From: Acidipropionibacterium sp.
GTDB taxonomy: Bacteria; Actinomycetota; Actinomycetes; Propionibacteriales; Propionibacteriaceae
Direction: 5' to 3'
DNA: 64,000 nucleotides
Assembly: GCA_022647765.1 (NCBI GenBank)
Contig: JALCLH010000006.1
Location: 1-64,000 of the forward strand
Part shown: positions 1 through 64,000 of the stretch, one piece after another
How the letters are laid out: each line of letters opens with the position of its first letter
How positions within the stretch are numbered: position 1 is the first letter of the stretch
Program-made: the position numbers and the translations under genes
Notes under the pieces: generated by a model
Databases searched by the model: none
The model's input: only the letters and a program-made list of their open reading frames with translations
What the model was told of the DNA's origin: nothing

Positions 1-114
1 GCCGAGCTGCTCGCCCTGCTCAACCGGATCCGCCGGATTCCCGGCGTCCGCGAGACCGAGACCATGACCTACCTCGACCTGAAGAGCCAGAAGTACAACT
101 GGGGGACCAGATAG
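1..114 (+). CDS. C-terminal end of an Lrp/AsnC-type regulator (partial)
   Basis: The frame open from base 1 ends at a TAG at 112-114 and encodes about 37 residues. The segment LLNRIRRIPGVRETETMTYL resembles the last strand-helix-strand of the RAM/Lrp ligand-binding domain, where a closing beta strand usually reads 'v..t.T...l'. The stop codon is followed at once by the ATG of the aminotransferase, so the two are probably cotranscribed. An Lrp-type regulator next to an amino-acid aminotransferase is a common pairing, which supports the call. The DNA-binding half lies outside the window. Confidence 0.65.
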   Translation, partial: AELLALLNRIRRIPGVRETETMTYLDLKSQKYNWGTR

Positions 115-1599
115 ATGACAGACGAGAACACGACCATTGCTGAGAACGCGGCAATTACAGATGCAGTAATTCCAGACGCGGCAACTCAGGATGCGGCAAC
201 TTCAGACGCCGCCAACCGGGACGCGGCCGACCGGCATGCGGCCAATCAGGCGGCGCTGCGCGACCATCTGTGGATGCACATGGCCGGCCACAAGCACCTC
301 TTCGAGGGCGGGGAGACCCCCGTCATCACCCGCGGCGAGGGCCATCACATCTACGACGACACCGGCCGGGAGATCTTCGACGGGCTGGCCGGGCTGTTCG
401 TGGTGCAGATCGGCCACGGCCGCGAGGAGATCGCCCGGACGGCCTATGAGCAGACCAAGAAGCTCGGTTTCATGCCGCTGTGGTCCTACGGCCACGAGCC
501 GGCCATTCAGCTGGCTGAGCGGATCGCCGGATACGCCCCCGGCGACCTCAACCGGGTGTTCTTCACCTCTGGCGGCGGCGAGTCGGTGGAAACGGCGTTC
601 AAGCTGGCCAAGAATTACTTCAAGCTCACTGGAAAGCCCGGCAAGCACAAGGTGATCTCCCGGGCGGTTGCCTACCACGGCACCCCGCACGGGGCCCTGA
701 CCATCACCAGCCTGCCCGGGCTGCGCAACCAGTTCGAGCCCCTGGTGCCCGGGGCGCTCAAGGTGCCCAACACGAACTTCTACCGCGCCGACGAGCGGTT
801 CGCCGACGACGAGGAGGCCTTCGGGCGCTGGGCCGCCGACCGGATCGCCGAGGCCATAGAGTTCGAGGGCGCCGATTCGGTGGCCGCCGTCTTCCTGGAG
901 CCGGTGCAGAACTCCGGCGGCTGCTTCCCGCCGCCGCCCGGCTACTTCCAGCGGGTCCGCGAGATCTGCGACGAGTACGACGTGCTGCTGGTCTCCGACG
1001 AGACCATCTGCGCCTTCGGCCGGATCGGCGACATGTTCGCCTGCAACGACTTCGGCTACGTGCCCGACATCATCACTTGCGCCAAGGGGCTCACCAGCGG
1101 CTACGCACCGCTCGGCGCGATGATCGCCTCCGACCGGCTGTTCGAGCCCTTCGGGCGCGGTGGGGAGACCTTCTACCACGGCTACACCTTCGGCGGTCAC
1201 CCGGTGGCCTGCGCGGTGGCGATGACCAACCTCGACATCTTCGAGCGCGAGGGGCTCAACGACCACGTCCACCGCAACGCCCCGGCCCTCCGGGCGACCC
1301 TGGAGAAGCTGCTCGACCTGCCGATCGTCGGCGACGTGCGCGGCGAGGGGTACTTCTACGGCATCGAGCTGGTCAAGGACAAGGCCACCAAGGAGACCTT
1401 CAGCGCCGAGGAGAGCGAGCGGATGCTCAAGGGGTTCGTCTCGAACGCGCTGTGGGACGAGGGCCTGTACTGCCGCGCCGACGACCGTGGGGACCCGGTG
1501 ATCCAGCTTGCGCCGCCGTTGACCATCGGTCAGCCGGAGTTCGACGAGATCGAGTCGATGCTGCGCTCGGTGCTGACTCGGGCGGCGGAGAAGATCTGA
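115..1599 (+). CDS. Class III (omega) aminotransferase, PLP-dependent
   Basis: A 494-residue fold-type I class III aminotransferase of the omega-amino acid:pyruvate or diamine:pyruvate kind. The core begins near residue 50 (HLWMHMAGH). The acceptor-site glycine pattern FFTSGGGESVETAFK, the Asp region LLVSDETICAFGR and the PLP lysine in ITCAKGLTSGYAPLG are all present. It would move an amino group from a primary amine or beta/gamma-amino acid to pyruvate or 2-oxoglutarate in the cytosol; the exact substrate cannot be read from sequence. The ATG abuts the stop of the upstream Lrp-type gene. The first 45 residues are a low-complexity tract of repeated DAA units (DAATQDAATSDAANRDAADR) not expected in the family; no better internal ATG exists before residue 54. 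Confidence 0.9.
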   Translation: MTDENTTIAENAAITDAVIPDAATQDAATSDAANRDAADRHAANQAALRDHLWMHMAGHKHLFEGGETPVITRGEGHHIYDDTGREIFDGLAGLFVVQIGHGREEIARTAYEQTKKLGFMPLWSYGHEPAIQLAERIAGYAPGDLNRVFFTSGGGESVETAFKLAKNYFKLTGKPGKHKVISRAVAYHGTPHGALTITSLPGLRNQFEPLVPGALKVPNTNFYRADERFADDEEAFGRWAADRIAEAIEFEGADSVAAVFLEPVQNSGGCFPPPPGYFQRVREICDEYDVLLVSDETICAFGRIGDMFACNDFGYVPDIITCAKGLTSGYAPLGAMIASDRLFEPFGRGGETFYHGYTFGGHPVACAVAMTNLDIFEREGLNDHVHRNAPALRATLEKLLDLPIVGDVRGEGYFYGIELVKDKATKETFSAEESERMLKGFVSNALWDEGLYCRADDRGDPVIQLAPPLTIGQPEFDEIESMLRSVLTRAAEKI

Positions 1600-1637
1600 G
1601 GGGAGGGGGAAGGGGGAGAGGGTTCTCTTTCGCCCTC

Positions 1638-1718
1638 GTGGTCCCGATCACTCCCGAAAGGCCATGTTTCTGCACTCTCGGTGCCGGAACGTGCCCTTTC
1701 GGGAGTGATCGGGACCAT
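1638..1718. repeat. 81-bp palindromic element, copy 1
   Basis: Left arm TGGTCCCGATCACTCCCGA and right arm TCGGGAGTGATCGGGACCA are exact inverted copies; total length is 81 bp. The centre carries a second, imperfect inner stem around GTTTCTGCA. It lies just downstream of the aminotransferase. There is no T-tract, so it is not a standard intrinsic terminator. Confidence 0.9.
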
Positions 1719-1829
1719 CTCTCTTCCGGGGACCATCTCTCTTCCGGGACCATCTCTCTTCCGGGACCATCTCTCTTCCGGGACCATCTCTCTTCCGGGA
1801 CCATCTCTCTTCCGGGACCGCGTCGCCGT
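1711..1829. repeat. 17-bp tandem array (six copies) adjoining element copy 1
   Basis: The unit GGGACCATCTCTCTTCC repeats six times, the first spacing being 18 and the rest 17 bp. Each unit starts with GGGACCAT, which is the outer end of the right arm of the neighbouring 81-bp palindrome, so the array seems to have grown out from that arm. Confidence 0.85.
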
Positions 1830-1910
1830 GGCCTCGGGATCCGCCCTTGCAGTGGACCGGTGTCGGTCGGAACCGACGCCCTTGGGCGGCCGGCTGTCAG
1901 GCCCTGAGAG

Positions 1911-1959
1911 TTATCCACAGCCCCGGCTCCCGGGGCCGAGGTCGTTTTAGTTATCCACA
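1911..1959 (+). promoter_or_regulatory. Two perfect DnaA boxes (TTATCCACA)
   Basis: TTATCCACA occurs at 1911-1919 and again at 1951-1959, in the same orientation with a 40-bp start-to-start spacing (about four helical turns). This is the consensus high-affinity DnaA box. They sit 50-100 bp before the start of the DUF559-like gene. No dnaA/dnaN genes are nearby, so this is not evidently oriC; regulation or DnaA titration are possibilities. Confidence 0.6.
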
Positions 1960-2008
1960 GATTTCCGTCTGAGCGGCAAATCGGCGCTGCGACCACGAGA
2001 ACTTCAGT

Positions 2009-2950
2009 GTGGAGATACTTCAACTTCTGCAAGAACAGTCCGTCATCCGAATCCCCAACTCCGGGCCTCTCGCCCGCCAGGCCAGGCGCGCGGTCGCCGC
2101 AGGCCTGGCGATCCGCCCACTGCCCGGCATCCTGATGGCCAAACGGGTCGAGCACGACCCCAACGCCTGGATCTTCGCCAACTGGCTCTGGCGACCGACC
2201 TCCATCGTGACCGGGCGGGCCGTGCTGCGGTGGCGCGGGCAACCCCAGTTGAAGGTACCGGCGGTCGATGCCCTGCTGCCCTACTCCTTCCCCGATCACG
2301 GGTTGCTGAAATTCCATCGATCCTCCCTGCCGGGCGAGCTCACCGACGACGCCGGCAGGGGGCTGATCGCGACTCCAGCGGCGGCCAGCCTGCTGCTGGG
2401 CCAATCGGGCGACTGGGCGCCCATCTGCGAGGCCCTGCGCATCCAGGCTGTCACCGTCGGGGCGATCCGGGAGGCCCGCGAGCTGCTCTCCCGCCAGTTG
2501 GATGCCAAGACCATGGACCTCACCCTGCGCTACCTCAGTGAGAATCCGTGGTCGGTGGCCGAGCTCGAGTTGCACGAACTGCTGCGGATCGCCGGTATCA
2601 CCGGGTGGACGGGCAATTCTCCGGTCCTGCTCAATGTCGTGGACGGGGGCCGGGATGCGATCAAGGAGCGCTTCCCCGACGCGGCCTTCGAGGCCGAGCG
2701 ACTGACCATTGAGGTGGAGGGTGAGAGCTATCACAACAACTCGGAGACCTTCGCCAAGGACATCCTCAGGTCCCGGTGGTTCGCCGCCGCGGGCTGGACC
2801 AGGTTTCCGGTCACCCCGAAGCAGTTGAGAGCGGCGCCCAACGACTTCCTGCACAACCTCTGCTCGCTAGTCCATCGGCGTCACCGGCCGGCGAGCCTGC
2901 CGAGTGTGAGGTACTGCCCCGAGGCGCCGTTCTGGCGGAAGTCTCCCTGA
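2009..2950 (+). CDS. DUF559-like (Vsr/PD-(D/E)XK-type) protein with AbiEi-like N-terminus
   Basis: A 313-residue protein starting at GTG 2009. The N-terminal 80 residues resemble the winged-helix/AbiEi-like start of many actinobacterial proteins. The C-terminal segment from about residue 225 (FEAERLTIEVEGESYHNN followed by DILRSRWFAAAGWTRFPVT) resembles the DUF559 endonuclease-like fold: an acidic strand, then a basic helix and a strand. Such proteins are widespread and scattered in Actinobacteria and their function is not settled. It is a single-gene unit flanked by two 81-bp palindromes, with two DnaA boxes upstream. Nuclease activity is inference only; no neighbouring partner shows a toxin-antitoxin pair. 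Confidence 0.65.
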   Translation: MEILQLLQEQSVIRIPNSGPLARQARRAVAAGLAIRPLPGILMAKRVEHDPNAWIFANWLWRPTSIVTGRAVLRWRGQPQLKVPAVDALLPYSFPDHGLLKFHRSSLPGELTDDAGRGLIATPAAASLLLGQSGDWAPICEALRIQAVTVGAIREARELLSRQLDAKTMDLTLRYLSENPWSVAELELHELLRIAGITGWTGNSPVLLNVVDGGRDAIKERFPDAAFEAERLTIEVEGESYHNNSETFAKDILRSRWFAAAGWTRFPVTPKQLRAAPNDFLHNLCSLVHRRHRPASLPSVRYCPEAPFWRKSP

Positions 2951-2985
2951 TGGCACCTCAAGGAGAGATCACGATGCTGGTTGCC

Positions 2986-3066
2986 ATGGTCCCGATCACT
3001 CCCGAAAGGCCGGAAACCGGCGCTGATGATGAAGAAACCTGGCCTATTGGGAGTGATCGGGACCAT
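2986..3066. repeat. 81-bp palindromic element, copy 2
   Basis: Arms ATGGTCCCGATCACTCCCGA and TGGGAGTGATCGGGACCAT with one mismatch; the centre differs strongly from the other copies although the total length is still 81 bp. It lies between the DUF559-like gene and the nrdD leader. Confidence 0.9.
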
Positions 3067-3154
3067 CCATCGGCCACCCCAAGATCCGACCCCCTCCGCC
3101 GCAAACCCAGAGTGATGGTGTATACCTTCATCTTGTGTTGGTCCTCATCGGATT

Positions 3155-3168
3155 CACTACATGTAGTG
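3155..3168. promoter_or_regulatory. NrdR-box-like palindrome
   Basis: CACTACATGTAGTG is a perfect 14-bp palindrome close to the NrdR box pattern (ACAC-WATATW-GTGT). It lies immediately upstream of the cobalamin riboswitch that leads into nrdDG. NrdR controls ribonucleotide reductase genes, so the position fits. NrdR boxes usually come in pairs and I see no clear second box. Confidence 0.45.
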
Positions 3169-3189
3169 GCTGATGGGGGCAGGGAGGGC

Positions 3190-3505
3190 TCGTAGCCATC
3201 GGCTGCGAGATCTCTCAAGAGGGAAGCCAGTGAGAATCTGGCGCTGCCCCGCAGCGGTATCAGGAAACGAAAGACGGCATCGGAGTCCACACCGGCCGGC
3301 GGTCCACCCGGACCGTCCGGCAGATGCGCCCCGAAGCACTGTGCCCCCCGGCATGGGAAGCGCCGTCCAGAGAGTGCGCCGATGGGAATGGCCGCAACAG
3401 GCCGGACCCGTCGATGCACTCCGGTAGGAACCCGGCTCGAGCGAACGCTCGACAAGGCCGGAATGCCCTGGAGCCCGAAGACCTGCCAGCACCCGGGCCC
3501 GACCC
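3190..3505 (+). ncRNA. Cobalamin (AdoCbl) riboswitch upstream of nrdDG
   Basis: The B12-box core AGCCAGTGAGAATCTGGCGC followed by TGCCCCGCAGCGGT is present at about 3218-3255, and the closing P1-side motif GCCCGAAGACCTGCCAGC at about 3475-3495. The aptamer is long (about 300 nt), as often in Actinobacteria. It ends about 80 bp before nrdD. By family knowledge, bound adenosylcobalamin switches the gene off. That makes sense where a B12-dependent class II reductase can take over, although none is visible here. Confidence 0.88.
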
Positions 3506-3585
3506 GCCCGGACGCACGGCCCTGTGGGAGGGTCAAGTCGCAAGGCCTGCCCTCCGCGCCGCCCAGACGCTGCGAGGAGAAGCGC

Positions 3586-5991
3586 ATGACCACCACCACC
3601 GAATTCGGCCGCTCCGGCATCGACCGTCCCGCCACCAGCCTTCCCGCCCTGACGGGCACCGCCGTCCCTACCCGGGTCCGCAAGCGCGACGGCAGGACCG
3701 TCCCATTCGCCGCCGACCGGATCACCCGCGCGGTGACAAGGGCTTTCACCGCCACCGGCGTCCAGAACCCGGAGCCGCTCGCCCTCCAGGTCACCCTCGG
3801 CGTCCTGGCCCGGCTCTCGGCCCAGCAGACAGAGCAGACCGAAGAGCCCGGCGTCGAGGAGATTCAGGACATCGTCGAGAAGGTCCTGATGTCCCAGGGG
3901 CACGACGAAACCGCGAAGGCCTACATCCTGTACCGGCAGCGCCGCACGATGCGCCGCGAGGAGCAGTCCTCGCTGATGACCGCGCTGCGCGACATCACCT
4001 TCGCCCCGGCCGAGGACTGCGACGCCAAGCGGGAGAACGCCAACATCGACGCTCACTCGGCGATGGGCTCGATGCTGCGATTCGGCTCGGAGTCGGCCAA
4101 GCAGTTCAACATGCTCCAGGTGCTCGAGCCCGCGCACGCCGCCGCCCACCGCGACGGCGATATCCACATCCACGACCTCGACTTCCTCACCCTCACCACC
4201 ACCTGCTGCCAGATCGACCTCAGCCGGCTCTTCGAGCACGGCTTCTCCACCGGCCACGGGATCCTTCGGGCCCCGCAGAGCATCGGCTCCTACGCCGCCC
4301 TGGCGTGCATCGCCATCCAGTCGAACCAGAACGACCAGCACGGCGGCCAGGCGGTGCCGAACTTCGACCGGGACATGGCTCCCGGCGTCGCCAAGACGAT
4401 GCGGAGCCGGGCCCGCTCAGGTCTGGTTCAGGCCTGGCTGCTGATGGGTGGGGACCCGGAGCGGGCAGCAGAGGCCGCCAGGACAGCCTCCGACTGGGTC
4501 CTGGCGCCGGACGCCGACGCCCGCCAGGAAGAGCGGAACAGCGTCCGCACCCTCTTCGCACCCCTCGGACTCGGCGAACTCGCCTGCGACCGGATCGACG
4601 AGCGGGTCCGCCGGCAGGCCGTCGCCGAGACCGAGCGGCTCACCTACCAGGCGATGGAGGCGTTCATCGCCAACCTCAACACGATGAACTCCCGGGCCGG
4701 TGCCCAGACGCCGTTCTCCTCGGTCAACTACGGCACCGACACCAGCGCCGAGGCGCGACTGGTGGTGCGCAGCCTGCTGGAGTGCACCGAGGCCGGGCTG
4801 GGCGGCGGGGAGACGGCGATCTTCCCGATCCAGATCTTCCGCGTCGCCGAGGGGGTCAACTACAACCCCGGCGACCCGAACTACGACCTCTTCCAGCTGG
4901 CCTGCCGCACCAGCGCCAAGCGGCTCTTCCCGAACTTCTCCTTCCAGGACGCCCCCTTCAACGCCGCCTACCACCGGCCCGGCCACCCCGAGACCGAGAT
5001 CGCCTACATGGGCTGCCGGACCCGCGTGATGGCCAACGTCCACGACCCGTCCCGGTCGATCACCTACGGTCGGGGGAACCTGTCCTTCACCAGCATCAAC
5101 CTGCCGCGGCTGGCCATCCAGGCCGATCACGACGTCGACGCCTTCTTCACCAGCATGGACGCCATGACCGACCTGGTGATCGACCAGCTGCTCGACCGGC
5201 TCAAGATCCAGTCGCAGAAGAAGGTGCGCAACTTCCCCTTCCTGATGGGCCAGGGGGTGTGGATCGACTCCGAGGGGCTGGACGCCGGCGACACGGTCGG
5301 CGAGATTCTCAAGCACGGCACCCTGGCGGTCGGCTTCATCGGGCTGGCCGAGACCCTGGTGGCGCTGATCGGGAGCCACCACGGGCAGTCCGACGAGGCG
5401 CTGGACCTGGGCATGAGGATCGTCGGGAGGCTGCGCGAGCGCACCGACCGGGCCGGCGAGGAGACCGGGCTGAACTTCTCCACCTTCGCCACCCCGGCCG
5501 AGGGGCTGTCGGGCCGGTTCGTGCGCATCGACCGGGAGCGGTTCGGCGCGATCCCCGGCGTCACCGACCGCGAGTACTACACCAACAGCTTCCACATCCC
5601 GGTGTACTTCCCGATATCGGCGGCCGAGAAGATCAGCCGGGAGGCGCCCTTCCACGCGCTCACCAACGGCGGGCACATCTCCTACGTGGAGATGGACGGC
5701 GATCCCAGCCGCAACGTCGAGGCCTTCGAGAGGATCGTGCGCCATATGCACGACTGCGGGATCGGCTACGGGTCGATCAACCACCCGGTCGACCGCGATC
5801 CGGTCTGCGGCTACAACGGCATCATCGACGACGTCTGCCCCGGCTGCGGACGCCGCGAGGATCTGGCTGCGGGCGGCGACGGCATCGGTTTCGAGCGGAT
5901 CCGGCGGATTACCGGCTACCTGGTCGGCACCCTGGACCGGTTCAACGACGCCAAGCGCGCCGAGGTGGCCGACCGCGTCAAGCACGCATGA
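3586..5991 (+). CDS. nrdD: Anaerobic (class III) ribonucleoside-triphosphate reductase NrdD
   Basis: An oxygen-sensitive glycyl-radical enzyme that reduces NTPs to dNTPs for DNA synthesis under anaerobiosis. The chosen start is ATG 3586, behind GAGGAGA; the longer track ORF runs into the riboswitch. The 801-residue product has an N-terminal ATP-cone (RVRKRDGRTVPFAADRI), the catalytic barrel, a C-terminal four-cysteine zinc region (PVCGYNG...CPGCG) and the glycyl-radical loop RRITGYLVG about 30 residues from the end. NrdG follows 9 bp downstream. Expression is likely shut down by cobalamin through the leader and possibly by NrdR. Confidence 0.95.
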   Translation: MTTTTEFGRSGIDRPATSLPALTGTAVPTRVRKRDGRTVPFAADRITRAVTRAFTATGVQNPEPLALQVTLGVLARLSAQQTEQTEEPGVEEIQDIVEKVLMSQGHDETAKAYILYRQRRTMRREEQSSLMTALRDITFAPAEDCDAKRENANIDAHSAMGSMLRFGSESAKQFNMLQVLEPAHAAAHRDGDIHIHDLDFLTLTTTCCQIDLSRLFEHGFSTGHGILRAPQSIGSYAALACIAIQSNQNDQHGGQAVPNFDRDMAPGVAKTMRSRARSGLVQAWLLMGGDPERAAEAARTASDWVLAPDADARQEERNSVRTLFAPLGLGELACDRIDERVRRQAVAETERLTYQAMEAFIANLNTMNSRAGAQTPFSSVNYGTDTSAEARLVVRSLLECTEAGLGGGETAIFPIQIFRVAEGVNYNPGDPNYDLFQLACRTSAKRLFPNFSFQDAPFNAAYHRPGHPETEIAYMGCRTRVMANVHDPSRSITYGRGNLSFTSINLPRLAIQADHDVDAFFTSMDAMTDLVIDQLLDRLKIQSQKKVRNFPFLMGQGVWIDSEGLDAGDTVGEILKHGTLAVGFIGLAETLVALIGSHHGQSDEALDLGMRIVGRLRERTDRAGEETGLNFSTFATPAEGLSGRFVRIDRERFGAIPGVTDREYYTNSFHIPVYFPISAAEKISREAPFHALTNGGHISYVEMDGDPSRNVEAFERIVRHMHDCGIGYGSINHPVDRDPVCGYNGIIDDVCPGCGRREDLAAGGDGIGFERIRRITGYLVGTLDRFNDAKRAEVADRVKHA

Positions 5992-6000
5992 GGATCCGGC

Positions 6001-6579
6001 ATGAGGATCGCAGGGGTCGAGCCGGAGTCGGTGGTGGACGGCCCCGGGGTGCGGTTCGCGGTCTTCACCCAGGGCTGCCAGCTGCACTGCCCGGGCTGCC
6101 AGAACCCGGAGACCTGGGCGGACGACGGAGGCTGCGAGGAATCCGTTCCGCGGCTCATCGAGCAGATGGACGACGCCGTCCTTGCCGGCGGGCTGACCCT
6201 GTCCGGCGGGGAGGCCAGCCGTCAGCCTTCCGGCTGCGCCGCGCTGGCCCGGCACGCCCACCGGATCGGCTGGGACGTCTGGTGCTGGTCGGGTCACACC
6301 GTCGAGTTCCTGATGCGCCTGGCCAGCGTTGAGCAGGCCAAAGGGGATGGGGCGCTGGCCGAGATGCTGTCGCAGATCGACGTCCTGGTGGACGGCCCCT
6401 TCCTGCTGCGCCGCCGAACCCTCGGGCTGGCGTGGCGGGGCTCGGACAACCAGCGTCTCATCGACATGCCGGCCACCCTGAGAAAGGGCCGGGCGGTGGA
6501 GTGGCGGCCTCCCGAGCGGGCTTCGTTGGCCGGCTCGTCAGGGGGAGACGCGGGACGGACCGGGGAGTGGTGGGTCTGA
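6001..6579 (+). CDS. nrdG: Anaerobic ribonucleotide reductase activating enzyme NrdG
   Basis: A radical-SAM activase of 192 residues that installs the glycyl radical on NrdD. The CX3CX2C iron-sulfur motif is seen as CQLHCPGC at residues 25-32, followed by the SAM-binding glycine stretch LTLSGGEAS. It lies 9 bp after nrdD, so they form one transcript. The C-terminal 25 residues are Gly/Arg-rich and less conserved. Length fits the short activase family. Confidence 0.93.
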   Translation: MRIAGVEPESVVDGPGVRFAVFTQGCQLHCPGCQNPETWADDGGCEESVPRLIEQMDDAVLAGGLTLSGGEASRQPSGCAALARHAHRIGWDVWCWSGHTVEFLMRLASVEQAKGDGALAEMLSQIDVLVDGPFLLRRRTLGLAWRGSDNQRLIDMPATLRKGRAVEWRPPERASLAGSSGGDAGRTGEWWV

Positions 6580-6601
6580 GGCGTTGGACCGGCGATGCTC
6601 A

Positions 6602-7822
6602 TCACGACGCACGAACAGGACGCACGATGAGGAGCACTGTCAGGGGGAGAATCGCGGCCAGAACGCCGAGCGGGCTGTAACTCCCGGTCAGGCCGACGAT
6701 GAGGGCCGCGGCAGAGGATGCGGCGAACTGGGCGAGGTACTGGGCGGAGCCGTTGAGGGCCAGGATGGTGCCCCGGGCTCGGGGGTCGAGGCTGGCGGCC
6801 AGCGTGGTGAGGGCGGGTTGCCCGGCCACGATCGCACAGCTCCAGATGACGTTCCCCGCGATTGACAGCCCCAGCACCCGGCTCAGCACCATGGTCAGGA
6901 CGCCCCCCGCAGCCACGGCTCCGCAGACCACGAGGTGGGTGAGCGTGCCCCACCGGGAGAGCAGCCGTCCGCCGCCGACCGAACCCACCACCCCGGCGAC
7001 CCCGGCAGCGAACATGACGCCGCTCATCGCGGCGGTGGTGATCCCGAATTGCCACTGGTAAAAGGCCCCGATCGAGGTGAACAGGACGGCGAGCCCCGAA
7101 TTCCACAGAAAGGTCGCGGCGAGGACGCGGGCGGTCTCACGGCTGGTCAGCGCTCCACGGAGTCGGCGCAAGAGATCTCGCACGGCGTCCCCGAATGCCT
7201 GGGAACCGGCGGGCACGGCGTTCCGCACCACCGGCGTTCCCGAGAAGGCGCGCGCCGCGGGCGGGAGGCAGCACAGCCCGGCAATCGCGATCGCGTGGAA
7301 CACCCACGGCCAGCCGGTCGCCGCGGCGAGCAGGGCGCCCAGCGGGACGCCGATCACCGTGGCGGCGGGCATCAGCCCCATCACCAGACCGATGTTCGCG
7401 CCCCGGGTGGCGTCGGTCGAACGGTCCGACACCTCGGCGAAGACCGTCGGCAGGATCGCACCCGCTCCGGCTCCGGCCACCGCGCGGCCCGTCATCGCGA
7501 CGGCGAATCCGGGCGCGAAGCCGGTGAGGGCCGTGCCCGCGGCGAAGACCACGATTCCGACCATGGCCACGCGACGGCGTCCCGCCCGGTCGGTGAGGGC
7601 GCCGAACAGGGGGCTGGTCAGCGCATAGGCCAGGGCGTAGGCGGCCACCAGCAGACTCGACAGCCCGGCGGGGACGCCCCAGCCGGCGAGGATCGTCGGG
7701 GCGATCGGCGCGACCACCATGGAGTCGCAGCCCACCAGGAAGGCCAGGACGCCGCCGACCGCGATCGCTGCTGCCGGGCGACTGGTCGGCGCATTCTCCC
7801 GGGTGGGGTGAGGATCTGTCAT
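6602..7822 (-). CDS. MFS transporter, drug-efflux type
   Basis: A roughly 406-residue, 12-helix major facilitator protein. The start at ATG 7822 is preferred because GAAGGTAGG precedes it; the track start is 33 bp upstream. The motif-A loop GALTDRAGRRRVAMVG between helices 2 and 3 and the motif-C-like MGLMPAATVIGVPLGALLA in helix 5 point to a drug:H+ antiporter. It is divergent from an ArsR-type regulator with a perfect palindrome between them, so the pair probably forms an inducible export unit. The substrate is unknown. Confidence 0.85.
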   Translation of the reverse strand: MTDPHPTRENAPTSRPAAAIAVGGVLAFLVGCDSMVVAPIAPTILAGWGVPAGLSSLLVAAYALAYALTSPLFGALTDRAGRRRVAMVGIVVFAAGTALTGFAPGFAVAMTGRAVAGAGAGAILPTVFAEVSDRSTDATRGANIGLVMGLMPAATVIGVPLGALLAAATGWPWVFHAIAIAGLCCLPPAARAFSGTPVVRNAVPAGSQAFGDAVRDLLRRLRGALTSRETARVLAATFLWNSGLAVLFTSIGAFYQWQFGITTAAMSGVMFAAGVAGVVGSVGGGRLLSRWGTLTHLVVCGAVAAGGVLTMVLSRVLGLSIAGNVIWSCAIVAGQPALTTLAASLDPRARGTILALNGSAQYLAQFAASSAAALIVGLTGSYSPLGVLAAILPLTVLLIVRPVRAS

Positions 7823-7894
7823 GCCGTGCCTACCTTCTCGTGGCCTGCCTGCCACACAGATGCCTGCCTTCTTGTGATCGCACCGGACCCGTTC

Positions 7895-7922
7895 AGCATG
7901 TTCGATGTTCGTCGAACATGCT
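7895..7922. promoter_or_regulatory. Operator between MFS and ArsR-type genes
   Basis: AGCATGTTCGA-6 nt-TCGAACATGCT, a perfect 11-bp inverted repeat centred between the divergent starts. It is the obvious site for the ArsR-type regulator to bind and control both promoters. Confidence 0.7.
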
Positions 7923-7969
7923 AGACCGGACTAGAATGTGATGACAACTTCGACAGGAGGCGAACGGCG

Positions 7970-8287
7970 ATGGCGGTACTCCCACAGCCGACTGACGAGG
8001 ATCTCGACCTGTCGACGGTGCTCCGCGCCCTGAGCGATCCGACGCGCCGCCAGATCCTCCGGGCTCTCGTGCGTGGTCCGCGGCGCTGCGGCAGTTTCGA
8101 GCTGCCGATCGCGAAGTCCACCGTGTCGCACCATTTCAAGGTGCTGCGCGAGGCCGGCCTAATCGAGGTCGAGGTGCAGGGCAACGCCCGGACCGCCACC
8201 CTGCGTCGCGACGAGCTCGAGGCCCGCTTCCCCGGTCTGCTCGCGGTCACCGGAATTCTGGGTGGAAGCGGGACGCCGTCGCAGTGA
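7970..8287 (+). CDS. ArsR-family winged-helix regulator
   Basis: A 105-residue winged-helix protein with ALSDPTRRQILRAL at helix 1 and the recognition-helix region KSTVSHHFKVLREAGLI, the hallmark of ArsR/SmtB repressors. A good AGGAGG ribosome site precedes ATG 7970. No ELCVCDL-type metal-binding cysteines are present; a single cysteine lies in RRCGSFE, so the signal may be a small organic molecule instead of a metal. It likely represses the divergent MFS exporter and itself through the 28-bp palindrome. Confidence 0.88.
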   Translation: MAVLPQPTDEDLDLSTVLRALSDPTRRQILRALVRGPRRCGSFELPIAKSTVSHHFKVLREAGLIEVEVQGNARTATLRRDELEARFPGLLAVTGILGGSGTPSQ

Positions 8288-8334
8288 CGCCGTCACCTCC
8301 CGGGCGGTTGCCGGACGCCGATGGCGCCGGGATA

Positions 8335-8490
8335 TCCTGAAGGCGTCCGGCGACAGGGAATCCGGTGAGAATCCGGGACTGACGCGCAGCGGTGAGGTGG
8401 ACAGCGGGCGACACGCCACTGGGGAGACTCCCCCGGGAAGGCGCTCGACTGGGCGAAACCGAGTCCGAAGACCTGCCGGACACTCTGTCC
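8335..8490 (+). ncRNA. Cobalamin riboswitch (second) before a small RHH gene
   Basis: The core AATCCGGTGAGAATCCGGGA followed by CTGACGCGCAGCGGTGA is at about 8360-8396, and the closing CCGAGTCCGAAGACCTGCCGG at 8458-8478. The aptamer is compact (about 150 nt) and complete. The next gene downstream is a ribbon-helix-helix protein, not a known B12 gene, so what it controls is unclear. Confidence 0.88.
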
Positions 8491-8682
8491 GCGGCCGCGC
8501 GAATCGGCCTCAGCGAAGATGAACGAGGTTGGTCAATGACGGGTCTGTCGTCAACCGCCGGTGCCCTTTTCGGCGTTCGGCACTTCCATTCTGGTTCTGT
8601 GCCTTCAGGGCCGTCGCTCACCCTCGTGGTCGCGTGCAGAGGACTGCCATTCATCGTCCGCACCACCGAGAAGGGAAATGCC

Positions 8683-8919
8683 ATGGCAGGCACGCGACCT
8701 ATGATCGACAACGACATTCTCACCACTTTGAGACGCCGGGGGAGGCCGACCTTGGGGCATTCCAGCCCGCAGGGGGCCGGTCGTTCACCGGTCCGGCAGG
8801 CGCGCCTCCCGGAGGATCTCAGCCAGCGCCTCGACGACTACGTGCTGAGGCACGGAGGAAACTCGTCGAAGGTGATCCGCGACGCCGTTGCGGAGTATCT
8901 GGACCGGGTTGGCGCATAG
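8683..8919 (+). CDS. Ribbon-helix-helix (CopG/Arc-type) small protein
   Basis: A 78-residue protein starting at ATG 8683 behind GAGAAGGGA. The C-terminal half (VRQARLPEDLSQRLDDYVLR then SSKVIRDAVAEYLDRV) shows the beta-strand plus two-helix pattern of ribbon-helix-helix DNA-binding proteins such as antitoxins or CopG repressors. An alternative in-frame ATG at 8536, right after the riboswitch, would add 49 residues. No toxin partner is visible: the following 250 bp hold only a hairpin. Its position behind a cobalamin riboswitch suggests a cobalamin-responsive regulator, which is inference. Confidence 0.65.
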   Translation: MAGTRPMIDNDILTTLRRRGRPTLGHSSPQGAGRSPVRQARLPEDLSQRLDDYVLRHGGNSSKVIRDAVAEYLDRVGA

Positions 8920-8958
8920 CTCAGGCGCACAGGCCGGAAGGCCGAGACTCGATGTGGC

Positions 8959-9020
8959 GGCCACCGCGGGCTCTTCAACAACGACTGTGGCTCGAAGAGG
9001 AATCCGTTCCCGCGGTGGCC
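8959..9020 (+). terminator. Hairpin after the RHH gene
   Basis: GGCCACCGCGGG (8959-8970) pairs perfectly with CCCGCGGTGGCC (9009-9020), and CTCTTC/GAAGAG can extend the structure inside. There is no strong T-run directly after it, so it is a possible terminator or mRNA-end structure. I see no gene in the remaining 9021-9170 stretch. Confidence 0.4.
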
Positions 9021-9170
9021 ACTTCTCATTGTGCACCATATTCCGGAAGTTTTAAAATGCCCGCTGGAGTACTCCCGAGGGTTCAGAAGTGTGCCGTTTT
9101 AATCGTGTCCAAGACTGGGCAACGCGATTGAAAAAGGTGTGACAAAAATACCTGTCCTCCCGCGGGATCA

Positions 9171-9596
9171 TCACGTATTCAGCGCGAGAGTCGCCGCCCG
9201 GCGGCGGACCACGACATAGACGAGCAGGCTTCCGACGAGAACGAGCGAGGAGATGCCGAGATGTTCCCGGGCGACCGCAACGCACTCGCGGGTGCTGGTC
9301 CGGTCGACGTCATCGGGTACTTCCCGGACCGCCTCCGCGGATCCGGCGAAGCCCAGAACCTCGGTCGTCGGGAACCACATGCAATCGGCGCCGGTCGACC
9401 GCGCATGGGTGGGAGCGTAGAGGAATGCCAGCGCGAGAACGGAGAGGCAGCTGCAGATCACCGCAGCGAGACTCCGGGCGGTCGAGCGGGCTTTTCGGCG
9501 CCACCAGATCGCATCGCGGAGAACCAGCAGTATCGTCACCGCCCCGATCAGGAGGAGCAGCACAAGAGCCAGCGCGGGAAGGAGCTCATCGGGCAT
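9171..9596 (-). CDS. Small membrane protein of unknown function
   Basis: A 141-residue protein starting behind CAGGAGGG. Three hydrophobic helices are visible: residues about 5-26 (LLPALALVLLLLIGAVTILL), 43-62 (LAAVICSCLSVLALAFL) and 115-131 (SSLVLVGSLLVYVVV). Between the second and third is a loop of about 50 residues containing two cysteines, probably outside the membrane. I do not recognise the family. It is a single gene on the minus strand, with an 81-bp palindrome upstream. Confidence 0.7.
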   Translation of the reverse strand: MPDELLPALALVLLLLIGAVTILLVLRDAIWWRRKARSTARSLAAVICSCLSVLALAFLYAPTHARSTGADCMWFPTTEVLGFAGSAEAVREVPDDVDRTSTRECVAVAREHLGISSLVLVGSLLVYVVVRRRAATLALNT

Positions 9597-9675
9597 GGGC
9601 GGCCCTCCTGCTGCGGGAACGCATCGGTGCTGTCATGGTCGGAGAGTAGACCCCGAGGCGGTGGCGCTGGGCAGC

Positions 9676-9756
9676 ATGGTCCCGATCGCTCCCGCAAGGT
9701 CATGTTTCTGCATCGCCGGCGCCGTTTCGTGGCCTTTCGGGAGTGATCGGGACCAT
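9676..9756. repeat. 81-bp palindromic element, copy 3
   Basis: Arms ATGGTCCCGATCGCTCCCG and CGGGAGTGATCGGGACCAT with one mismatch; 81 bp. It lies between the end of the metal ABC operon and the small membrane protein gene. Confidence 0.9.
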
Positions 9757-9822
9757 GCTGCCCGGCCAAGCCCGGAGTCCTGTGAGTGGGTGGCCTGCGG
9801 GATCACTTCGTGAGCGCGGTGC

Positions 9823-10657
9823 TCAGCATTTCGGCCCCCTTGAGGGACTGCGGTGTGGGGTGTTCGGTTGAGATTCAGACTGAGGTTGAGATTCAGACCC
9901 GGGGTCCGGGTCGAAGAGCAGCCAGGAACGCCCGGCGAACTCGATGCGGTGGACGTCGACCCCGTAGACCCGCGAGATGAGCGCCGGATCGAGGACCTCG
10001 TCGGCCGGGCCCGAGGCGATCAGACGGCCGCGGTCCAGCAGGATCAGCTGCTCGCAGGAGCGGGCGGCCAGGTTGAGATCGTGGAGCACCATCACGGTGG
10101 TTGCCGGGATCTGATCCACCAGGGACAGCAGGGCGAACTGATGGCTGATGTCCAGATGGTTGGTGGGTTCGTCGAGGACCAGGTGGTCGGCGTCCTGGAC
10201 GATGGCGCGGGCGATCAGGGCGCGCTGCCGCTCCCCGCCCGAGAGCTGGGTGATGAGACGGTCGGCCAGCCCGGTCATGTCGACGCGGTCCAGCGCCTCG
10301 TCGACCCGGGAGCGGTCCTCGGCGTCGCCGTAGCCTGCCAGCGACCGGTGGGACAGCCGTCCCAGCCCGACGGCGTCGCGCACCGTCAGCGGCAGGGCGT
10401 CGTCCCGCTCCTGGGAGACCACCGCCACCGATCGCGCGATGGCCCGCCGCGACATCGAGGTGATCTCGGCGCCGTCGATGAGGACCCGGCCGCCGGCCGC
10501 CGCCAGGGCGCGGTAGATGGCCAGGACGAGGGTGGACTTGCCGGCCCCGTTGGGTCCCGACGACGCCGATGGTGCGTCCGTCCCCGGCCGACAGGTCGAC
10601 CCGGTCCAGAACGACCCGGTGGCCCCGTCTCACGACGAGGGATCGTGCCTCGATCAT
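9823..10657 (-). CDS. FecE/FepC-type ABC transporter ATPase (frame broken in Walker A)
   Basis: ATPase subunit of an iron-siderophore/heme-type importer. The start at ATG 10657 (GGAGAG before it) reads MIEARSLVVRRGHRVVLDRV, then shifts frame at the Walker A loop. Removing one C in the CCC at 10556-10558 restores IGVVGPNGAGKSTLV and joins the second ORF, which holds the signature LSGGERQRA, Walker B HLVLDEPTNHLD and the switch His. The restored product is about 277 residues. The permease ends 26 bp upstream. The indel falls in a short homopolymer, which favours a sequencing error; if real, the transporter is dead. The tail after RSWLLFDPDPG is low-complexity (SESQPQSESQ). Confidence 0.85.
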
Positions 10658-10682
10658 CGGTCTCTCCTTTCCTGAAGGGGCG

Positions 10683-11750
10683 CTATCGGGCGGGATTCAT
10701 CCTGCCGACCAGTGCCAGCAGGAAAGGGGCCCCGAACAGCCCGGTGATGACGCCGATGGGCAGCTCGGAGGGGCTGAAGACGGTGCGGGAGAAGGTGTCG
10801 GCCCACACCAGGAAGACGGCCCCGGCCAGCCCCGAGGAGATCACCAGGGTGCGGTGCCGATAGCCGGTGAAGGACCTCATCAGGTGGGGGATCACCAGCC
10901 CGACGAATCCGATGCCTCCGGCCATCGCCACCACCAGTCCGATCGCCGCCGAGACCGGGATGAGGATGGTCAGCCTGATGGTGGCGGGATTGATCCCGAC
11001 TGACAGCGAGGTGGCGTCACCGCTGGCCAGGGCGTCCAGCCAGGGGGCGCACAGCCACAGCATGGCGATCAGCGCGGCCGCCACCACGACCGTCCAGACG
11101 CTCTGCGTCCAGCCCACCTTGGACAGTGAGCCGAGGGTCCAGAACATCACCGAGCGGGCCGTTTCCGGGGAGTCGGAGGAGAAGATGATGAGGTTGGTGA
11201 CGGCCTGGAAGATGAACCCGATCGCCAGCCCGGCCAGCACCAGGGTGAGCGCCGTGCTGCGGCGTCGTCCCCCGATGGCCAGCACCATGAAGGTCGCCAC
11301 CAGGGCACCGGCGAAGGCGAGCCCTGCCACCCCGAGGGTGCTGGAGACCCCCACGATGATGATCGCCGTGGCGGCCCCGCTGGAGGCGCCCGCGCTCACC
11401 CCGAGCACATAGGGTTCGGCCAGCGGATTGCGCACGACCGCCTGCAGGGCCACCCCGGAGACGCCGAGCACCGCCCCCACCCCGATCCCGGCGATGATCC
11501 GGGGCATCCGGTTCTGCCAGACGATGGCGTCGGTGATCGGATCCATGCCGGTGGCGGGGTGAATGCCGAGATGGTCGGCCAGCACCCCGAAGACCTGGTC
11601 CAGCGGAACAGAGGCCGCGCCGAAGGCGATGCTGAAGACGGGGGTGGCCAGCAGCAGCACGACCAGGGCGGCGAGGTGGACGCGCCGGCTGCGAAACAGG
11701 GACGCGGCGGTCGACAGCGGCTGTGGCTGTGGCCGTGCTGTGCTGGACAT
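10683..11750 (-). CDS. FecCD-type ABC transporter permease
   Basis: A 355-residue integral membrane permease of the BtuC/FecCD family, expected to form a homodimer of about 10 helices per subunit. Family marks seen are RMPRIIAGIGVGAVLGVSG near the second helix, NPLAEPYVLGVSAGAS, and the coupling-helix region GGIGFVGLVIPHLMRSFTG. It works with the ATPase just downstream and probably the lipoprotein at 13.5-14.6 kb to import an iron-siderophore, heme or other metal chelate. The gene upstream is separated by an 81-bp palindrome. Confidence 0.92.
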   Translation of the reverse strand: MSSTARPQPQPLSTAASLFRSRRVHLAALVVLLLATPVFSIAFGAASVPLDQVFGVLADHLGIHPATGMDPITDAIVWQNRMPRIIAGIGVGAVLGVSGVALQAVVRNPLAEPYVLGVSAGASSGAATAIIIVGVSSTLGVAGLAFAGALVATFMVLAIGGRRRSTALTLVLAGLAIGFIFQAVTNLIIFSSDSPETARSVMFWTLGSLSKVGWTQSVWTVVVAAALIAMLWLCAPWLDALASGDATSLSVGINPATIRLTILIPVSAAIGLVVAMAGGIGFVGLVIPHLMRSFTGYRHRTLVISSGLAGAVFLVWADTFSRTVFSPSELPIGVITGLFGAPFLLALVGRMNPAR

Positions 11751-11786
11751 TGATCATCCTCATTCAGGGTCGTTCAGGCTGAGCGG

Positions 11787-11867
11787 AGGGGCCCGATCAC
11801 TCCCGATAGGCCGAGTTTCTGCATCGCCGGCGCCGTTTCACGGGGTATCGGGAGTGATCGGGACCAT
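11787..11867. repeat. 81-bp palindromic element, copy 4
   Basis: The left arm is degenerate at its outer end (GGGGCCCGATCACTCCCGAT), the right arm is intact (ATCGGGAGTGATCGGGACCAT). It lies inside the metal operon between the secreted protein and permease genes. The interior closely matches copy 5, 1.6 kb away. Confidence 0.88.
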
Positions 11868-11889
11868 GCTTTCCTCCCCCTGCCGGTCC

Positions 11890-13330
11890 CTACCGCCCGA
11901 TCAGGTCGTAGGGCCTCGTGTCGGGGGAGACCGTCGCCAGGTAAAGACTGTCCGGCAGGGCGGCGGGCAGGGTGATCTGCGAGGTGCTGACCTTCCTGGC
12001 GCCGGGCTTCACCACGGTGACGATCTTGCTGCCGGAACGGCCCAGGAACAGGGTCTTGCCGTCCGGGTTCCCGGCGAGGAAGCGCGGGGTGGTGGCCGGA
12101 GCCTTCGACAGGGAGGTGACCTCCTTGACGCCGTTGAACAGCCCGGTGCGCGAGGATCGGTCGACGGTCACCAGGTTGTCTCCCGATGCGCCTGCTCACC
12201 ACCGCGGCGGCATAGGTGCGGGTCGCCACGGCGCGGGTGAAGGACCCGGTGCCGAGGTTGACCGAGGAGATCGCGGAGCTTCGCGTCGAGGACGCCGTCA
12301 GCAGGGCCGGCGTCTTGTCGGCGGGAGTGTTGGCCGCGGTGGCGCCGGCCTGGGTGCCCACGGCGGTCGTCCCGTCGGGGGCCATCAGCGGCCGGTAGCT
12401 CTGCACGGAGGGCAGCGGGTAGAGGGAGAAGGTCGCCGGGCCGAATCCGCGACGGTTCACCTTGACGGTCTGGACGCCGACCGCGACATCGGAGCCGATG
12501 ACGGTGCCGGAGCTGTTGGCGATGGGGCCGTGCGGGTAGCCGGACAGCGGGGTCGAGGCGTCGAGCTTCGGCGCGGCGCCGTTCAGCAGGGCGGAGAGGC
12601 GGTAGGCGTCCAGGTGCCCGCCGGCCGAGATGACGAGCCGCAGCGGGGAGCCCACCAGGAAGACCTCCATCTCCTCGGTCCCCATGCCGGAGGGGGTGGC
12701 GACCTGGGAGACCGGGAGCTTGACGGTCCGGGCCTTGTGCTGCGCGAGGTCGATGAGGGTGACCTGCTGGGTGGTGGATCCGTCGAAATCCGATCCGACC
12801 GCGATGTACCGGCGCCCGGTGTCGGTGGCCATCCAGGCGGCGCGCTCCCAGGTGCCGGCCAGGCTGGGAATGCCGTAGTGCTGCTCAATCGAGGGACGCC
12901 CTGCGGCGTCGATCCGCACGACGTCGAGCTGGGGCTTGGACTCGTCCATCAGGGCGACGCGACCGCCGCCCAGCTGGATGGTGCCGGCGTGGGTGCCCAT
13001 CGTGATGTTCGTCAGCGATCCGGTGATCTTTCCGGTGCGGGCGCTGGCGATGTCGACGCGCTTGGCGGTCGGGTTGGCGGCCAGCAGCCAGCTGTCGGCA
13101 CCCTTCGGGTGCGCGGGCCGGGCCTGCTTCTGCGACGCGGCGGCGCCGCGCTGCGGGGTGGGGCTTGCCTGGCTGCTGGCGGACGACAGGGAGCCGACCG
13201 CCAAGGTGGAGGCGACAAGGGCGGAGACCGCCGCGGTGGCGCGGAGGCGCCGCCGGGCGGTGGGGTGCGCGTGGGCGTCCGGGCGAGAGGAGGGGGGTAT
13301 CTGCGACGGATGCTGAGGGGTGTCAGTCAT
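11890..13330 (-). CDS. Secreted propeller-like protein of a metal ABC operon (frameshifted)
   Basis: A protein of about 480 residues with an N-terminal export signal (RRRLRATAAVSALVASTLAVG) and then repeated short strands (WLLAANPTAKRVDIASARTG, QVTLIDLAQHKARTVKLP, GNPDGKTLFLGRSGSKI) that read like blades of a WD40/YncE-type beta-propeller. The frame breaks near 12190: the first ORF turns to nonsense after RTYAAAVV, while the other frame continues ASGDNLVTVDRSSRTGLFNG to a stop at 11890. It sits between a lipoprotein and permease/ATPase genes and has its own Zur-like palindrome upstream. It may hold or sense a metal complex at the cell surface; no LPXTG or other anchor is seen. Confidence 0.7.
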
Positions 13331-13372
13331 GGTGTCCTTCCGACAAGGGGGTACGTAGGCAGGACATACTAT

Positions 13373-13389
13373 ATGAGAACCATTCTCAT
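13373..13389. promoter_or_regulatory. Zur/Fur-like operator
   Basis: ATGAGAA-CCA-TTCTCAT, a perfect 7-3-7 palindrome 40 bp upstream of the secreted-protein gene. It matches the general actinobacterial Zur/Fur box geometry (TGAnAA-3-TTnTCA) and the sites at 14594 and 33506. Zinc versus iron cannot be settled from sequence. Confidence 0.6.
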
Positions 13390-13422
13390 TAAAGAACGGC
13401 GGGGGTCTGCAACTCCGAGCGG

Positions 13423-13503
13423 ATGGTCCCGATCACTCCCGATAGGCCGAGTTTCTGCATTGCCGGTGCAGTTTCACGGGGTATCGGGAGTGATCGGGAC
13501 CAT
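13423..13503. repeat. 81-bp palindromic element, copy 5
   Basis: Perfect 20-nt arms; the inner stem around GTTTCTGCAT/GCAGTTTC is well preserved. It lies between the lipoprotein gene end and the Zur-like box of the next gene. Confidence 0.9.
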
Positions 13504-13549
13504 GCTGGCCACCGAACCCGGAGTTCAGCAGGTGCTGTGCCCCGCAGGA

Positions 13550-14554
13550 TCACTTCGTGAGCAGCTTGCTCAGCACCTCGGCCCCCTTGAGGGACTGCGG
13601 TGTGGGCGGATCGGTGAGTGAGAAGGGCATCACCACCACCTGGTTCTTCTTCACCGCCTGGAGCTGGGAGCCTCCCTTGAACTTGAGGAAGGTGGACTTG
13701 GTCTGATCCAGCGCGCCGTCCTGGGCGAGCAGCACGATCCACTCCGGATTGCGCTTGAGAACGTCCTCCATGGTGGCGTCGAAGACCCGCTTCTGCTGGT
13801 CGTCGTAGACATTGCGCAGCCCGTTGACCTCGAAGATCGGCTGCACCATGCTCGAGGTGCCGTAGGTGTAGAACTCGGTGCTGCCCGGCGCGACCCAGAA
13901 GGCGGCCGCGCTCCGGGTCTTGGTGCCGGCGGCCTTCTTGAGGTCGTCCGCCTGTTTCGTCAGCTGGACATTGAGGGCCTTCGCCTTGTCCTGGACCCCG
14001 AAGATCTCGCCGATCTTGGTGACCTCCTGGGTGACCAGATCGAAGCTGGCGTGCTTCACCGCGACCTTGGTGTTGCACAGTGCGGAGGGGGAGTAGACCT
14101 GCACCCCGGACTTGGCCAGCGCGGCCCGGTCGACCCCCTCGTCGTAGCCGATCACCAGATCCGCCCGCTCCTGCAGGACGGTCTCGGTGGCCAGCTTCGC
14201 ACCGCCGGTGTCCAAGGGGGTGCTGGCGATCGTCGGCACGGCTTTGATCCTGGCCAGCGTCGCGGCGTCGTACCCGTCGCTCTTGACCTCTCCGGCCCGG
14301 CCGATCACCTTGTCCATGACGCCGAGCGGCACGAGGATCGACGCGTCGGTGTCGCCCATCATGATCACCCTCTGCGGCGGCTTGGCGAAGGTGAGCTCGT
14401 GGTCGCAGCTCTTGACCGTCGTGACATGGGCCGAGGTCGCAGCGCTCGGAGACGCCGCGCCGGAGCCGGTCGAGGATGCGCTGGAGCATCCCGTCAGCAG
14501 CATGGCTCCGGCCGCCACGAGGGCGGCCATCCTGGCCATGGGACGAACAGACAT
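13550..14554 (-). CDS. FecB/BtuF-type metal-chelate binding lipoprotein
   Basis: A 334-residue substrate-binding lipoprotein. The start ATG 14554 follows CAGGAGAAG; the track start is far upstream and not credible. The signal peptide ends in the lipobox LLTGC at residues 17-21. The periplasmic-binding-protein core follows (PQRVIMMGDTDASILVPLGVMDKVIG; ERADLVIGYDEG; RNPEWIVLLAQDG), typical of class III (vitamin B12/siderophore) binding proteins. It is the first gene of the minus-strand operon and divergent from a second transporter of the same class. A Zur/Fur-like site lies 40 bp upstream. Confidence 0.88.
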   Translation of the reverse strand: MSVRPMARMAALVAAGAMLLTGCSSASSTGSGAASPSAATSAHVTTVKSCDHELTFAKPPQRVIMMGDTDASILVPLGVMDKVIGRAGEVKSDGYDAATLARIKAVPTIASTPLDTGGAKLATETVLQERADLVIGYDEGVDRAALAKSGVQVYSPSALCNTKVAVKHASFDLVTQEVTKIGEIFGVQDKAKALNVQLTKQADDLKKAAGTKTRSAAAFWVAPGSTEFYTYGTSSMVQPIFEVNGLRNVYDDQQKRVFDATMEDVLKRNPEWIVLLAQDGALDQTKSTFLKFKGGSQLQAVKKNQVVVMPFSLTDPPTPQSLKGAEVLSKLLTK

Positions 14555-14593
14555 TGGTCTTCTCCTGATCGCAGATGGGCGGTATTCACCCTG

Positions 14594-14610
14594 ATGATAG
14601 CGGTTATCGT
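14594..14610. promoter_or_regulatory. Zur/Fur-like operator between divergent metal ABC operons
   Basis: ATGATAG-CGG-TTATCGT, a 7-3-7 imperfect palindrome with the same layout as the sites at 13373 and 33506. It is placed to control the minus-strand lipoprotein gene. I see nothing else clear in the rest of the 14555-14860 spacer. Confidence 0.45.
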
Positions 14611-14875
14611 TGGTGAATTTGGTACGACACAAATGACAGGAGGTGGTGCAGAGCATGTGTAGATCCGTCCGGGAAAAATGTGACGAGGACGAGGAATCAT
14701 CCGTTCCGCTCATTGCCCTCCCCCCGTGCAATTCCCGAGAGGATGGTGTTACTGTTCTCGGCGAGTCGATGGGGGATAGAAGCATCATGAAGAGCTGCGA
14801 TGTGGCACATACGCGTTCTCGCGGGAGGCATTCTCACAAGCTCGTTCATCGGCTTGGCCCGTGCGGGGCCCGGGC

Positions 14876-15918
14876 ATGACGCGGCGCAGACGCGGTCTGC
14901 CCCTCCTCCCGATCCTCGTCGTCCTGATCCTGATGGGGCTGGCCAGCGTCGTCGCGTCGTTGGCCTTCGGCGCCGAGCCCATCCCGCTCAGCGAGGTGAT
15001 GCGGGTGGTCGAGGACCGGCTGGCCGGCCACCCCATCGGCTCCCCCTTCGACACCATCGTCTGGGACCTGCGGATGCCCCGCGCCCTGCTCGCGCTGATC
15101 GTCGGCGCCGGTCTGTCGATCGGCGGAGCCGGCATGCAGACCCTGGTCCGCAATCCCCTGGCCGACCCCTATCTGCTGGGCATCTCCTCGGGGGCCTCGG
15201 TCGGCGCGACCGCCGTCATCACGATGGGCCTGCTCGGCGGACTGGGCACCTGGGCGCTGTCCGGTGGCGCGCTCATCGGGGCGATGGGTTCGGCGACCGC
15301 CGTCTACCTCATCTCGAGGGCTCAGGGCGGTCTCACACCGCTGAGGATGGTGCTGTCCGGGGTGGTGCTGTCGGCGGCCTTCTCCTCCATCGCGTCCTTC
15401 ATGGTCTTCATGTCCAACGACGACCACGCGGCCAACTCCGTGATGTTCTGGATGCTCGGCTCGGTGGCCGGCGCCACCTGGCAGCGGCTGCTGCTGCCCG
15501 CCGCGGCCCTGGTGCTGGTCGGCGTCGGGATGCTCGCCGTCCACAACTGGATGGACGCCCTCGCCGCCGGTCCCGAGACCGCCGCCGCCCTCGGTGTGCG
15601 CACCGGGGCTCTTCGGACCGCGCTCTTCGTGGCCCTCGGCGTCCTCATCGGCTCCCTGGTGGCCGTCTCCGGGGGCATCGGCTTCGTCGGACTCATCGTC
15701 CCGCACGCCGCCCGGATGCTGGTCGGCGCCACCCATCGCCGGATGCTGCCGGTGGCGGCCGCCCTCGGCGCCATCTTCCTGGTCTGGGTCGACGTCATCT
15801 CCCGGATGGTCGCCCCGCCGCAGGAGCTTCCGCTCGGCGTGGTCACCGGCGTCATCGGCGCCCCGGTCTTCCTCTTCCTGATGGGACGACGCCAGTACGC
15901 CTTCGGCGGGAGGGACTC

Positions 15919-15922
<4 letters not shown>
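14876..15922 (+). CDS. FecCD-type ABC transporter permease (second system)
   Basis: A 348-residue BtuC/FecCD-family permease; ATG 14876 is preferred over the GTG at 14861. Landmarks are RMPRALLALIVGAGLSIGGAG, NPLADPYLLGISSGASVG and the coupling helix SGGIGFVGLIVPHAARML. Its stop overlaps the ATG of the ATPase gene (ATGA), showing translational coupling. It forms one operon with the ATPase and binding protein that follow, and is divergent from another complete system of the same family, perhaps a duplication with a different substrate. Confidence 0.92.
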
Positions 15923-16721
<799 letters not shown>

Positions 16722-16725
<4 letters not shown>

Positions 16726-17819
16726 GAAAGTCACTCATCGCTCCCGTCGGCGTCGTCGCGCTGGCGATGCTCGCCGTCGGCTGTGGATCGGGGCAGGGCT
16801 CCGCCTCCTCCTCGGCCTCCGCGCCGGCCGCGGCGTCGGCGTCGGGGTCGGCCGGGGGTGTCACCGTCACCAACTGCGGGCAGCAGAAGACGTACCCGAA
16901 GACCACCCGGTTGTTCGCCCACGACAGCAACATCATCTCCATCGCGCTGTCCGCCGGCGCCGAGAAGGATCTCGTCGCGGTGAGCGGCCTGAAGGACGAT
17001 AAGCCGATCCTCGCGCTCAAGTACGGCGACGGCGTCAACAGTCTCAAGGTCGTGTCGCCGAAGCAGCCCTCCATGGAGAGCATCGTGGCGGCCAATCCGC
17101 AGGTGATGTTCGCCGGCTGGAACTATGGATTCAGCGAGTCGAAGAACCTCACCCCAGACATGCTCAACGCCAAGGGAATCGACACCTACCTGCTGAGCGA
17201 GTCCTGCAAGCAGGCCGACGGAAATCGCGGCACCATGCCGCCGTGGACGGCGCTCACCACCGATATCAGCAATATCGGGAAGATCACCGCGCACGAGGAC
17301 GTGGCCAAGAAGGCCGTGGACAATATCGACACGCGCCGAAAGGCTCTGGAGAATGCGCCGAAGGCCGCCAAGGAACCGGTCGGATTCCTGTTCGACTCCA
17401 CCAGTGACAACAGCATCTTCTCCAGTGGCTCCTTCGGCGCCCCGCAGGCGATGATGACCACCGCCGGCGTCAAGAATGCGCTGTCGGATGTCAAGGACAC
17501 CTGGACCAGCGTGTCCTGGGAACGCCTCACCCAGGCCAACCCCGACGTCATCTTCTTCGTCGACTACCCGCCGCAGACCTTCCAGCAGAAGGTCGCGGCG
17601 CTGAAGGCGAACCCGGCCAGCAAGAACCTCAAGGCGGTCAAGGAGGGGCGGTTCGTCAACCTGCCCTATCCGATGTGGACCTCCGGGCCGCTCAATATCG
17701 ACGGCGCGGAGTACATCCGGAAGTCTCTCGAGGCCTACGATCTGCAACCCAAGACCGACATCAAGCCGGAGCTGGACATCGCAAAGCTGAATCTTCCGGG
17801 GAACACCTGGCTCAAGTGA
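16722..17819 (+). CDS. Metal-chelate binding lipoprotein (second FecCD system)
   Basis: A 365-residue substrate-binding lipoprotein. The signal peptide MRKSLIAPVGVVALAMLAVGC gives a lipobox LAVGC at residues 17-21, followed by a Ser/Ala-rich linker to about residue 45. The core begins VTNCGQQKTYPKTTRLFAHD and contains the class III binding-protein hinge. A cysteine pair (TNCGQ and SESCKQ) is also found, similar to the corrinoid-linked binding protein at 28.2 kb. A strong hairpin terminator follows about 100 bp after the stop. Confidence 0.88.
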
Positions 17820-17919
17820 GCCTCGGGTGAGCCGGGTGGACTGGGGACGCCGGCTGATCGATCTTGGAGCGTGACCTTCCGGCTTCGGAATGGCCCCGTT
17901 TGCCCAATGCGGGGAAAGG

Positions 17920-17953
17920 GGGTGGCGGCAGCGGTATTTTGCTGCCGCCACCC
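17920..17953 (+). terminator. Intrinsic terminator-like hairpin
   Basis: GGGTGGCGGCAGC and GCTGCCGCCACCC form a perfect 13-bp stem with an 8-nt loop (GGTATTTT), followed by GCTTTTCC. It closes the plus-strand metal transporter operon. Confidence 0.8.
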
Positions 17954-18117
17954 GCTTTTCCTGTCGGGCAGACTCACACGGAGATACTCCTCAGCAGTGG
18001 TGACCCGGGAGGTCTTCGCGCCGTGTCACGCTAGCCGCCGGAAACTCTCTCGCTCGGAAGATCAGCGCAGGCCGTTCCGTCTTGCAATGCATCACTACCT
18101 GATGCAGAATATGCAGC

Positions 18118-18402
18118 ATGACCGAGACAACGAGAGCTGCAGCAGCGCACCGGCTGTCGCTTCCGCTGAGCCGACAAGATGACGAAGACCTCGCCAGGCT
18201 GCGTGATGACTTGGCCGAGTCGAGCTCGCGCCGCTCCCGGGCCTCGGTGGCCCACGAGGCATTCCGACGGGGGCTGGACGTCATGTGGGCCGAGCAGCAG
18301 GAGCGGGAGTACGCCGAGCTGGGTGAGGAGCTGCGGGCATCTGCGGAATCCCGCCGACGTCGTGCCCAGTCTCACCAACGCGGCACAGCGGGTCCGCAGT
18401 GA
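18118..18402 (+). CDS. MazE/antitoxin-like protein
   Basis: A 94-residue, highly charged, mostly helical protein (DDEDLARLRDDLAESSSRRSRASVAHEAFRRGLD). The pattern suggests a ribbon-helix-helix N-terminal DNA-binding part with a charged C-terminal toxin-binding tail. It overlaps the MazF-like toxin gene by 4 bp (ATGA), the usual antitoxin-first layout. The call rests mainly on the partner and on size. Confidence 0.7.
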   Translation: MTETTRAAAAHRLSLPLSRQDDEDLARLRDDLAESSSRRSRASVAHEAFRRGLDVMWAEQQEREYAELGEELRASAESRRRRAQSHQRGTAGPQ

Positions 18403-18731
18403 CCAGGATGCTCCGCGGTCAGGTATGGATGGCCACCCTGGACCGGGAGGTGGGGCCGAAGTACTGGGTGATCGTCTCCAACAACGGCCGCAACCGGAAC
18501 TTCGACACCGCGCTGGCGGTCCGGGTGACGACGACCAACCGCCATGCGAACCTGGACTCCGTGGTGGCGCTCCCGGCCGGCGAGGTGCTCAACGGGTGGG
18601 TGGCCTGCGACTCGCTCACTGAGATCTGGGACGACGATCTGGCGCGCAGCACGGCTGAGGGGGCTCTGTCCCGCCGGGCGATGAGCGCGGTGGAGGACGG
18701 GTTGATGGCGGCCCTCGGCTCCAGGCGGTAG
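18399..18731 (+). CDS. MazF/PemK-type toxin
   Basis: A 110-residue protein with the MazF/PemK start (MLRGQVWMATLDREVGPKYWVIVSNNGRN), the VRVTTTNRHANLDSVVALPAGEVLNGWVACDSLTEI core and a helical end. MazF-family members are ribosome-independent mRNA interferases. It is coupled to the upstream antitoxin by a 4-bp overlap. It lies at the start of an accessory region with other toxin-antitoxin genes. Confidence 0.82.
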   Translation: MTRMLRGQVWMATLDREVGPKYWVIVSNNGRNRNFDTALAVRVTTTNRHANLDSVVALPAGEVLNGWVACDSLTEIWDDDLARSTAEGALSRRAMSAVEDGLMAALGSRR

Positions 18732-18740
18732 TGGTTGGAA

Positions 18741-19646
18741 TCAGCTCCAGGTGAGCTGAGAGTGATCCCACATCATTCCCGAGGCATCGTCTCGGAGAAT
18801 CGGGTCGATGAATGTGGTCATCAGCGTCATAGCGATTTCGATGCTCCGATAGTTGGCACAAGCGGGAACGGTTTGCGCGTCCTTGGCGTAGCGACGTCCC
18901 CAAGATGCTGGGATGGTAAACCGATCAGGCAGTGAGAGAGTGCGGACTCGCGCCTCCGTGAGGAGAGCGTGCCGGAGCTTGTTTGCGCTCATATCCTCGT
19001 TCGTAGCTAGTATGACGAGGTCGACAAGATCCCATTCTCGGCTCGAAGGCCTGCCGCTGTACTGCGCGAGCGTTGCGCAGACTTTGTCAGCGATCTGATC
19101 AACAATCGGGTACAAGCGGTAGTTGTGGTGTGGCAGTTTCGGGATATTGAGCGCGTTGGCAGGCGGTGCAACTGTAGGCTCATCGGTAGAGACGACATTC
19201 ACCACGAGGTCCACGTTGAGGCTGCCATGCTTGTTCGCTCCGATATAGACGTCAAAGCTGACATGGTAGCCCTCGGAATAGGTCTGTTGACCGCCGATGG
19301 CATTCTCGTGTCCCGTGTATTCGAAGCGGAAGAAGTCGCCGATATCGATTGAGGCCAGCCGTCTGAGATCGCTCAGTGCGCCATCAAGTGATTGGCCTTT
19401 GCGAAAGAGGTCGACATCCCTGGTGGCTCTGGCGGATCCGACTCGCGCGAGCACGCCAGTGCCGCCCTTGAGCACCCACCCAGAGTCGTCGGCTTCGGAG
19501 AATATCCGGCTGAGGAAGCGGCGGAAGTACTCCTGAGTGATCCGATCTGAGATTGAGACTGAGGGCTCGACGGCTACCGCATTTCGCGCCGCATCCCGGA
19601 TCGCTGCTTCGACGGCGGCAGCTGACGTGTAGCGATCATCTGTCAT
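18741..19646 (-). CDS. AbiEii-type nucleotidyltransferase toxin
   Basis: A 301-residue protein of the AbiEii/AbiGii family. The nucleotidyltransferase signature is GWVLKGGTGVLARVG (GGT) followed by the paired acids TRDVDLF at about residue 80. Later come SFDVYIGANKHGSLNVDLVV, which carries the third acid, and DQIADKVCATL. Family members are NTP-dependent tRNA-modifying or kinase-like toxins in type IV toxin-antitoxin systems and confer phage abortive infection. It lies 16 bp after the AbiEi gene, so they form an operon. Confidence 0.85.
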   Translation of the reverse strand: MTDDRYTSAAAVEAAIRDAARNAVAVEPSVSISDRITQEYFRRFLSRIFSEADDSGWVLKGGTGVLARVGSARATRDVDLFRKGQSLDGALSDLRRLASIDIGDFFRFEYTGHENAIGGQQTYSEGYHVSFDVYIGANKHGSLNVDLVVNVVSTDEPTVAPPANALNIPKLPHHNYRLYPIVDQIADKVCATLAQYSGRPSSREWDLVDLVILATNEDMSANKLRHALLTEARVRTLSLPDRFTIPASWGRRYAKDAQTVPACANYRSIEIAMTLMTTFIDPILRDDASGMMWDHSQLTWS

Positions 19647-19661
19647 GACTCCATCTCCTTA

Positions 19662-20615
19662 TCAAGGATGGGGGCTTTGATCTGTTGGTGCACGCCTGGC
19701 CAGCGACGCCCACGCCAGCGTGCTGATTGCCTCGCTCGGTCGTCGTTTCGCGTTGTCGCCACTCGGTGCTGTGCCTGCCCCAACGAGACTCGCGATTGCC
19801 TCCTGGATGTCCTCCAGGTCAGTCGTCCGCTGTGTGTGGTCTTCGAGCGCCGATCGCAGTGTGGGGTTGTCGAGGAACTCTGACACATCGAGCGAGGCCA
19901 GGTAGTTGTGTACCACCAGTGTGCTGAGGCCGGGTATCTTGGCAATCTGCCTCGACAGGCTCTCCAGGTCAATGTGCGCAGATTCGAGCAGCTCGTCGAG
20001 CAGCGCGCTGCCATCCCCCTTTGCGTGGCCGTTGCGTTCCGCGAGCGGACTGAGGAGTTCAGCGAGCCGGTCGGTGTCGAGACGCGACTTTCGGGCGGCA
20101 TCCCGGAGAGCGTCGCCTACGTGATCGAGCTGTGTGCGCTGCTCGACGAGATCGGCAATAGTGCGCTCCACAGTGGTCACCGGCAGACCTTCACGGACAG
20201 TCACATCGTTGCTTGTCAGCGTCCGTGTCCGATAGTGCACATCGGTGCGCTGGGTCTGCTTTCTGAATGAAGTTGTGAATTCGCTGCGCATGGCACGGAG
20301 ATTCCCGATGCCGTGCAGTGCGGCAGCTGATTCGCCGGAGACGACGACTTTGCTGGGCCTCTCCTGGAGCCGGTCCCATGCGAGTCGCGCCGGATCGGAT
20401 GCCAGCCATGCCGAGCGCAGGTCCTCGTATTCGTCGCCTGGTGCTCCAGCATCTCTGTAGACCCCGTGCGACAGGCGGAGAAGGTCCCCCGACTCGGTCA
20501 GTCGCGTGAGGTTCATATGGCTGACGCCGCGCGCGCGTGCCTGAGCTGAGGTGACCATCCCCCACTGGGACGAGGACACCTCGGCTAGGGCTTTGAGCGC
20601 GTCGCGCGTTCTCAT
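19662..20615 (-). CDS. AbiEi-type antitoxin (autorepressor)
   Basis: A 317-residue protein with an N-terminal winged helix (SSQWGMVTSAQARARGVSHMNLTRLTESGDLLRLSHGVYRD), the hallmark start of AbiEi antitoxins, then the central domain with VVSGESAAALHGIG and LPVTTVERTIADLVE. AbiEi represses its own promoter and neutralises AbiEii without direct binding in the characterised Streptococcus system. A 39-bp perfect palindrome overlaps the start codon, as expected for autoregulation. Confidence 0.85.
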   Translation of the reverse strand: MRTRDALKALAEVSSSQWGMVTSAQARARGVSHMNLTRLTESGDLLRLSHGVYRDAGAPGDEYEDLRSAWLASDPARLAWDRLQERPSKVVVSGESAAALHGIGNLRAMRSEFTTSFRKQTQRTDVHYRTRTLTSNDVTVREGLPVTTVERTIADLVEQRTQLDHVGDALRDAARKSRLDTDRLAELLSPLAERNGHAKGDGSALLDELLESAHIDLESLSRQIAKIPGLSTLVVHNYLASLDVSEFLDNPTLRSALEDHTQRTTDLEDIQEAIASLVGAGTAPSGDNAKRRPSEAISTLAWASLARRAPTDQSPHP

Positions 20616-20653
20616 GCTTGGATACTAACACATTAAATGTTAGTATCCAAGCA
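20615..20653. promoter_or_regulatory. Operator of the abiE operon
   Basis: TGCTTGGATACTAACA-CATTAAA-TGTTAGTATCCAAGCA: 16-bp perfect arms and a 7-nt spacer, overlapping the abiEi start codon. AbiEi proteins bind inverted repeats at their own promoter, so this is the likely autoregulatory site. Confidence 0.7.
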
Positions 20654-20764
20654 GCACATTCTGACACCACGCTGACTCTTTGACCCGCCAGAGCGATCGC
20701 CCGAAGATGTGGAGTGCGACGGAGGGGTGCATCCATGGACCCGTTGGGATGCCCGAACCCAATA

Positions 20765-20841
20765 CTGTGAAAACCGACGAAACGACCGGCCTCACGGCGC
20801 TGAAGGACCCAGAATCGGGGTGATCTCGTCGGTTTTCGCAG
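20765..20841. repeat. Single palindromic element with GAAAACCGACGA arms (77 bp)
   Basis: CTGTGAAAACCGACGA and TCGTCGGTTTTCGCAG are inverted copies with one mismatch, enclosing 45 bp. The layout (about 16-20-nt arms, 70-80 bp in all, intergenic) matches the 81-bp elements although the arm sequence is unrelated. Only one copy is in the window. Confidence 0.7.
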
Positions 20842-20872
20842 CATCGGTCAGCCGGCTGACCAGCACGGACGG

Positions 20873-21768
20873 CTACTCGTCAACCTCCCAGAGAGCGGAT
20901 ATCGGCACGGCGACCTTCTTCGGGCCGAAGGGTAGTGTCTGCTGCCCGGTATAGAGAACGACACCGGCAACGGGATCATCGCCGATTCTGGAGGCAAGGT
21001 GATTGATCCCGCGGAAATCGTCGGAGCGGACGGTTGACGCCGATTTCACTTCGACGGCCACAACGCGCCCGCGCCGGTCCTCGAGGATGGCGTCGACTTC
21101 GACCTGGTCCTTCGTGCGGTAGTGGAAGAGTTCGGCTCGAGTGCGTGACCACGACAGCTGCCGCGCGATCTCGCTGACGACGAAGCCTTCCAGGAGGCCG
21201 CCCAGCGGGCTGTCGAACCGTCGCAACGACGAGTCCGTCTGCCCGAGTTGATCGGCTGCGATTCCGGAGTCGACAAAATAGAGTTTCGGTGTGCGGGTCG
21301 CGCGGGCGCTGAGATTTCTCGTCCATGCAGGCAGACGTTTGATGAGGAAGACCTGTTCAAGCAGGGCGATATAGTTCTCAGCCGTCCCGCGGGCGATGCC
21401 GAGATCCCCGGCGAGTGCGGCCGGAGTCAGCAGGTTTCCGCTGCGTGCTGCGAGCAGGCGTATGAGGTTCTTCATCTGCGGGCCTCGTTCGATGGCGCTG
21501 ACCTGGATGACATCGCGGTTGATCAGATCAGCGACGTAGTTGTCGAAGAATCTCTCTCGCCGTCGCCCCGTCCTGGCGACCGCCTCCGGGAATCCTCCCC
21601 GGACCAGACGGTCGATGTAGTCATTGCGGACGAGCCGGCTGTCGTGCCGGAACTCGGGACCAATTTCGAAGATCCTGTCGACAAAGCAACCGCCGGTGGT
21701 TCCTGGAAGCCCCTCGATCTCATCCCGGGAGAGCGGAGTGTAGGGGTCACGTACTCCAGTCTGGCATG
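20873..21768 (-). pseudogene. Remnant of a DUF4143 AAA-type ATPase (5' truncated)
   Basis: The track shows 200 residues from an internal Met, but the frame stays open upstream and reads PLSRDEIEGLPG, then FVDRIFEIGPEF, then NDYIDRLVRGGFPEA and FFDNYVADLINRDV. That is the normal middle of DUF4143-type ATPases, followed by the DUF4143 domain with the PD-(D/E)XK-like end VEVDAILEDRRGRVVAVEVK. The N-terminal P-loop ATPase part (about 170 residues) is missing, and the frame runs into three 23-bp repeats and the MFS gene. It is therefore a decayed, truncated gene, typical of accessory regions. Confidence 0.75.
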
Positions 21769-21837
21769 TGTTGGCGTTTCGTCGCTGCTCATGTTGGCGT
21801 TTCGTCGCTCACTGTGTTGGCGTTTGGTCGCTTCCAG
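21769..21837. repeat. Three 23-bp tandem repeats at the pseudogene/MFS junction
   Basis: TGTTGGCGTTTCGTCGCT recurs at 21769, 21792 and 21815 (last copy one mismatch), an exact 23-bp period. The third copy overlaps the 3' end of the MFS gene. It marks the breakpoint where the ATPase gene was truncated. Confidence 0.8.
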
Positions 21838-23320
21838 GAGCCGACTGCCGCAGTGTCTCGCCGTTGTCCGCGGCGTCGTGGGAGGCCATGATCTTCCCCG
21901 GCAACCACAGCGACACCACTGCCCCGAGCAGACTGATCGCCACCGCCGCGCCGAAGGCCCAGTGGAACCCCGCCACCCCGCCCAGGTGATGGGTGGCCAC
22001 CGCCGACTCCAGCACGACGGCGGCGACCGCCGTCCCTACGCAGGTGCCGACCTGCTGGGTCATCCGGGTGAGGATCGAAGCGTGCGCGGCAGAGGCCGCG
22101 TCGACGTCGCGGTAGGCCACGGTCATGGCGGGGATGAGCAGGGCGCCGATGGCGAGCCCGCGCAGCAGCAGCACCCCCGAGAGCACGAGATTGCTGGTGG
22201 TCGCGGTGGCGAAGCAGAACGGCAGCGTGGTGGCCGCGGTGAGCAGGAAGCCGACCAGAGAGACGACGCGCCCGCCGAGGCGGTCGCTGAGTCGACCCGC
22301 CACCGTCCGGCTGAGCAGCGATCCGACACCCTGGGGCACCAGCAGCAGCGCCGCCCGGAGCACCGACTGCCCGCGCAACTCCTGCCAGTACAGCGGCAGC
22401 AGGAACTGCGCGGCGTACATGGCCGCACCGCACAGGAACAGCGTCCCGGAGGCCGAGGCGACCGACCTGAATCGCAGCAGGGTGACGTCGACCAGGGTTC
22501 GCTGCGGATCCCGGGTCCGTGGCCACCACACGAAGAAGGCGAGCAGGCAGGCCCCGGCGATCAGCGGGAGGACGACGTCGGAATGGGTGGCGCCGCCCTC
22601 GCGGGCGATATTGGTCAGCCCCCACAGCAGCAGGGCGAGCCCGCCGGACACCGAGACGAGGCCGACGACGTCCAGACCGGGACGCCGTTCCGGCAGTGGC
22701 TCCTCGCCGCGGAAGGCGGGAATCGCGACGGCGATCGCAGCGATCCCGATCGGCACGTTGACCAGGAACAGCCAGTGCCAGGACAGCCAGTTGAGCACCA
22801 GCCCGCCGAGCACCGGGCCGAGGATGGGCCCGGCGGCGATCGGCAGGGACAGGGTCGCGACCATGCCGCCGAGCTCCTCGATGCCCCGGAGCTTCGCCTG
22901 CTGGACGGCCATGGTCTGCATGAGCGGCATGAGGATGCCGGCCGCGAAACCCTGGATGGCGCGGAATGCGATGAGCGAGCCGGGCCCCCAGGCCAGGGAG
23001 CACAGCACGGAGCCGGAGATGAAGGCGATGAGGCCGAACAGCCACAGCCGACGGCTCCCGAAGCGCAGCTGCGCCCAGCCGACGACCGGAACCGCCACGG
23101 CGAGGGCCAGCAGATAGGAGGTGGTCACCCACTGGATGGTGGACGCGGTGGTGCCGAAGGCGTCCATCAGGGTGTGAAGCCCGATCGAGACGATGGTGGA
23201 GTCCATCACCGGCATGATCCCGCCCAGGATGACGGCGGTCATCAGCAGTCCGAGGCCCGCCATCCCGGTGGGCTGTGCGGGCTTGGCTGCCGGAGCCGTG
23301 GCCCGAGTGTCCGTGTCCAT
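21809..23320 (-). CDS. EmrB/QacA-type (DHA2, 14-helix) MFS exporter
   Basis: A drug:H+ antiporter of about 503 residues. The start at ATG 23320 is preferred because GGAGGAGAAAA precedes it; the track start at 23353 lies next to the operator. DHA2 marks include GGIMPVMDSTIVSIGLHTL in helix 1, WVTTSYLLALAVAVPVVGW in helix 2 and the motif-C region LPIAAGPILGPVLGGLVL. It probably exports cationic or hydrophobic drugs. It is divergent from a TetR repressor with two AGATAC-type sites between them. The last residues are encoded in a 23-bp repeat. Confidence 0.9.
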   Translation of the reverse strand: MDTDTRATAPAAKPAQPTGMAGLGLLMTAVILGGIMPVMDSTIVSIGLHTLMDAFGTTASTIQWVTTSYLLALAVAVPVVGWAQLRFGSRRLWLFGLIAFISGSVLCSLAWGPGSLIAFRAIQGFAAGILMPLMQTMAVQQAKLRGIEELGGMVATLSLPIAAGPILGPVLGGLVLNWLSWHWLFLVNVPIGIAAIAVAIPAFRGEEPLPERRPGLDVVGLVSVSGGLALLLWGLTNIAREGGATHSDVVLPLIAGACLLAFFVWWPRTRDPQRTLVDVTLLRFRSVASASGTLFLCGAAMYAAQFLLPLYWQELRGQSVLRAALLLVPQGVGSLLSRTVAGRLSDRLGGRVVSLVGFLLTAATTLPFCFATATTSNLVLSGVLLLRGLAIGALLIPAMTVAYRDVDAASAAHASILTRMTQQVGTCVGTAVAAVVLESAVATHHLGGVAGFHWAFGAAVAISLLGAVVSLWLPGKIMASHDAADNGETLRQSAPGSDQTPTQ

Positions 23321-23354
23321 TTTTCTCCTCCCGGCCGACGCGGTGTCGGTCATT

Positions 23355-23424
23355 AGATACTGACTCGTATCTTCAAGGACGTGAGGAGCATACGTCGGTT
23401 CGATAAGATACTCAACAGGATCTT
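23355..23424. promoter_or_regulatory. Two TetR operator-like sites
   Basis: AGATAC-6 nt-GTATCT at 23355-23372 and the related AAGATACTCAACAGGATCTT at 23405-23424. Both lie between the divergent MFS and TetR starts, so a TetR dimer pair could control both promoters. Confidence 0.65.
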
Positions 23425-23436
23425 GGAGGAGGGGCG

Positions 23437-24099
23437 ATGCCGACCGACAGTGCCACCGGGCAGAGTGGGACCAACAGACCGGGCGGGACGAACGGACCGG
23501 GCGGGAGACGACGCCGGGGAGCCGTGCTGGAGGCTGCGATTCTGGACGCCGCCTGGGATCAGATCCGTGAGGCCGGCGTCGCCGGATTCACCTTCGACGC
23601 CGTGGCATCGAGGGCCCGCACCTCCAAGCCGGTGCTCTACCGGCGCTGGCCCTCCCGCAAGGAACTCCTGGCGGCCACTCTGCATCGTCAGCTCGTCGTC
23701 AACCCGTTGGTGGTGCCCGACCTGGGTTCGCTGCGCGACGAGCTCGCCCGCCTACTCCGCGAGGACAGCGAGAAGCGGTTCCAGTTCATCGGGGTGTTCG
23801 GCAGCCTCGGCGTCGTCCTCGACGGCTCATCGGTGAGCTTCGCCGAGCTGCGCCGGCTGGCCATCGGCGGCTCGCAGAGCACCATGGACGCGATCCTGGT
23901 CAGGGCGCGAGAGCGCGGTGAGATCACCGTCGACCTTCCCGAGCGGGTGGCCGGGCTGCCCTTCGAGATGCTGCGCGGTCAGGTCCTCATGACCCAGAAG
24001 CCGCTGGACGAGGAGTCGATCGGCTCCATCGTCGATGAGGTCTTCCTGCCGTTGGTGCGGGCCTATGAGCACGGGCTGGACGCCGCGAACGAGGGGTAG
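23437..24099 (+). CDS. TetR-family repressor of the MFS exporter
   Basis: A 220-residue TetR protein behind a strong GGAGGAGGGG site. After a Gly/Thr-rich 25-residue leader, the HTH reads ILDAAWDQIREAGVAGFTFDAVASRARTSKPVLYRRWPSRKELLAA, a textbook TetR N-terminus. The C-terminal ligand domain belongs to the TetR_C_16-like group. It likely binds the AGATAC sites and releases on binding an exporter substrate. Confidence 0.9.
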   Translation: MPTDSATGQSGTNRPGGTNGPGGRRRRGAVLEAAILDAAWDQIREAGVAGFTFDAVASRARTSKPVLYRRWPSRKELLAATLHRQLVVNPLVVPDLGSLRDELARLLREDSEKRFQFIGVFGSLGVVLDGSSVSFAELRRLAIGGSQSTMDAILVRARERGEITVDLPERVAGLPFEMLRGQVLMTQKPLDEESIGSIVDEVFLPLVRAYEHGLDAANEG

Positions 24100-24147
24100 G
24101 TGCTGATCACTTCCGTGCCGCAGGGGTCCGATGCGGAGCAGGGGGTG

Positions 24148-24221
24148 GAAACTTTCACTCGCGTAAGGACCCTCTTCGGGATTGACTGCGCTCGGTCGGG
24201 CCTTACGCGAGTGAAAGTTTC
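24148..24221. repeat. Single palindromic element with GAAACTTTCACTCGCG arms (74 bp)
   Basis: GAAACTTTCACTCGCGTAAGG and its exact inverted copy CCTTACGCGAGTGAAAGTTTC (21 nt each) enclose 32 bp. It lies downstream of the TetR gene. It has the same architecture as the other dispersed palindromes but its own arms. It could also serve as a bidirectional terminator, though no T-tract is present. Confidence 0.75.
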
Positions 24222-24360
24222 ACCCCACCGCGTCCCTGCTCTCCCGCCGGTTGGTCAGGAGGGCCTCGACCAGATGTCCGACATCCGCTGGATGGCCTCG
24301 GCGGGCGTCATCGTGCGGATCTCCGCCTCGGGAACTTCGCTGTTCGCAGGAGCTGGTGGA

Positions 24361-25095
24361 TCAGGCCGGCGGGGATCGCCGCGTCTTCACGTCCGGGGCA
24401 TTTGTCTCGCGGCCCCGAATCGCGTCCGCCCACCAGGTGAGCCGGTCTTTCACACCCTGCAACTGAGATGCAGTCACGTCGTAGTCTGTCACCTCGGACG
24501 GCAGGATCTTCGTGACGCGATCGAGTCGCTGAGCGAGATAGTCGGGCGTGAATCCGCCATCGGATCGCTCGGCCAGATGGTAGAGATCCTCGTCGTTGTA
24601 CAAACCGCTGGACCGGATAGCGTCTGCGTCGAGGTAGTCTCGAACCTCACCGCGAGAGAACAGCGCCGCGATCTTGTTGCCCACGGCTTCGTCGCGTGCG
24701 AGTACTGGGCCGATTTCCAGACGTACTGCTTGTTCCGACCGCCAGTCGACACCGATGTCCACCCCGACGTGAATTCCGGCGGGCGAGTTCACCTCGAACT
24801 GTGCGAACCCGGCTTGACGACGCAGGGTCTCGACCCTGTACCCGGCCTGTTCGAGTCGGTTGATCATTTGGTCCAGGGCCGGATCGAACTGTTCCAACGC
24901 ACCCTGCACCGTGAACAGGTCGACGTCCTTGGTAGGCCTGTCGATTAATCCATGCTCGCGGATTGCGCCCGATCCAGCCAAGGCGAAGTGGTCGGGCCCG
25001 AGCGCTTCGAGAGCGATCCTGGTGATCCGTCGCTGCTCGGCTACGAGCTCGGCGTCCATGCCAGCCCGTGCAGTTGGGGGAATCGTCCTTCCCAT
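24361..25095 (-). CDS. AbiEii/AbiGii-like nucleotidyltransferase protein
   Basis: A 244-residue protein with the nucleotidyltransferase pattern FALAGSGAIREHGLI followed by RPTKDVDLFT (paired Asp) and GVDIGVDWRSEQ, then EAVGNKIAALFSRGEVRDYLDADAI, which matches the AbiEii/DUF1814 'K...R.kDyfDl' helix. The first glycine motif is GSGA where the AbiEii of this window has GGTG. The start overlaps the upstream gene by 55 bp; Met at 25059 is an alternative. A frame one base off continues PANSEVPEAEIRTMTPAEA to a stop at 24255, so the true C-terminus may be longer if an indel is present. Confidence 0.75.
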   Translation of the reverse strand: MGRTIPPTARAGMDAELVAEQRRITRIALEALGPDHFALAGSGAIREHGLIDRPTKDVDLFTVQGALEQFDPALDQMINRLEQAGYRVETLRRQAGFAQFEVNSPAGIHVGVDIGVDWRSEQAVRLEIGPVLARDEAVGNKIAALFSRGEVRDYLDADAIRSSGLYNDEDLYHLAERSDGGFTPDYLAQRLDRVTKILPSEVTDYDVTASQLQGVKDRLTWWADAIRGRETNAPDVKTRRSPPA

Positions 25096-25385
25096 AGCTG
25101 TATGACCCGTTTATCCAAGTTGAGATCGGGCCACAATTCGATCAGCCGAATCCGATTGAGGAACTGTCGTTGATCTTCGACCGTGCCTTCGGCCAGGACG
25201 GCCTGGTAGACGACGCGGGCTCCTCCGGTCTCCCCGACGTCGTAGGTGCGATCGCCGGGCACCCACCGCAAACGCAAAGGCAGGGTGACCGCGCCCGTGG
25301 CCGGTCCGTGCAACTCGTCGAGCGAGTCGGGCGCTTCGATCGGCTTGACGTCGCGGAACCGCAGATGCTCCGTGGTCTCGGTCAT
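25041..25385 (-). CDS. Unknown partner protein of the AbiEii-like gene
   Basis: A roughly 114-residue protein starting at ATG 25385 (AAGGAGACG upstream). It has a strand-rich middle (AVTLPLRLRWVPGDRTYDV; GARVVYQAVLAEG) and a helical C-terminus (DQRQFLNRIRLIELWPDLNLDKRVIQLWEGRFPQL). It overlaps the next gene, so the two are translated together. I do not recognise the family; it is not AbiEi-like. The position suggests an antitoxin or regulator of the nucleotidyltransferase. Confidence 0.6.
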   Translation of the reverse strand: MTETTEHLRFRDVKPIEAPDSLDELHGPATGAVTLPLRLRWVPGDRTYDVGETGGARVVYQAVLAEGTVEDQRQFLNRIRLIELWPDLNLDKRVIQLWEGRFPQLHGLAWTPSS

Positions 25386-25453
25386 AGTCACCCCCTCGTC
25401 TCCTTCGAGCCTACAAGATCCCCGATCCGGTGAGATCGTCCGGCGACGGCGAT

Positions 25454-25524
25454 GGATTTCACTCCAGACACGCCGTATTTCGGCCCGGAGAAGGCCTCGG
25501 GACGGCGAATCTGGAGTGAAATCC
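25454..25524. repeat. 71-bp palindromic element, family B copy 1
   Basis: GGATTTCACTCCAGA and TCTGGAGTGAAATCC are perfect inverted arms; a second stem ACGCCGT/ACGGCG lies inside. The length of 71 bp is the same as the copy at 61873. The inner CGCCGTATTTC resembles the core of several 81-bp elements (CGCCGTGTTTC). Confidence 0.8.
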
Positions 25525-25571
25525 TGCAGAGGGGCTGACGAACTCGCCCCAACCGCATCCCCTCCTCCCGA

Positions 25572-26394
25572 TCACGAGTCCTCCTCGGGCCCGAGGAGGT
25601 CGTCGAGGACCTCGGGAACCCGCTCCGCGGGCAGGCTCATCCACCTTCCGTCGGGGTGGACCACGACCAGGGGCGCGTGATTGCAGGGATACATGCATCC
25701 GGTCTGGGTCATCAGCACGTCCTCGTCGGTGACGCCGCGCCGGTGCAGTTCGGCGGACAGCGCGGCGTGGGTCCGGTCCCCGCCCCGGGCGTTGCAGCGC
25801 GGTCCCCGGCACACCAGCATGTGGTAGCGCACCGGCGGCACCTCCTGCCACGCCGGGCTGGTGAGCCCGGCCTCGCGTCCGGTCACCTCGCGCCAGCCCC
25901 AGTCGGGGCCCGAGTGGTCTCCGTTATCGGCGGTCGCGACTCCGGTTCCGGCGGTCGGGACGCCGGTTCCACAGCCCCCGACGCCCGACGCCGCCCCCGA
26001 CGGCGTCCTCGCGACCGGCGTCCCCGGCCCCCTCCGGCGTCTCCCCGGGACGCAGCACATGCCGGCAGACCCTCAGCACGAACTCGCCGTCCGGCTCGGT
26101 CTCCCGCCTCTCGCGCAGCCAGGCTCCGGCCACCCGGCGCAGCCAGGACAGCGGAACCGGACCGTCCAGGGTCGTCATCCCCATCAGATCGACCCGGCGC
26201 ACCCCGCGCTCGGCGAACCCATCCAGGGCGGCGTGCAGGGAGACGCCGTCCCCCTGCATCTGGGCGTGACCCCAGCCGCCGGCCGCGAAGGCCGCCGCCC
26301 GCGCGGCGCACTCCCCGGCGTCCGGGAAGGTCAGCCCGACCAGCAGCCTCCCCGTCGCGCCAGCCCCAGCCATACCGAAGTCAGTTCCGTCCAT
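25572..26394 (-). CDS. Thioredoxin-fold [2Fe-2S] ferredoxin-like protein of a corrinoid operon (frameshifted)
   Basis: Two overlapping frames make one gene of about 270 residues. The first (from ATG 26394) reads GRLLVGLTFPDAGECAARAAAFAAGGW and DLMGMTTLDGPVPLSWLRRVAGAWLR; the second ends in VCRGPRCNARGGDRTH and TQTGCMYPCNHAPLVVVHPDG, the CX4C...CX3C cluster of thioredoxin-like [2Fe-2S] ferredoxins. The break is near the G-run at about 26030. It starts 14 bp inside the ATPase gene, so it belongs to the B12-riboswitch operon. A role in reducing or handling corrinoids is inference. Confidence 0.65.
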
Positions 26395-27151
26395 CGTCCA
26401 CCAGTCCCGTCCAGGAGAATCTCATCCGGTCGCTGCGGCGCACCCGCCCGTCGACCCCGAAGTGCCGTCTCACCATCTCCTCGGTGAGGACGTCGTCCAC
26501 CGGACCCTGGGCCACCAGCCGGCCCGAGTCCATCACCAGCAGATCGTCCGCGAAGGCCGCCGCCAGATCCAGGTCGTGGATCACCGCGACCGTCGTCGTG
26601 CCCAGCTCGCGCACCTTCTCCAGCAGCCCGATCTGGTGACGCTGGTCCAGGTGATTCGTCGGCTCGTCGAGCAGCAGCACCCGCGGCTCCTGGGCCAGCG
26701 CCCGGGCCAGCTGCACCCGCTGCTTCTCGCCGCCCGACAGGCTCGACCAACTGCGGTCGGCCAGATCTGCGACTCCGGTGGCCTCCATCATCGCGGCCAC
26801 CTGCGGGTCGGACCCGCCGCCGCGCCCCCACCGGCCCCGGTAGGGAATCCGGCCCAGCGCCACGACGTCGGCCACCGCGAGATCGACATTGGCCCGGGGC
26901 ACCTGCTCCAGCAGGGCGATGGTGCGGGCGCGACGCCGTCGCGGAATCTGCGCCAGATCCGTCCCCTCCAGCAGCACCCGGCCGTGGCTGGGGGTGCGCA
27001 GCCCCGCCATCAGATGCAGCAGGGTCGTCTTGCCCGAGCCGTTCAGCCCGACCACCATCGTCATCCGGCCGGCGATCACGCGGGTCGTCACCCCGGAGAT
27101 GATCGTGCGGCCATCGGCCTGCCAGGCCAGATCCTCGGTGGCCAGCGCCAC
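26381..27151 (-). CDS. Corrinoid ABC transporter ATPase (BtuD-type)
   Basis: A 256-residue FecE/BtuD-type ATPase, probably starting at GTG 27151. Walker A GLNGSGKTT, signature LSGGEKQRV, Walker B VLLLDEPTNHLD and switch His AVIHDLDLA are all intact. It lies 21 bp after the permease gene. Control by the upstream cobalamin riboswitch identifies the system as a cobalamin or cobinamide importer. Confidence 0.88.
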   Translation of the reverse strand: MALATEDLAWQADGRTIISGVTTRVIAGRMTMVVGLNGSGKTTLLHLMAGLRTPSHGRVLLEGTDLAQIPRRRRARTIALLEQVPRANVDLAVADVVALGRIPYRGRWGRGGGSDPQVAAMMEATGVADLADRSWSSLSGGEKQRVQLARALAQEPRVLLLDEPTNHLDQRHQIGLLEKVRELGTTTVAVIHDLDLAAAFADDLLVMDSGRLVAQGPVDDVLTEEMVRRHFGVDGRVRRSDRMRFSWTGLVDDGRN

Positions 27152-27172
27152 CCGACCGTCGATCTGCCCGGC

Positions 27173-28214
27173 TCATGACCGCCTCGCCTGACGTCTCAGC
27201 AGCACCACGAGCACCGGGGCGCCGGCGGCCGCGGTGATCACCCCGACCGGGATCTCCGAGCCCGGCGCCAGGGTCCTCGCCGCGGTGTCCGACCAGAGGG
27301 TGAGCAGCGCGCCGGCCAGCGCCGACAGCGGCAGCAGGCCGGCGTGACGCGGGCCCCACCAGCAGTCCGCACGATGTGCGGCACGGTGAGCCCCACGAAC
27401 CCGATCGGGCCGACGAAGGCCACGCAGATCGCGGTCGCCAGGGCGGTGCCGACCATGAAGGCCCAGCGCACCGGCGTCACCGCGATGCCCAGGGACTGGG
27501 CGCTGACGTCGCCGAAGGCGAAGGCGTCCAGCACCCGCGCGTTGGCCAGGCAGACCGCCAGGGCGGCCAGCCGCGGTGATGAGCAGGGTGGACGCCGAGG
27601 CCCAGCGCAGCCCGGTGAACGCGCCGAGTGTCCAGGCCAGGGCCGAGCGGGCGGCGTCCTGCTGGCCGAAGACCATGATCATGAGGTTCACCGCGGCGGT
27701 GCACAACTGCCCGACGGCGACGCCGGCCAGGATCGTGCGGCCCGGCCGGCAACTGCCCCGACCGGCCGGTGGCCATCGCCAGCACGAGCACCAGGGCGAC
27801 GATCGCCCCGGCGAAGGAGGCCAGGGTCATCATCACCGTCTGCGACAGGGCACTGTTGACGCCGATCACCAGCACCGCCACCGCGCCGACCGAGGCCCCG
27901 CTGGAGATGCCCAGCAGATAGGGGTCGGCCAGCTCGTTGCCGGTGAGGGTCTGCAGGATCGCCCCCGACAGTGCCAGCAGCGCCCCGACCGCGATCGACC
28001 CGAGCACCCGCGGAGCCCGCATCTGCCAGACGATCTCGTCATTCAGAGGCGTGACGCCGGCTCCCGCGATGAGCCGCATCCGGCGGGCGACGACCCCCAC
28101 GACGTCGGCGGCCGGGATGTGCACCGAGCCGACTCCGAGCACCACGATGGCGCTGGCGATCAGCGCGGCCAGCAGGACCAGGGACCAGAGCGCGGTCCGG
28201 GCTGGCGGCGTCAC
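27173..28214 (-). CDS. Corrinoid ABC transporter permease (BtuC-type; three apparent frameshifts)
   Basis: A FecCD/BtuC permease spread over three frames. From GTG 28214: ARTALWSLVLLAALIASAIV, RAPRVLGSIAVGALLALSG and NELADPYLLGISSGASVG. A shift near 27750 leads to QLCTAAVNLMIMVFG, another near 27572 to ANARVLDAFAFGDVSAQSLG and VGPIGFVGLTVPHIVRT, and a third near 27365 to GLLPLSALAGALLTLW and the C-terminus. All transmembrane segments are preserved in the right order, so the breaks may be sequencing errors. If they are real, the importer has no functional channel. It starts 12 bp after the binding-protein gene. Confidence 0.8.
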
Positions 28215-28225
28215 GCCATCCCCGC

Positions 28226-29386
28226 TCACTTCTTGAACTTCGCCAGCCCGTCGCTCACCGTCTGCGCGCCGTCCGTCAGCTGGGCGCCCGGCGTGGTGGC
28301 CGCGAAGGGCAGGGTGATGAAGCTCTTGTTCTTGACCGCCCGCAGATTCTTCAGCACCGGGTCGGACTCCAGGTACTTGATCTTGTGGGCGGCGGTGTCC
28401 CAGGAGGCGTCGGCCAGCACGATGACGTCGGGGTCGGCGGAGACGACCTTCTCCCAGGATCCGTCGAACCAGTTGGCCTTCTGGCCGGCGAAGACGTTGG
28501 TGGCACCGGTCGCGGACAGGATCAGTTGTGGGCCGCCGGTGCCGCCGCCCAGGAAGGGGGTCTTGTCGCCGGAGTCGTACCAGACGACCTTGAGGCCCTT
28601 GCCGTTCTGGGCCTTCTGAACGCCCGCCAGCTCGGTCTTCTGCTGGTCGATCACCGGGGTAGCGGCCTCGGGCTTGCCGAGGATGGTGGCCACATCGGTG
28701 AGCTCGGAGTAGACGTTGGCCCAGGTGGCGTCGGCGGACTTGGCGTCCTTGGGGCAGCCGAAGGGGCTGATGTAGGTGCCGATTCCCTGCTTGGCCAGTT
28801 CGTCGCGGGTGCCCACACCCTTGTCGGTGAAGGCGCTGGAGTACGAGGCGAAGGCGAAATCCGGCTTGGCGGCCAGGAAGGTCTCCTTGTCGGGGTACTG
28901 CTTGGAGAGGACCTTTACCGAGTCGTAGGCCGACTGCCATTTGGCCGGGATGGCGCCGTCCAGGTAGGCGGTGCCCACCAGGCTCTTCTGCAGCCCGAGC
29001 GCCAGCACATCCTCGGTGGCTCCCTGGTTGAGAGTGACGCCCCTTGTGGCGGGCTTGTCGAGGGTGATCTTGCGGCCGCAGTTGGTGAGCGAGATGGTGC
29101 TCGAGGCCGCGGATCCTGCCGCTGTGGCCGAGCCCGATGCCGATCCCGATGTGGAGGAGCTGGGGGCTCCGGCGCAGCCGGACAGCCCGATCGCCAGTGC
29201 GGAGACGGCGGCTGTGGCCGCCATCGAAATGCGGGCGCGGCGGGAGGCTGTGGTGCGCGGTGCTGGGGTGGGTGGTGTTGCGGTGCCGGATGTTCCCGCG
29301 CTGGCGGCCGTTCCGCGCGGGATCGGGGTACCGGGCGTCGAGGTGCGGGGCGCGCCGATCCGGCGAAGTGGGGATGAGAAGGGCAT
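28226..29386 (-). CDS. Corrinoid-binding lipoprotein (BtuF-type)
   Basis: A 386-residue binding lipoprotein; ATG 29386 is preferred (AGAAAGAG before it) over the track start at 29431. A long cytoplasmic N-terminal leader of about 50 residues precedes the signal helix ISMAATAAVSALAIGLSGC with lipobox LSGC. The mature part begins with an SGSASGSAT linker. The core reads ISLTNCGRKITLDKPATRGVTLNQGATEDVLALGL and PDVIVLADASWD. It is the first gene after a cobalamin riboswitch, with permease, ATPase and ferredoxin-like genes downstream. Confidence 0.87.
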   Translation of the reverse strand: MPFSSPLRRIGAPRTSTPGTPIPRGTAASAGTSGTATPPTPAPRTTASRRARISMAATAAVSALAIGLSGCAGAPSSSTSGSASGSATAAGSAASSTISLTNCGRKITLDKPATRGVTLNQGATEDVLALGLQKSLVGTAYLDGAIPAKWQSAYDSVKVLSKQYPDKETFLAAKPDFAFASYSSAFTDKGVGTRDELAKQGIGTYISPFGCPKDAKSADATWANVYSELTDVATILGKPEAATPVIDQQKTELAGVQKAQNGKGLKVVWYDSGDKTPFLGGGTGGPQLILSATGATNVFAGQKANWFDGSWEKVVSADPDVIVLADASWDTAAHKIKYLESDPVLKNLRAVKNKSFITLPFAATTPGAQLTDGAQTVSDGLAKFKK

Positions 29387-29424
29387 GACGAAGCTCTTTC
29401 TGTATGACGGCTTGCGCGGCCGTG

Positions 29425-29600
29425 CGACCAACAGTTCTCGTCAGGTGGTCTTCGGACTCGGCCTCATCCCCGCACCGGAACCTTCCCGGCCGGATGCTCG
29501 CACACCCCGCCAGTGGTCACCCGTCTCCGGGCCGGTGCAGGTCAGCCATACCGCTGCGCGTCAGCTCCGGCATCTCACCGGATTCCCTTGACCTGACGGG
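29425..29600 (-). ncRNA. Cobalamin riboswitch of the corrinoid transporter operon
   Basis: On the minus strand the core AATCCGGTGAGATGCCGGAG and ACGCGCAGCGGTATGGC run from about 29585 to 29545, and the closing GAGTCCGAAGACCACCTGAC lies at about 29465-29440. It ends about 40 bp upstream of the btuF-type start, which fits control of translation. It is the standard regulatory element for B12 uptake operons. Confidence 0.88.
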
Positions 29601-29667
29601 GTCAGCCTAGGGCAGAGGCCCTCCCGACCGGCCGCCGGGGTGCGCCGGACGGGAGGAGGAGAGGGCC

Positions 29668-29748
29668 ATGGTCCCGATCACTCCCGATACGCCGTGTTCC
29701 TGCACCTTTCGTGCAGAAACCCCGCCTGTCGGGAGTGATCGGGACCAT
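29668..29748. repeat. 81-bp palindromic element, copy 6
   Basis: Arms ATGGTCCCGATCACTCCCGA and TCGGGAGTGATCGGGACCAT are perfect; inner stem CTGCAC/GTGCAG. It lies between the end of the zinc-type transporter operon and the corrinoid riboswitch. Confidence 0.9.
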
Positions 29749-29781
29749 GAGGTCGCTGGCGGCGCCGATCGGCGACCGTCG

Positions 29782-30621
29782 TCAGGCAGCGACCGCCTCA
29801 GCCTCCACCCTGGCGGTGTTCCGGGAGGCCGGGACCCTCCGCCGCAGTGCCGAGACCCCGCGACCGGCAACATAGATCAGCGCGCTGATGGCGGTGACGA
29901 AGAACCCCACCGGCCAGTCGCTCACGTAGGCCAGGGCGATCGACGCCCAGATGGTCACCAGGGCCAGCAGCACCGACAGCGGGATCGCCGTCACTGGACG
30001 CCGGGTGACGAAACGCGCCGCGGCCGGCGGGCCGACCAACAGGGCGAACATCAGCAGGGCCCCGACGATCGGCACGCTCATCGTCGTCGCGCAGGCGAGG
30101 ATGAAGCCGAAAACCACTGTGATGATCTGTGGGTTGACCCCGCGCGAGGGGGCCATCTCCGGCAGCACCGACGCGATCAGCAGTGGCCGGTACAGCAGGC
30201 CCACCGCCGCCAGGCACACCGCGCCGAGCACGATCATCGGGACGATCTGGACCGAGGAGACGCCGAGAATCTGCCCGAACAGCAGCGAGAAGACCTCGGC
30301 CGAGTACTCGCTGGACCGGCTGAGGAAGAACGATCCGAGCCCCAGCATCATCGCCAGCGAGAGCGCGGTGATGACGTCGCTGCGCGCCCTGCGGCCCAGC
30401 ACCGAGATAGTGAGGGCGCCGCCGGCGGCGAAGACCCCCAACCCGATGAGCGGGTCGACGCCGATCAGCACGGCCCCGGCGGCACCCGCGAAGGCGCCGT
30501 GCGGAACCGCGTGGGCCAGGAAGGAGTTGCCCCTCAGCACGACGAAGAAGCCGACCACCCCCGCGATGATCGCGACGATGGTGCCCGCCTCCCAGGCGTT
30601 GACCATGAAGTCCTCGAACAT
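29782..30621 (-). CDS. Zn/Mn-type ABC transporter permease 2
   Basis: A 279-residue ABC-3 family (ZnuB/MntB-type) permease with about 8 helices. FVVLRGNSFLAHAVPHGAFAGAAG matches the family pattern 'r.s...H.s...'. The end is a short Ala/Glu tail. Its start overlaps the stop of the preceding permease by one base (TGATG). Having two different permeases in one operon suggests a heterodimeric channel, as in some actinobacterial zinc or manganese systems. Confidence 0.88.
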   Translation of the reverse strand: MFEDFMVNAWEAGTIVAIIAGVVGFFVVLRGNSFLAHAVPHGAFAGAAGAVLIGVDPLIGLGVFAAGGALTISVLGRRARSDVITALSLAMMLGLGSFFLSRSSEYSAEVFSLLFGQILGVSSVQIVPMIVLGAVCLAAVGLLYRPLLIASVLPEMAPSRGVNPQIITVVFGFILACATTMSVPIVGALLMFALLVGPPAAARFVTRRPVTAIPLSVLLALVTIWASIALAYVSDWPVGFFVTAISALIYVAGRGVSALRRRVPASRNTARVEAEAVAA

Positions 30622-31562
30622 CAGCCCATCACCTCCGCGACGTGCCGTCCCGCGTCCTTGGCGACGGCGGGTGCGGCGGAGGCCTCAGTGGCGGGCTTGA
30701 GCCGGCGACTGTGGATATGAGCGCCGATGCGCACCGCGAGATAGGTGAGGAAGATGAGGGCGACGATGCAGAAGCTGACCGGCCAGTTTGTCGGCCCGCC
30801 CCAGTTGTAGGACTCGTATGAGACCCACACCCCCACCCAGGTGGTGGCGACCGCAATGGCGGCGGACAGCAGCGCGGCAAGACCGAAACGCCGGGTGAGC
30901 AGCAGGGCGGTCGCCGCCGGGCCGATCAGCAGCGCGGTGGACAGGATCGCCCCGATGGTCAGCGAGGACAACTCGACGGCCAGAGCGAGGGCGATGAGGA
31001 ACATGATCCCGGTCAGCCGCACCGGCACCCCTCGGGCGGTGGCGAGGTCGGTGTCCAGGGAGGACATCAGCAGCCATCGATAGGCGGCGACGATGAGCAC
31101 CAGCGACGCGATGCTGAGCCCGATGACGGGTCCGATCACCGCGGGGTTGACGACGAACAGCGATCCGAACAGCACCGAGACGGCGGCGTTGCTGGAACTG
31201 CCGATGGTGGTGTCCCAGTACAGGAACAGCGCCGTGACACCCATTCCGAGACTCAGCACGACGCCGGTGGTGACGTCGCGGCCCTTGAGGCGCTGGACGC
31301 CGATGAGTTCCATCAGCAGCGCGGCGATGATTCCGGCGCCGACGAATCCCCAGACCTGATTGATGCTGACCAGGAATGCGCCGGCGCCGCCGACCGATCC
31401 CAGATCGGCCAGGGCGTGGCCGGCGAAGGACTGTCCGCGCACCACGGTGAAGACGCCCACGATGCCGGTGACGGCCGCGACGAATCCGCCGAGGATCAAC
31501 GCGGTCTGCACCGTGGGGCTGGCCAGGAAGCCGCCCGAGGCGACTGCGACATCGCTTCCCAT
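30621..31562 (-). CDS. Zn/Mn-type ABC transporter permease 1
   Basis: A 313-residue ABC-3 family permease. Marks are FTVVRGQSFAGHALADLGSVGGAGAFL, with the conserved His/Ala-Asp motif, and LTIGAILSTALLIGPAATALLL. The N-terminal 15 residues are polar and the C-terminal 35 residues are a charged tail. It overlaps the ATPase stop and the next permease start by single bases, so the operon is tightly coupled. Confidence 0.9.
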   Translation of the reverse strand: MGSDVAVASGGFLASPTVQTALILGGFVAAVTGIVGVFTVVRGQSFAGHALADLGSVGGAGAFLVSINQVWGFVGAGIIAALLMELIGVQRLKGRDVTTGVVLSLGMGVTALFLYWDTTIGSSSNAAVSVLFGSLFVVNPAVIGPVIGLSIASLVLIVAAYRWLLMSSLDTDLATARGVPVRLTGIMFLIALALAVELSSLTIGAILSTALLIGPAATALLLTRRFGLAALLSAAIAVATTWVGVWVSYESYNWGGPTNWPVSFCIVALIFLTYLAVRIGAHIHSRRLKPATEASAAPAVAKDAGRHVAEVMG

Positions 31563-32446
31563 CAGAGACCTCCTCCCGACGATCCCGACAGTCCCGAGGA
31601 TCCAGATGCCCCCGCGACCTCGGCGGGCAGCTCGTGGTGCACCTCGTCGGGGATCCCGGCGTCATCGGCGATGACCATGACCCGGCCCTCGGCGCGGATG
31701 ACGCGGATCGGCCGCCCGTACAAGCGGGTGAGCACATCGCTGCGGACGACCGCCTCGGGTGACCCGGTGACCGCCCGGCCGCCGGCCAGGTAGACGATCC
31801 GGTCCATCACCGGCAGCAGCAGGTTCATGTCATGGGCGGTGATGACGATCGCCACCCGGTGGGTGCGGCGCAGCCGGTCGAGCAGCGTCACGATGTCATA
31901 GGCGCTGGCGGGGTCGAGGTTCGCCAGCGGCTCGTCGAGCAGCAGTAGCGCCGGATCGCTGATCAGCGCGTGGGCGAGTAGAACGCGTTGCTGCTGGCCG
32001 CCGGACATCTCGCCGATGCGCTGCTCGGCGAAGGAGAGGGCGTTGACGGCGTCCAGCGTCTCGTCGACCCGCTTGCGGGTGGCGCGACGATGCAGCGGGA
32101 TTCCGGGCCGGCCCCCGTCCAGACCGAGGGCGACGACGTCGCGGGCGCGCAGCGGGGCGTCGACATCCAGGGCGACCTTCTGCGGGAGGTAGCCGACCCC
32201 GCCGGTCCGAGCGTCCCGCCGGGGCCGCTCGACGGTACCGGAGGTGGGCTTCAGCACCCCGAGCAGAGACCGCAGCAGGGTGGTCTTCCCGGCGCCGTTG
32301 GCGCCGATCAGCCCCACGAACTCGCCGGGTGCCACATCAAGGTCGACGCCGTCGAGGATCAGTTTGCCGGACAGGGTAACCCGGATGTCCCGGGCGCTGA
32401 GCACAGCGCCCGGGACATCGTTCCACTCCTGTGTGGAGTGGGTCAT
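31562..32446 (-). CDS. Zn/Mn-type ABC transporter ATPase
   Basis: A roughly 294-residue ATPase. ATG 32446 overlaps the stop of the binding-protein gene (ATGA) and is preferred over the track start. Walker A GANGAGKTT, Q-loop GYLPQKV, signature MSGGQQQRV, Walker B LLLLDEPLANLD and switch His ITAHDMN are present. The C-terminal extension after LYGRPIRVIRAEGRVMVIADD ends in a Ser/Gly repeat. It powers metal import through the two downstream permeases. Confidence 0.92.
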   Translation of the reverse strand: MTHSTQEWNDVPGAVLSARDIRVTLSGKLILDGVDLDVAPGEFVGLIGANGAGKTTLLRSLLGVLKPTSGTVERPRRDARTGGVGYLPQKVALDVDAPLRARDVVALGLDGGRPGIPLHRRATRKRVDETLDAVNALSFAEQRIGEMSGGQQQRVLLAHALISDPALLLLDEPLANLDPASAYDIVTLLDRLRRTHRVAIVITAHDMNLLLPVMDRIVYLAGGRAVTGSPEAVVRSDVLTRLYGRPIRVIRAEGRVMVIADDAGIPDEVHHELPAEVAGASGSSGLSGSSGGGL

Positions 32447-33400
32447 AGCTTCTCGGTGGAGGTGCCGCTGGTGAGCGCCTGGTCGAGGGCCGTCATCTCG
32501 GCCTCCATCCACTTCTGGTAGGTGTAGCCGGTCGGCATCGTCTCGTAGACGCCGACAACCGGAATCTTGTTCGAGTGCGACAGGGACAGGTAACGAGAGG
32601 TGACGGCGTCGGTCACCTGCTGGTTGTAGAGGAACACCTTGACCTTCTTGCCGGTGAACAAGGAGTTCTGAGTCGCGGAGTCCTGAGGCGAGGGGTCCGT
32701 GTCATTCATGATTGCGGCCTGGAGGGACCACGGCGTCTTGATGTCGGTTCCGGCCGCCTGGAGCATGTAGTCCGCGACGGGTTCGGTCACCGCGACCGGG
32801 GTGTTCGGATGGTCCTTCTTGAAGGCGGCGATCTGGTCGGTCCAGGTGGCTCAGCGACTTGTCGAAGGTGGTGAGCTGGCTCTGGAAGTAGCTCTCGTGC
32901 GCAGGCTGGATCTTCCCGAGGTCCGCGGCGATCTGCTTCGCGACGGCCGGCATCGTCTTCGGGTCGTACCACAGGTGCGGGTTCGGGGTGTTGTCGGGCA
33001 GCCCCAGGACCTGCTGGGCGTCGATCACGGTGCGGTTGTTGTTCGGCGAGGCCTTCTCCAGCTTGGCCATGAAGTCGTCGTAGCCGACGCCGTTCTGGAT
33101 GACCAGCTGGGCCTTGCTCAGCTCCTTCGCCACGCTCGGACTGGCCTCGAAGGTGTGTGGGTCGGTGTTCGGGTCGCTCATGATCGCCGACGCCGTCACG
33201 TACTGGCCGCCGATCTGCGCGGCGACATCCGAGTACTCGTTCTCCGCGCCGACGACGTTGATCTTCGCGGTGCTGCTGGCCGCAGAACTGCCGCCGGAGG
33301 CGCTGGAGCCCGAGCTGCTACTGGAGCCCGAGCAGCCGGTGAGGCTGGCGGTCACCGCCATGATCGCGGCGCCAGCCGCGATCAGTTTCTTGATACGCAC
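32443..33400 (-). CDS. Zn/Mn-binding lipoprotein, TroA/ZnuA family (frameshifted)
   Basis: A protein of about 318 residues, probably starting at GTG 33400. The signal peptide IKKLIAAGAAIMAVTASLTGC gives a lipobox LTGC, followed by a Ser/Gly linker. Metal-site features of the TroA family are DPHTFEASPSVAKELSKAQLVIQNG (first His) and NPHLWYDPKTMPAVAKQIAADL (second His). The frame breaks near 32850; the other frame continues TWTDQIAAFKKDHPNTPVAVTEPVADYML (acidic ligand) to the stop at 32443. There is no His-rich loop, so zinc and manganese are both possible. The Zur-like box upstream favours zinc. Confidence 0.82.
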
Positions 33401-33505
33401 TTGCTCTGTCCAATCCAGGGACCGGAGTCCCAATCGCTGTGAGTTGTCGAGGAGCTTCTCGATAGGGGACGACCACAGCGGTTGGAGCGGTATCGGGGAG
33501 TTACC

Positions 33506-33522
33506 ACGATAATGGTTCTCGT
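33506..33522. promoter_or_regulatory. Zur-like operator of the Zn/Mn transporter operon
   Basis: ACGATAA-TGG-TTCTCGT, a 7-3-7 near-perfect palindrome about 105 bp before the binding-protein start. Together with the sites at 13373 and 14594 it gives a shared pattern. The rest of the 33401-33767 spacer shows no gene I can support. Confidence 0.55.
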
Positions 33523-33767
33523 TAGCAGACGATACGCGCCGGGACAAGCCGCCATCGGAGGGGGCGCCCGGGGGGCATTGAAGGGGGTCGTGGGGGTGTT
33601 GAGGGAGTGCGAGCCCACGCGGCAGCGTCGTTGAGCCGAGGGGGGATACTCGTCGTGGGATGCCCCCTCCGACAGGTCGATGGATCGTGTCGTGACTGTT
33701 CATTCCCCGGGCCAGAAGGGGCATCCTCTCACCTATCGCGGCGTCCAGCCCGGCATCCACCCCGGCG

Positions 33768-35207
33768 TCACATCTCCATCGCCATCGGCATCGCGAAGAG
33801 CGCGCAGTTGATGGCCACCAGCACCATGATCACCGCCGCGTTGACCGCGAAGGTGCCTCCGGGGCGGGGATCGGCGCGGTTGCCGTGGGCGATCCGGTAG
33901 GCGGTGAACAGGGCGCCCGCGGTGGCCAGGGCGATGAGGGTGTACTGGACGGTCTTGATGGCGTCGGGGGCCACGATCCCCATGTCCATCGTCATACCGC
34001 CGGCGGCCATCGGATGGCCCATCCCCAGCGCATGCATCAGCGAGTACCACAGCGCCTTGCCTTCGCCGAGCAGGTGGAAGCAGGCGTGGGCGATGTGCAC
34101 CCCCAGGCACAACGGGATCATGGGGTAGCCGAACTGGCTGAAGTTCTGCTTCACGGTCCGGCTGTTGATGGCGGTGGCTAGCAGCGCCGCCAGCAGCACC
34201 AGCACCGCGGGGATGGCCACGGTCGGCAGATAGGCGACGCTGAAGTCCACCGCGGTGTTGGCAGTCGTGGTGACATCGGCCTGAAGCACGGCCATGACGT
34301 CGTTCCAGATGGGCAGCATGGTGGCGTTCTCCAGCAGCACGATGCCCATGATCCCGACCGCCAGGCCGGCCACCGGGAAGCGCGGCTTCACGGTCGACCA
34401 CAGCTCGCTGGTGGGCATCCGCGGGCTGATCCGGATGGCGTTCGACGGGCAGGTCTTCACACAGTCGGCGCACAGCGTGCACTCGGCGCTGGTGTCCATC
34501 GCGCGGGGGAACTCGAACATCGGGCAGCCCGGGGCCTTGGCCGCCCCGCGGAAGCAGGCCTTGGTGTCGCAGGAGGAGCAGACCGACCGGTTCGCGCGCA
34601 GCTCCATCATCCCGGCCCGGGCGTAGTTGCTCGACAGGCCGCCCACCGGGCAGACATAGCGGCACCAGGTGCGCCGTTCGTAGAAGACGCCGAAGAAGAT
34701 CACCGCGCCGGCGAAGACCAGCAGCATGATCCCGGAGTACCGGGGCGCCTCGACGATCCCGGTGACGTGCTCGAACCAGGTGACCACCAGGAACAGCGCC
34801 AGGGCGATCCACATCGCGTTGCGCTTGAGAAACGCCGGGGCTCGGTGACGGCGTCCCGCCACTTTCTGGACCAGATCGTTGAGGTAGCCGAAGGGGCAGA
34901 CGGCGCACCACACCCGGCCGAAGAGCACCAGCACGATCGGCAGTGCGGACCACCACAGGATCCACATCACCGCGCTGCCGAAGTTCATGTCGGCGTCGCG
35001 CGGGCCGGCGAGGAGGTCGTAGACGAGGTAGACGGTGAACGCCAGGAACGGGATCTGGAGGACGGCCGGCCACCAGCGGCTGCTGAGGAACCGGTTGACG
35101 GCCCGGTTGTGCAGGGCGTCCGGGGGAGGGAACGGGTCTGAGGGCAATTGATCCAATTGATCCCGGGTGGGGATCTCGGGGCTGAGCAGGACTTCTGTGG
35201 TCGACAT
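33768..35207 (-). CDS. Membrane polyferredoxin (NapH/NosR/CcoG-like 4Fe-4S protein)
   Basis: A roughly 479-residue inner-membrane electron-transfer protein starting at ATG 35207. CX3CP-type motifs at helix ends (WCAVCPFG and WCRYVCPVG), then cytosolic clusters CSSCDTKACFRG...CP and CTLCADCVKTCP, are the plan of NapH/NosR-C-terminal proteins, which pass quinol electrons to a periplasmic acceptor. About ten helices are seen. The C-terminal half has Met/His-rich patches (ALGMGHPMAAGGMTMDMG; end PMAMEM), unusual for the family and suggestive of Cu or another soft metal. It follows the DUF305 gene by 95 bp, under a cobalamin riboswitch. Confidence 0.85.
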   Translation of the reverse strand: MSTTEVLLSPEIPTRDQLDQLPSDPFPPPDALHNRAVNRFLSSRWWPAVLQIPFLAFTVYLVYDLLAGPRDADMNFGSAVMWILWWSALPIVLVLFGRVWCAVCPFGYLNDLVQKVAGRRHRAPAFLKRNAMWIALALFLVVTWFEHVTGIVEAPRYSGIMLLVFAGAVIFFGVFYERRTWCRYVCPVGGLSSNYARAGMMELRANRSVCSSCDTKACFRGAAKAPGCPMFEFPRAMDTSAECTLCADCVKTCPSNAIRISPRMPTSELWSTVKPRFPVAGLAVGIMGIVLLENATMLPIWNDVMAVLQADVTTTANTAVDFSVAYLPTVAIPAVLVLLAALLATAINSRTVKQNFSQFGYPMIPLCLGVHIAHACFHLLGEGKALWYSLMHALGMGHPMAAGGMTMDMGIVAPDAIKTVQYTLIALATAGALFTAYRIAHGNRADPRPGGTFAVNAAVIMVLVAINCALFAMPMAMEM

Positions 35208-35301
35208 GGATACGCGTCCTTCGGGGACATGGCGTCGTCCCGGGGTGGAGCGCGGCGGGACCCGTGTGGGGCGACGCTCGGCAGGTCCCGCCGGCGTCAC
35301 G

Positions 35302-36079
35302 TCACTTGATCGCGGCGAGCATGTTCTGCATCTGGGTGATCTGGGCCGTCTGGGAGCTGATGATGTCGGCGGCCAGGCTGAGCGCCTGAGGGTTCTTGCC
35401 CTTGACGATCTCGTCCTTCGACATGTCGACGGCGGCTTGGTGGTGGACGATCATGAGCTGCAGGTAGAGCTTGTCGAAGGCGGTTCCGTGGGCCGCCTTG
35501 AGCTTGGCCATGTCGGCGTCGGTCATGCCCGGCATGTCATTGCCGCGGATGTCGATGCTGGCCGACGGCGCCGCCGAGCTGGGCATGTGCATTCCGTGCA
35601 TATCCATGCCGGACGCCGAGCCGGACATGTCCATGCCGGGCATGGAGGAGGAGCTCGGCATATCCATGCCGGACATCGAGGACGTGGGCATCGCCGAGGC
35701 GGGCATGCTCATTCCCGGCATCGCGGAGCTCGAGGAGCCGGCCATCGAGGCGTTCCACGTCTTCAGCCAGCTCTGCATCTCCTGGATCTCGGGCTCCTGC
35801 GCCTCCTGGATCTGGGCGGCCAGGGTCTTGACGGCGTCACTGCTGGCGCGGTCGGGGGCCAGGGCCGACATCTCGATGGCACCCTGATGGTGGATGCTCA
35901 TCATCTGGGCGAAGGACATGTCCGCCTCGTTGTGGACGGTCGACACTGTGACCGCACTGGTGGACGCCGTGGGGGTGGGCGAGGACGAGGGGTTGGTGGC
36001 GGCCAGACAGCTGGTGACGCCGATGACGACCACCACGGCGATGGCCGAGCCGGCCTGCGATGCGCGATTTGTTATTCAT
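35302..36079 (-). CDS. Met/His-rich DUF305 lipoprotein (start region frameshifted)
   Basis: A DUF305 protein of about 258 residues. The two four-helix halves carry the family motifs MMSIHHQGAIEMSALA and LMIVHHQAAVDMSKDEI. Between them is a 70-residue Met/Ser/His-rich segment (MPGMSMPASAMPTSSMSGMD; MDMHGMHMP), a likely soft-metal (Cu-type) binding tract. The best start is ATG 36079, which has GGAGGT 10 nt upstream, giving MNNKSR; one base must be lost near 36060 to enter the signal segment SAIAVVVVIGVTSC with a lipobox-like end. It is the first gene behind a cobalamin riboswitch, followed by the polyferredoxin. Confidence 0.82.
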
Positions 36080-36094
36080 GGGAACACGGACCTC

Positions 36095-36265
36095 CAGACG
36101 GACGCGCTGGAGTCAGATCCGGCACCGGTTCATCCGTCGTGAACTGTGGGAACGCGCCGAGTCAGGCGACCGGACTTCGCCATGAATGGCGTCACCGTTG
36201 CGGGACAGTGCCGGATTCTCACCGGCTTCGCTGAATCTCGATGCGGTCACATGGGTGTGACGTCG
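36095..36265 (-). ncRNA. Cobalamin riboswitch before DUF305/polyferredoxin
   Basis: On the minus strand AAGCCGGTGAGAATCCGGCA followed by CTGTCCCGCAACGGTGACG (36236-36195) is the B12-box core, and GGCGAAGTCCGGTCGCCTGA (about 36178-36158) is the closing side. It ends just before the GGAGGT site of the DUF305 gene. The match is as good as for the classical uptake operon at 29.5 kb, yet the controlled genes are not known B12 genes. Confidence 0.85.
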
Positions 36266-36394
36266 ATGACGATAGCAATCCGGCCGGGCGGCGTCCGTCC
36301 CGGGGGTGGGTGTGCGGCGAAGCGTCCCGGCGGCGGATCTGGAGGTGCCTGGATCCCGTACCGTCGAATGCCGGGCGTCGAGGGGAGACGCCGT

Positions 36395-37583
36395 TCAGCC
36401 TGCGATCAGCTGGGACCGGGCTCGCAGGGAGGCGACGAAGGCGCCGATCCGCTCCATCCCCTCACGGATCTGCGCATCCGAGGTGGCGTAGGAGAGCCGG
36501 ACGTAGCTCTCGCCGAGGGAGCCGAATGAGATTCCGGGGGCCACCGCGACCCGCTGCTCGTCCAGCAGGCGCAGGGCGAAGTCCTCCGAGGACAGCCCGG
36601 TCTCCTCGATATTCATGAAGACGTAGAAGGCGCCGTCCGGGGTGTTGCAGCTCACGCCGTCGATGCCGTTGACGGCGTCCACCATGAGGTCGCGCCGGCG
36701 GAGGTAGCTGAGCCGCATCGTCTCGATGACCGACTGGTCGCCGTCGAGGGCGGCGGTGGCGGCCACCTGGGCGGGGGCGTTGACGCAGCTGAGCATGGGC
36801 TCCTGCATGGCGGGCATGTACTTGATGACCTCGCTCGGGCCCGAGAACGTAGCCGATCCGCCAGCCGGTCATGGCGTAGGCCTTCGAGACCGAGTCGATG
36901 CAGAAGGTCCGCTCCTTCATTCCGGGGAGCCGGGCGATGTTGAAGTACTCCCGGCCGCCGTAGACGAGATGCTTGTAGACCTCGTCGAAGAGCACGTAGA
37001 GGTCCTTCTCGACGGCCACCCGGGCGATCATCTCGAGGCTCTCGCGGGAGGCGGTGGCGCCGGTCGGGTTGGACGGGGAGTTGATCAGGATGACCTTCGA
37101 GCGGTCGGTGATGGCCCGCCTCAGCGGTCCCTCCTCGAGGTCGAAGCCGGTCTCCTCGCGGGTCGGTACGGGGACCGTGGTGCAGCGGTTGAGGGCGATC
37201 GTGCCCTCGTAGTTGGCGTAGCAGGGATCGGCCACCAGCACTTCGTCGCCGGGATTCGTCAGTGCCGCCAGGGTGAGAAAGACCCCCTCCATGCCGCCAT
37301 TGGTCACCATGATCTCGGTGGCCGGGTCGTAGTCGATCCGGTCGAAGCGATGGAACTCCCGGGCCACCGCCTCGCGCAGCTGCTTGATCCCGGAGTTGTC
37401 CGTGTAGCCGATCCGGTCGTTGCGGATGGTCGCGGTGGCGGCGTCGATGACGTGGGGCGGGGTGCCGAAGTCCGGCTCGCCGACCGCGAAGGAGATCACG
37501 TCGTCCATCCCGATGATCCGGTTGAAGATGACCCGGATGAGCGACAGCGGCGTGTTGCTGGCCGCGGAACTGATCGGCTTCAT
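36395..37583 (-). CDS. Class I/II aminotransferase, aspartate-type (frameshifted)
   Basis: A fold-type I PLP enzyme of about 396 residues. The N-terminal frame contains ISFAVGEPDFGTPPHVIDAA, the pocket Asn in LINSPSNPTGATASRE, VLFDEVYKHLVY and the PLP lysine in DSVSKAYAMTGWRIGYV. The frame breaks at about 36848 (GGGCCCGAGC has one G too many). The other frame goes on PAMQEPMLSCVNAPAQVAATAAL and ends APGISFGSLGESYVRLSYA, with the substrate-carboxylate Arg. It probably uses 2-oxoglutarate with an aspartate, alanine or aromatic donor. It is a single gene followed by a riboswitch region on the same strand. Confidence 0.85.
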
Positions 37584-37701
37584 CGGCGTGGTCCTCGCAC
37601 TTCTCCGGGCCGCGGCTCGCCCGCGGCAGTCGGAGGTGATTCTGCCCGATCGCGGTTACGCGCGCGTGACGGCAGCGGGATAGGCGGGTCTGGCGGTCGG
37701 C

Positions 37702-37782
37702 ATGGTCCCGATCACTCCCGATACGCCGAGTTTCTGCGTTGGCGATGCCGAAAAGGGGCCTGGCGGGAGTGATCGGGACCAG
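37702..37782. repeat. 81-bp palindromic element, copy 7
   Basis: Left arm ATGGTCCCGATCACTCCCG, right arm CGGGAGTGATCGGGACCA with one terminal mismatch; 81 bp. The interior (TTTCTGCGTTGGCG...AAAAGGGGCCTGG) is almost the same as in copy 10 at 61 kb, although the two are 23 kb apart. Confidence 0.9.
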
Positions 37783-37902
37783 GTACCGACGTCGTTTCTG
37801 CTTGATGAGGACGCCGAGGCCGGGGGCACGCGCATGTCCATGGATTCGATTTCGCAGTATCGGGTTCGGGCAGCCCAGGATGCCGGAGATCCGGTTCGGC
37901 CA

Positions 37903-38874
37903 TCAGGACACCTTTCCGGTACTCGATTTCGTTTTCACGACTCCTTGAGGTTCTGCGCCGGCGGCTCTCCCGCCGCGGTCCGAGAACCAGACGCCCAGCA
38001 CCGCGAGAACCCCGCCGGCCAATGCTGCCGGGGTCGGGTGCTCACCCAGCAGCAGCACTCCCAGCACGAGAGATATGACGGGGACGACGAACATCAGCAG
38101 CGCCCCGCCGCTCGCTCCCCGTGTCCGAAGGGCCGCAGCCCAGGCGGTGTATGCGACGGCGGTGGAAAGGACCCCCAGCACGAGGACCGCGAGCACTCCC
38201 GGCAGGATCGGCACCGTACCCGTCGTCCGAGCCCATGGCAGAAGTACCAGGCTCAGCAGCGCGCCGACGACCGATGCCGCGGCGGTCACGCTCAACGGGT
38301 CCGTCCGAGCCAGCAGTTTCTGCTGGACGATCACGAACCCGGTCAGGGACAGCGCGGCGGCAATGATCCACAGGGCTCCGGGGCCGGTGCGCAGCGACCC
38401 GCCTCCGGAGAACGAGATGAGGGCAGTACCGAGGAAACCCCCGCACGTGCCGGCTATTCGCTGCCACGTCAGCCTTTCGCGGAGCGCCACCAGGCCCACG
38501 GCCGCGGTGATCACCGGTGCAGCGTTGACCAGAAGGCTCGTCGTCCCCGACGGCACGGTGCGTTGCCCGAGCGCCAGGAGCACGCTGTAGCCCGCGTATC
38601 CCAGCACCCCGCACAGCGTTACTGCGGGCAGGTCACGCATCCGGAGCCCCGGGAGCGGCGACCACCGCCGCCGGAGGGAGCGAACCGCCACGGCCACCGT
38701 CATCGCAGCGGCGCAGACCCCCAGTCGCAGCATGGTGAGCAGTGCGGGGTTCATCGCACGTCCCAGGTAGCCGATCGCCACGTAGGCAGGACCCGAGGCG
38801 CACACCATCACCACCGCGGGGGTCGCCAGACGATCCCGAAGACACCTGCCGACGCCGCCTACTCGAGGAGACAT
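37903..38874 (-). CDS. EamA/DMT-family exporter
   Basis: A 323-residue drug/metabolite transporter with two EamA repeats of five helices each. It begins PAVVMVCASGPAYVAIGYLGRAMNPALLTMLRLGV, and the second repeat is at GALWIIAAALSLTGFVIVQQKLLARTDPL. The start chosen is ATG 38874. EamA proteins export small metabolites such as amino acids. It is divergent from a TetR-type regulator with palindromes between them, so it is probably under TetR control. Confidence 0.87.
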   Translation of the reverse strand: MSPRVGGVGRCLRDRLATPAVVMVCASGPAYVAIGYLGRAMNPALLTMLRLGVCAAAMTVAVAVRSLRRRWSPLPGLRMRDLPAVTLCGVLGYAGYSVLLALGQRTVPSGTTSLLVNAAPVITAAVGLVALRERLTWQRIAGTCGGFLGTALISFSGGGSLRTGPGALWIIAAALSLTGFVIVQQKLLARTDPLSVTAAASVVGALLSLVLLPWARTTGTVPILPGVLAVLVLGVLSTAVAYTAWAAALRTRGASGGALLMFVVPVISLVLGVLLLGEHPTPAALAGGVLAVLGVWFSDRGGRAAGAEPQGVVKTKSSTGKVS

Positions 38875-38913
38875 GCCCGAACCAATCTCGTCATTCGTTA
38901 TAATCGTTCGCTC

Positions 38914-38930
38914 GTACGATTGATTCGTAC
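38914..38930. promoter_or_regulatory. TetR operator-like palindrome
   Basis: GTACGA-TTGAT-TCGTAC, nested within a wider inverted pair TTCGTT (38894) and AACGAA (38932). It sits in the AT-richer promoter region between the EamA and TetR genes. Just downstream, TCCGTGTGACGA repeats three times in tandem (38961-38996). Confidence 0.6.
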
Positions 38931-39028
38931 AAACGAAAGAATAACAGACCTCACCGAACGTCCGTGTGACGATCCGTGTGACGATCCGTGTGACGAGTAG
39001 CGTCGGAAATGCCTGACGAGGAGGGCGA

Positions 39029-39706
39029 GTGCCGATCAGGGACACGAACGATTCACCCGAAGGCCACCGGCGTGCGCCGGAGGCGTCCGGAAGAACGCGA
39101 CAGCCGACGGAGGTGCGCCGTCGTCTCATCATTGAGGCGGCCGGCGACACCATCGCCCAACGCGGCTTGTTCGGCACCAGCATGCGGGACATCGCCCAGG
39201 CCAGCGGGGTGTCTCTGGGCACGGTGACGTACCACTTCAAGAGTCTCCAGAACATCCTCGCCAGCGTCCTCGACCACGAGATGACCGCGTTCTACGAGCC
39301 GATTCTCGAGGAGGCGCGACGATCCTCCAGCGGTCGCGAGGCGTTGCTCACCCTCATCTCGGCGTTCCTCGACGATTCTCCTCGGACCCGACGGCACTGG
39401 GTCCTCTGGCTGGACTTCTGGGCTCTGGCGGCGCACTACGACACGTACTCGGCGTGGCAGCACGATGTCTATCTGCGCTGGCACGACGACGTGCGAGCCG
39501 TGCTGGCCCACGGCATGGCGGACGGTACCTTGAGCGCCAAGGACCCCGAGCAGGACACGGTGGAGTTCATGGCCATGCTCGACGGCCTCGTCGTTCAGAC
39601 CTTCCTCCCGGACTCCCGGCTCACGCCGGCCGAGGCGCGTGACTCGTTGCGCAAGTTCGCCGAACGATTCTGGCTCAGCGCGGCCCAAGGCACAGGCGGG
39701 GCCTGA
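39029..39706 (+). CDS. TetR-family regulator
   Basis: A 225-residue protein starting at GTG 39029 behind GGAGGGCGA. The HTH is RRRLIIEAAGDTIAQRGLFGTSMRDIAQASGVSLGTVTYHFKSLQNILASVLD, a clear TetR domain. The C-terminal region resembles the BetI-like TetR_C_6 group (HWVLWLDFWALAAH). It likely represses the divergent EamA exporter. Confidence 0.9.
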   Translation: MPIRDTNDSPEGHRRAPEASGRTRQPTEVRRRLIIEAAGDTIAQRGLFGTSMRDIAQASGVSLGTVTYHFKSLQNILASVLDHEMTAFYEPILEEARRSSSGREALLTLISAFLDDSPRTRRHWVLWLDFWALAAHYDTYSAWQHDVYLRWHDDVRAVLAHGMADGTLSAKDPEQDTVEFMAMLDGLVVQTFLPDSRLTPAEARDSLRKFAERFWLSAAQGTGGA

Positions 39707-39791
39707 GTTCCGGCCCCGACAGACCCGATAGCGGCCGGCGCCATGATGGCCCACCGATCCCTTCGTGACAGGCACTTGGTGATGTTCTCGG

Positions 39792-41701
39792 CTACTCGGT
39801 CTCGGACAGCTCGTTGTCCAGGAAGTTCATGAACTCCTCGTAGCTGCGCACCTTGCGGATCTCCGAGTAGAGATTCTGGTCGTAGAGCAGGCTGATGAGG
39901 GGCTGATAGAAATGGATGAAGTCGTCGTAGTCATCGCCGTTGATGGCGAGCATCAGGACCAGACTGATATCGGCGGATTCCCAGTCGATCGGCGCCGACG
40001 GTATGAGCACCGCCACCTTCGTCTGGTGGGCCAGGAAGTCCATCGCATGGGGCACTGCGAATCGCCGGGCGAAGGCGGTGGGGGAGTAGGTCTCGCGCAG
40101 CAGGACGCTGTCGCGGAACTCGGCGGGGACGATGCCTCTTTCCTCCAGGGCGTCGCAGAGGAAGTCGATCGTCTCCTCGGAGGTCTTCGGGGAGACGCCG
40201 GTGAAGAACAGGTCGGGGTCGAGAAATCGGCGTACCGACTCGGCGATGCGTGACCTGGACTTCTGCTTCGCGGCGTGCAGCAGGGCGGCGTCCACCGCGC
40301 TGAGATCCAGCTCGGAGAGCAGCGCGCTGATCTGGATGCAGGGGTGGGCGCGGCTCGACTCGTCGGTGGTGGAGATCACCAGATCGCAGTCCTGGGCATC
40401 GGCCTCCTCCTTGGTGGAGACGATGTCGAGGATCTGGAGTCGTTCCCCGAACCGCTCGACCAGACCGGCCAGCAGCCAGTCGCGCAGGGTCTGATAGCGC
40501 GGGCAGATGACGATGCCGGAGATGGTGTGGTCATCGGCCGCCACCGGCCTGGAATAGAGCCCGAGATAGATCGCGAGCAGGCCGATCTCGTCGTTGGCGA
40601 AGGTGGTGCCCAGCATCCGGGCAAGCCTGTCGGCGAGATACACGGCGACGTCGTAGAGGAATGGTGAGCGCGACCGCAGCGACTCCTGCAAGGTATTGCG
40701 GAAATAGGGCAGCTCGCGCGCGTGCAGGGAGAGCCTTTCCACATGTTCTGAGACGTTCTCGTAGAGCTTTTCCCGAGACACTTTGAGATTGAAATGATCT
40801 ATGGTCTCGTCGAGGCAGATCCGCACGGCGTCGCTGATGCTCGTGCGCTTCGTCTCATATCCGCCGCCGTTCGTGTGGGGATCCAGGGCGATCCCCACGA
40901 TGGTTCGCAGATATTCCTGGTCCGGGGGCGACGGGATGCGGTCGGGGAACTCTCGGAGAGCCTGTCCAGCAATGCCGAGGACAGTTCCTCGGTGACCGAG
41001 TTCAGCACGACTCCCGGCGAGTCGTCCGGCTCGATGGGGAACCGGTACCGCTGCAGGCAGATGGCGATGTTGACGACGGCGTTGCCCATTCGGATGTCGT
41101 CGATTCCGAGCCCGCGCTCCCTCACCAGGGACTTGAGCAGGGCCGAGACGGCAGCGAGGCTGACGTCGGGCAGGTAGCGGCTGATCTTCTCCTTCTGACC
41201 GACGACGACGTCCATGGCGTTGTGGACGAGGTCTCCCAGCAGTCGGCGGAAGCAGATCTCCGGTCCGGTGAGACGAACCGAGGAGCCCTTCACCGCGAGT
41301 TCGAGCTGGTGGGACTCCACCTGGGGGCGCAATCGCTGGAGGGCCGCCCGGGTCACCGACTCGCTGAGATAGCAGTCCCGCATGATGTCGTAGACGTCGG
41401 TGTCGGGAGTCTCCAGGAGGTACAGCAGGATCCGCTCATGATGATCGAGCTGTGTGGCCAGTTGTGAATTCCTGGCAAGGAAATCATTGTACAAGGATCT
41501 GTTGAGCCGATACCCCTTGGGGGTTGCCTCGATGATCTCGATCTTCGTGACGCCGTTGATCCGCGAAATGTCATAGCGAAGCGTGCGCGTGCTGACGCCG
41601 AGAAGCGCAGCGAGATCCGAGCCTGTCGTGGCGTGGTCGACCTCGCTGAGAAGTTGCAGCAACAATGCTTGCCGTTCGGAGAATAAAATCACTGAGAACA
41701 C
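39792..41701 (-). CDS. PRD-containing PTS regulator (MtlR/BglG type; frameshifted)
   Basis: A PTS-responsive activator of about 636 residues. Domains in order: DeoR-like HTH (LLQLLSEVDHATTGSDLAALLGVSTRTLRYDI), two PRD modules, a EIIB-like stretch (ISGIVICPRYQTLRDWLL), and a C-terminal EIIA-like domain with the His in FAVPHAMDFLA. The frame breaks at about 40950 (GAGAGTTCCCC): the second frame restores EFPDRIPSPPDQEYLRTIVGIALDPH. It is divergent from the PTS operon and its IIA domain matches that operon's IIA, so it probably senses that sugar's flux by phosphorylation. Confidence 0.85.
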
Positions 41702-41752
41702 CTGAACATAAGTCTATACGAAGTGTGGCGGGACTGGGGCCATCACGAGATT

Positions 41753-41795
41753 GCCACTCGGCAGGCAGCAGCGTCCTGCCGCCCCCGTGGCAACA
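41753..41795. promoter_or_regulatory. Nested inverted repeat in the PTS promoter region
   Basis: TTGCCAC-CGGCAGG ... CCTGCCG-GTGGCAA: two nested arms around a 9-nt centre, between the divergent regulator and PTS operon. A related CCTGCC/GGCAGG pair follows at 41825-41843. It is a likely binding region for the PRD regulator. Confidence 0.5.
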
Positions 41796-41978
41796 GACGT
41801 TGCCGCCCCCGTGCCCGGGGCAGCCTGCCTGCCCGGTGGCAGGAACGCAACTGGCGCGACCCTCCCCGCCTGGGCCAGCATCGTCCTCACGAGATGGGAA
41901 CGGGGGCCGCAGCCATGACGGGCTGCGGGCGCCGCGGGGCATCGCAGCCCCACAGACCAACCAGAAAGAGCACACATC

Positions 41979-42281
41979 ATGGCAAACGAAGTCAAGATCC
42001 TCATCGCCTGCGGATCGGGGATTGCTACCTCCACTGTCGCCCAGGAGAAGGTCAAGGAGATCCTCAAGGAGGCCGGAATCCCGGCGAAGATCACCAAGGG
42101 AACCGTCGGTCAGTTGCCCTCGCTCCAGGGCAGCGTCGATGTGATCATGCTCACCACGCGGTACACGAAGCCCCTCGACAAGCCGATCGTGCAGGTGTTC
42201 GGCCTCATCTCCGGTATCAATGAGGACGCCGTGAAGGCCGAAGTCATTGACGCCTGCCGCAAAGTGCTCGACGAGTCCTGA
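41979..42281 (+). CDS. PTS IIB component, galactitol type
   Basis: A 100-residue IIB protein with the phosphocysteine loop ILIACGSGIATSTVAQEKV (Cys10), typical of the galactitol/lascivious PTS IIB fold. It passes phosphate from IIA to the incoming polyol. It is the first gene of the operon IIB-IIC-IIA-kinase-dehydrogenase and lies 23 bp before the IIC gene. Confidence 0.92.
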   Translation: MANEVKILIACGSGIATSTVAQEKVKEILKEAGIPAKITKGTVGQLPSLQGSVDVIMLTTRYTKPLDKPIVQVFGLISGINEDAVKAEVIDACRKVLDES

Positions 42282-42304
42282 TCCAACGAAGGAAATAGAC
42301 AACA

Positions 42305-43561
42305 ATGGAAATCATCAAGGGGATCCTTGACATCGGCGCAGTCGTCATGCTGCCGATCGTTATGCTCATCCTTTGCCTGATTTTCCGAATGCCATTCGGG
42401 AAATCACTCAAGGCCGGTCTGATGATCGGCATCGGCTTCGCAGGATTGACGATCGTCATCAACTTCCTGATGGCCACCGTGGAACCGGCGGTGAACTACT
42501 ACCGCCACATGGGAAGCGGATTCACCACCGTCGACGTGGGGTGGGCCGCGGTCGGCGCGGCATCCTTCGGGGCTCCCTTCGCGGCGCCTGCGATCCTGCT
42601 CGTGGTGATCATCAACCTGGTCATGATTCTTCTGAACTGGACCAACGTCCTCAACGTCGACATCTGGAACTTCATCCACTTCCTGGTTCCCGGAACTCTG
42701 GCCTACGCGATCACCGGGAACTTCTGGGTCGGCCTGGGCGTCACGCTCGGCCTGTCGGTCATCGACCTGATCGTCGCCAAGCACATCGCGCCGAGCTGGC
42801 AGGAGTACTTCGGGTTGACGGGCACCACCTGCTCGACCCTGTCCTACATCACCTTCGCCTGGCCCATCGGCCTCATCTTCAACTGGATCTTCGACAGGAT
42901 CCCGGGTTTGAAGAAGATCGACCTGTCGATGGAGAAGGTCGGAGACAAGCTCGGATTCTTCGGCGATACGGCCTTCATCGGTCTCGTCGTCGGCATCTTC
43001 CTCGGCCTCATGACCCGTCAGTCCTGGCAGGGAGTGCTCATCATGGGCATGGGCATCGCGACCGTCCTGGTGCTGCTTCCCCGCATGGTCTCGGTGATGA
43101 TGGAGGGCCTGACCACCGTTGGCGAGGGCGCCAAGACATTCATGAAGCGCCACCTCGGCAAGGACAAGGACGGAAACGAGCGCGAGCTCAATATCGGTAT
43201 GGATGTGGCTCTGGCGCTGGGCGACCCGACGGCCATCACCATCACCGTGCTGATGATTCCGTTGGCGATCGCTTTCGCGTTCATCATCCCCGGCATGAAC
43301 TACTTCCCGGTGGGAATGCTCACCGGAATCGTGTACATGGTTCCGCTGATCGTGCTGGGCTGCAAGGGAAACATGTTCCGCGCGCTCATCGCCAGCGCGG
43401 TCTTCCTCTTCTTCGTGGAATGGGGGGCCAGCGTGTTCGCACCCGAGGCAACTCTCATGATGCACGCCACTGGTGTGAAGGTGAACGGTTCGGTCACCGA
43501 TGCGTTCTTCGGGTACAACCTTCCGAACGTCATCATTTCCACGCTGCATCGCATCTTCTGA
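42305..43561 (+). CDS. PTS IIC component, galactitol (GatC) type
   Basis: A 418-residue membrane channel with about 10-11 helices, beginning MEIIKGILDIGAVVMLPIVMLILCLIFRMPFGKSLKAGL. GatC-family signs are the TVDVGWAAVGAASFGAPFA segment and LALGDPTAITITVLMIPLAI. It imports and phosphorylates a polyol or sugar with the partner IIB/IIA. The true substrate is not readable from sequence. Confidence 0.92.
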   Translation: MEIIKGILDIGAVVMLPIVMLILCLIFRMPFGKSLKAGLMIGIGFAGLTIVINFLMATVEPAVNYYRHMGSGFTTVDVGWAAVGAASFGAPFAAPAILLVVIINLVMILLNWTNVLNVDIWNFIHFLVPGTLAYAITGNFWVGLGVTLGLSVIDLIVAKHIAPSWQEYFGLTGTTCSTLSYITFAWPIGLIFNWIFDRIPGLKKIDLSMEKVGDKLGFFGDTAFIGLVVGIFLGLMTRQSWQGVLIMGMGIATVLVLLPRMVSVMMEGLTTVGEGAKTFMKRHLGKDKDGNERELNIGMDVALALGDPTAITITVLMIPLAIAFAFIIPGMNYFPVGMLTGIVYMVPLIVLGCKGNMFRALIASAVFLFFVEWGASVFAPEATLMMHATGVKVNGSVTDAFFGYNLPNVIISTLHRIF

Positions 43562-43582
43562 GCCGTCTCTCAGAACGTCTCC

Positions 43583-43625
43583 CTCTGTTGGCCCCACGGT
43601 TCTCGGGACCGTGGGGCCAACAGAG
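43583..43625 (+). terminator. 18-bp perfect hairpin between IIC and IIA genes
   Basis: CTCTGTTGGCCCCACGGT and ACCGTGGGGCCAACAGAG form a perfect 18-bp stem with a 7-nt loop, followed by GATTTTC. It lies inside the operon, so it may reduce expression of the downstream genes or protect the IIB-IIC mRNA 3' end. Confidence 0.7.
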
Positions 43626-43661
43626 GATTTTCAGTACATCATGACAGGAGTATCCACAACA

Positions 43662-44132
43662 ATGAGTGACCTGATTGCTCCGGAACTGGTCCATGTCGGC
43701 GTCGAGGTGTCGAGCCGCGACGATCTTTTCGCCCTCATGGCGACGAGACTCTGCGATGAGGGGAGAACCAAGGAGTCCTTCCTCCAGGGCCTCAAGGACC
43801 GGGAGAAGAACTACCCCACCGGACTACCGGTCAACGGCGGCGTGGCGATACCGCACACCGACGCCGAGCATGTCCTGCGCGACGCCGTCTCCATCGCGAC
43901 CCTGGCCACCCCGGTCGGATTCCGCGAGATGGCCGGCACCGACGACACCGAGATTCCGGTGGACGTTGTCTTCATGCTCGCGCTGAGCGGCTCGGGGGAC
44001 CACCTCGAGGTGCTCCAGAAGATCATCACATGCATCCAGGACGGCGAGTTCATGGATACGCTGAGATCCTCCCGGTCCGCTGCGGAGATCGCCAGGACGG
44101 CGTCCGCCAAGCTGGGACTCGACGCAGCCTGA
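43662..44132 (+). CDS. PTS IIA component (fructose/galactitol type)
   Basis: A 156-residue IIA protein (EIIA-2 family). Start ATG 43662; ATG 43641 is an in-frame alternative. The active His is in VNGGVAIPHTDAEHV, near residue 63. It receives phosphate from HPr and passes it to IIB. It resembles the IIA-like C-terminus of the divergent regulator, supporting a shared circuit. Confidence 0.9.
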   Translation: MSDLIAPELVHVGVEVSSRDDLFALMATRLCDEGRTKESFLQGLKDREKNYPTGLPVNGGVAIPHTDAEHVLRDAVSIATLATPVGFREMAGTDDTEIPVDVVFMLALSGSGDHLEVLQKIITCIQDGEFMDTLRSSRSAAEIARTASAKLGLDAA

Positions 44133-44182
44133 GGCGCCGAACAGGGGTGGCAGAGCAGCCACCCGGACAGGAACGGAACACC

Positions 44183-45769
44183 ATGTCAGAAGCCGCAACA
44201 TCAACCGCACGGAGTTCGGAAGGGCCGCTCGTGGTGGCCATCGACTCCTCGACCACCTCGACCAAGGCCATCGTCGTCGATGTCGACGGCAACGTCTGGG
44301 AGACCGCCAAGCGCGAGATCCAGCTCCACACCCCGGCAATGGATCAGTACGAGCACAACCCGGTCCGCTGGTGGGAGACCTCCCGCGACACCCTCGGTGA
44401 GGTGCTCTCCCGCCTGACCGCCGCCGAACGGGCCCGGGTCGGGGCCATCGGCATCACTCAGCAGCGCGAGTCCTTCGCCCCCTTCGCGGCCGACGGCACG
44501 CCGCTGCGCAACGGCATCCTCTGGCTGGACGGCCGCGCCACCGACCAGATCCGCCGCTACGGCACCGAGCACGTCCATCAGCTGTCCGGCAAGCCGGCCG
44601 GCGTCACCCCCGCCATCTACAAGATGACCTGGGTGGCCGAGCACGAGCCCGGCGTCCTCGAGCGGGCCGACAAGGTGATCGACGTCGGCGGCTACATCAC
44701 CTTCAACCTCACCGGCCGCTGGGCCACCTCCGAGGCCTCCGCCGATTCGCTCGGGCTGTTCGACATCGAGGCCCGCGACTGGGCCGACGAGCTCCTCGAG
44801 ATCGCCGGCGTCCGCCGCGACCAGATGGCCGAACTGGTGCCGCCCGCCCAGCCGGTCGCCGATCTGCGTCCCGAGCTCGTCGAGGCATGGGGGCTGCCCG
44901 GCCCCATTCCCGTCGTCGCCGGGCTCGGCGACGGCCAGGCCGCCGGCATCGGCGCCGCGGCGATCAGCCCCGAGATCGCCTACCTCAACCTCGGCACCGC
45001 GGTGAACGCCGGCGTCGAGTCGCCCAGCTACGCCTACGACTCCGGGGTGCGCACCCTGGTCTCCGGCATTCCCGGCGAGTACGTCTTCGAGGTCCTGCAG
45101 TCGTCGGGCTCCTATCTGGCCGGCTGGTTCCGCGAGGCCCTGGGCGACCCGAAGCTGGTCGGCGCCCCCGACCCCGAGCTGGACGCCGCCGCGGCCGCCA
45201 TCCCGCCGGGCTGCGAGGGCCTCATCACCCTGCCCTACTGGAACGCCGTCCAATCGCCGTTCTGGAATCCGGTGGCCCGCGGCGCCGTCGTCGGATGGCG
45301 CGGCACCCACTCCCGCGCCCACATGTACCGCTCGATCCTGGAGTCCATCGGCTTCGAGATGCGCGCCAACCTCGACTCCATCGAACGGCGCACCGGGGTG
45401 AGGATCACCACTCTGAGGGCGATGGGCGGCGGCACCCGATCGGCCCTGTGGCGCCAGATCATGTCCGACACCGCGGGACTGCCCATCACCACCTGCGTGC
45501 AGGACGAGATCTCCGCCCTGGGCGCGGCAGTGCTCGCGATGGCGGCGATCGGCGCGCACGGCGGCCACGACGTCGCCGCCTCGGCCGCCGCGATGGCCCA
45601 CTTCGGCGAGACCACCGAGCCGGATCTCTCCCTGCACGACCAGTACAAGGACGTCGCCGCCGTCCAGCGACGGCTCTACCCTCAGCTCCAGGACATCTTC
45701 GAGGATCTCCACATCCTCTCCGAGAGATACCCGAGCACCAAGCCGGAATCCCCGAAGCCGGAAGCGTGA
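44183..45769 (+). CDS. FGGY-family carbohydrate kinase
   Basis: A 528-residue FGGY kinase with the N-terminal ATPase-fold start VVAIDSSTTSTKAIVVD, GITQQRESFAPF, the central LGDGQAAGIGAAA and the C-terminal MGGGTRSALWRQIMSD adenosine loop. Close families are glycerol, xylulose and erythritol kinases. It sits between a PTS IIA and a GpsA-like dehydrogenase, so it probably phosphorylates a polyol or ketose downstream of, or in parallel to, the PTS. A kinase with a PTS is mildly redundant, so the PTS product may be dephosphorylated or a second free substrate used. Confidence 0.87.
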   Translation: MSEAATSTARSSEGPLVVAIDSSTTSTKAIVVDVDGNVWETAKREIQLHTPAMDQYEHNPVRWWETSRDTLGEVLSRLTAAERARVGAIGITQQRESFAPFAADGTPLRNGILWLDGRATDQIRRYGTEHVHQLSGKPAGVTPAIYKMTWVAEHEPGVLERADKVIDVGGYITFNLTGRWATSEASADSLGLFDIEARDWADELLEIAGVRRDQMAELVPPAQPVADLRPELVEAWGLPGPIPVVAGLGDGQAAGIGAAAISPEIAYLNLGTAVNAGVESPSYAYDSGVRTLVSGIPGEYVFEVLQSSGSYLAGWFREALGDPKLVGAPDPELDAAAAAIPPGCEGLITLPYWNAVQSPFWNPVARGAVVGWRGTHSRAHMYRSILESIGFEMRANLDSIERRTGVRITTLRAMGGGTRSALWRQIMSDTAGLPITTCVQDEISALGAAVLAMAAIGAHGGHDVAASAAAMAHFGETTEPDLSLHDQYKDVAAVQRRLYPQLQDIFEDLHILSERYPSTKPESPKPEA

Positions 45770-45816
45770 TCGGGCGGCCGGGAGCAGCCGATCAAGCCAC
45801 CGAGAAAGGACATCAC

Positions 45817-46869
45817 ATGTCGACAATCACCGTTCTCGGCGCGGGCGCCATGGGCACCGCGCTGTGCAAGCCGTTCGTGGACGCCGGCTGGCAGGTCCAC
45901 CTGTGGGGCACCTGGCTCGACGACCACCTGCTGGACGCCATCGAGGCCGGACAGCCCCATCCGCGGATCAAGGTGGCGGCCGCGCCGGGGATCACCACCT
46001 TCCGCTCCGGCCGGCTGGCCGAGGCCCTGGCGGGGGCCGATGTCGTCGACATCGCCGTCACCTCCGAAGGCCTGCCGAAGGTGACCGAGATGGCCCTGGA
46101 CCATATCGGCGACATCGGCGACCTGCGGGCGCTGTGCCTGACCGCGAAGGGCTTCTGGACCGACCCCGAGGGGAAGATCCGACTGCTGCCCGAGGCCATT
46201 CGCGCCATTGCCGCCCGAAAGGGCGTCTCGCTGCCCCCGCTGGTGGCCATCGGCGGGCCGGTCAAGGCCAACGAGTGCGCCGCCGGGGAGGTGACCGCCA
46301 CCACCTACGCCTCCACCGATCTGGCGGTCGCCGAGGCCCTGGCCCGCGAGGCGGCCACCGAGACCTACGGCATCCGTCCCAGCGACGACGAGACCGGGGT
46401 GGAGCTGTGCGCCGCCCTCAAGAACGTCTACGCCATCGCCCTTGGCATCGCCGACGGACTCGGGGAGGCCACCGGCGTCCCGCGCCACAACCTCAAGGCC
46501 GCCTCCTTCGCTCAGGCGGTCCGCGAGATGTCCCTGCTGGTCGCCAGGGCCGGCGGCCACGCCGAGACTCCGTACGGGCTGGCCGGGGTGGGCGACCTCG
46601 AGGTCACCGGGCTGTCGGGACGCAACAAGCTCTACGGGGTGCGGCTGGGAAAGGGCGAGGGGCCCGACGAGGCGCTGGCCGAGATGAACCGGCTCGAGCA
46701 GACCGTCGAGGGATACCCGGCGGCACCGCTGGCGGTCGCCTTCGCGCACCAGTTCGGGGCCGGCGAGGAGGAGCTGCCGCTGCTGCACACGGTGGCCACG
46801 ATCCTCAAGGGCGGGGTCGAGGATGTCTACGGCGCGGTGGCCGCCGCCGTGAAGCCGGTCAGGCCGTGA
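45817..46869 (+). CDS. NAD(P)-dependent glycerol-3-phosphate-dehydrogenase-like enzyme
   Basis: A 350-residue GpsA-type dehydrogenase. The Rossmann motif is ITVLGAGAMGTALCKPF at residue 4, the catalytic Lys is in CAALKNVYAIALGIADGLG, and the family loop ETPYGLAGVGDLEVTGLSGRNKLYG is intact. The central GGPVKANECAAGEVTATTYA corresponds to the GPSFA region of GpsA but is altered. As the last gene of the polyol PTS operon it more likely oxidises a polyol-phosphate than serves lipid synthesis. Confidence 0.87.
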   Translation: MSTITVLGAGAMGTALCKPFVDAGWQVHLWGTWLDDHLLDAIEAGQPHPRIKVAAAPGITTFRSGRLAEALAGADVVDIAVTSEGLPKVTEMALDHIGDIGDLRALCLTAKGFWTDPEGKIRLLPEAIRAIAARKGVSLPPLVAIGGPVKANECAAGEVTATTYASTDLAVAEALAREAATETYGIRPSDDETGVELCAALKNVYAIALGIADGLGEATGVPRHNLKAASFAQAVREMSLLVARAGGHAETPYGLAGVGDLEVTGLSGRNKLYGVRLGKGEGPDEALAEMNRLEQTVEGYPAAPLAVAFAHQFGAGEEELPLLHTVATILKGGVEDVYGAVAAAVKPVRP

Positions 46870-46902
46870 TGGTGATCTGATCTCGCGTGGCCCTTCCTCC
46901 GT

Positions 46903-47017
46903 ATGGTCCCGATCACTCCCGACACACCGTGAAATCGCACTCGCGATGTAGAAACACGCGCCGTGTTTCTGCACGGCTCCGGACGGATAGCGACCCGGCG
47001 GGAGTGATCGGGACCAT
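46903..47017. repeat. Enlarged palindromic element, copy 8 (115 bp)
   Basis: Arms ATGGTCCCGATCACTCCCGA and GGGAGTGATCGGGACCAT as in other copies, but the centre is 34 bp longer. The extra part makes its own stem, TAGAAACACG/CGTGTTTCT, i.e. an inverted second copy of the core GTTTCTGCA. It lies between the PTS operon and the next operon. Confidence 0.88.
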
Positions 47018-47124
47018 CTGCTGCGCTCCAGGTCCGGCCGACCGGACGGACTCTCTGGAAAGAGCTCCCACAGCCCCGGCCCCGCCATGGCCGACTCGCC
47101 GGCCACCATCGCCTGATTGGACAA

Positions 47125-47177
47125 CCTACGATTCCGTAGGCGTAATCTCTCTGTCGGGCTTACCTACGGGTACGTAA
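47125..47177. promoter_or_regulatory. Operator-like palindromes upstream of the cyclohexyl-type operon
   Basis: CCTACG-ATTC-CGTAGG (47125-47140) and TTAC-CTACGGGTAC-GTAA (47160-47177) share a CCTACG half-site with 38-bp spacing. They precede the EPSP-synthase homologue by 75-130 bp. Which regulator binds is unknown; none is encoded next to the operon. Confidence 0.5.
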
Positions 47178-47252
47178 CCGGCAAGTAATGATCGGGGTTG
47201 CGACCGAGGCATCGCCCCTCGCGGAGCATCGGCCGTTGTCAGGAGGATCACT

Positions 47253-48654
47253 GTGAGATTGCAGGTGGAGCCGGCGGAATCACCGCTGCACGGGTATCTG
47301 GACATCCCTGTCTCGAAATACCACGTCCATCGCGCGCTCATCCTCGCCGCGCTGGCCGAGGGGCGGAGCCGGATCCACGGCGTCTCGACCACCCGCCAGG
47401 TCGGCTGGACCATCGACGCGCTGCGCGCCCTCGGCGTCGGGGTCGAGGAGAACGGCGACGAGTACATCGTCGACGGCTGCGCCGGCCGCCCGCGGCTCAC
47501 CGACTATCAGCACGCCGGGACGGACGCCACCCACGGCCTCATCGACGTCGGCTCCTCGGGCACCTCCCTCTACTTCCTGGTCGGGCTCGCCAGCCTGGCC
47601 GACCGCCAGGTCACCGTCACCGGCATGAAGTACCTGCGCAACCGCCCGATCGAGGCCCTGCTGCGCGCCCTGCTCCAGATGGGGGTGGACCTCAAGACCC
47701 TCCACGAGGACTGGCGGCTGCCCGTTCAGATCCAGCCCCACCGCCCCGACGGCGGTCACGTCGAGATGCCCGGGACCCTCTCCCAGTGGCTCTCCGGCGT
47801 CCTGCTGCTGGCCCCCTTCGCCACCTCGGACACCACGGTCCACATCACCGGCGGCCCGCTCAAGGAGCGCACCTACGTCGAGCTCACCATCTCGATGATG
47901 GCCCACTGGGGGCTTCAGGTCGACCATGACGCCGACTGGCTCACCTTCCACGTCCCGGCCAACCAGAGCGCCCAGGCCGCCGAGTACACGGTGCCCTCCG
48001 ACATCGGCGCCTCGGCCTTCGGCGTCGCGGCCGCCGCGATCCACCCCTCCGACGTGCTGTTCCACGGCCAGACGGTGATCGCCGGATCGCAGACCGACCA
48101 TCCCGAGGGCCACTTCCTCGACATCGCCCGGGAGATGGGCGTCAACCTCTTCAGCGATCCGGAGACCGGCCTGGCGCGGGTGGTCAGCGACGGCTCCCCG
48201 CTGCGGCCGATCGAGCTGGACTGCAGCACCGTCCCCGACCTGCTCCCGGTGCTGTCGGCGATGGCCTGCTTCGCCGAGGGCACCAGCCGGCTGTACAACG
48301 TGAGCCACATCCGCCTCAAGGAGACCGACCGGGTCGCCGCGATGACCCAGCTCAACAAGCTCGGCGCCCACCTCGAGCAGGGCGACGACGAGCTCCTCAT
48401 CACCGGCATCGCGCAGGGCCCCGGCCCGCAGGCGGCCCGAGACCGGGCGGAGGAGCAGCGGTCGTAACGTTGACGCCGGCCCCGGCGTCGAGCTCCTTCA
48501 CGGCGCCGAGATGTCCTCCTTCAACGACCACCGGGTGCTGATGTCGCTGGCGGTGGCCGCCACCCGCGCCGCCGGCCCCAGCACCCTCACCTATCCACGC
48601 GCCTACCGGATCTCGTATCCGACCTTTCTCGAGGAGATGCACCGCATCGGTATG
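47253..48654 (+). CDS. EPSP-synthase (AroA) homologue, probable shikimate-modifying enzyme (frameshifted)
   Basis: An enolpyruvyl transferase-fold protein of about 467 residues. Present: SKYHVHRALILAALAEG (substrate Lys/Arg), YLRNRPIEALLRAL, LSQWLSGVLLLAP, the catalytic Asp region CSTVPDLLPVLSAMACFAEG, and IRLKETDRVAAM. The usual GNAGTAMR loop is changed to GSSGTSLYFL, losing the Arg. The frame ends falsely at 48467; one base off, the C-terminal part NVDAGPGVELLHGAEMSSFNDHRVLMSLAVAATR continues. That frame then runs without a stop into the acyl-CoA ligase. Context suggests a role on shikimate in cyclohexanecarboxylate synthesis, not the aromatic pathway; this is inference. Confidence 0.8.
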
Positions 48655-50508
48655 AATATGTCCGTTGTTCCATCACACAGCACGACCACTCCCGCTGGAG
48701 CCACCGCCGGCCCCAGCACCACGCCGGCCGGCCCGGCCACCCCCGCGACCGCGCCGGACACAGCTCCGGAGCGCTCCCGGCGGGACTCCCGCCGCGACAT
48801 CCCCGAGGGCATCACGCTGGCCTCCGAGGTGCTCACCGACCGCGTCCGCCGGCTCTCGGTCGACCAGCCCGACGCCCCGGCCGTCATCGACGTCGGCGAT
48901 GAGACGCCGATCACCGTCACCTGGTCGCAGCTCCAGACCGAGGCCGATCAGGTCTCGATGGCCCTGCTCGACATGGGCGTCACCAAGGGGGACGCCGTCG
49001 CCATCCAGGTCCCCAACTGGACCGAGTTCGAGACGATCTCGATCGGCGTCCTGCAGATCGGCGCCCTCATCACCCCGATCATGCCGGTCTTCGGCGCCCA
49101 CGAGATCGCCAAGATCGTCGGCATGTCGCGCGCGAAGGTCGCCTTCGTCACCGACGAGTTCCGCCACCGTCACGGCCCCGCCGACCTCTTGGAGGCCGCC
49201 GAGGGCACCGATTTCCAGCTCGAGCACGTCGTCGTGGTCAACGCCGAGGATCGCCGCGGCCACCTGGCCCCGGCCGGCTCCCGCCCGTCGGCCCTGCCGG
49301 CCGACCTGGCCACCGACCCCCGCTCCCGGCAGTGGAGCTGGATCACCTACCGCGAGGCGATCGCCGGGCAGAAGCCGGACGCCGACCTGCTCGCCGCGCT
49401 GGCCCCGCACCCGCACGACCTCGCCGAGCTGCTGTTCACCTCCGGCACCACCGGCGATCCGAAGGGGGTCCAGCACGACCACCTCGGGCCCTCCCTGGCC
49501 ACCGCCCTGGAGATCCAGCACCTGGGCCTGACTACCGAGGATCGGATCTACGTCCCCACCCCGATGGCCCACCAGACCGGCCTGCTCTACGGCGTCATGC
49601 TCGCCTGGCAGCTCGGGGTGGCCGCGGTGATCCAGGCCGTGTGGAATGTCGACGTCGCCCTGGAGCGCGCCTTCCCGCAGGCCCGCGCCAGCTTCGTCCA
49701 GGCCGCCACCCCCTTCCTCGACGACATGGTGGACGCCGTTCGCAACGGCGCCCAGACTCCCGAGTCGCTGCGCATCTTCGTGGCCACCGGCGCCGCCGTG
49801 CCGCGCGCCCTAGCCCGTCAGGCGGCCGGCGTCCTGGACTGCTCGGTGCTGGGCGGCTTCGGCTCCACAGAGAGCTCGCTGGCGGCCCTGGCCGCCCCGA
49901 CCGACGACCCGGAGCTGGCCCAGGGGGCCGACGGGCGGCCGCTGCCCGGCATCGCGCTGAGGGTCACCGACGAGGACGGCGTCGTGCTGTCCACCGGTCA
50001 CGAGGGGAATTTCGAGATCGACTCGCCGACCCTGTTCGTCGGCTACCTCGACCGGCCCGACCTCACTGCCCAGGCCTTCACCGAGGACGGCTGGTTCCGC
50101 ACCGGCGATCTGGCCCGTCTCGACGAGCACGGCTACCTGCACATCACCGGGCGGGTCAAGGACATCATCAACCGCGGCGGCGAGAAGATCCCGGTCGTCG
50201 AGGTCGAGAACCTGCTCTACCAGCATCCCGGGCTGGCGGACGCCGCCGTCGTCGCGATGCCCGATCCGCGGCTGGGCGAGCGGGCCTGCGCCTTCGTGGT
50301 CGCCGCCGACGGAGCTGCTGCGAATGGCGCCGAAGCGCCGACCTTCGAGCAGATGCAGAAGTATCTGCTCGACCACGGCCTGTCCAAGTACTACTGGCCC
50401 GAGCGCCTCGAGTACCTCGACGAACTGCCGCGCAACACGGTGGGCAAGATCCAGAAGAACGTCCTGCGCGAGAAGGCCAAGGGCCTGACCGTGGAGCGCA
50501 GGCACTGA
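48652..50508 (+). CDS. Acyl-CoA ligase (ANL superfamily)
   Basis: An AMP-forming CoA ligase of about 618 residues. It has the P-loop LLFTSGTTGDPKGVQHDH, motif GGFGSTESSL, DGWFRTGDLARLDEHGYLHITGRVKDIINRGGEKI and the C-terminal Lys in NTVGKIQKNVL. The first 45 residues are a Pro/Thr/Ala-rich linker (TPATAPDTAPERSRRD) in the same frame as the upstream AroA-like C-terminus, so the protein may be the second half of a fusion. No good ribosome site precedes ATG 48652. Its likely job is to activate a cyclic carboxylic acid to the CoA ester that the following enzymes reduce. The track start at 48511 falls in the AroA part. Confidence 0.87.
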   Translation: MNMSVVPSHSTTTPAGATAGPSTTPAGPATPATAPDTAPERSRRDSRRDIPEGITLASEVLTDRVRRLSVDQPDAPAVIDVGDETPITVTWSQLQTEADQVSMALLDMGVTKGDAVAIQVPNWTEFETISIGVLQIGALITPIMPVFGAHEIAKIVGMSRAKVAFVTDEFRHRHGPADLLEAAEGTDFQLEHVVVVNAEDRRGHLAPAGSRPSALPADLATDPRSRQWSWITYREAIAGQKPDADLLAALAPHPHDLAELLFTSGTTGDPKGVQHDHLGPSLATALEIQHLGLTTEDRIYVPTPMAHQTGLLYGVMLAWQLGVAAVIQAVWNVDVALERAFPQARASFVQAATPFLDDMVDAVRNGAQTPESLRIFVATGAAVPRALARQAAGVLDCSVLGGFGSTESSLAALAAPTDDPELAQGADGRPLPGIALRVTDEDGVVLSTGHEGNFEIDSPTLFVGYLDRPDLTAQAFTEDGWFRTGDLARLDEHGYLHITGRVKDIINRGGEKIPVVEVENLLYQHPGLADAAVVAMPDPRLGERACAFVVAADGAAANGAEAPTFEQMQKYLLDHGLSKYYWPERLEYLDELPRNTVGKIQKNVLREKAKGLTVERRH

Positions 50509-50537
50509 TGACCAGACACGATGTTAAGGGGAACAGC

Positions 50538-51711
50538 ATGATCAGCGACGCAGAGTTCGCGTCCCTCAAGTCCGAGATCGCCGAGTGGGTGGCCGGTCCC
50601 GGCGAGGAGTGGTCCGAGCGGATCGAGGCCACCGGCGCGGTTCCCGAGGAGCTGGTCGCCGAGCTGCGCAGCCACGGCTGGATGTCCCTGGCGGCCCCCG
50701 CCGGAGCTCGGCGGCCGCGGTGTCGGGTTCGCGAAGTTCCTCGAGCTGATGGAGTACTTCTCCCGCCTGCACGCCTCGATCCGGATGCTGGTGCACGTCA
50801 ACAACGGCATCTGGCGCGCCCTGGTCGATTACGTCGACGACGAGCAGCGCGAGCAGATCCTCATCCCCACCGTCAAGGGCGAGAAGCGGATCGCCTTCAC
50901 CCTCACCGAGGCCGACTCGGGCACCGGCGCCGACATCCGCACCACCCTGCGCCGCGAGGGCGACGTCTACTACATGAACGGCGAGAAGCACCTCATCACC
51001 TTCGGGATGACCGGTGACTACTGGCTGCTCACCGCCCGCCTGGAGGGCACCACCGGCCACGACGGCACCGTCGCCCTGCTGGTGCCCAACACCGGGCTTC
51101 CCGGCGTCGAGCTCGTCGACGACTCCCAGACGATGGGGATCGCCGGTACCGACCACGCGATCATGCACTTCCACGACGTCCCGGTGCCGGTCTCGGCCCG
51201 GGTCGGCGAGGAGGGTCAGGGGCTGGACGTCGCTCTCGGCGGCTTCCTGCTGCCCAGCCGGATCTCGGTGGCGATGAGCTGCGTCGGCCTGGCCGAGCGC
51301 GCCCAGCAGCTCGCGGTGGAGTACGCCAAGCAGCGCGTCACCTTCGGCAAGCCGCTGGCCAAGCGCCAGGCCATCCAGTTCCTGCTGGCCCGCAACCACG
51401 CCTCGATCCTGGCGGCCCGCTCCCTGGTGCTGGACGCCGGGCGGGGCTACGAGGCCGGCCGTCCGGACGCCGGAGCCCTGTCCAGCGCGGCGAAGATGAC
51501 CGCCGTCGATATGCTGGCCGAGGTGACCGACAACGCCCTGCAGGTCTTCGGCGGGCGCGGCTACTTCAAGCGTGAGACCATCGAGCGGGTCTACCGCGAT
51601 GCCCGCGCCCAGCGGTTCGAGGAGGGCACCAACGAGATCCAGTCCCTCATCGTGGCCCGCGCGGTGCTGGACGGCACCGCCCGGTACGCCGACGACGTGC
51701 CGGTGGCCTGA
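50538..51711 (+). CDS. Acyl-CoA dehydrogenase (frameshifted)
   Basis: An FAD acyl-CoA dehydrogenase of about 390 residues. Start ATG 50538 (AAGGGGAA upstream). The first frame, MISDAEFASLKSEIAEWVAG up to WMSLAAPA, breaks at about 50702 (GCCGGAGCTC carries one G too many). The restored reading is AELGGRGVGFAKFLELMEYFSRLHAS. Further marks: FTLTEADSGTGADIRTTLRRE, the substrate loop VTFGKPLAKRQAIQFLLA, QVFGGRGYFKRETIERVYRDA and the base Glu in QRFEEGTNEIQ. In the proposed pathway it would adjust ring double bonds of the CoA ester. Confidence 0.85.
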
Positions 51712-51852
51712 GAACCGTTCCGGTCGGTGCGCCATATGGTGCGCCGGCGCCGGGATTGTCGCCGCGGCTCCTTGTGTGTCCGGGTGTTTTTCGGCGCGGG
51801 GTTTTCGAGGCGCCTTCCGGGGCCCGGACATTTTTCAACCAGAGGACTTTGA

Positions 51853-52725
51853 ATGACTGAGCAGAATACCGAGAACAACAATGTCGTGGTGATCACCGGG
51901 GGCTCCCGCGGTATCGGCCGCGAACTGGCCCTGCGGCTTGCTGCCCACGGCGACCGCCTGGTGCTCAATTACAAGAAGAACGCCGAGATGGCCGAGCGCA
52001 CCCTCGAGGCCGTGCGTGCGGCCGGCGGGGACGGGATCACCGTCCAGGCCGATATCGAGACCGTCGAGGGGATCGACTCGCTTTTCGACACCGTCGCGGA
52101 AACCTATCCGACGATCAACGGTTTCGTGTCGAATGCCGCCGCCAGCGCCTTCAAGCCCGTCGACGGCATCAAGGCCATGCATTTCGAGCGCGGTTTCAAC
52201 ATGAATGTCCGTCCCCTGGTGCTGGGCGCCAAGCGGGCCGCGGCGATGATGGCCGACGGCGGCCGGATCCTCGCGGTCACCAGCTACGGCTCCCAGCGGG
52301 CCTTCCCGACCTACGCCCTGCTGGGCGCGGCGAAGGCCGCCGAGGAGGCCTTCGTGCGGTACATGGCCGTCGAGTACGGCCCGCGGAATATCACCGTCAA
52401 TGCGGTGAACGGCGGCCTCATCGACACCGATTCCCTGGACTTCTTCTACAACAAGGTGCCGGGAATGGCTCCGGTGGAGTCGGTGATCGACAAGATCCCG
52501 CTGCGCCGCCCGGGAAAGGCTGCCGATATGGCGGCGGCGATGGAGTTCCTGCTCTCTGAGAATGCCGGATACATCACCGGTCAGGTGCTCAATGTGGACG
52601 GCGGGATCACCGTCGTCGCGCCGCCCTACTGGGCCGACACGACCTCTCCGCTGCGCGACGCCGTGCTGCCCGAGGGCTCCGAGATCGTGACGCCGACCTA
52701 TGGCGCCCCGGGTGTCGAGGACTGA
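51853..52725 (+). CDS. Enoyl-reductase-type SDR (ChcA-like candidate)
   Basis: A 290-residue short-chain dehydrogenase/reductase. The cofactor motif is ITGGSRGIGRELA near residue 14. The active site is TYALLGAAK: Tyr154 and Lys161 spaced Y-X6-K, the enoyl-ACP-reductase (FabI/FabL) pattern, not the normal Y-X3-K. 1-Cyclohexenylcarbonyl-CoA reductase ChcA of Streptomyces collinus is an SDR of about this size acting as an enoyl-CoA reductase. Its place between an acyl-CoA dehydrogenase and a dienoyl-CoA-reductase-type enzyme fits that role. FabL-like fatty acid synthesis is the alternative. Confidence 0.85.
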   Translation: MTEQNTENNNVVVITGGSRGIGRELALRLAAHGDRLVLNYKKNAEMAERTLEAVRAAGGDGITVQADIETVEGIDSLFDTVAETYPTINGFVSNAAASAFKPVDGIKAMHFERGFNMNVRPLVLGAKRAAAMMADGGRILAVTSYGSQRAFPTYALLGAAKAAEEAFVRYMAVEYGPRNITVNAVNGGLIDTDSLDFFYNKVPGMAPVESVIDKIPLRRPGKAADMAAAMEFLLSENAGYITGQVLNVDGGITVVAPPYWADTTSPLRDAVLPEGSEIVTPTYGAPGVED

Positions 52726-52803
52726 ATAAATCGGTCCCCGTCGTCAATCAATAGAAACAATCAAACCGGTGAGATATCGGTCCCAAGAGTGAGGTCCTGA
52801 GCG

Positions 52804-54923
52804 ATGACTGAGGTGCTGGCGAGCTGGCGGCTCGGCCGTCTGGAGGTGCCCAATCGGGTGCTGATGGGCAGCATGCACACCGGTTTCGAGCGGGACGGGG
52901 ATCGGCTGGCGGCCTTCTACACCGAGCGGGTGCGCGGCGGGGCCGGGCTCATCGTCACCGGCGGATATGCGGTCGAGGAGCGCGGTCGCTCGGTGCCCGA
53001 CGACATCGTGCTGGGCGACCCGGCCCTGGACGCATCGCTGGGCCGGTCGGTCGAGGCGGTGCACGCCGCCGGCGGGCTGATCGCCGTCCAGCTCTTCCAC
53101 TCCGGTCGCTACTCGGCAGGGCTTCCGGGTGCCGACGGCGTCCCGGTGCCGCCGGTGGCCCCGTCCCCGGTGGCCTGGCGGGCCGCCCGCGGGGTGGTGC
53201 CGGTGGCCATGACCGAGGCCGACATCGCCGAGACCCTGGCCCACTACGCCCGGGCCGGGGCCCACGCCGAGGAACTCGGCTACGACGCCATTGAGATCTC
53301 GGCCTCCGAGGGCTACCTCATCAACGCCTTCTGCTCCCCCCTCACCAACCTGCGCGAGGACGACTGGGGAGGGGACCCGGTCCGGCGCCGCCGGTTCGCC
53401 CGGGAGGTGGTGGCCGCGGTGCGCGGGGCCACCGGTCTGCCGTTGATCGTGCGGATCTCCGGGGACGACCTGATGGAGGGGTCGTCGACCCCCGATGAGG
53501 TGAGAGCGCTGGCCGAGGAGGTGGTCGACTCCGGTGCCGACGCGATCTCGGTCGGGGTGGGCTGGCACGAGTCGCCGGTGCCGACCGTCCAGTTCTCGGT
53601 GCCGCACGGGGCCTGGCTGGAGATCGACGAGCGGGTGGCCGCGCATCTTGCCGCCGAGCGCCCGGGGTTCCGGTGATCGGGTCCAACCGGATCTGCTCTC
53701 TGTCCGAGGCCCGCGAGGCCCTGGAGCGCACCCATCTGGCCGCGGTCGCCCTGGCCAGGCCCTTCCTGGCCGATCCCGACGTGGTCGCCGGGCCCCTCGC
53801 GGGGCGGACCGTGATCCCGTGCATCGGCTGCAATGAGGAGTGCATCGACCACTCGATGACGGGCCGCCCGATCTCCTGCCTGGTCAACCCGAGGGTCGGC
53901 AGGGAGGCTCACACCCCCCTCCCCTCGGCGCCCACCGAGCAGCCGCGGCGCCTGGCGGTGGTGGGAGCCGGTCCGGCCGGGCTGGTCGGCGCCGTCGACG
54001 CCGCTCGCCGGGGGCACCGGGTCACCCTGTTCGAGGCCGGTTCCGAGGTCGGCGGGCAGTTGAGGCTCGCCGGTCTGGTGAGTGGCAAGAGCGACTATCT
54101 GGCGGCCGCTAGGGCGATGGCGAAGCGTTTCGTCGAGCTCGGCGGGGAGCTGGTGCTGAACCGGCGGGTCGAGGTCGAGGAGCTGGCCGGATTCGATGCC
54201 GCGGTGCTGGCCACCGGCGTGCGGCCGCGCCGGATCGAGATCGACACCGATGGATCGTGCACGGTGCTGGGCTATGCCGAGGCGCTGGAGATGGCCGCCG
54301 GTTCTGGTCCCGGTGCCGGTGGGGGTGCAGGCGTGTCCGGTCCCGACGTGGCGGCCGGAATCGGCGCGCAACCGCTTCGTCCCGGAGATACCGAGCGGCC
54401 CTTCGGCGAGGTGCTGGTGATCGGCGGCGGGGGAGTGGCTGTGGATGTGGGGGCCACCCTGGCCCCGGCGTCCAGCGGCATGACCTTGATCCGCCGCGGC
54501 TCCCGGCGATTCGCCGCCGGCACCAGCCCCAGCACCCGATGGATCGGGCTGGGGGAGCTGCGCCGGGCCGGTGCTCGGATGTGGAACAATGCCCGTCTGG
54601 TGCGGGTCCGCGACGGTGTGGCCACCGTGGAGGTTCAGGTTCCCCCGGCTCACTCCTCCGCTCGGTCGGCGGTCGGTGCGGCTGGTTCCGCCACTCCGGT
54701 CGCCCCGGCCGGACATGGCCCGCAGATCCGGGCCGATGGGGAGGTCGAGCTGCGCGAGGTGCCGGTCGACACCCTGATCGTCGCCGTCGGGTCCGATCCC
54801 TGCGTGCTCCCCGGAAAGCTGTCCATTCCCCACCGGATCGTCGGCGGGGCCAAGGACGCCGGTGGTCTCAACGCCGCCCGCTCCACCCGTGAGGCCCTCG
54901 AGGCGGTCCGGGAGCTGGTCTGA
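52804..54923 (+). CDS. 2,4-Dienoyl-CoA reductase-type flavoenzyme (FadH/OYE family; frameshifted)
   Basis: A bipartite enzyme of about 706 residues: an N-terminal FMN barrel (NRVLMGSMHTGFE; active-site pair in QLFHSGRYSAG; YDAIEISASEGYLINAFCSPLTNLREDDWGG), a [4Fe-4S] segment (CIGCNEECIDHSMTGRPISC), and an FAD/NAD(P) half (LAVVGAGPAGLVGAVDAARRGHRVTLFEAG and VLVIGGGGVAVDVGATLA). The frame breaks at about 53672, where one C is missing (GGGTTCCGGTGATC); the next frame restores PVIGSNRICSLSEAREALE. Such enzymes reduce conjugated dienoyl-CoAs with NADPH. Here it may reduce a cyclohexadiene-carboxyl-CoA. Confidence 0.88.
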
Positions 54924-54933
54924 CGGTCGCGGC

Positions 54934-55014
54934 ATGGTCCCGATCACTCCCGATCGGCCGTGAAACCGCACTCGTAGTGCAGAAACATGACCTATCGGGA
55001 GTGATCGGGACCAT
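54934..55014. repeat. 81-bp palindromic element, copy 9
   Basis: Arms ATGGTCCCGATCACTCCCGA and TCGGGAGTGATCGGGACCAT perfect. It lies between convergent genes, 10 bp after the dienoyl-CoA-reductase stop. The inner hairpin GCACTCGTAGTGC is precise. Confidence 0.9.
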
Positions 55015-55043
55015 CGTTCTCGTCGAACCGGCTTCACGATCTC

Positions 55044-55769
55044 TCAGATGGTGCTTCTCCGGTTCACCACGAAGCTCCCCGCGGCCGCGATGACGCCCAG
55101 CGCCGCGGTGCCGATGGTCACCAGCCACGCTCCCAGTGGCGCCAGGGTCGGGACCCAGGAGTCCCACTGCCACACGGTCAGCGCGATCCCGCCGCACAGC
55201 ACCAGTCCCAGCCCGATCGCGGCGGCCAGCACCGCGCGATGCCCCCAGGCCCGGAACACCGTCCCGAACCCGGCCCCCAGGAACAGCGAGCACAGGCACA
55301 CCGCGGTGATGGTGAGGAAGGTCTGCCAGGGATCGCCCTGACCCAGGAAGAAGACGTCCAGCGCCCGGGCCCCGATGAACCAGTAGTCGGTCGCCTTCTC
55401 GAGCCACAGCAGCAGGACGCTCCCGATCCCGGTCACCAGCGAGACCACCAGGAATCCCAGCGAGCTGCCGAGCCAGAAGTCGCGCCGGGTGGACCCGAAG
55501 GCCAGCGCGGTGGCGAACTGCCGGTTGACGGTGAGCGCGCCCAGGGCGACCAGGAAACCGGGTATCGACAGGATCGCGCCCATGTTGTAGTTCATCTCCA
55601 TCGACGCCTCCGGGGTCAGCGGGAGGCCGGACTGGATGCCGATGATGAGCACGATGAGCACCGAGACGGCCACCACCACCCCCAGGATGGCCAGCGGTGC
55701 CAGCAGCACATTGGTGGCGGAGTAGACGGTCAGCCGGAACGACCTCAACGGCCGTGGCATGCGGTTCAT
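55044..55769 (-). CDS. ABC-2-type membrane permease subunit
   Basis: A 241-residue protein with six hydrophobic helices (for example VLLAPLAILGVVVAVSVLIVLIIG and WQTFLTITAVCLCSLFLGAGF). It has no obvious conserved motif except the general plan of bacitracin/antibiotic-export ABC permeases. It overlaps the ATPase gene by 4 bp. It probably forms the channel of a GntR-controlled ABC exporter. Confidence 0.78.
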   Translation of the reverse strand: MNRMPRPLRSFRLTVYSATNVLLAPLAILGVVVAVSVLIVLIIGIQSGLPLTPEASMEMNYNMGAILSIPGFLVALGALTVNRQFATALAFGSTRRDFWLGSSLGFLVVSLVTGIGSVLLLWLEKATDYWFIGARALDVFFLGQGDPWQTFLTITAVCLCSLFLGAGFGTVFRAWGHRAVLAAAIGLGLVLCGGIALTVWQWDSWVPTLAPLGAWLVTIGTAALGVIAAAGSFVVNRRSTI

Positions 55770-56749
55770 GAGTGGGCTCCTTCCAGAGTGGTGGCGGCCG
55801 GAGTCGCATCCAGGACGCCGAGGGCGGCGACCAGTTCCTGGAGTCCGGCCGGTTCGATCGAGACGTGCAGCTCATCGGCCCGGTGGTGGGCCTCGCCTCC
55901 CGCCAGACCGCGCACCATGGCCGACTCGATGCGGCCCATCGACTGCCGGGAGAGCACCTCGAGGCCGCCGATCAGCCGGTCGACGTCGTCTCCCAGTCCG
56001 CGGACGATGGACACCTGGGAGGTGATGGAGTCGACATCGGCGTGCATCGCGAGGCGGCCGTTGCGCATCAGGATGATGTCCTCCATCAGGGAGGCGGCCT
56101 CGTCGATCAGATGGGTGGACATGATGACGGTGCGCGGCACCTCGGAGATCTCGTTCAGCAGCTCGGTGTAGAAGATCGACCGGGCGCCGGCGTCCAGGCC
56201 GAGATAGGGCTCGTCGAGGAAGGTGTAGGGGGCCCGGGAGGCCAGCGAGATGGTGATGGCCAGGGCCGATCGCTGCCCCCGCGACATCTTCTTGAGCTTG
56301 GTGCGGCGGGGCAGTTTGAACCTCCCGACGAGGTTCTCGGCGGTCGCCGAGGACCATCGGGCGAAGAACCCCGGGGCCACCCTCAGCAGGATGTCGAGGG
56401 TGAAGTCGTCATTCCAGCGCTGGTCCTCGTGGATGAAACAGGTGCGCTCCAGGACGCCGGCGTTCTCGGCCGGGGGCTGCCCGTCGATGAGGACCTGCCC
56501 GGAGCTGGGGAAGATGTGGTGGCAGATGATCGACATCAGGGTCGTCTTGCCGACCCCGTTGGACCCCAGCAGGCCGTAGACCCGGTCGGGGGGCAGGTGA
56601 AGATCGATCTCGTGCAGCACCTCGGTGCGGCCGAAGGACTTGGACAGTCCGGTGATGGTGATGCCGTCGGCACTCGGCGTACTGCCGGGTCGGCCGAGGT
56701 GGTGGTTGCGGGGATGTGGGCGGTGGGCATCGGTGACTCCTTCCGTCAC
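55766..56749 (-). CDS. ABC transporter ATPase (YtrB-like)
   Basis: A 327-residue ATPase with Walker A GLLGSNGVGKTTL, a signature variant MSRGQRSALAI, Walker B TFLDEPYLGLDAGA and switch His IMSTHLIDEAASL. The C-terminal 100 residues are a regulatory extension, as in lantibiotic- and bacitracin-type exporters. Overlaps of 4 bp on both sides link regulator, ATPase and permease in one operon. Confidence 0.88.
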   Translation of the reverse strand: MTEGVTDAHRPHPRNHHLGRPGSTPSADGITITGLSKSFGRTEVLHEIDLHLPPDRVYGLLGSNGVGKTTLMSIICHHIFPSSGQVLIDGQPPAENAGVLERTCFIHEDQRWNDDFTLDILLRVAPGFFARWSSATAENLVGRFKLPRRTKLKKMSRGQRSALAITISLASRAPYTFLDEPYLGLDAGARSIFYTELLNEISEVPRTVIMSTHLIDEAASLMEDIILMRNGRLAMHADVDSITSQVSIVRGLGDDVDRLIGGLEVLSRQSMGRIESAMVRGLAGGEAHHRADELHVSIEPAGLQELVAALGVLDATPAATTLEGAHS

Positions 56750-57138
56750 ATGCCGGGGTTGGTGTCCTCGGCGGTCAGGCGGTGGATCTGGGTGATGATG
56801 TCGTCGGTGGACAGGCCCACGAGCCGGGCCTCGTCCAGAAGGGGTGCCAGGAAGCTCTCGGTGAATCGGGCCCTGCGCTGACCCCGGAGCAGTTCGACGC
56901 CGTTCTCGGTGACGAACATTCCCCGGCCCCGCCGCTTCTCGAGGACCTGCTGGTCGACGAGGCGGTTGAGAGCCTTGCCCGCGGTGGCGGGATTGATCCG
57001 GTAGAAGGCGGAGAGCTCATTGGTCGACGGCACCTGGCTGCCGGCCGGGTAGACGCCGGCCAGGATGTCGTCGGCGATCTGGTCGGCGAGGACGAGGAAG
57101 ATCGGCCGTCCGTCGCCGTCGGCAGGGGTCATGTCCAC
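56746..57138 (-). CDS. GntR-family repressor (YtrA type)
   Basis: A 130-residue YtrA-subfamily GntR protein: winged helix QIADDILAGVYPAGSQVPSTNELSAFYRINPATAGKALNRLVDQQVLEKRRGRGMFV and a short C-terminal dimer helix. YtrA-type repressors control adjacent ABC exporters in response to cell-envelope stress. A palindrome lies just upstream of its start. Confidence 0.9.
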   Translation of the reverse strand: MDMTPADGDGRPIFLVLADQIADDILAGVYPAGSQVPSTNELSAFYRINPATAGKALNRLVDQQVLEKRRGRGMFVTENGVELLRGQRRARFTESFLAPLLDEARLVGLSTDDIITQIHRLTAEDTNPGM

Positions 57139-57146
57139 CTCCTTGG

Positions 57147-57162
57147 TTAGTTACTCAACTAA
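57147..57162. promoter_or_regulatory. GntR/YtrA operator
   Basis: TTAGTT-ACTC-AACTAA, a perfect palindrome 9 bp upstream of the repressor start, in the promoter position. YtrA-family sites have similar spaced AT-containing arms. Confidence 0.65.
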
Positions 57163-57264
57163 TGAACCATAGAAGTGGATGGAAATCAAGAGGAAACGGG
57201 GGATTGGGGGAGAAGAGCCCGGCGAGAGCGTATGAGCCTCTCACTTTCGTGTCAGGATGAACCT

Positions 57265-57966
57265 GTGACAGAGCTGAGGAGTGTCGGCAGCGAGTCGTCG
57301 AGTGGCGGCGCGGCCGTCTCCGCCCGCCCGCTCACCCTCGCCGCGGTGGACGACGTCCCCGTGCTGCTGGAGGGGATTCGCGCGGTCCTGGAGACCCGGA
57401 TCGCCATCGCCGACTACGTCTGCACCGCCACCGTGAACGACCTTCTGTCGAGCGGCGTCACTCCCGATGTGGTGCTGCTCGACATCCGCCTCAACGACAA
57501 TTCCGTGCCCCATCAGAACGTCGAGCGGATCGTCTCCTCGCTCGGCGCGCCGGTCCTGATGTTCTCCCAGGAGGCCCGTCCCGGCGTCGTCCAGACCTGC
57601 CTGTCCGCCGGGGCCGCCGGTCTGCTGGAGAAGAACGCGGACGCCGACACGGTGGCCGAGGCGATCATCACGGTCGCCGCCGGAGAGCCGTGGCTCTCGC
57701 CGGAATGGGCGCGTCTGGTCGCCGACGCGCACTGGATCATGCCGGAGCTGGCGGAGCGCGAGCAGGAGGTGCTCCGGCTCTTCGCAGCGGGCCTGAAGAC
57801 CGCCACGATCGCCCACAAGATGGGCGTCCAGGACGACACCGTCGCCACCTGGCTGAAGCGGATCCGGCGCAAGTACATCAAGGCGGGGCGGCCGGCGTCG
57901 ACCCGGACCGAGCTGTACATCCGGGCCATCGAGGACGGCTACTGCGATGGGCCGCAGCGCCAGTGA
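57265..57966 (+). CDS. NarL/LuxR-type response regulator
   Basis: A response regulator of about 233 residues. GTG 57265 is preferred since AGGA precedes it at good distance; ATG 57232 and 57175 are in-frame alternatives. The receiver has the acidic pair LAAVDDVPVLLEG, the phospho-Asp in VVLLDIRLND, and the Lys in GLLEKNADAD. The C-terminal HTH is LAEREQEVLRLFAAGLKTATIAHKMGVQDDTVATWLKRIRRKY. No histidine kinase gene is next to it, so its partner is elsewhere. Confidence 0.87.
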   Translation: MTELRSVGSESSSGGAAVSARPLTLAAVDDVPVLLEGIRAVLETRIAIADYVCTATVNDLLSSGVTPDVVLLDIRLNDNSVPHQNVERIVSSLGAPVLMFSQEARPGVVQTCLSAGAAGLLEKNADADTVAEAIITVAAGEPWLSPEWARLVADAHWIMPELAEREQEVLRLFAAGLKTATIAHKMGVQDDTVATWLKRIRRKYIKAGRPASTRTELYIRAIEDGYCDGPQRQ

Positions 57967-57990
57967 TCGCTGTCCGGAGCCGGGCGCCGG

Positions 57991-58429
57991 TCAGTCGAGC
58001 GGCGTCCCGTCGACCTTGAAGTCCACCCGGGTGTCGGCGGCGACCGTCCGGGCCACCGTGCACTCCTTGTCGCGCGACAGCTTCACCAGCCGCTCGACCA
58101 GGCCGGCCGCCTCGCGACCCTCGTCGGTGTCCTTGAAGTGGACGGCGAAGTCGATGCTGACAGGGGTCGAGCCGGTTGCCGCCGGCCTCGTCGACGATCT
58201 TCTGGCCGGTGACGACGACCTCGAACTTCTCCGGCTCGTCGTGCCTGCTGGTGACCAGGTCGACGTCCACCGACGAGCACCCGCCCAGCGCCGCCAGCAG
58301 CAGCTCGACCGGGGTGAAGTCGTCATCGGTGCCCGTTCCGAGGCGGATCTGGCCGCCGCGCGCGTTGGTGGCGACGTATCGCCCCTCCCCCCGGCGGAAC
58401 ACGGTGACCTTCTTGGTGGCTGACGGCAT
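57991..58429 (-). CDS. OsmC/Ohr-family protein (frameshifted)
   Basis: An OsmC-like protein of about 145 residues that would detoxify organic hydroperoxides. The start ATG 58429 follows AAGAGG: MPSATKKVTVFRRGEGRYVA, then DDDFTPVELLLAALGGCSSVDVDLV with the first redox Cys. The frame breaks at about 58163 (GACCCCTGTC has an extra base) and goes on VSIDFAVHFKDTDEGREAA and LSRDKECTVARTVAADTRVDF with the second Cys. Both cysteines are kept, so a sequencing error is likely. It is a single gene. Confidence 0.82.
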
Positions 58430-58675
58430 GGCGACCTCTTGATGCTCTTGCTCTGATACGACTCGTGCGCAGCTGCCCGCGACTCCCGCGGGCCCGGATG
58501 GGCCCAGCACCTCTTGGGCCCATTGCGCTTGAGGCCCATTCTGCGCTCGCGACCGGTGAATGTCATGCCGGCCCCGGGGCGTTGGGGTCGCGGGGTTCCA
58601 CTGGGCCTTCGACGCGGCTGGGCGCCGGCGTCGCCCACGATTCGTCACCGCGCGGCGGAGAACTACTGCGGAGAA

Positions 58676-59404
58676 CTACTTCTGTCCTGCGGCCAGCCTG
58701 GCCGCCTGCTGGGCGAGGTCGGCCAGATCCTGGCGCGACTGGTCCTGCAGCCCGAGGGCCAGGACGGCCGTGTTCTCCTGGAGGACGACGCAACCGGTGT
58801 CGTTGTGATCGGGGTCGACGCCGCACAGGGCGCTCCCCGACCTGTCCGAGAGCGGCTGCTCGCCGACGGCGGTCATCCCGGCGTCCGACATGAACTTCTT
58901 CAGATCGGTCTGCGGCCGGCTCATCAGCACCACGACGGCGTTCTTGCCCTTGCTGGCGTAGGTCGCCGAGGTGGTCGTGACGCCGTCCTGGGCGGTGGGG
59001 GCGGAGGTGGTGTTCGGATCGCGCGTGTAGTTGCCGATCTGGACCGGGAGGTCGAGGGCCCAGGTCGAGGTCGCCACCGGGGTCGCGGAGGGGGCGACGG
59101 GCTGTGAGGAGTTGATGAAATAGGACGAGACACCGACGATGATGAGAACGATGACGGCTGCGATGGTGCCGATCAGCAGGGCTTTGTGGGAGGGCGGGCG
59201 GTGCGGGTCGTCTGCCGCCCGGCCGGGGGCGCCGCGGTGACGGCCGGCGGCTCGGGAGGCGGATCTGCCGGCATCGCTGCTGTCCGGCCGGTTGCTCGGC
59301 CGGTTGTCCGATGTCTGGTACTCCGGCGTCTCGTCGTCGGGAAGGGCCGCCCTTCTGGGGGCCGTGCCGCGGTCGGGCCGGTTGGTGTCGTCGTGGCTAG
59401 TCAT
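58676..59404 (-). CDS. Single-pass membrane protein of unknown function
   Basis: A 242-residue protein: a charged, disordered cytosolic N-terminus (about 75 residues, Asp/Arg/Pro-rich), one helix (ALLIGTIAAVIVLIIVGVSSYFI), and an extracellular domain of about 140 residues. That domain holds one likely disulfide (SALCGVDPDHNDTGCVV) and ends in an Ala/Gln-rich helix. I do not recognise the family. It follows the thioredoxin gene by about 10 bp on the same strand, so the two may be cotranscribed. Confidence 0.7.
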   Translation of the reverse strand: MTSHDDTNRPDRGTAPRRAALPDDETPEYQTSDNRPSNRPDSSDAGRSASRAAGRHRGAPGRAADDPHRPPSHKALLIGTIAAVIVLIIVGVSSYFINSSQPVAPSATPVATSTWALDLPVQIGNYTRDPNTTSAPTAQDGVTTTSATYASKGKNAVVVLMSRPQTDLKKFMSDAGMTAVGEQPLSDRSGSALCGVDPDHNDTGCVVLQENTAVLALGLQDQSRQDLADLAQQAARLAAGQK

Positions 59405-59413
59405 CGCAGATCA

Positions 59414-59758
59414 TCACACGTCATCACGCACTCCCACGAGGAACTCGTCGAGGGCCTTGAGCAGCGCCCGCCTGGACCTGCCTCCCGGCAGCGACTTCAC
59501 CAGGCGTCCGTCCTGCCAGACCTGGATCGTGGGCAGCGAGAGGATCTGCTGGTCGGTGGCGGTGCGCCGGTTGGCGTTGGTGTCCAGGCTGGCGAAGGTC
59601 ATCCGGTCCCCGAAGCGCTCCGACAGGTCGTCGATGACGGGGGAGAGCCGCTCGCACGGCGCGCACCGGTCGGCCCAGTAGTCGACCAGTACGGGTTTCG
59701 CCGAGCTCATGACCACCGACGCGAAGGTGGCGTCGGTGACCTCGATGACCTGGCTCAT
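59414..59758 (-). CDS. Thioredoxin
   Basis: A 114-residue thioredoxin. The active site WADRCAPCERLSPV is a CAPC variant of the usual WCGPC, and the cis-Pro loop ILSLPTIQVWQDG is present. Length and fold fit a cytosolic thioredoxin, although the altered active site suggests a specialised role. It is probably cotranscribed with the downstream membrane protein. Confidence 0.88.
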   Translation of the reverse strand: MSQVIEVTDATFASVVMSSAKPVLVDYWADRCAPCERLSPVIDDLSERFGDRMTFASLDTNANRRTATDQQILSLPTIQVWQDGRLVKSLPGGRSRRALLKALDEFLVGVRDDV

Positions 59759-59950
59759 GGATGACCTCTCGGTGGGGACCCGACGATCTTAGAGGACGGG
59801 TCGACCTCGCGCGGAAGGCCCGGAGACCGGGCCGCGGGGCGCTGCGCTGATTGCTGCCCCCGTTCCGCACGCCGCTTTCGCCATTGTGCCGCGTGTCGCG
59901 TTGGGCCGCGTTGGGCCGGCGGCGCGAGGCGGGTCTGCGAGGAGAACTCG

Positions 59951-60023
59951 CGGATTTCTTACGAGATGAGCGTCGCTGCGCAGTCCGAGCCGCCGGAATG
60001 GCGCTGGTTTCGTAAGAAATCCG
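59951..60023. repeat. Single palindromic element with CGGATTTCTTACGA arms (73 bp)
   Basis: CGGATTTCTTACGA and TCGTAAGAAATCCG are perfect 14-nt inverted arms enclosing 45 bp. It lies between the divergent thioredoxin and RluA genes and overlaps the over-long track ORF of the latter. Same layout as other palindromes but different arms. The rest of the 59759-60061 spacer holds nothing I can support. Confidence 0.75.
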
Positions 60024-60061
60024 TGGATCGGCCCGGGAGACCTCCGCATAGGGTGGCGCTC

Positions 60062-61078
60062 GTGCCACCTCGTTCCCCGCTTCCGCAGCGTCACGGCCTG
60101 GAGTCGGCCTGGGTCCGGACCCCCGATCAGGGCGAGTGCCGGCGGCTGGTTGCGGGTCTGGCGGGTGCTGGGGCCGGCGGCGATGCTGTGCTGGACGGAG
60201 AGGTTGAGCGGCTGGGCGGGAGGGTCGCGCGCGATGCCGCGCCCTGGCGCACCATGAGGGACTTCCTGGTCTGGAAGCTGCCGAGGATCGGGGCGTCACG
60301 GGTCGATGGGATGCTCGCCGAGGGCCGCTTCGTCGGCTGCGACGGGACGGCCATGGATGGGACAACGCCGTTCACCGCCCAGACCTTCGTCTACTTCCAT
60401 CGGGACCTGCCGGTCGAGACGCCGGTGCCCTTCCCGATCGGCATCCTCTACCGCGACGATCGGATCCTGGTCGCTGACAAGCCCAGCTTCCTGTCCTCGA
60501 TCCCGCGCGGCGCCCACGTCCTGGAGTCGGTGGTGGTCAAGCTGCGCACCCAGCTGGGGATGCCCGAGTTGACGGTCGCCCATCGGCTGGACCGGGTCAC
60601 CTCGGGGGTGCTGCTATTGACCTGTCGACGGCAGTGGCGCCGCCCCTACCAGGAGCTCTTCGAGCACCATGCCGTGCACAAGACCTACCGTGCGGTGGCG
60701 CCCGTCCTTGATCTGCCGGAGGGCGGCATTGAGGTGGCCAGCCACATCGTCAAGCGGAAGGGCCAGCTGCAGGCCGTCGAGGTGCCCGGGGCGGTGCCGA
60801 ATGCGCGGACCCGGATTCGGCTGCTGGAGCGGCGCGGGGATCTCGGGCTCTACGAGGCGAACCCGCTGACCGGGAAGACCCATCAGATCCGGCTGCACTT
60901 CAACCGGCTGGGCGCGCCGATCCTCAACGACCCCTTCTACCCGGAGGTCCTCGACATCGCGGTGGACGACTTCACCCGGCCGCTCCAGCTCCAGGCCCAT
61001 GAGATGTCCTTCATCGACCCGGTCACCGGGGAGCCGCGGTGCTTCCGGTCCCGTCAGGAGCTGACCTGCTGGAGGTAG
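60062..61078 (+). CDS. RluA-family pseudouridine synthase
   Basis: A 338-residue protein. GTG 60062 is chosen because the track start at 59966 lies inside a palindrome. The catalytic loop AHRLDRVTSGVLLLT contains the Asp, preceded by ILYRDDRILVADKPSFLSS and followed by KTYRAVAPV and GKTHQIRLHFNRLGAPILND. It isomerises specific uridines in rRNA or tRNA. The N-terminal 100 residues are an extension seen in the actinobacterial RluA branch, without an obvious S4 domain. Confidence 0.88.
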   Translation: MPPRSPLPQRHGLESAWVRTPDQGECRRLVAGLAGAGAGGDAVLDGEVERLGGRVARDAAPWRTMRDFLVWKLPRIGASRVDGMLAEGRFVGCDGTAMDGTTPFTAQTFVYFHRDLPVETPVPFPIGILYRDDRILVADKPSFLSSIPRGAHVLESVVVKLRTQLGMPELTVAHRLDRVTSGVLLLTCRRQWRRPYQELFEHHAVHKTYRAVAPVLDLPEGGIEVASHIVKRKGQLQAVEVPGAVPNARTRIRLLERRGDLGLYEANPLTGKTHQIRLHFNRLGAPILNDPFYPEVLDIAVDDFTRPLQLQAHEMSFIDPVTGEPRCFRSRQELTCWR

Positions 61079-61088
61079 CCGGGCAGGC

Positions 61089-61169
61089 ATGGTCCCGATC
61101 ACTCCCGATACGCCGTGATTCTGCGTTGGCGGTGCCGAAAAGGGGCCTGGCGGGAGTGATCGGGACCAT
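61089..61169. repeat. 81-bp palindromic element, copy 10
   Basis: Left arm ATGGTCCCGATCACTCCCG, right arm CGGGAGTGATCGGGACCAT. It lies between convergent genes, 10 bp after the RluA stop. The interior differs from copy 7 at only a few positions. Confidence 0.9.
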
Positions 61170-61198
61170 CCGACCCGGGTACACCGGGGCGATCGGGC

Positions 61199-61801
61199 TC
61201 ACTGGGCGACGGTGAACCTGCCGCCGCGGTGGGCCGGGCTCTCCAGCTCGTCGAGGATCGCCACCGCGAAGGTGCCGGAGCTGACGAAATCGCCGGCCGG
61301 GGAGTCGTCGGCCACCGAGTACTCGGCCGCGGCCTCCCCGGGGGCGATCTCGGGGGCCGGGGAGATGAGGGTCCAGTCGAGGCCGTGCGAGCCGCGGTAG
61401 AGGTCGAGCACCGTGGAGAAGGCCTCGGCCTCGGACTTGTAGGCGGCCGGGAAGCCCGGGTCGTCCTTGAGCTGGGCGCCGTCGACGACCAGCGATCCGG
61501 CTCCGCCGACCACCAGGAGACGCCCGGTCGGGGCGGCCGCGATGAGGTCCCGGTGAGCGGTGATGACGGGTTCGGGCGAGCCGCCGGTGCGGTCGGTGGG
61601 CACCGCGATCACGGTGGCGTCGGCGGCGTCGACGAGCCTGACGATCGCCGCGGTGTCACCGAGATCGGCGGCAACTGCGGTCGCACCCTCGACGGCCTTG
61701 CCGGACCGGGTGGCGGCGGTGACCACGTGGCCGCGCTTGACGGCCTCGGCGACGACCTTCGAGCCGACCATGCCGGTGGCGCCGATGACGGTGATGTTCA
61801 T
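61199..61801 (-). CDS. NAD(P)-binding (NmrA/YwnB-like) oxidoreductase
   Basis: A 200-residue atypical SDR. ATG 61801 directly follows AGGAGGACTC; the track start is too far upstream. The Rossmann motif is NITVIGATGMVGSKVVAEAVKRGH, and the NmrA/SDR-a5-like middle GRLLVVGGAGSLVVDG and LDWTLISPAPEI follow. Such proteins reduce flavins/biliverdin or act as redox sensors. It is a single gene convergent with RluA. Confidence 0.85.
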   Translation of the reverse strand: MNITVIGATGMVGSKVVAEAVKRGHVVTAATRSGKAVEGATAVAADLGDTAAIVRLVDAADATVIAVPTDRTGGSPEPVITAHRDLIAAAPTGRLLVVGGAGSLVVDGAQLKDDPGFPAAYKSEAEAFSTVLDLYRGSHGLDWTLISPAPEIAPGEAAAEYSVADDSPAGDFVSSGTFAVAILDELESPAHRGGRFTVAQ

Positions 61802-61872
61802 GAGTCCTCCTGGAACGGGTCCGTGACGTTGATAGCACCGACGGTATGCCGAATCGAAAGCGGAACGTCGGT

Positions 61873-61943
61873 GGAATCCACTCCCGCCTCGCCGTGTTTC
61901 AGGTCTGACGGGGCTCCGGGACGGCGAGTCTGGAGTGATTTCC
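61873..61943. repeat. 71-bp palindromic element, family B copy 2
   Basis: GGAATCCACTCCCG and GTCTGGAGTGATTTCC are imperfect inverted arms, with inner stem TCGCCGT/ACGGCGA and core GCCGTGTTTC. It has exactly the same length as the copy at 25454. It lies upstream of the HtrA gene. Confidence 0.75.
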
Positions 61944-62028
61944 AACGGCGTCAGAGGACCGAGAGCGCTCAGTGAACTCAGATGGAGTTCGTAGCGGACT
62001 CACAGAATCGAGCGGGAGAATATCAGCT

Positions 62029-63594
62029 ATGGATGACACCAGCAGGGGCGTCGGCGGCACGCCCGACAGCGGCTCGGAGTGGCCTGCGCAGAACGGCCGT
62101 CCCGAGCAGCCCGGCCGGCCCGGGCAGTCCGGCCGGCCCGGGCAGTCCGGCCGGCCCGGGCAGTCCGGCCACACCGACCAGAACGGCCAGTTCGGGCATT
62201 CCGACCAGCCCTATCAGTATGAGGCCACCCAGCGCCTCCCCCAGGACCAGCAGAACACCCAGCCGGGTCAGTGGGGTACCGCGGGTCCGCAGTTCGAGAA
62301 CCAGTCCCAGTATCCGGACCAGACTGGTCAGCCGTGGGGTCAGGCGGCCGCAGTTGGCGGCCAGCAGCAAAGCGCCGGCACGTCGCAGACTCCCGGCCAG
62401 CCCCCGCAGGGCCCGGGCCGCCCCGGGGCCCCGACCGTCACCCCAGAGCGCGGAAACTCCAGCAAGGGGGGCAAGGCCGGCACCGTCGTCCTGGCGGCCG
62501 TCCTGGCCGCGGTGATCGGCGGGCTGTCCGGTTGGGCGGTCAGCAGCCAGAGCGGTGGCGACGCCGTCGCCGCCTCCAGCGCCTCGGCACTGCCGACCAG
62601 CACCGTCACCAGAGTGGTCCAGGGCAACTCCTCGAGCCCGGACTGGACGACCACCGCCAAGGCCGTCTCCAACTCGGTGGTCTCCATCACCGTGCAGTCC
62701 GGCCAGGGCGGCGGGGCCGGCTCGGGCGTCGTCCTCAACGCCAACGGCGACATCGTCACCAACAACCACGTGGTCGCCGCCGAGGGCAGCGGCGGCAGCA
62801 TCACGGTCGGGATCGGCGACAAGACCTACCCCGCCGCGGTGGTCGGCACCGACCCCTCGACCGACCTGGCCGTGATCCGGCTCAAGCAGGTCCCGAAGAA
62901 CCTCCAGCCGATCGACTTCGGCAACTCCGACACCCTCAACGTCGGCGCACCGGTGATGGCGATCGGCAACCCGCTGGGGCTGTCGGGATCGGTCACCACC
63001 GGCATCATCAGCGCCTTGAACCGCCCGGTGACGACCTCGGCCAGCGAGCAGGGTCAGGCCAGCGGGTCGGACTCCTCCGGAGTGGTCGTCACCAGCGCCA
63101 TCCAGACCAGCGCTCCGATCAATCCGGGCAACTCCGGCGGCGCACTGGTCAACGCCAGCGGGCAGCTGATCGGCATCAACTCGTCGATCGCCAGCCTCTC
63201 CTCGGGCTCCTCGGGCTCCCAGTCCGGCAGCATCGGGATCGGCTTCGCCATTCCCGCCAACCAGGTCCGCAACATCACCGACCAGCTGATCGCCACCGGG
63301 AAGGCGAGGCACGCTTTCCTCGGCATCACCACCGACGACGGCACCGCGACCGTCGACGGGGCGACGACCTCGGGCGCCGCGGTGCGCTCGGTCCAGCCCG
63401 GCTCCCCGGCAGCCAAGGCCGGCATCCAGCCGGGGGACGTCGTGGTCGAGATGAACTCGACCAATGTCACCTCCGGCGAGTCCCTGGTCGGCCTGGTGCG
63501 CGCCCGGAAGGTCGGTGAGCAGGTCACTCTCACGATCGTGCGCAACGGGTCCCAGCAGAAGGTGTCGGTGACCCTGGCCGCCGCGGTCCAGTAG
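62029..63594 (+). CDS. HtrA/DegP-type membrane-anchored serine protease with PDZ domain
   Basis: A 521-residue envelope protease; ATG 62029 follows GCGGGAGAA. The N-terminal 145 residues are a Gln/Gly/Pro-rich cytosolic tract including three GRPGQS repeats. One helix (GTVVLAAVLAAVIGGLSGWAV) leads to an extracellular trypsin-like domain with triad His (VTNNHVV), Asp (PSTDLAVI) and Ser (NPGNSGGAL), then a C-terminal PDZ (VQPGSPAAKAGIQPGDVVVEM). It degrades or refolds damaged exported proteins. Flanked upstream by a 71-bp palindrome. Confidence 0.93.
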   Translation: MDDTSRGVGGTPDSGSEWPAQNGRPEQPGRPGQSGRPGQSGRPGQSGHTDQNGQFGHSDQPYQYEATQRLPQDQQNTQPGQWGTAGPQFENQSQYPDQTGQPWGQAAAVGGQQQSAGTSQTPGQPPQGPGRPGAPTVTPERGNSSKGGKAGTVVLAAVLAAVIGGLSGWAVSSQSGGDAVAASSASALPTSTVTRVVQGNSSSPDWTTTAKAVSNSVVSITVQSGQGGGAGSGVVLNANGDIVTNNHVVAAEGSGGSITVGIGDKTYPAAVVGTDPSTDLAVIRLKQVPKNLQPIDFGNSDTLNVGAPVMAIGNPLGLSGSVTTGIISALNRPVTTSASEQGQASGSDSSGVVVTSAIQTSAPINPGNSGGALVNASGQLIGINSSIASLSSGSSGSQSGSIGIGFAIPANQVRNITDQLIATGKARHAFLGITTDDGTATVDGATTSGAAVRSVQPGSPAAKAGIQPGDVVVEMNSTNVTSGESLVGLVRARKVGEQVTLTIVRNGSQQKVSVTLAAAVQ

Positions 63595-63725
63595 TCGTCG
63601 TTGGGGGTAGGACGCCGGGGACGCCGGACGCCCAGGTCCCCTCCCGGGACGGATTCGGCAGAGTCCCCACAACGGCAATCGGCCGGCTCCTACATCAGGC
63701 CCGGCTCCTACATCAGATCCAGCCC

Positions 63726-64000
63726 CTACATCAGATCCAGCACAGCCCGGGCCGTCTCGTCGTCGACCACCAGGTCGGTGGCGACCCGGGCCCGCAGGGC
63801 CGCCAGCAGGCTCCGGGCCTTGCTCTGCCCGGCCACCACGCAGATCCGGCGGGGTATCCTCTGCAGCTGCTGCGGCGTCATCCCGCTGGCCCGGTCGTTG
63901 AACGGGATGTCCGCATACCCGCCGTCGGCCTTCAGGAAGACCGTGTTGACATCGCCGACGACCCCCCAGGAGAGCAGCTGGTGCATCTCGGCCTCGGTGA
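63726..64000 (-). CDS. C-terminal end of a SorC/DeoR-type sugar-sensing regulator (partial)
   Basis: The frame is open to the end of the window (TEAEMHQLLSWGVVGDVNTVFL). It contains GVVGDVNTVFLKADG and PRRICVVAGQSKARSLLAALRARVATDLVVDDETARAVLDL, the typical end of the SorC sugar-binding domain (effector sugar-phosphate binding, NagB-like fold). The HTH is outside the window. Between 63595 and 63725 only a short imperfect repeat (CTCCTACATCAG, about three copies) is seen. Confidence 0.82.
   Translation of the reverse strand, partial: TEAEMHQLLSWGVVGDVNTVFLKADGGYADIPFNDRASGMTPQQLQRIPRRICVVAGQSKARSLLAALRARVATDLVVDDETARAVLDLM

Follow-up and report, generated by a model that had tools for sequence, protein, structure and literature searches.

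In Acidipropionibacterium sp., the class III ribonucleotide reductase (RNR) genes nrdDG very probably encode a backup enzyme under the control of a cobalamin (B12) riboswitch and of NrdR, the two acting in series. Comparison of 11 nrdD leaders from five genera shows that in each of them the putative NrdR operator and the riboswitch share sequence. This sharing of bases between boxes and aptamer, seen in every propionibacterial leader examined, is the new detail reported here, and the position of the predicted operator favours series control over the riboswitch bypass proposed in 2013. We give an even chance to a conserved Propionibacteriaceae composite in which one set of bases would have three roles: operator DNA for NrdR, start of the transcript, and first helix and arm of the B12 aptamer. 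If this holds, a dNTP sensor and a B12 sensor would be physically fused in one promoter-proximal module. The analysis covers a 64-kb stretch of DNA (the window) and the 3.68-Mb assembly that contains it, with a completeness of 86.65% according to the tool used.

In the proposed circuit, plentiful AdoCbl would fold the leader as the ligand-bound aptamer and turn nrdDG off, and the AdoCbl-dependent NrdJ, which has no riboswitch, would then supply dNTPs. When B12 is short, the switch would open and the B12-free class III enzyme, useful without oxygen, would be made. Independently of B12, NrdR with dATP/ATP would bind the tandem boxes and stop transcription when dNTPs are sufficient; these boxes span the predicted transcript start together with the first ~35 aptamer bases.

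The nrdDG genes and their leader

The features of the locus are as follows.

3123-3138 (+): NrdR box 1, TACCTTCATCTTGTGT; weak palindrome whose 3' end is the start of the first aptamer helix
3123-3128 (+): -10-like TANNNT (TACCTT), its position shared to within 1 base by 10 of 11 leaders
3135-3492 (+): cobalamin riboswitch aptamer, revised full extent, from the RF00174 match, the fold and a closing helix kept in 11 leaders
3154-3169 (+): NrdR box 2, holding the perfect 14-bp palindrome CACTACATGTAGTG at 3155-3168; in a peripheral arm of the aptamer
3493-3585 (+): expression platform and ribosome-binding site, with GTGGGAGGG (3524-3532), CCCTCC (3550-3555) and Shine-Dalgarno GAGGAG (3574-3579); mechanism inferred
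3586-5991 (+): nrdD, class III anaerobic ribonucleoside-triphosphate reductase, 801 aa; NF005497 1111.5 bits, TIGR02487 607.6 bits
6001-6579 (+): nrdG, radical-SAM activase with CxxxCxxC as CQLHCPGC; TIGR02491 113.6 bits (E 7.6e-33), slightly below the curated cut-off of 126.1

The translation of nrdD contains an ATP-cone (PF03477) and the glycyl-radical motif RRITGYL. Together with the NrdD family score and the adjoining NrdG activase (itself below its curated cut-off), these are the features of a class III RNR. The sequence-only reading had described class III nrdDG behind a complete B12 aptamer, and the NrdD and NrdG profile matches, with an RF00174 match in the leader, bear this out.

The Rfam search placed RF00174 at 3184-3314 (+) with 34.6 bits, above the gathering score of 31.5; by Rfam the window holds four cobalamin riboswitches, this copy included. 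We rejected the Rfam placement as the aptamer boundary: the canonical 3' strand GAAGACCTGCC, the partner of 3135-3142, lies outside it at 3478-3488. Both outer strands are missed by this placement because the window copy has large peripheral arms. In the minimum-energy fold of 3133-3494 (z = -5.95), GUGUUGGU (3135-3142) pairs with GCCAGCAC (3485-3492) to form the closing helix. Across the 11 aligned leaders of five genera, the helix is paired in 98.9% of cells, with one pair altered on both sides and four on one side, and its pairing probabilities are near 1 in most leaders. The core motifs AGGGAA, CTGCCCCGCAGCGGTA, GCACTG, TGGGAAGC and GAAGACCTGCC are intact in the window aptamer, and the core columns are invariant in the leader alignment.

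The middle of the aptamer (3240-3444) shares 74% identity with the metE riboswitch of the same organism across 206 nt, and the leader of the sole nrdD-bearing congener aligns to the window leader mainly outside this segment. Recombination between riboswitches at 3240-3444 is thus a possible reading of the sequence.

Downstream of the aptamer, sub-folds of the single sequence let CCCTCC (3550-3555) pair alternatively with GGGAGGG (3526-3532) or with the GAGGAG region, and a scan of the nrdD leader found no intrinsic terminator on the + strand. Because of these alternative partners and the lack of a + strand terminator, the expression platform is probably translational, blocking initiation rather than causing termination, a guess from single-sequence folds.

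Tandem NrdR boxes and the predicted transcript start

Box 1 lies exactly 31 bp upstream of box 2, and the two form the best-scoring NrdR pair in the 64-kb window, using a scoring consensus from the literature, set independently of these leaders. The motif CACTANATNTAGTG with up to two mismatches has a chance expectation of 0.20 in the window. Exact CACTANATNTAGTG occurs at three sites in the 3.68-Mb assembly, all of them upstream of RNR operons: nrdD (contig C6), nrdA (C2) and nrdR (C4). The earlier suggestion that the perfect palindrome resembles an NrdR box therefore holds, on the strength of these three sites and of the 31-bp pair.

In the cryo-EM structure of NrdR on DNA, the conserved C and G are separated by 9 bp inside each box and recur after 31 bp in the next box (PMC9110341), and NrdR prefers whole helix turns between boxes (PMC12051234). 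Here these positions are C3126/G3135 in box 1 and C3157/G3166 in box 2. The ten other nrdD leaders have an NrdR pair at 31 or 32 bp and retain all four conserved C/G positions, a count that is partly by construction because the scoring favoured those positions. In each of the 11 leaders, the observed pair score was equalled in 0-2 of 500 dinucleotide shuffles. The same genome encodes nrdR (TIGR00244, 161.7 bits, L023). By sequence, the nrdD leader thus has what an NrdR operator calls for: a box pair about three helix turns apart with the conserved C/G, and nrdR in the genome.

A palindrome that serves as an aptamer hairpin only was considered and rejected, the DNA half-sites being kept although, at three of six positions, 7 of 11 leaders no longer form the RNA pair. 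Because the RNA hairpin at box 2 is paired in just 66% of cells across the 11 leaders, what is conserved at this site is the DNA operator.

The sequence-only reading had put the palindrome right before the aptamer. Instead, the aptamer runs from 3135 to 3492 with the palindrome inside it. The start given at 3155 lies 20 bases downstream of the true aptamer start and 32 bases downstream of the start of the upstream NrdR box. Because the closing helix pairs 3135-3142 with 3485-3492, box 1 overlaps the first helix and box 2 falls within the aptamer, in the arm that separates the first helix from the AGGGAA core. In 10 of 11 leaders the beginning of box 1 is occupied by the TANNNT motif, about six bases ahead of the first helix base. 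We infer from this arrangement that transcription starts at about G3135, the first base of the closing helix, so that the whole aptamer would be retained. A promoter scan of the + strand of the nrdD leader found no consensus sigma-70 -35/-10 promoter.

Other RNR operons and distribution of NrdD

The presence of nrdJ in the genome had been named as a check, and a class II NrdJ is encoded (PRK06556/NF005122, 1569.7 bits) on contig C4, beside nrdR (TIGR00244). The nrdR-nrdJ operon carries an NrdR box pair, and the Rfam search found no RF00174 match on its contig. On contig C2, metE, nrdA and nrdB form a run on the minus strand (L022, 2108-8886); metE is preceded by a cobalamin riboswitch, and an NrdR pair lies between metE and nrdA. 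Gene order and spacing suggest that the three genes are one operon. As the riboswitch precedes metE while the NrdR pair sits between metE and nrdA, nrdAB may be served by two promoters, one under B12 control and one free of it.

Among 148 sampled genomes of the family, NrdJ scored above the family cut-off in 131, and 11, counting the window's own, had the same type of NrdD (a twelfth match had 33% identity and was excluded). From these counts class II looks standard and class III optional, which fits a class II enzyme as the standard one and a class III enzyme as backup for B12 shortage. In all ten relatives with this NrdD, RF00174 matches the region upstream of nrdD with 63-113 bits (62.8 in L112, 82-113 in the rest).

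The nearest named relatives of this NrdD are in Cutibacterium namnetense and Propionimicrobium lymphophilum; the next closest, in a scan of named genomes, are clostridial. A search for this NrdD in 395 genomes of the class, in which few candidates per genome were scored, gave no match at E <= 1e-150 other than the window's own copy. Three clostridial leaders (L037, L071 and L092) have a B12 riboswitch before nrdD, and two of them a scored NrdR pair. Horizontal transfer of nrdDG together with its leader is possible.

Other features of the window

A dispersed palindromic repeat of ~77 bp with ends GGGAGTGATCGGGACC is present ten times in the 64 kb, and one copy lies ~60 bp ahead of the nrdD promoter region. 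The copies are:

1640-1716, 2988-3064, 9678-9754, 11789-11865, 13425-13501
29670-29746, 37704-37780, 46905-47015, 54936-55012, 61091-61167

A strong cobalamin riboswitch (8331-8494, 88.6 bits) is followed by a small ORF (8682-8919) that is ribbon-helix-helix-like and matched no NCBIfam or Pfam model. The cobalamin riboswitch at 29427-29611 (-) precedes a periplasmic binding protein (Peripla_BP_2, 28226-29431 (-)), likely a B12 uptake operon. An AdoCbl riboswitch (RF01482, 58.3 bits) at 36123-36258 (-) lies directly before genes for a DUF305/DUF4142 protein and a Fer4_5 protein (35302-36036 (-)), which are not an obvious B12 gene set.

Proposed series control and its alternatives

Control of nrdDG by the two sensors in series is suggested by an NrdR pair with the geometry known from Streptomyces coelicolor, by the RF00174 leaders of the relatives and by a riboswitch-free nrdR-nrdJ. 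Against it stand the lack of a consensus -35 and the active nrdDG start of Cutibacterium acnes, which lies upstream of the boxes. A promoter at or downstream of the boxes would instead give a transcript without a working aptamer, so that NrdR derepression would remove B12 control. Such a bypass was speculated for C. acnes (PMC3848588), the NrdR boxes do overlap the aptamer, and a similar one is plausible here for nrdAB, where the boxes come after the metE riboswitch, between metE and nrdA. For nrdDG we consider it rather unlikely: from the conserved TANNNT, transcription is predicted to begin with the first base of the closing helix and to keep the whole aptamer, which argues against the published guess of a riboswitch-free transcript from the boxes. 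The overlap of operator and riboswitch in all 11 leaders likewise predicts control in series.

With a Rfam score of only 34.6 bits and unusually long arms, AdoCbl binding by the window aptamer is not certain. A degenerate aptamer that no longer binds B12, leaving nrdDG under NrdR alone, would account for this score, the lowest among the nrdD leaders (82-113 bits elsewhere, 62.8 in L112), and for the large extra arms, and the likeness of ~3240-3444 to the organism's own metE riboswitch may mark a recombinant. Yet the core motifs are intact, the arms fold well (z -5.95), and the metE riboswitch has the same arms and presumably works; we hold degeneration to be very unlikely.

Comparison with known systems

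The nrdAB operon of Streptomyces coelicolor carries a B12 riboswitch; the enzyme there is class I, whereas here it is class III. As at S. coelicolor nrdAB and nrdRJ, the NrdR boxes of the window are spaced by about three helix turns and share the conserved C/G positions (PMC9110341). Two clostridial nrdD leaders, that of Lutispora thermophila (L092) and L037, are similar in having RF00174 at 113-122 bits and an NrdR pair upstream of nrdD. By eye, their boxes are outside the aptamer, on a clear -35/-10 immediately ahead of it, and the gene follows a hairpin that resembles a terminator.

A literature search (titles and abstracts, with limited subscription coverage) found nothing on NrdR boxes combined with riboswitches on RNR leaders beyond the C. 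acnes paper, and a search of the older biochemistry of B12-deficient propionibacteria found nothing useful. B12 control of a class III RNR had been suggested to be new in the sequence-only reading. This did not stand, as such control was described in 2004 (PMC545781) and in 2013 (PMC3848588), and the combined B12 and NrdR arrangement on nrdDG, described in 2013, is not new either. In 2004, Desulfovibrio vulgaris and Desulfuromonas, whose genomes also have nrdJ, were reported to carry B12 elements ahead of class III nrdDG, with the same backup logic; these bacteria are unrelated to the present one, and NrdR boxes are not reported in the part of that account considered here (PMC545781).

The closest precedent is C. 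acnes, in which a cobalamin riboswitch was annotated in the 5' UTR of nrdDG together with an nrd-box pair, nrdRJ being without a riboswitch and nrdAB having one; that RNA-seq paper infers the same preference for NrdJ (PMC3848588). The active nrdDG start mapped there lies upstream of the boxes; under the conditions of that study none was seen at the boxes themselves, and a transcript from the nrd-boxes would, in the authors' guess, be without the riboswitch (PMC3848588). In contrast to that guess, the boxes and the -10-like motif are here aligned with the first base of the aptamer. The riboswitch in the nrdAB 5' UTR of C. acnes (PMC3848588) here heads metE-nrdA-nrdB instead. The arrangement is real and sensible, and its novelty is limited to a modest anatomical refinement: B12-backup regulation of class III RNR is extended to Acidipropionibacterium sp., and the known picture of B12 and RNR choice is unchanged.
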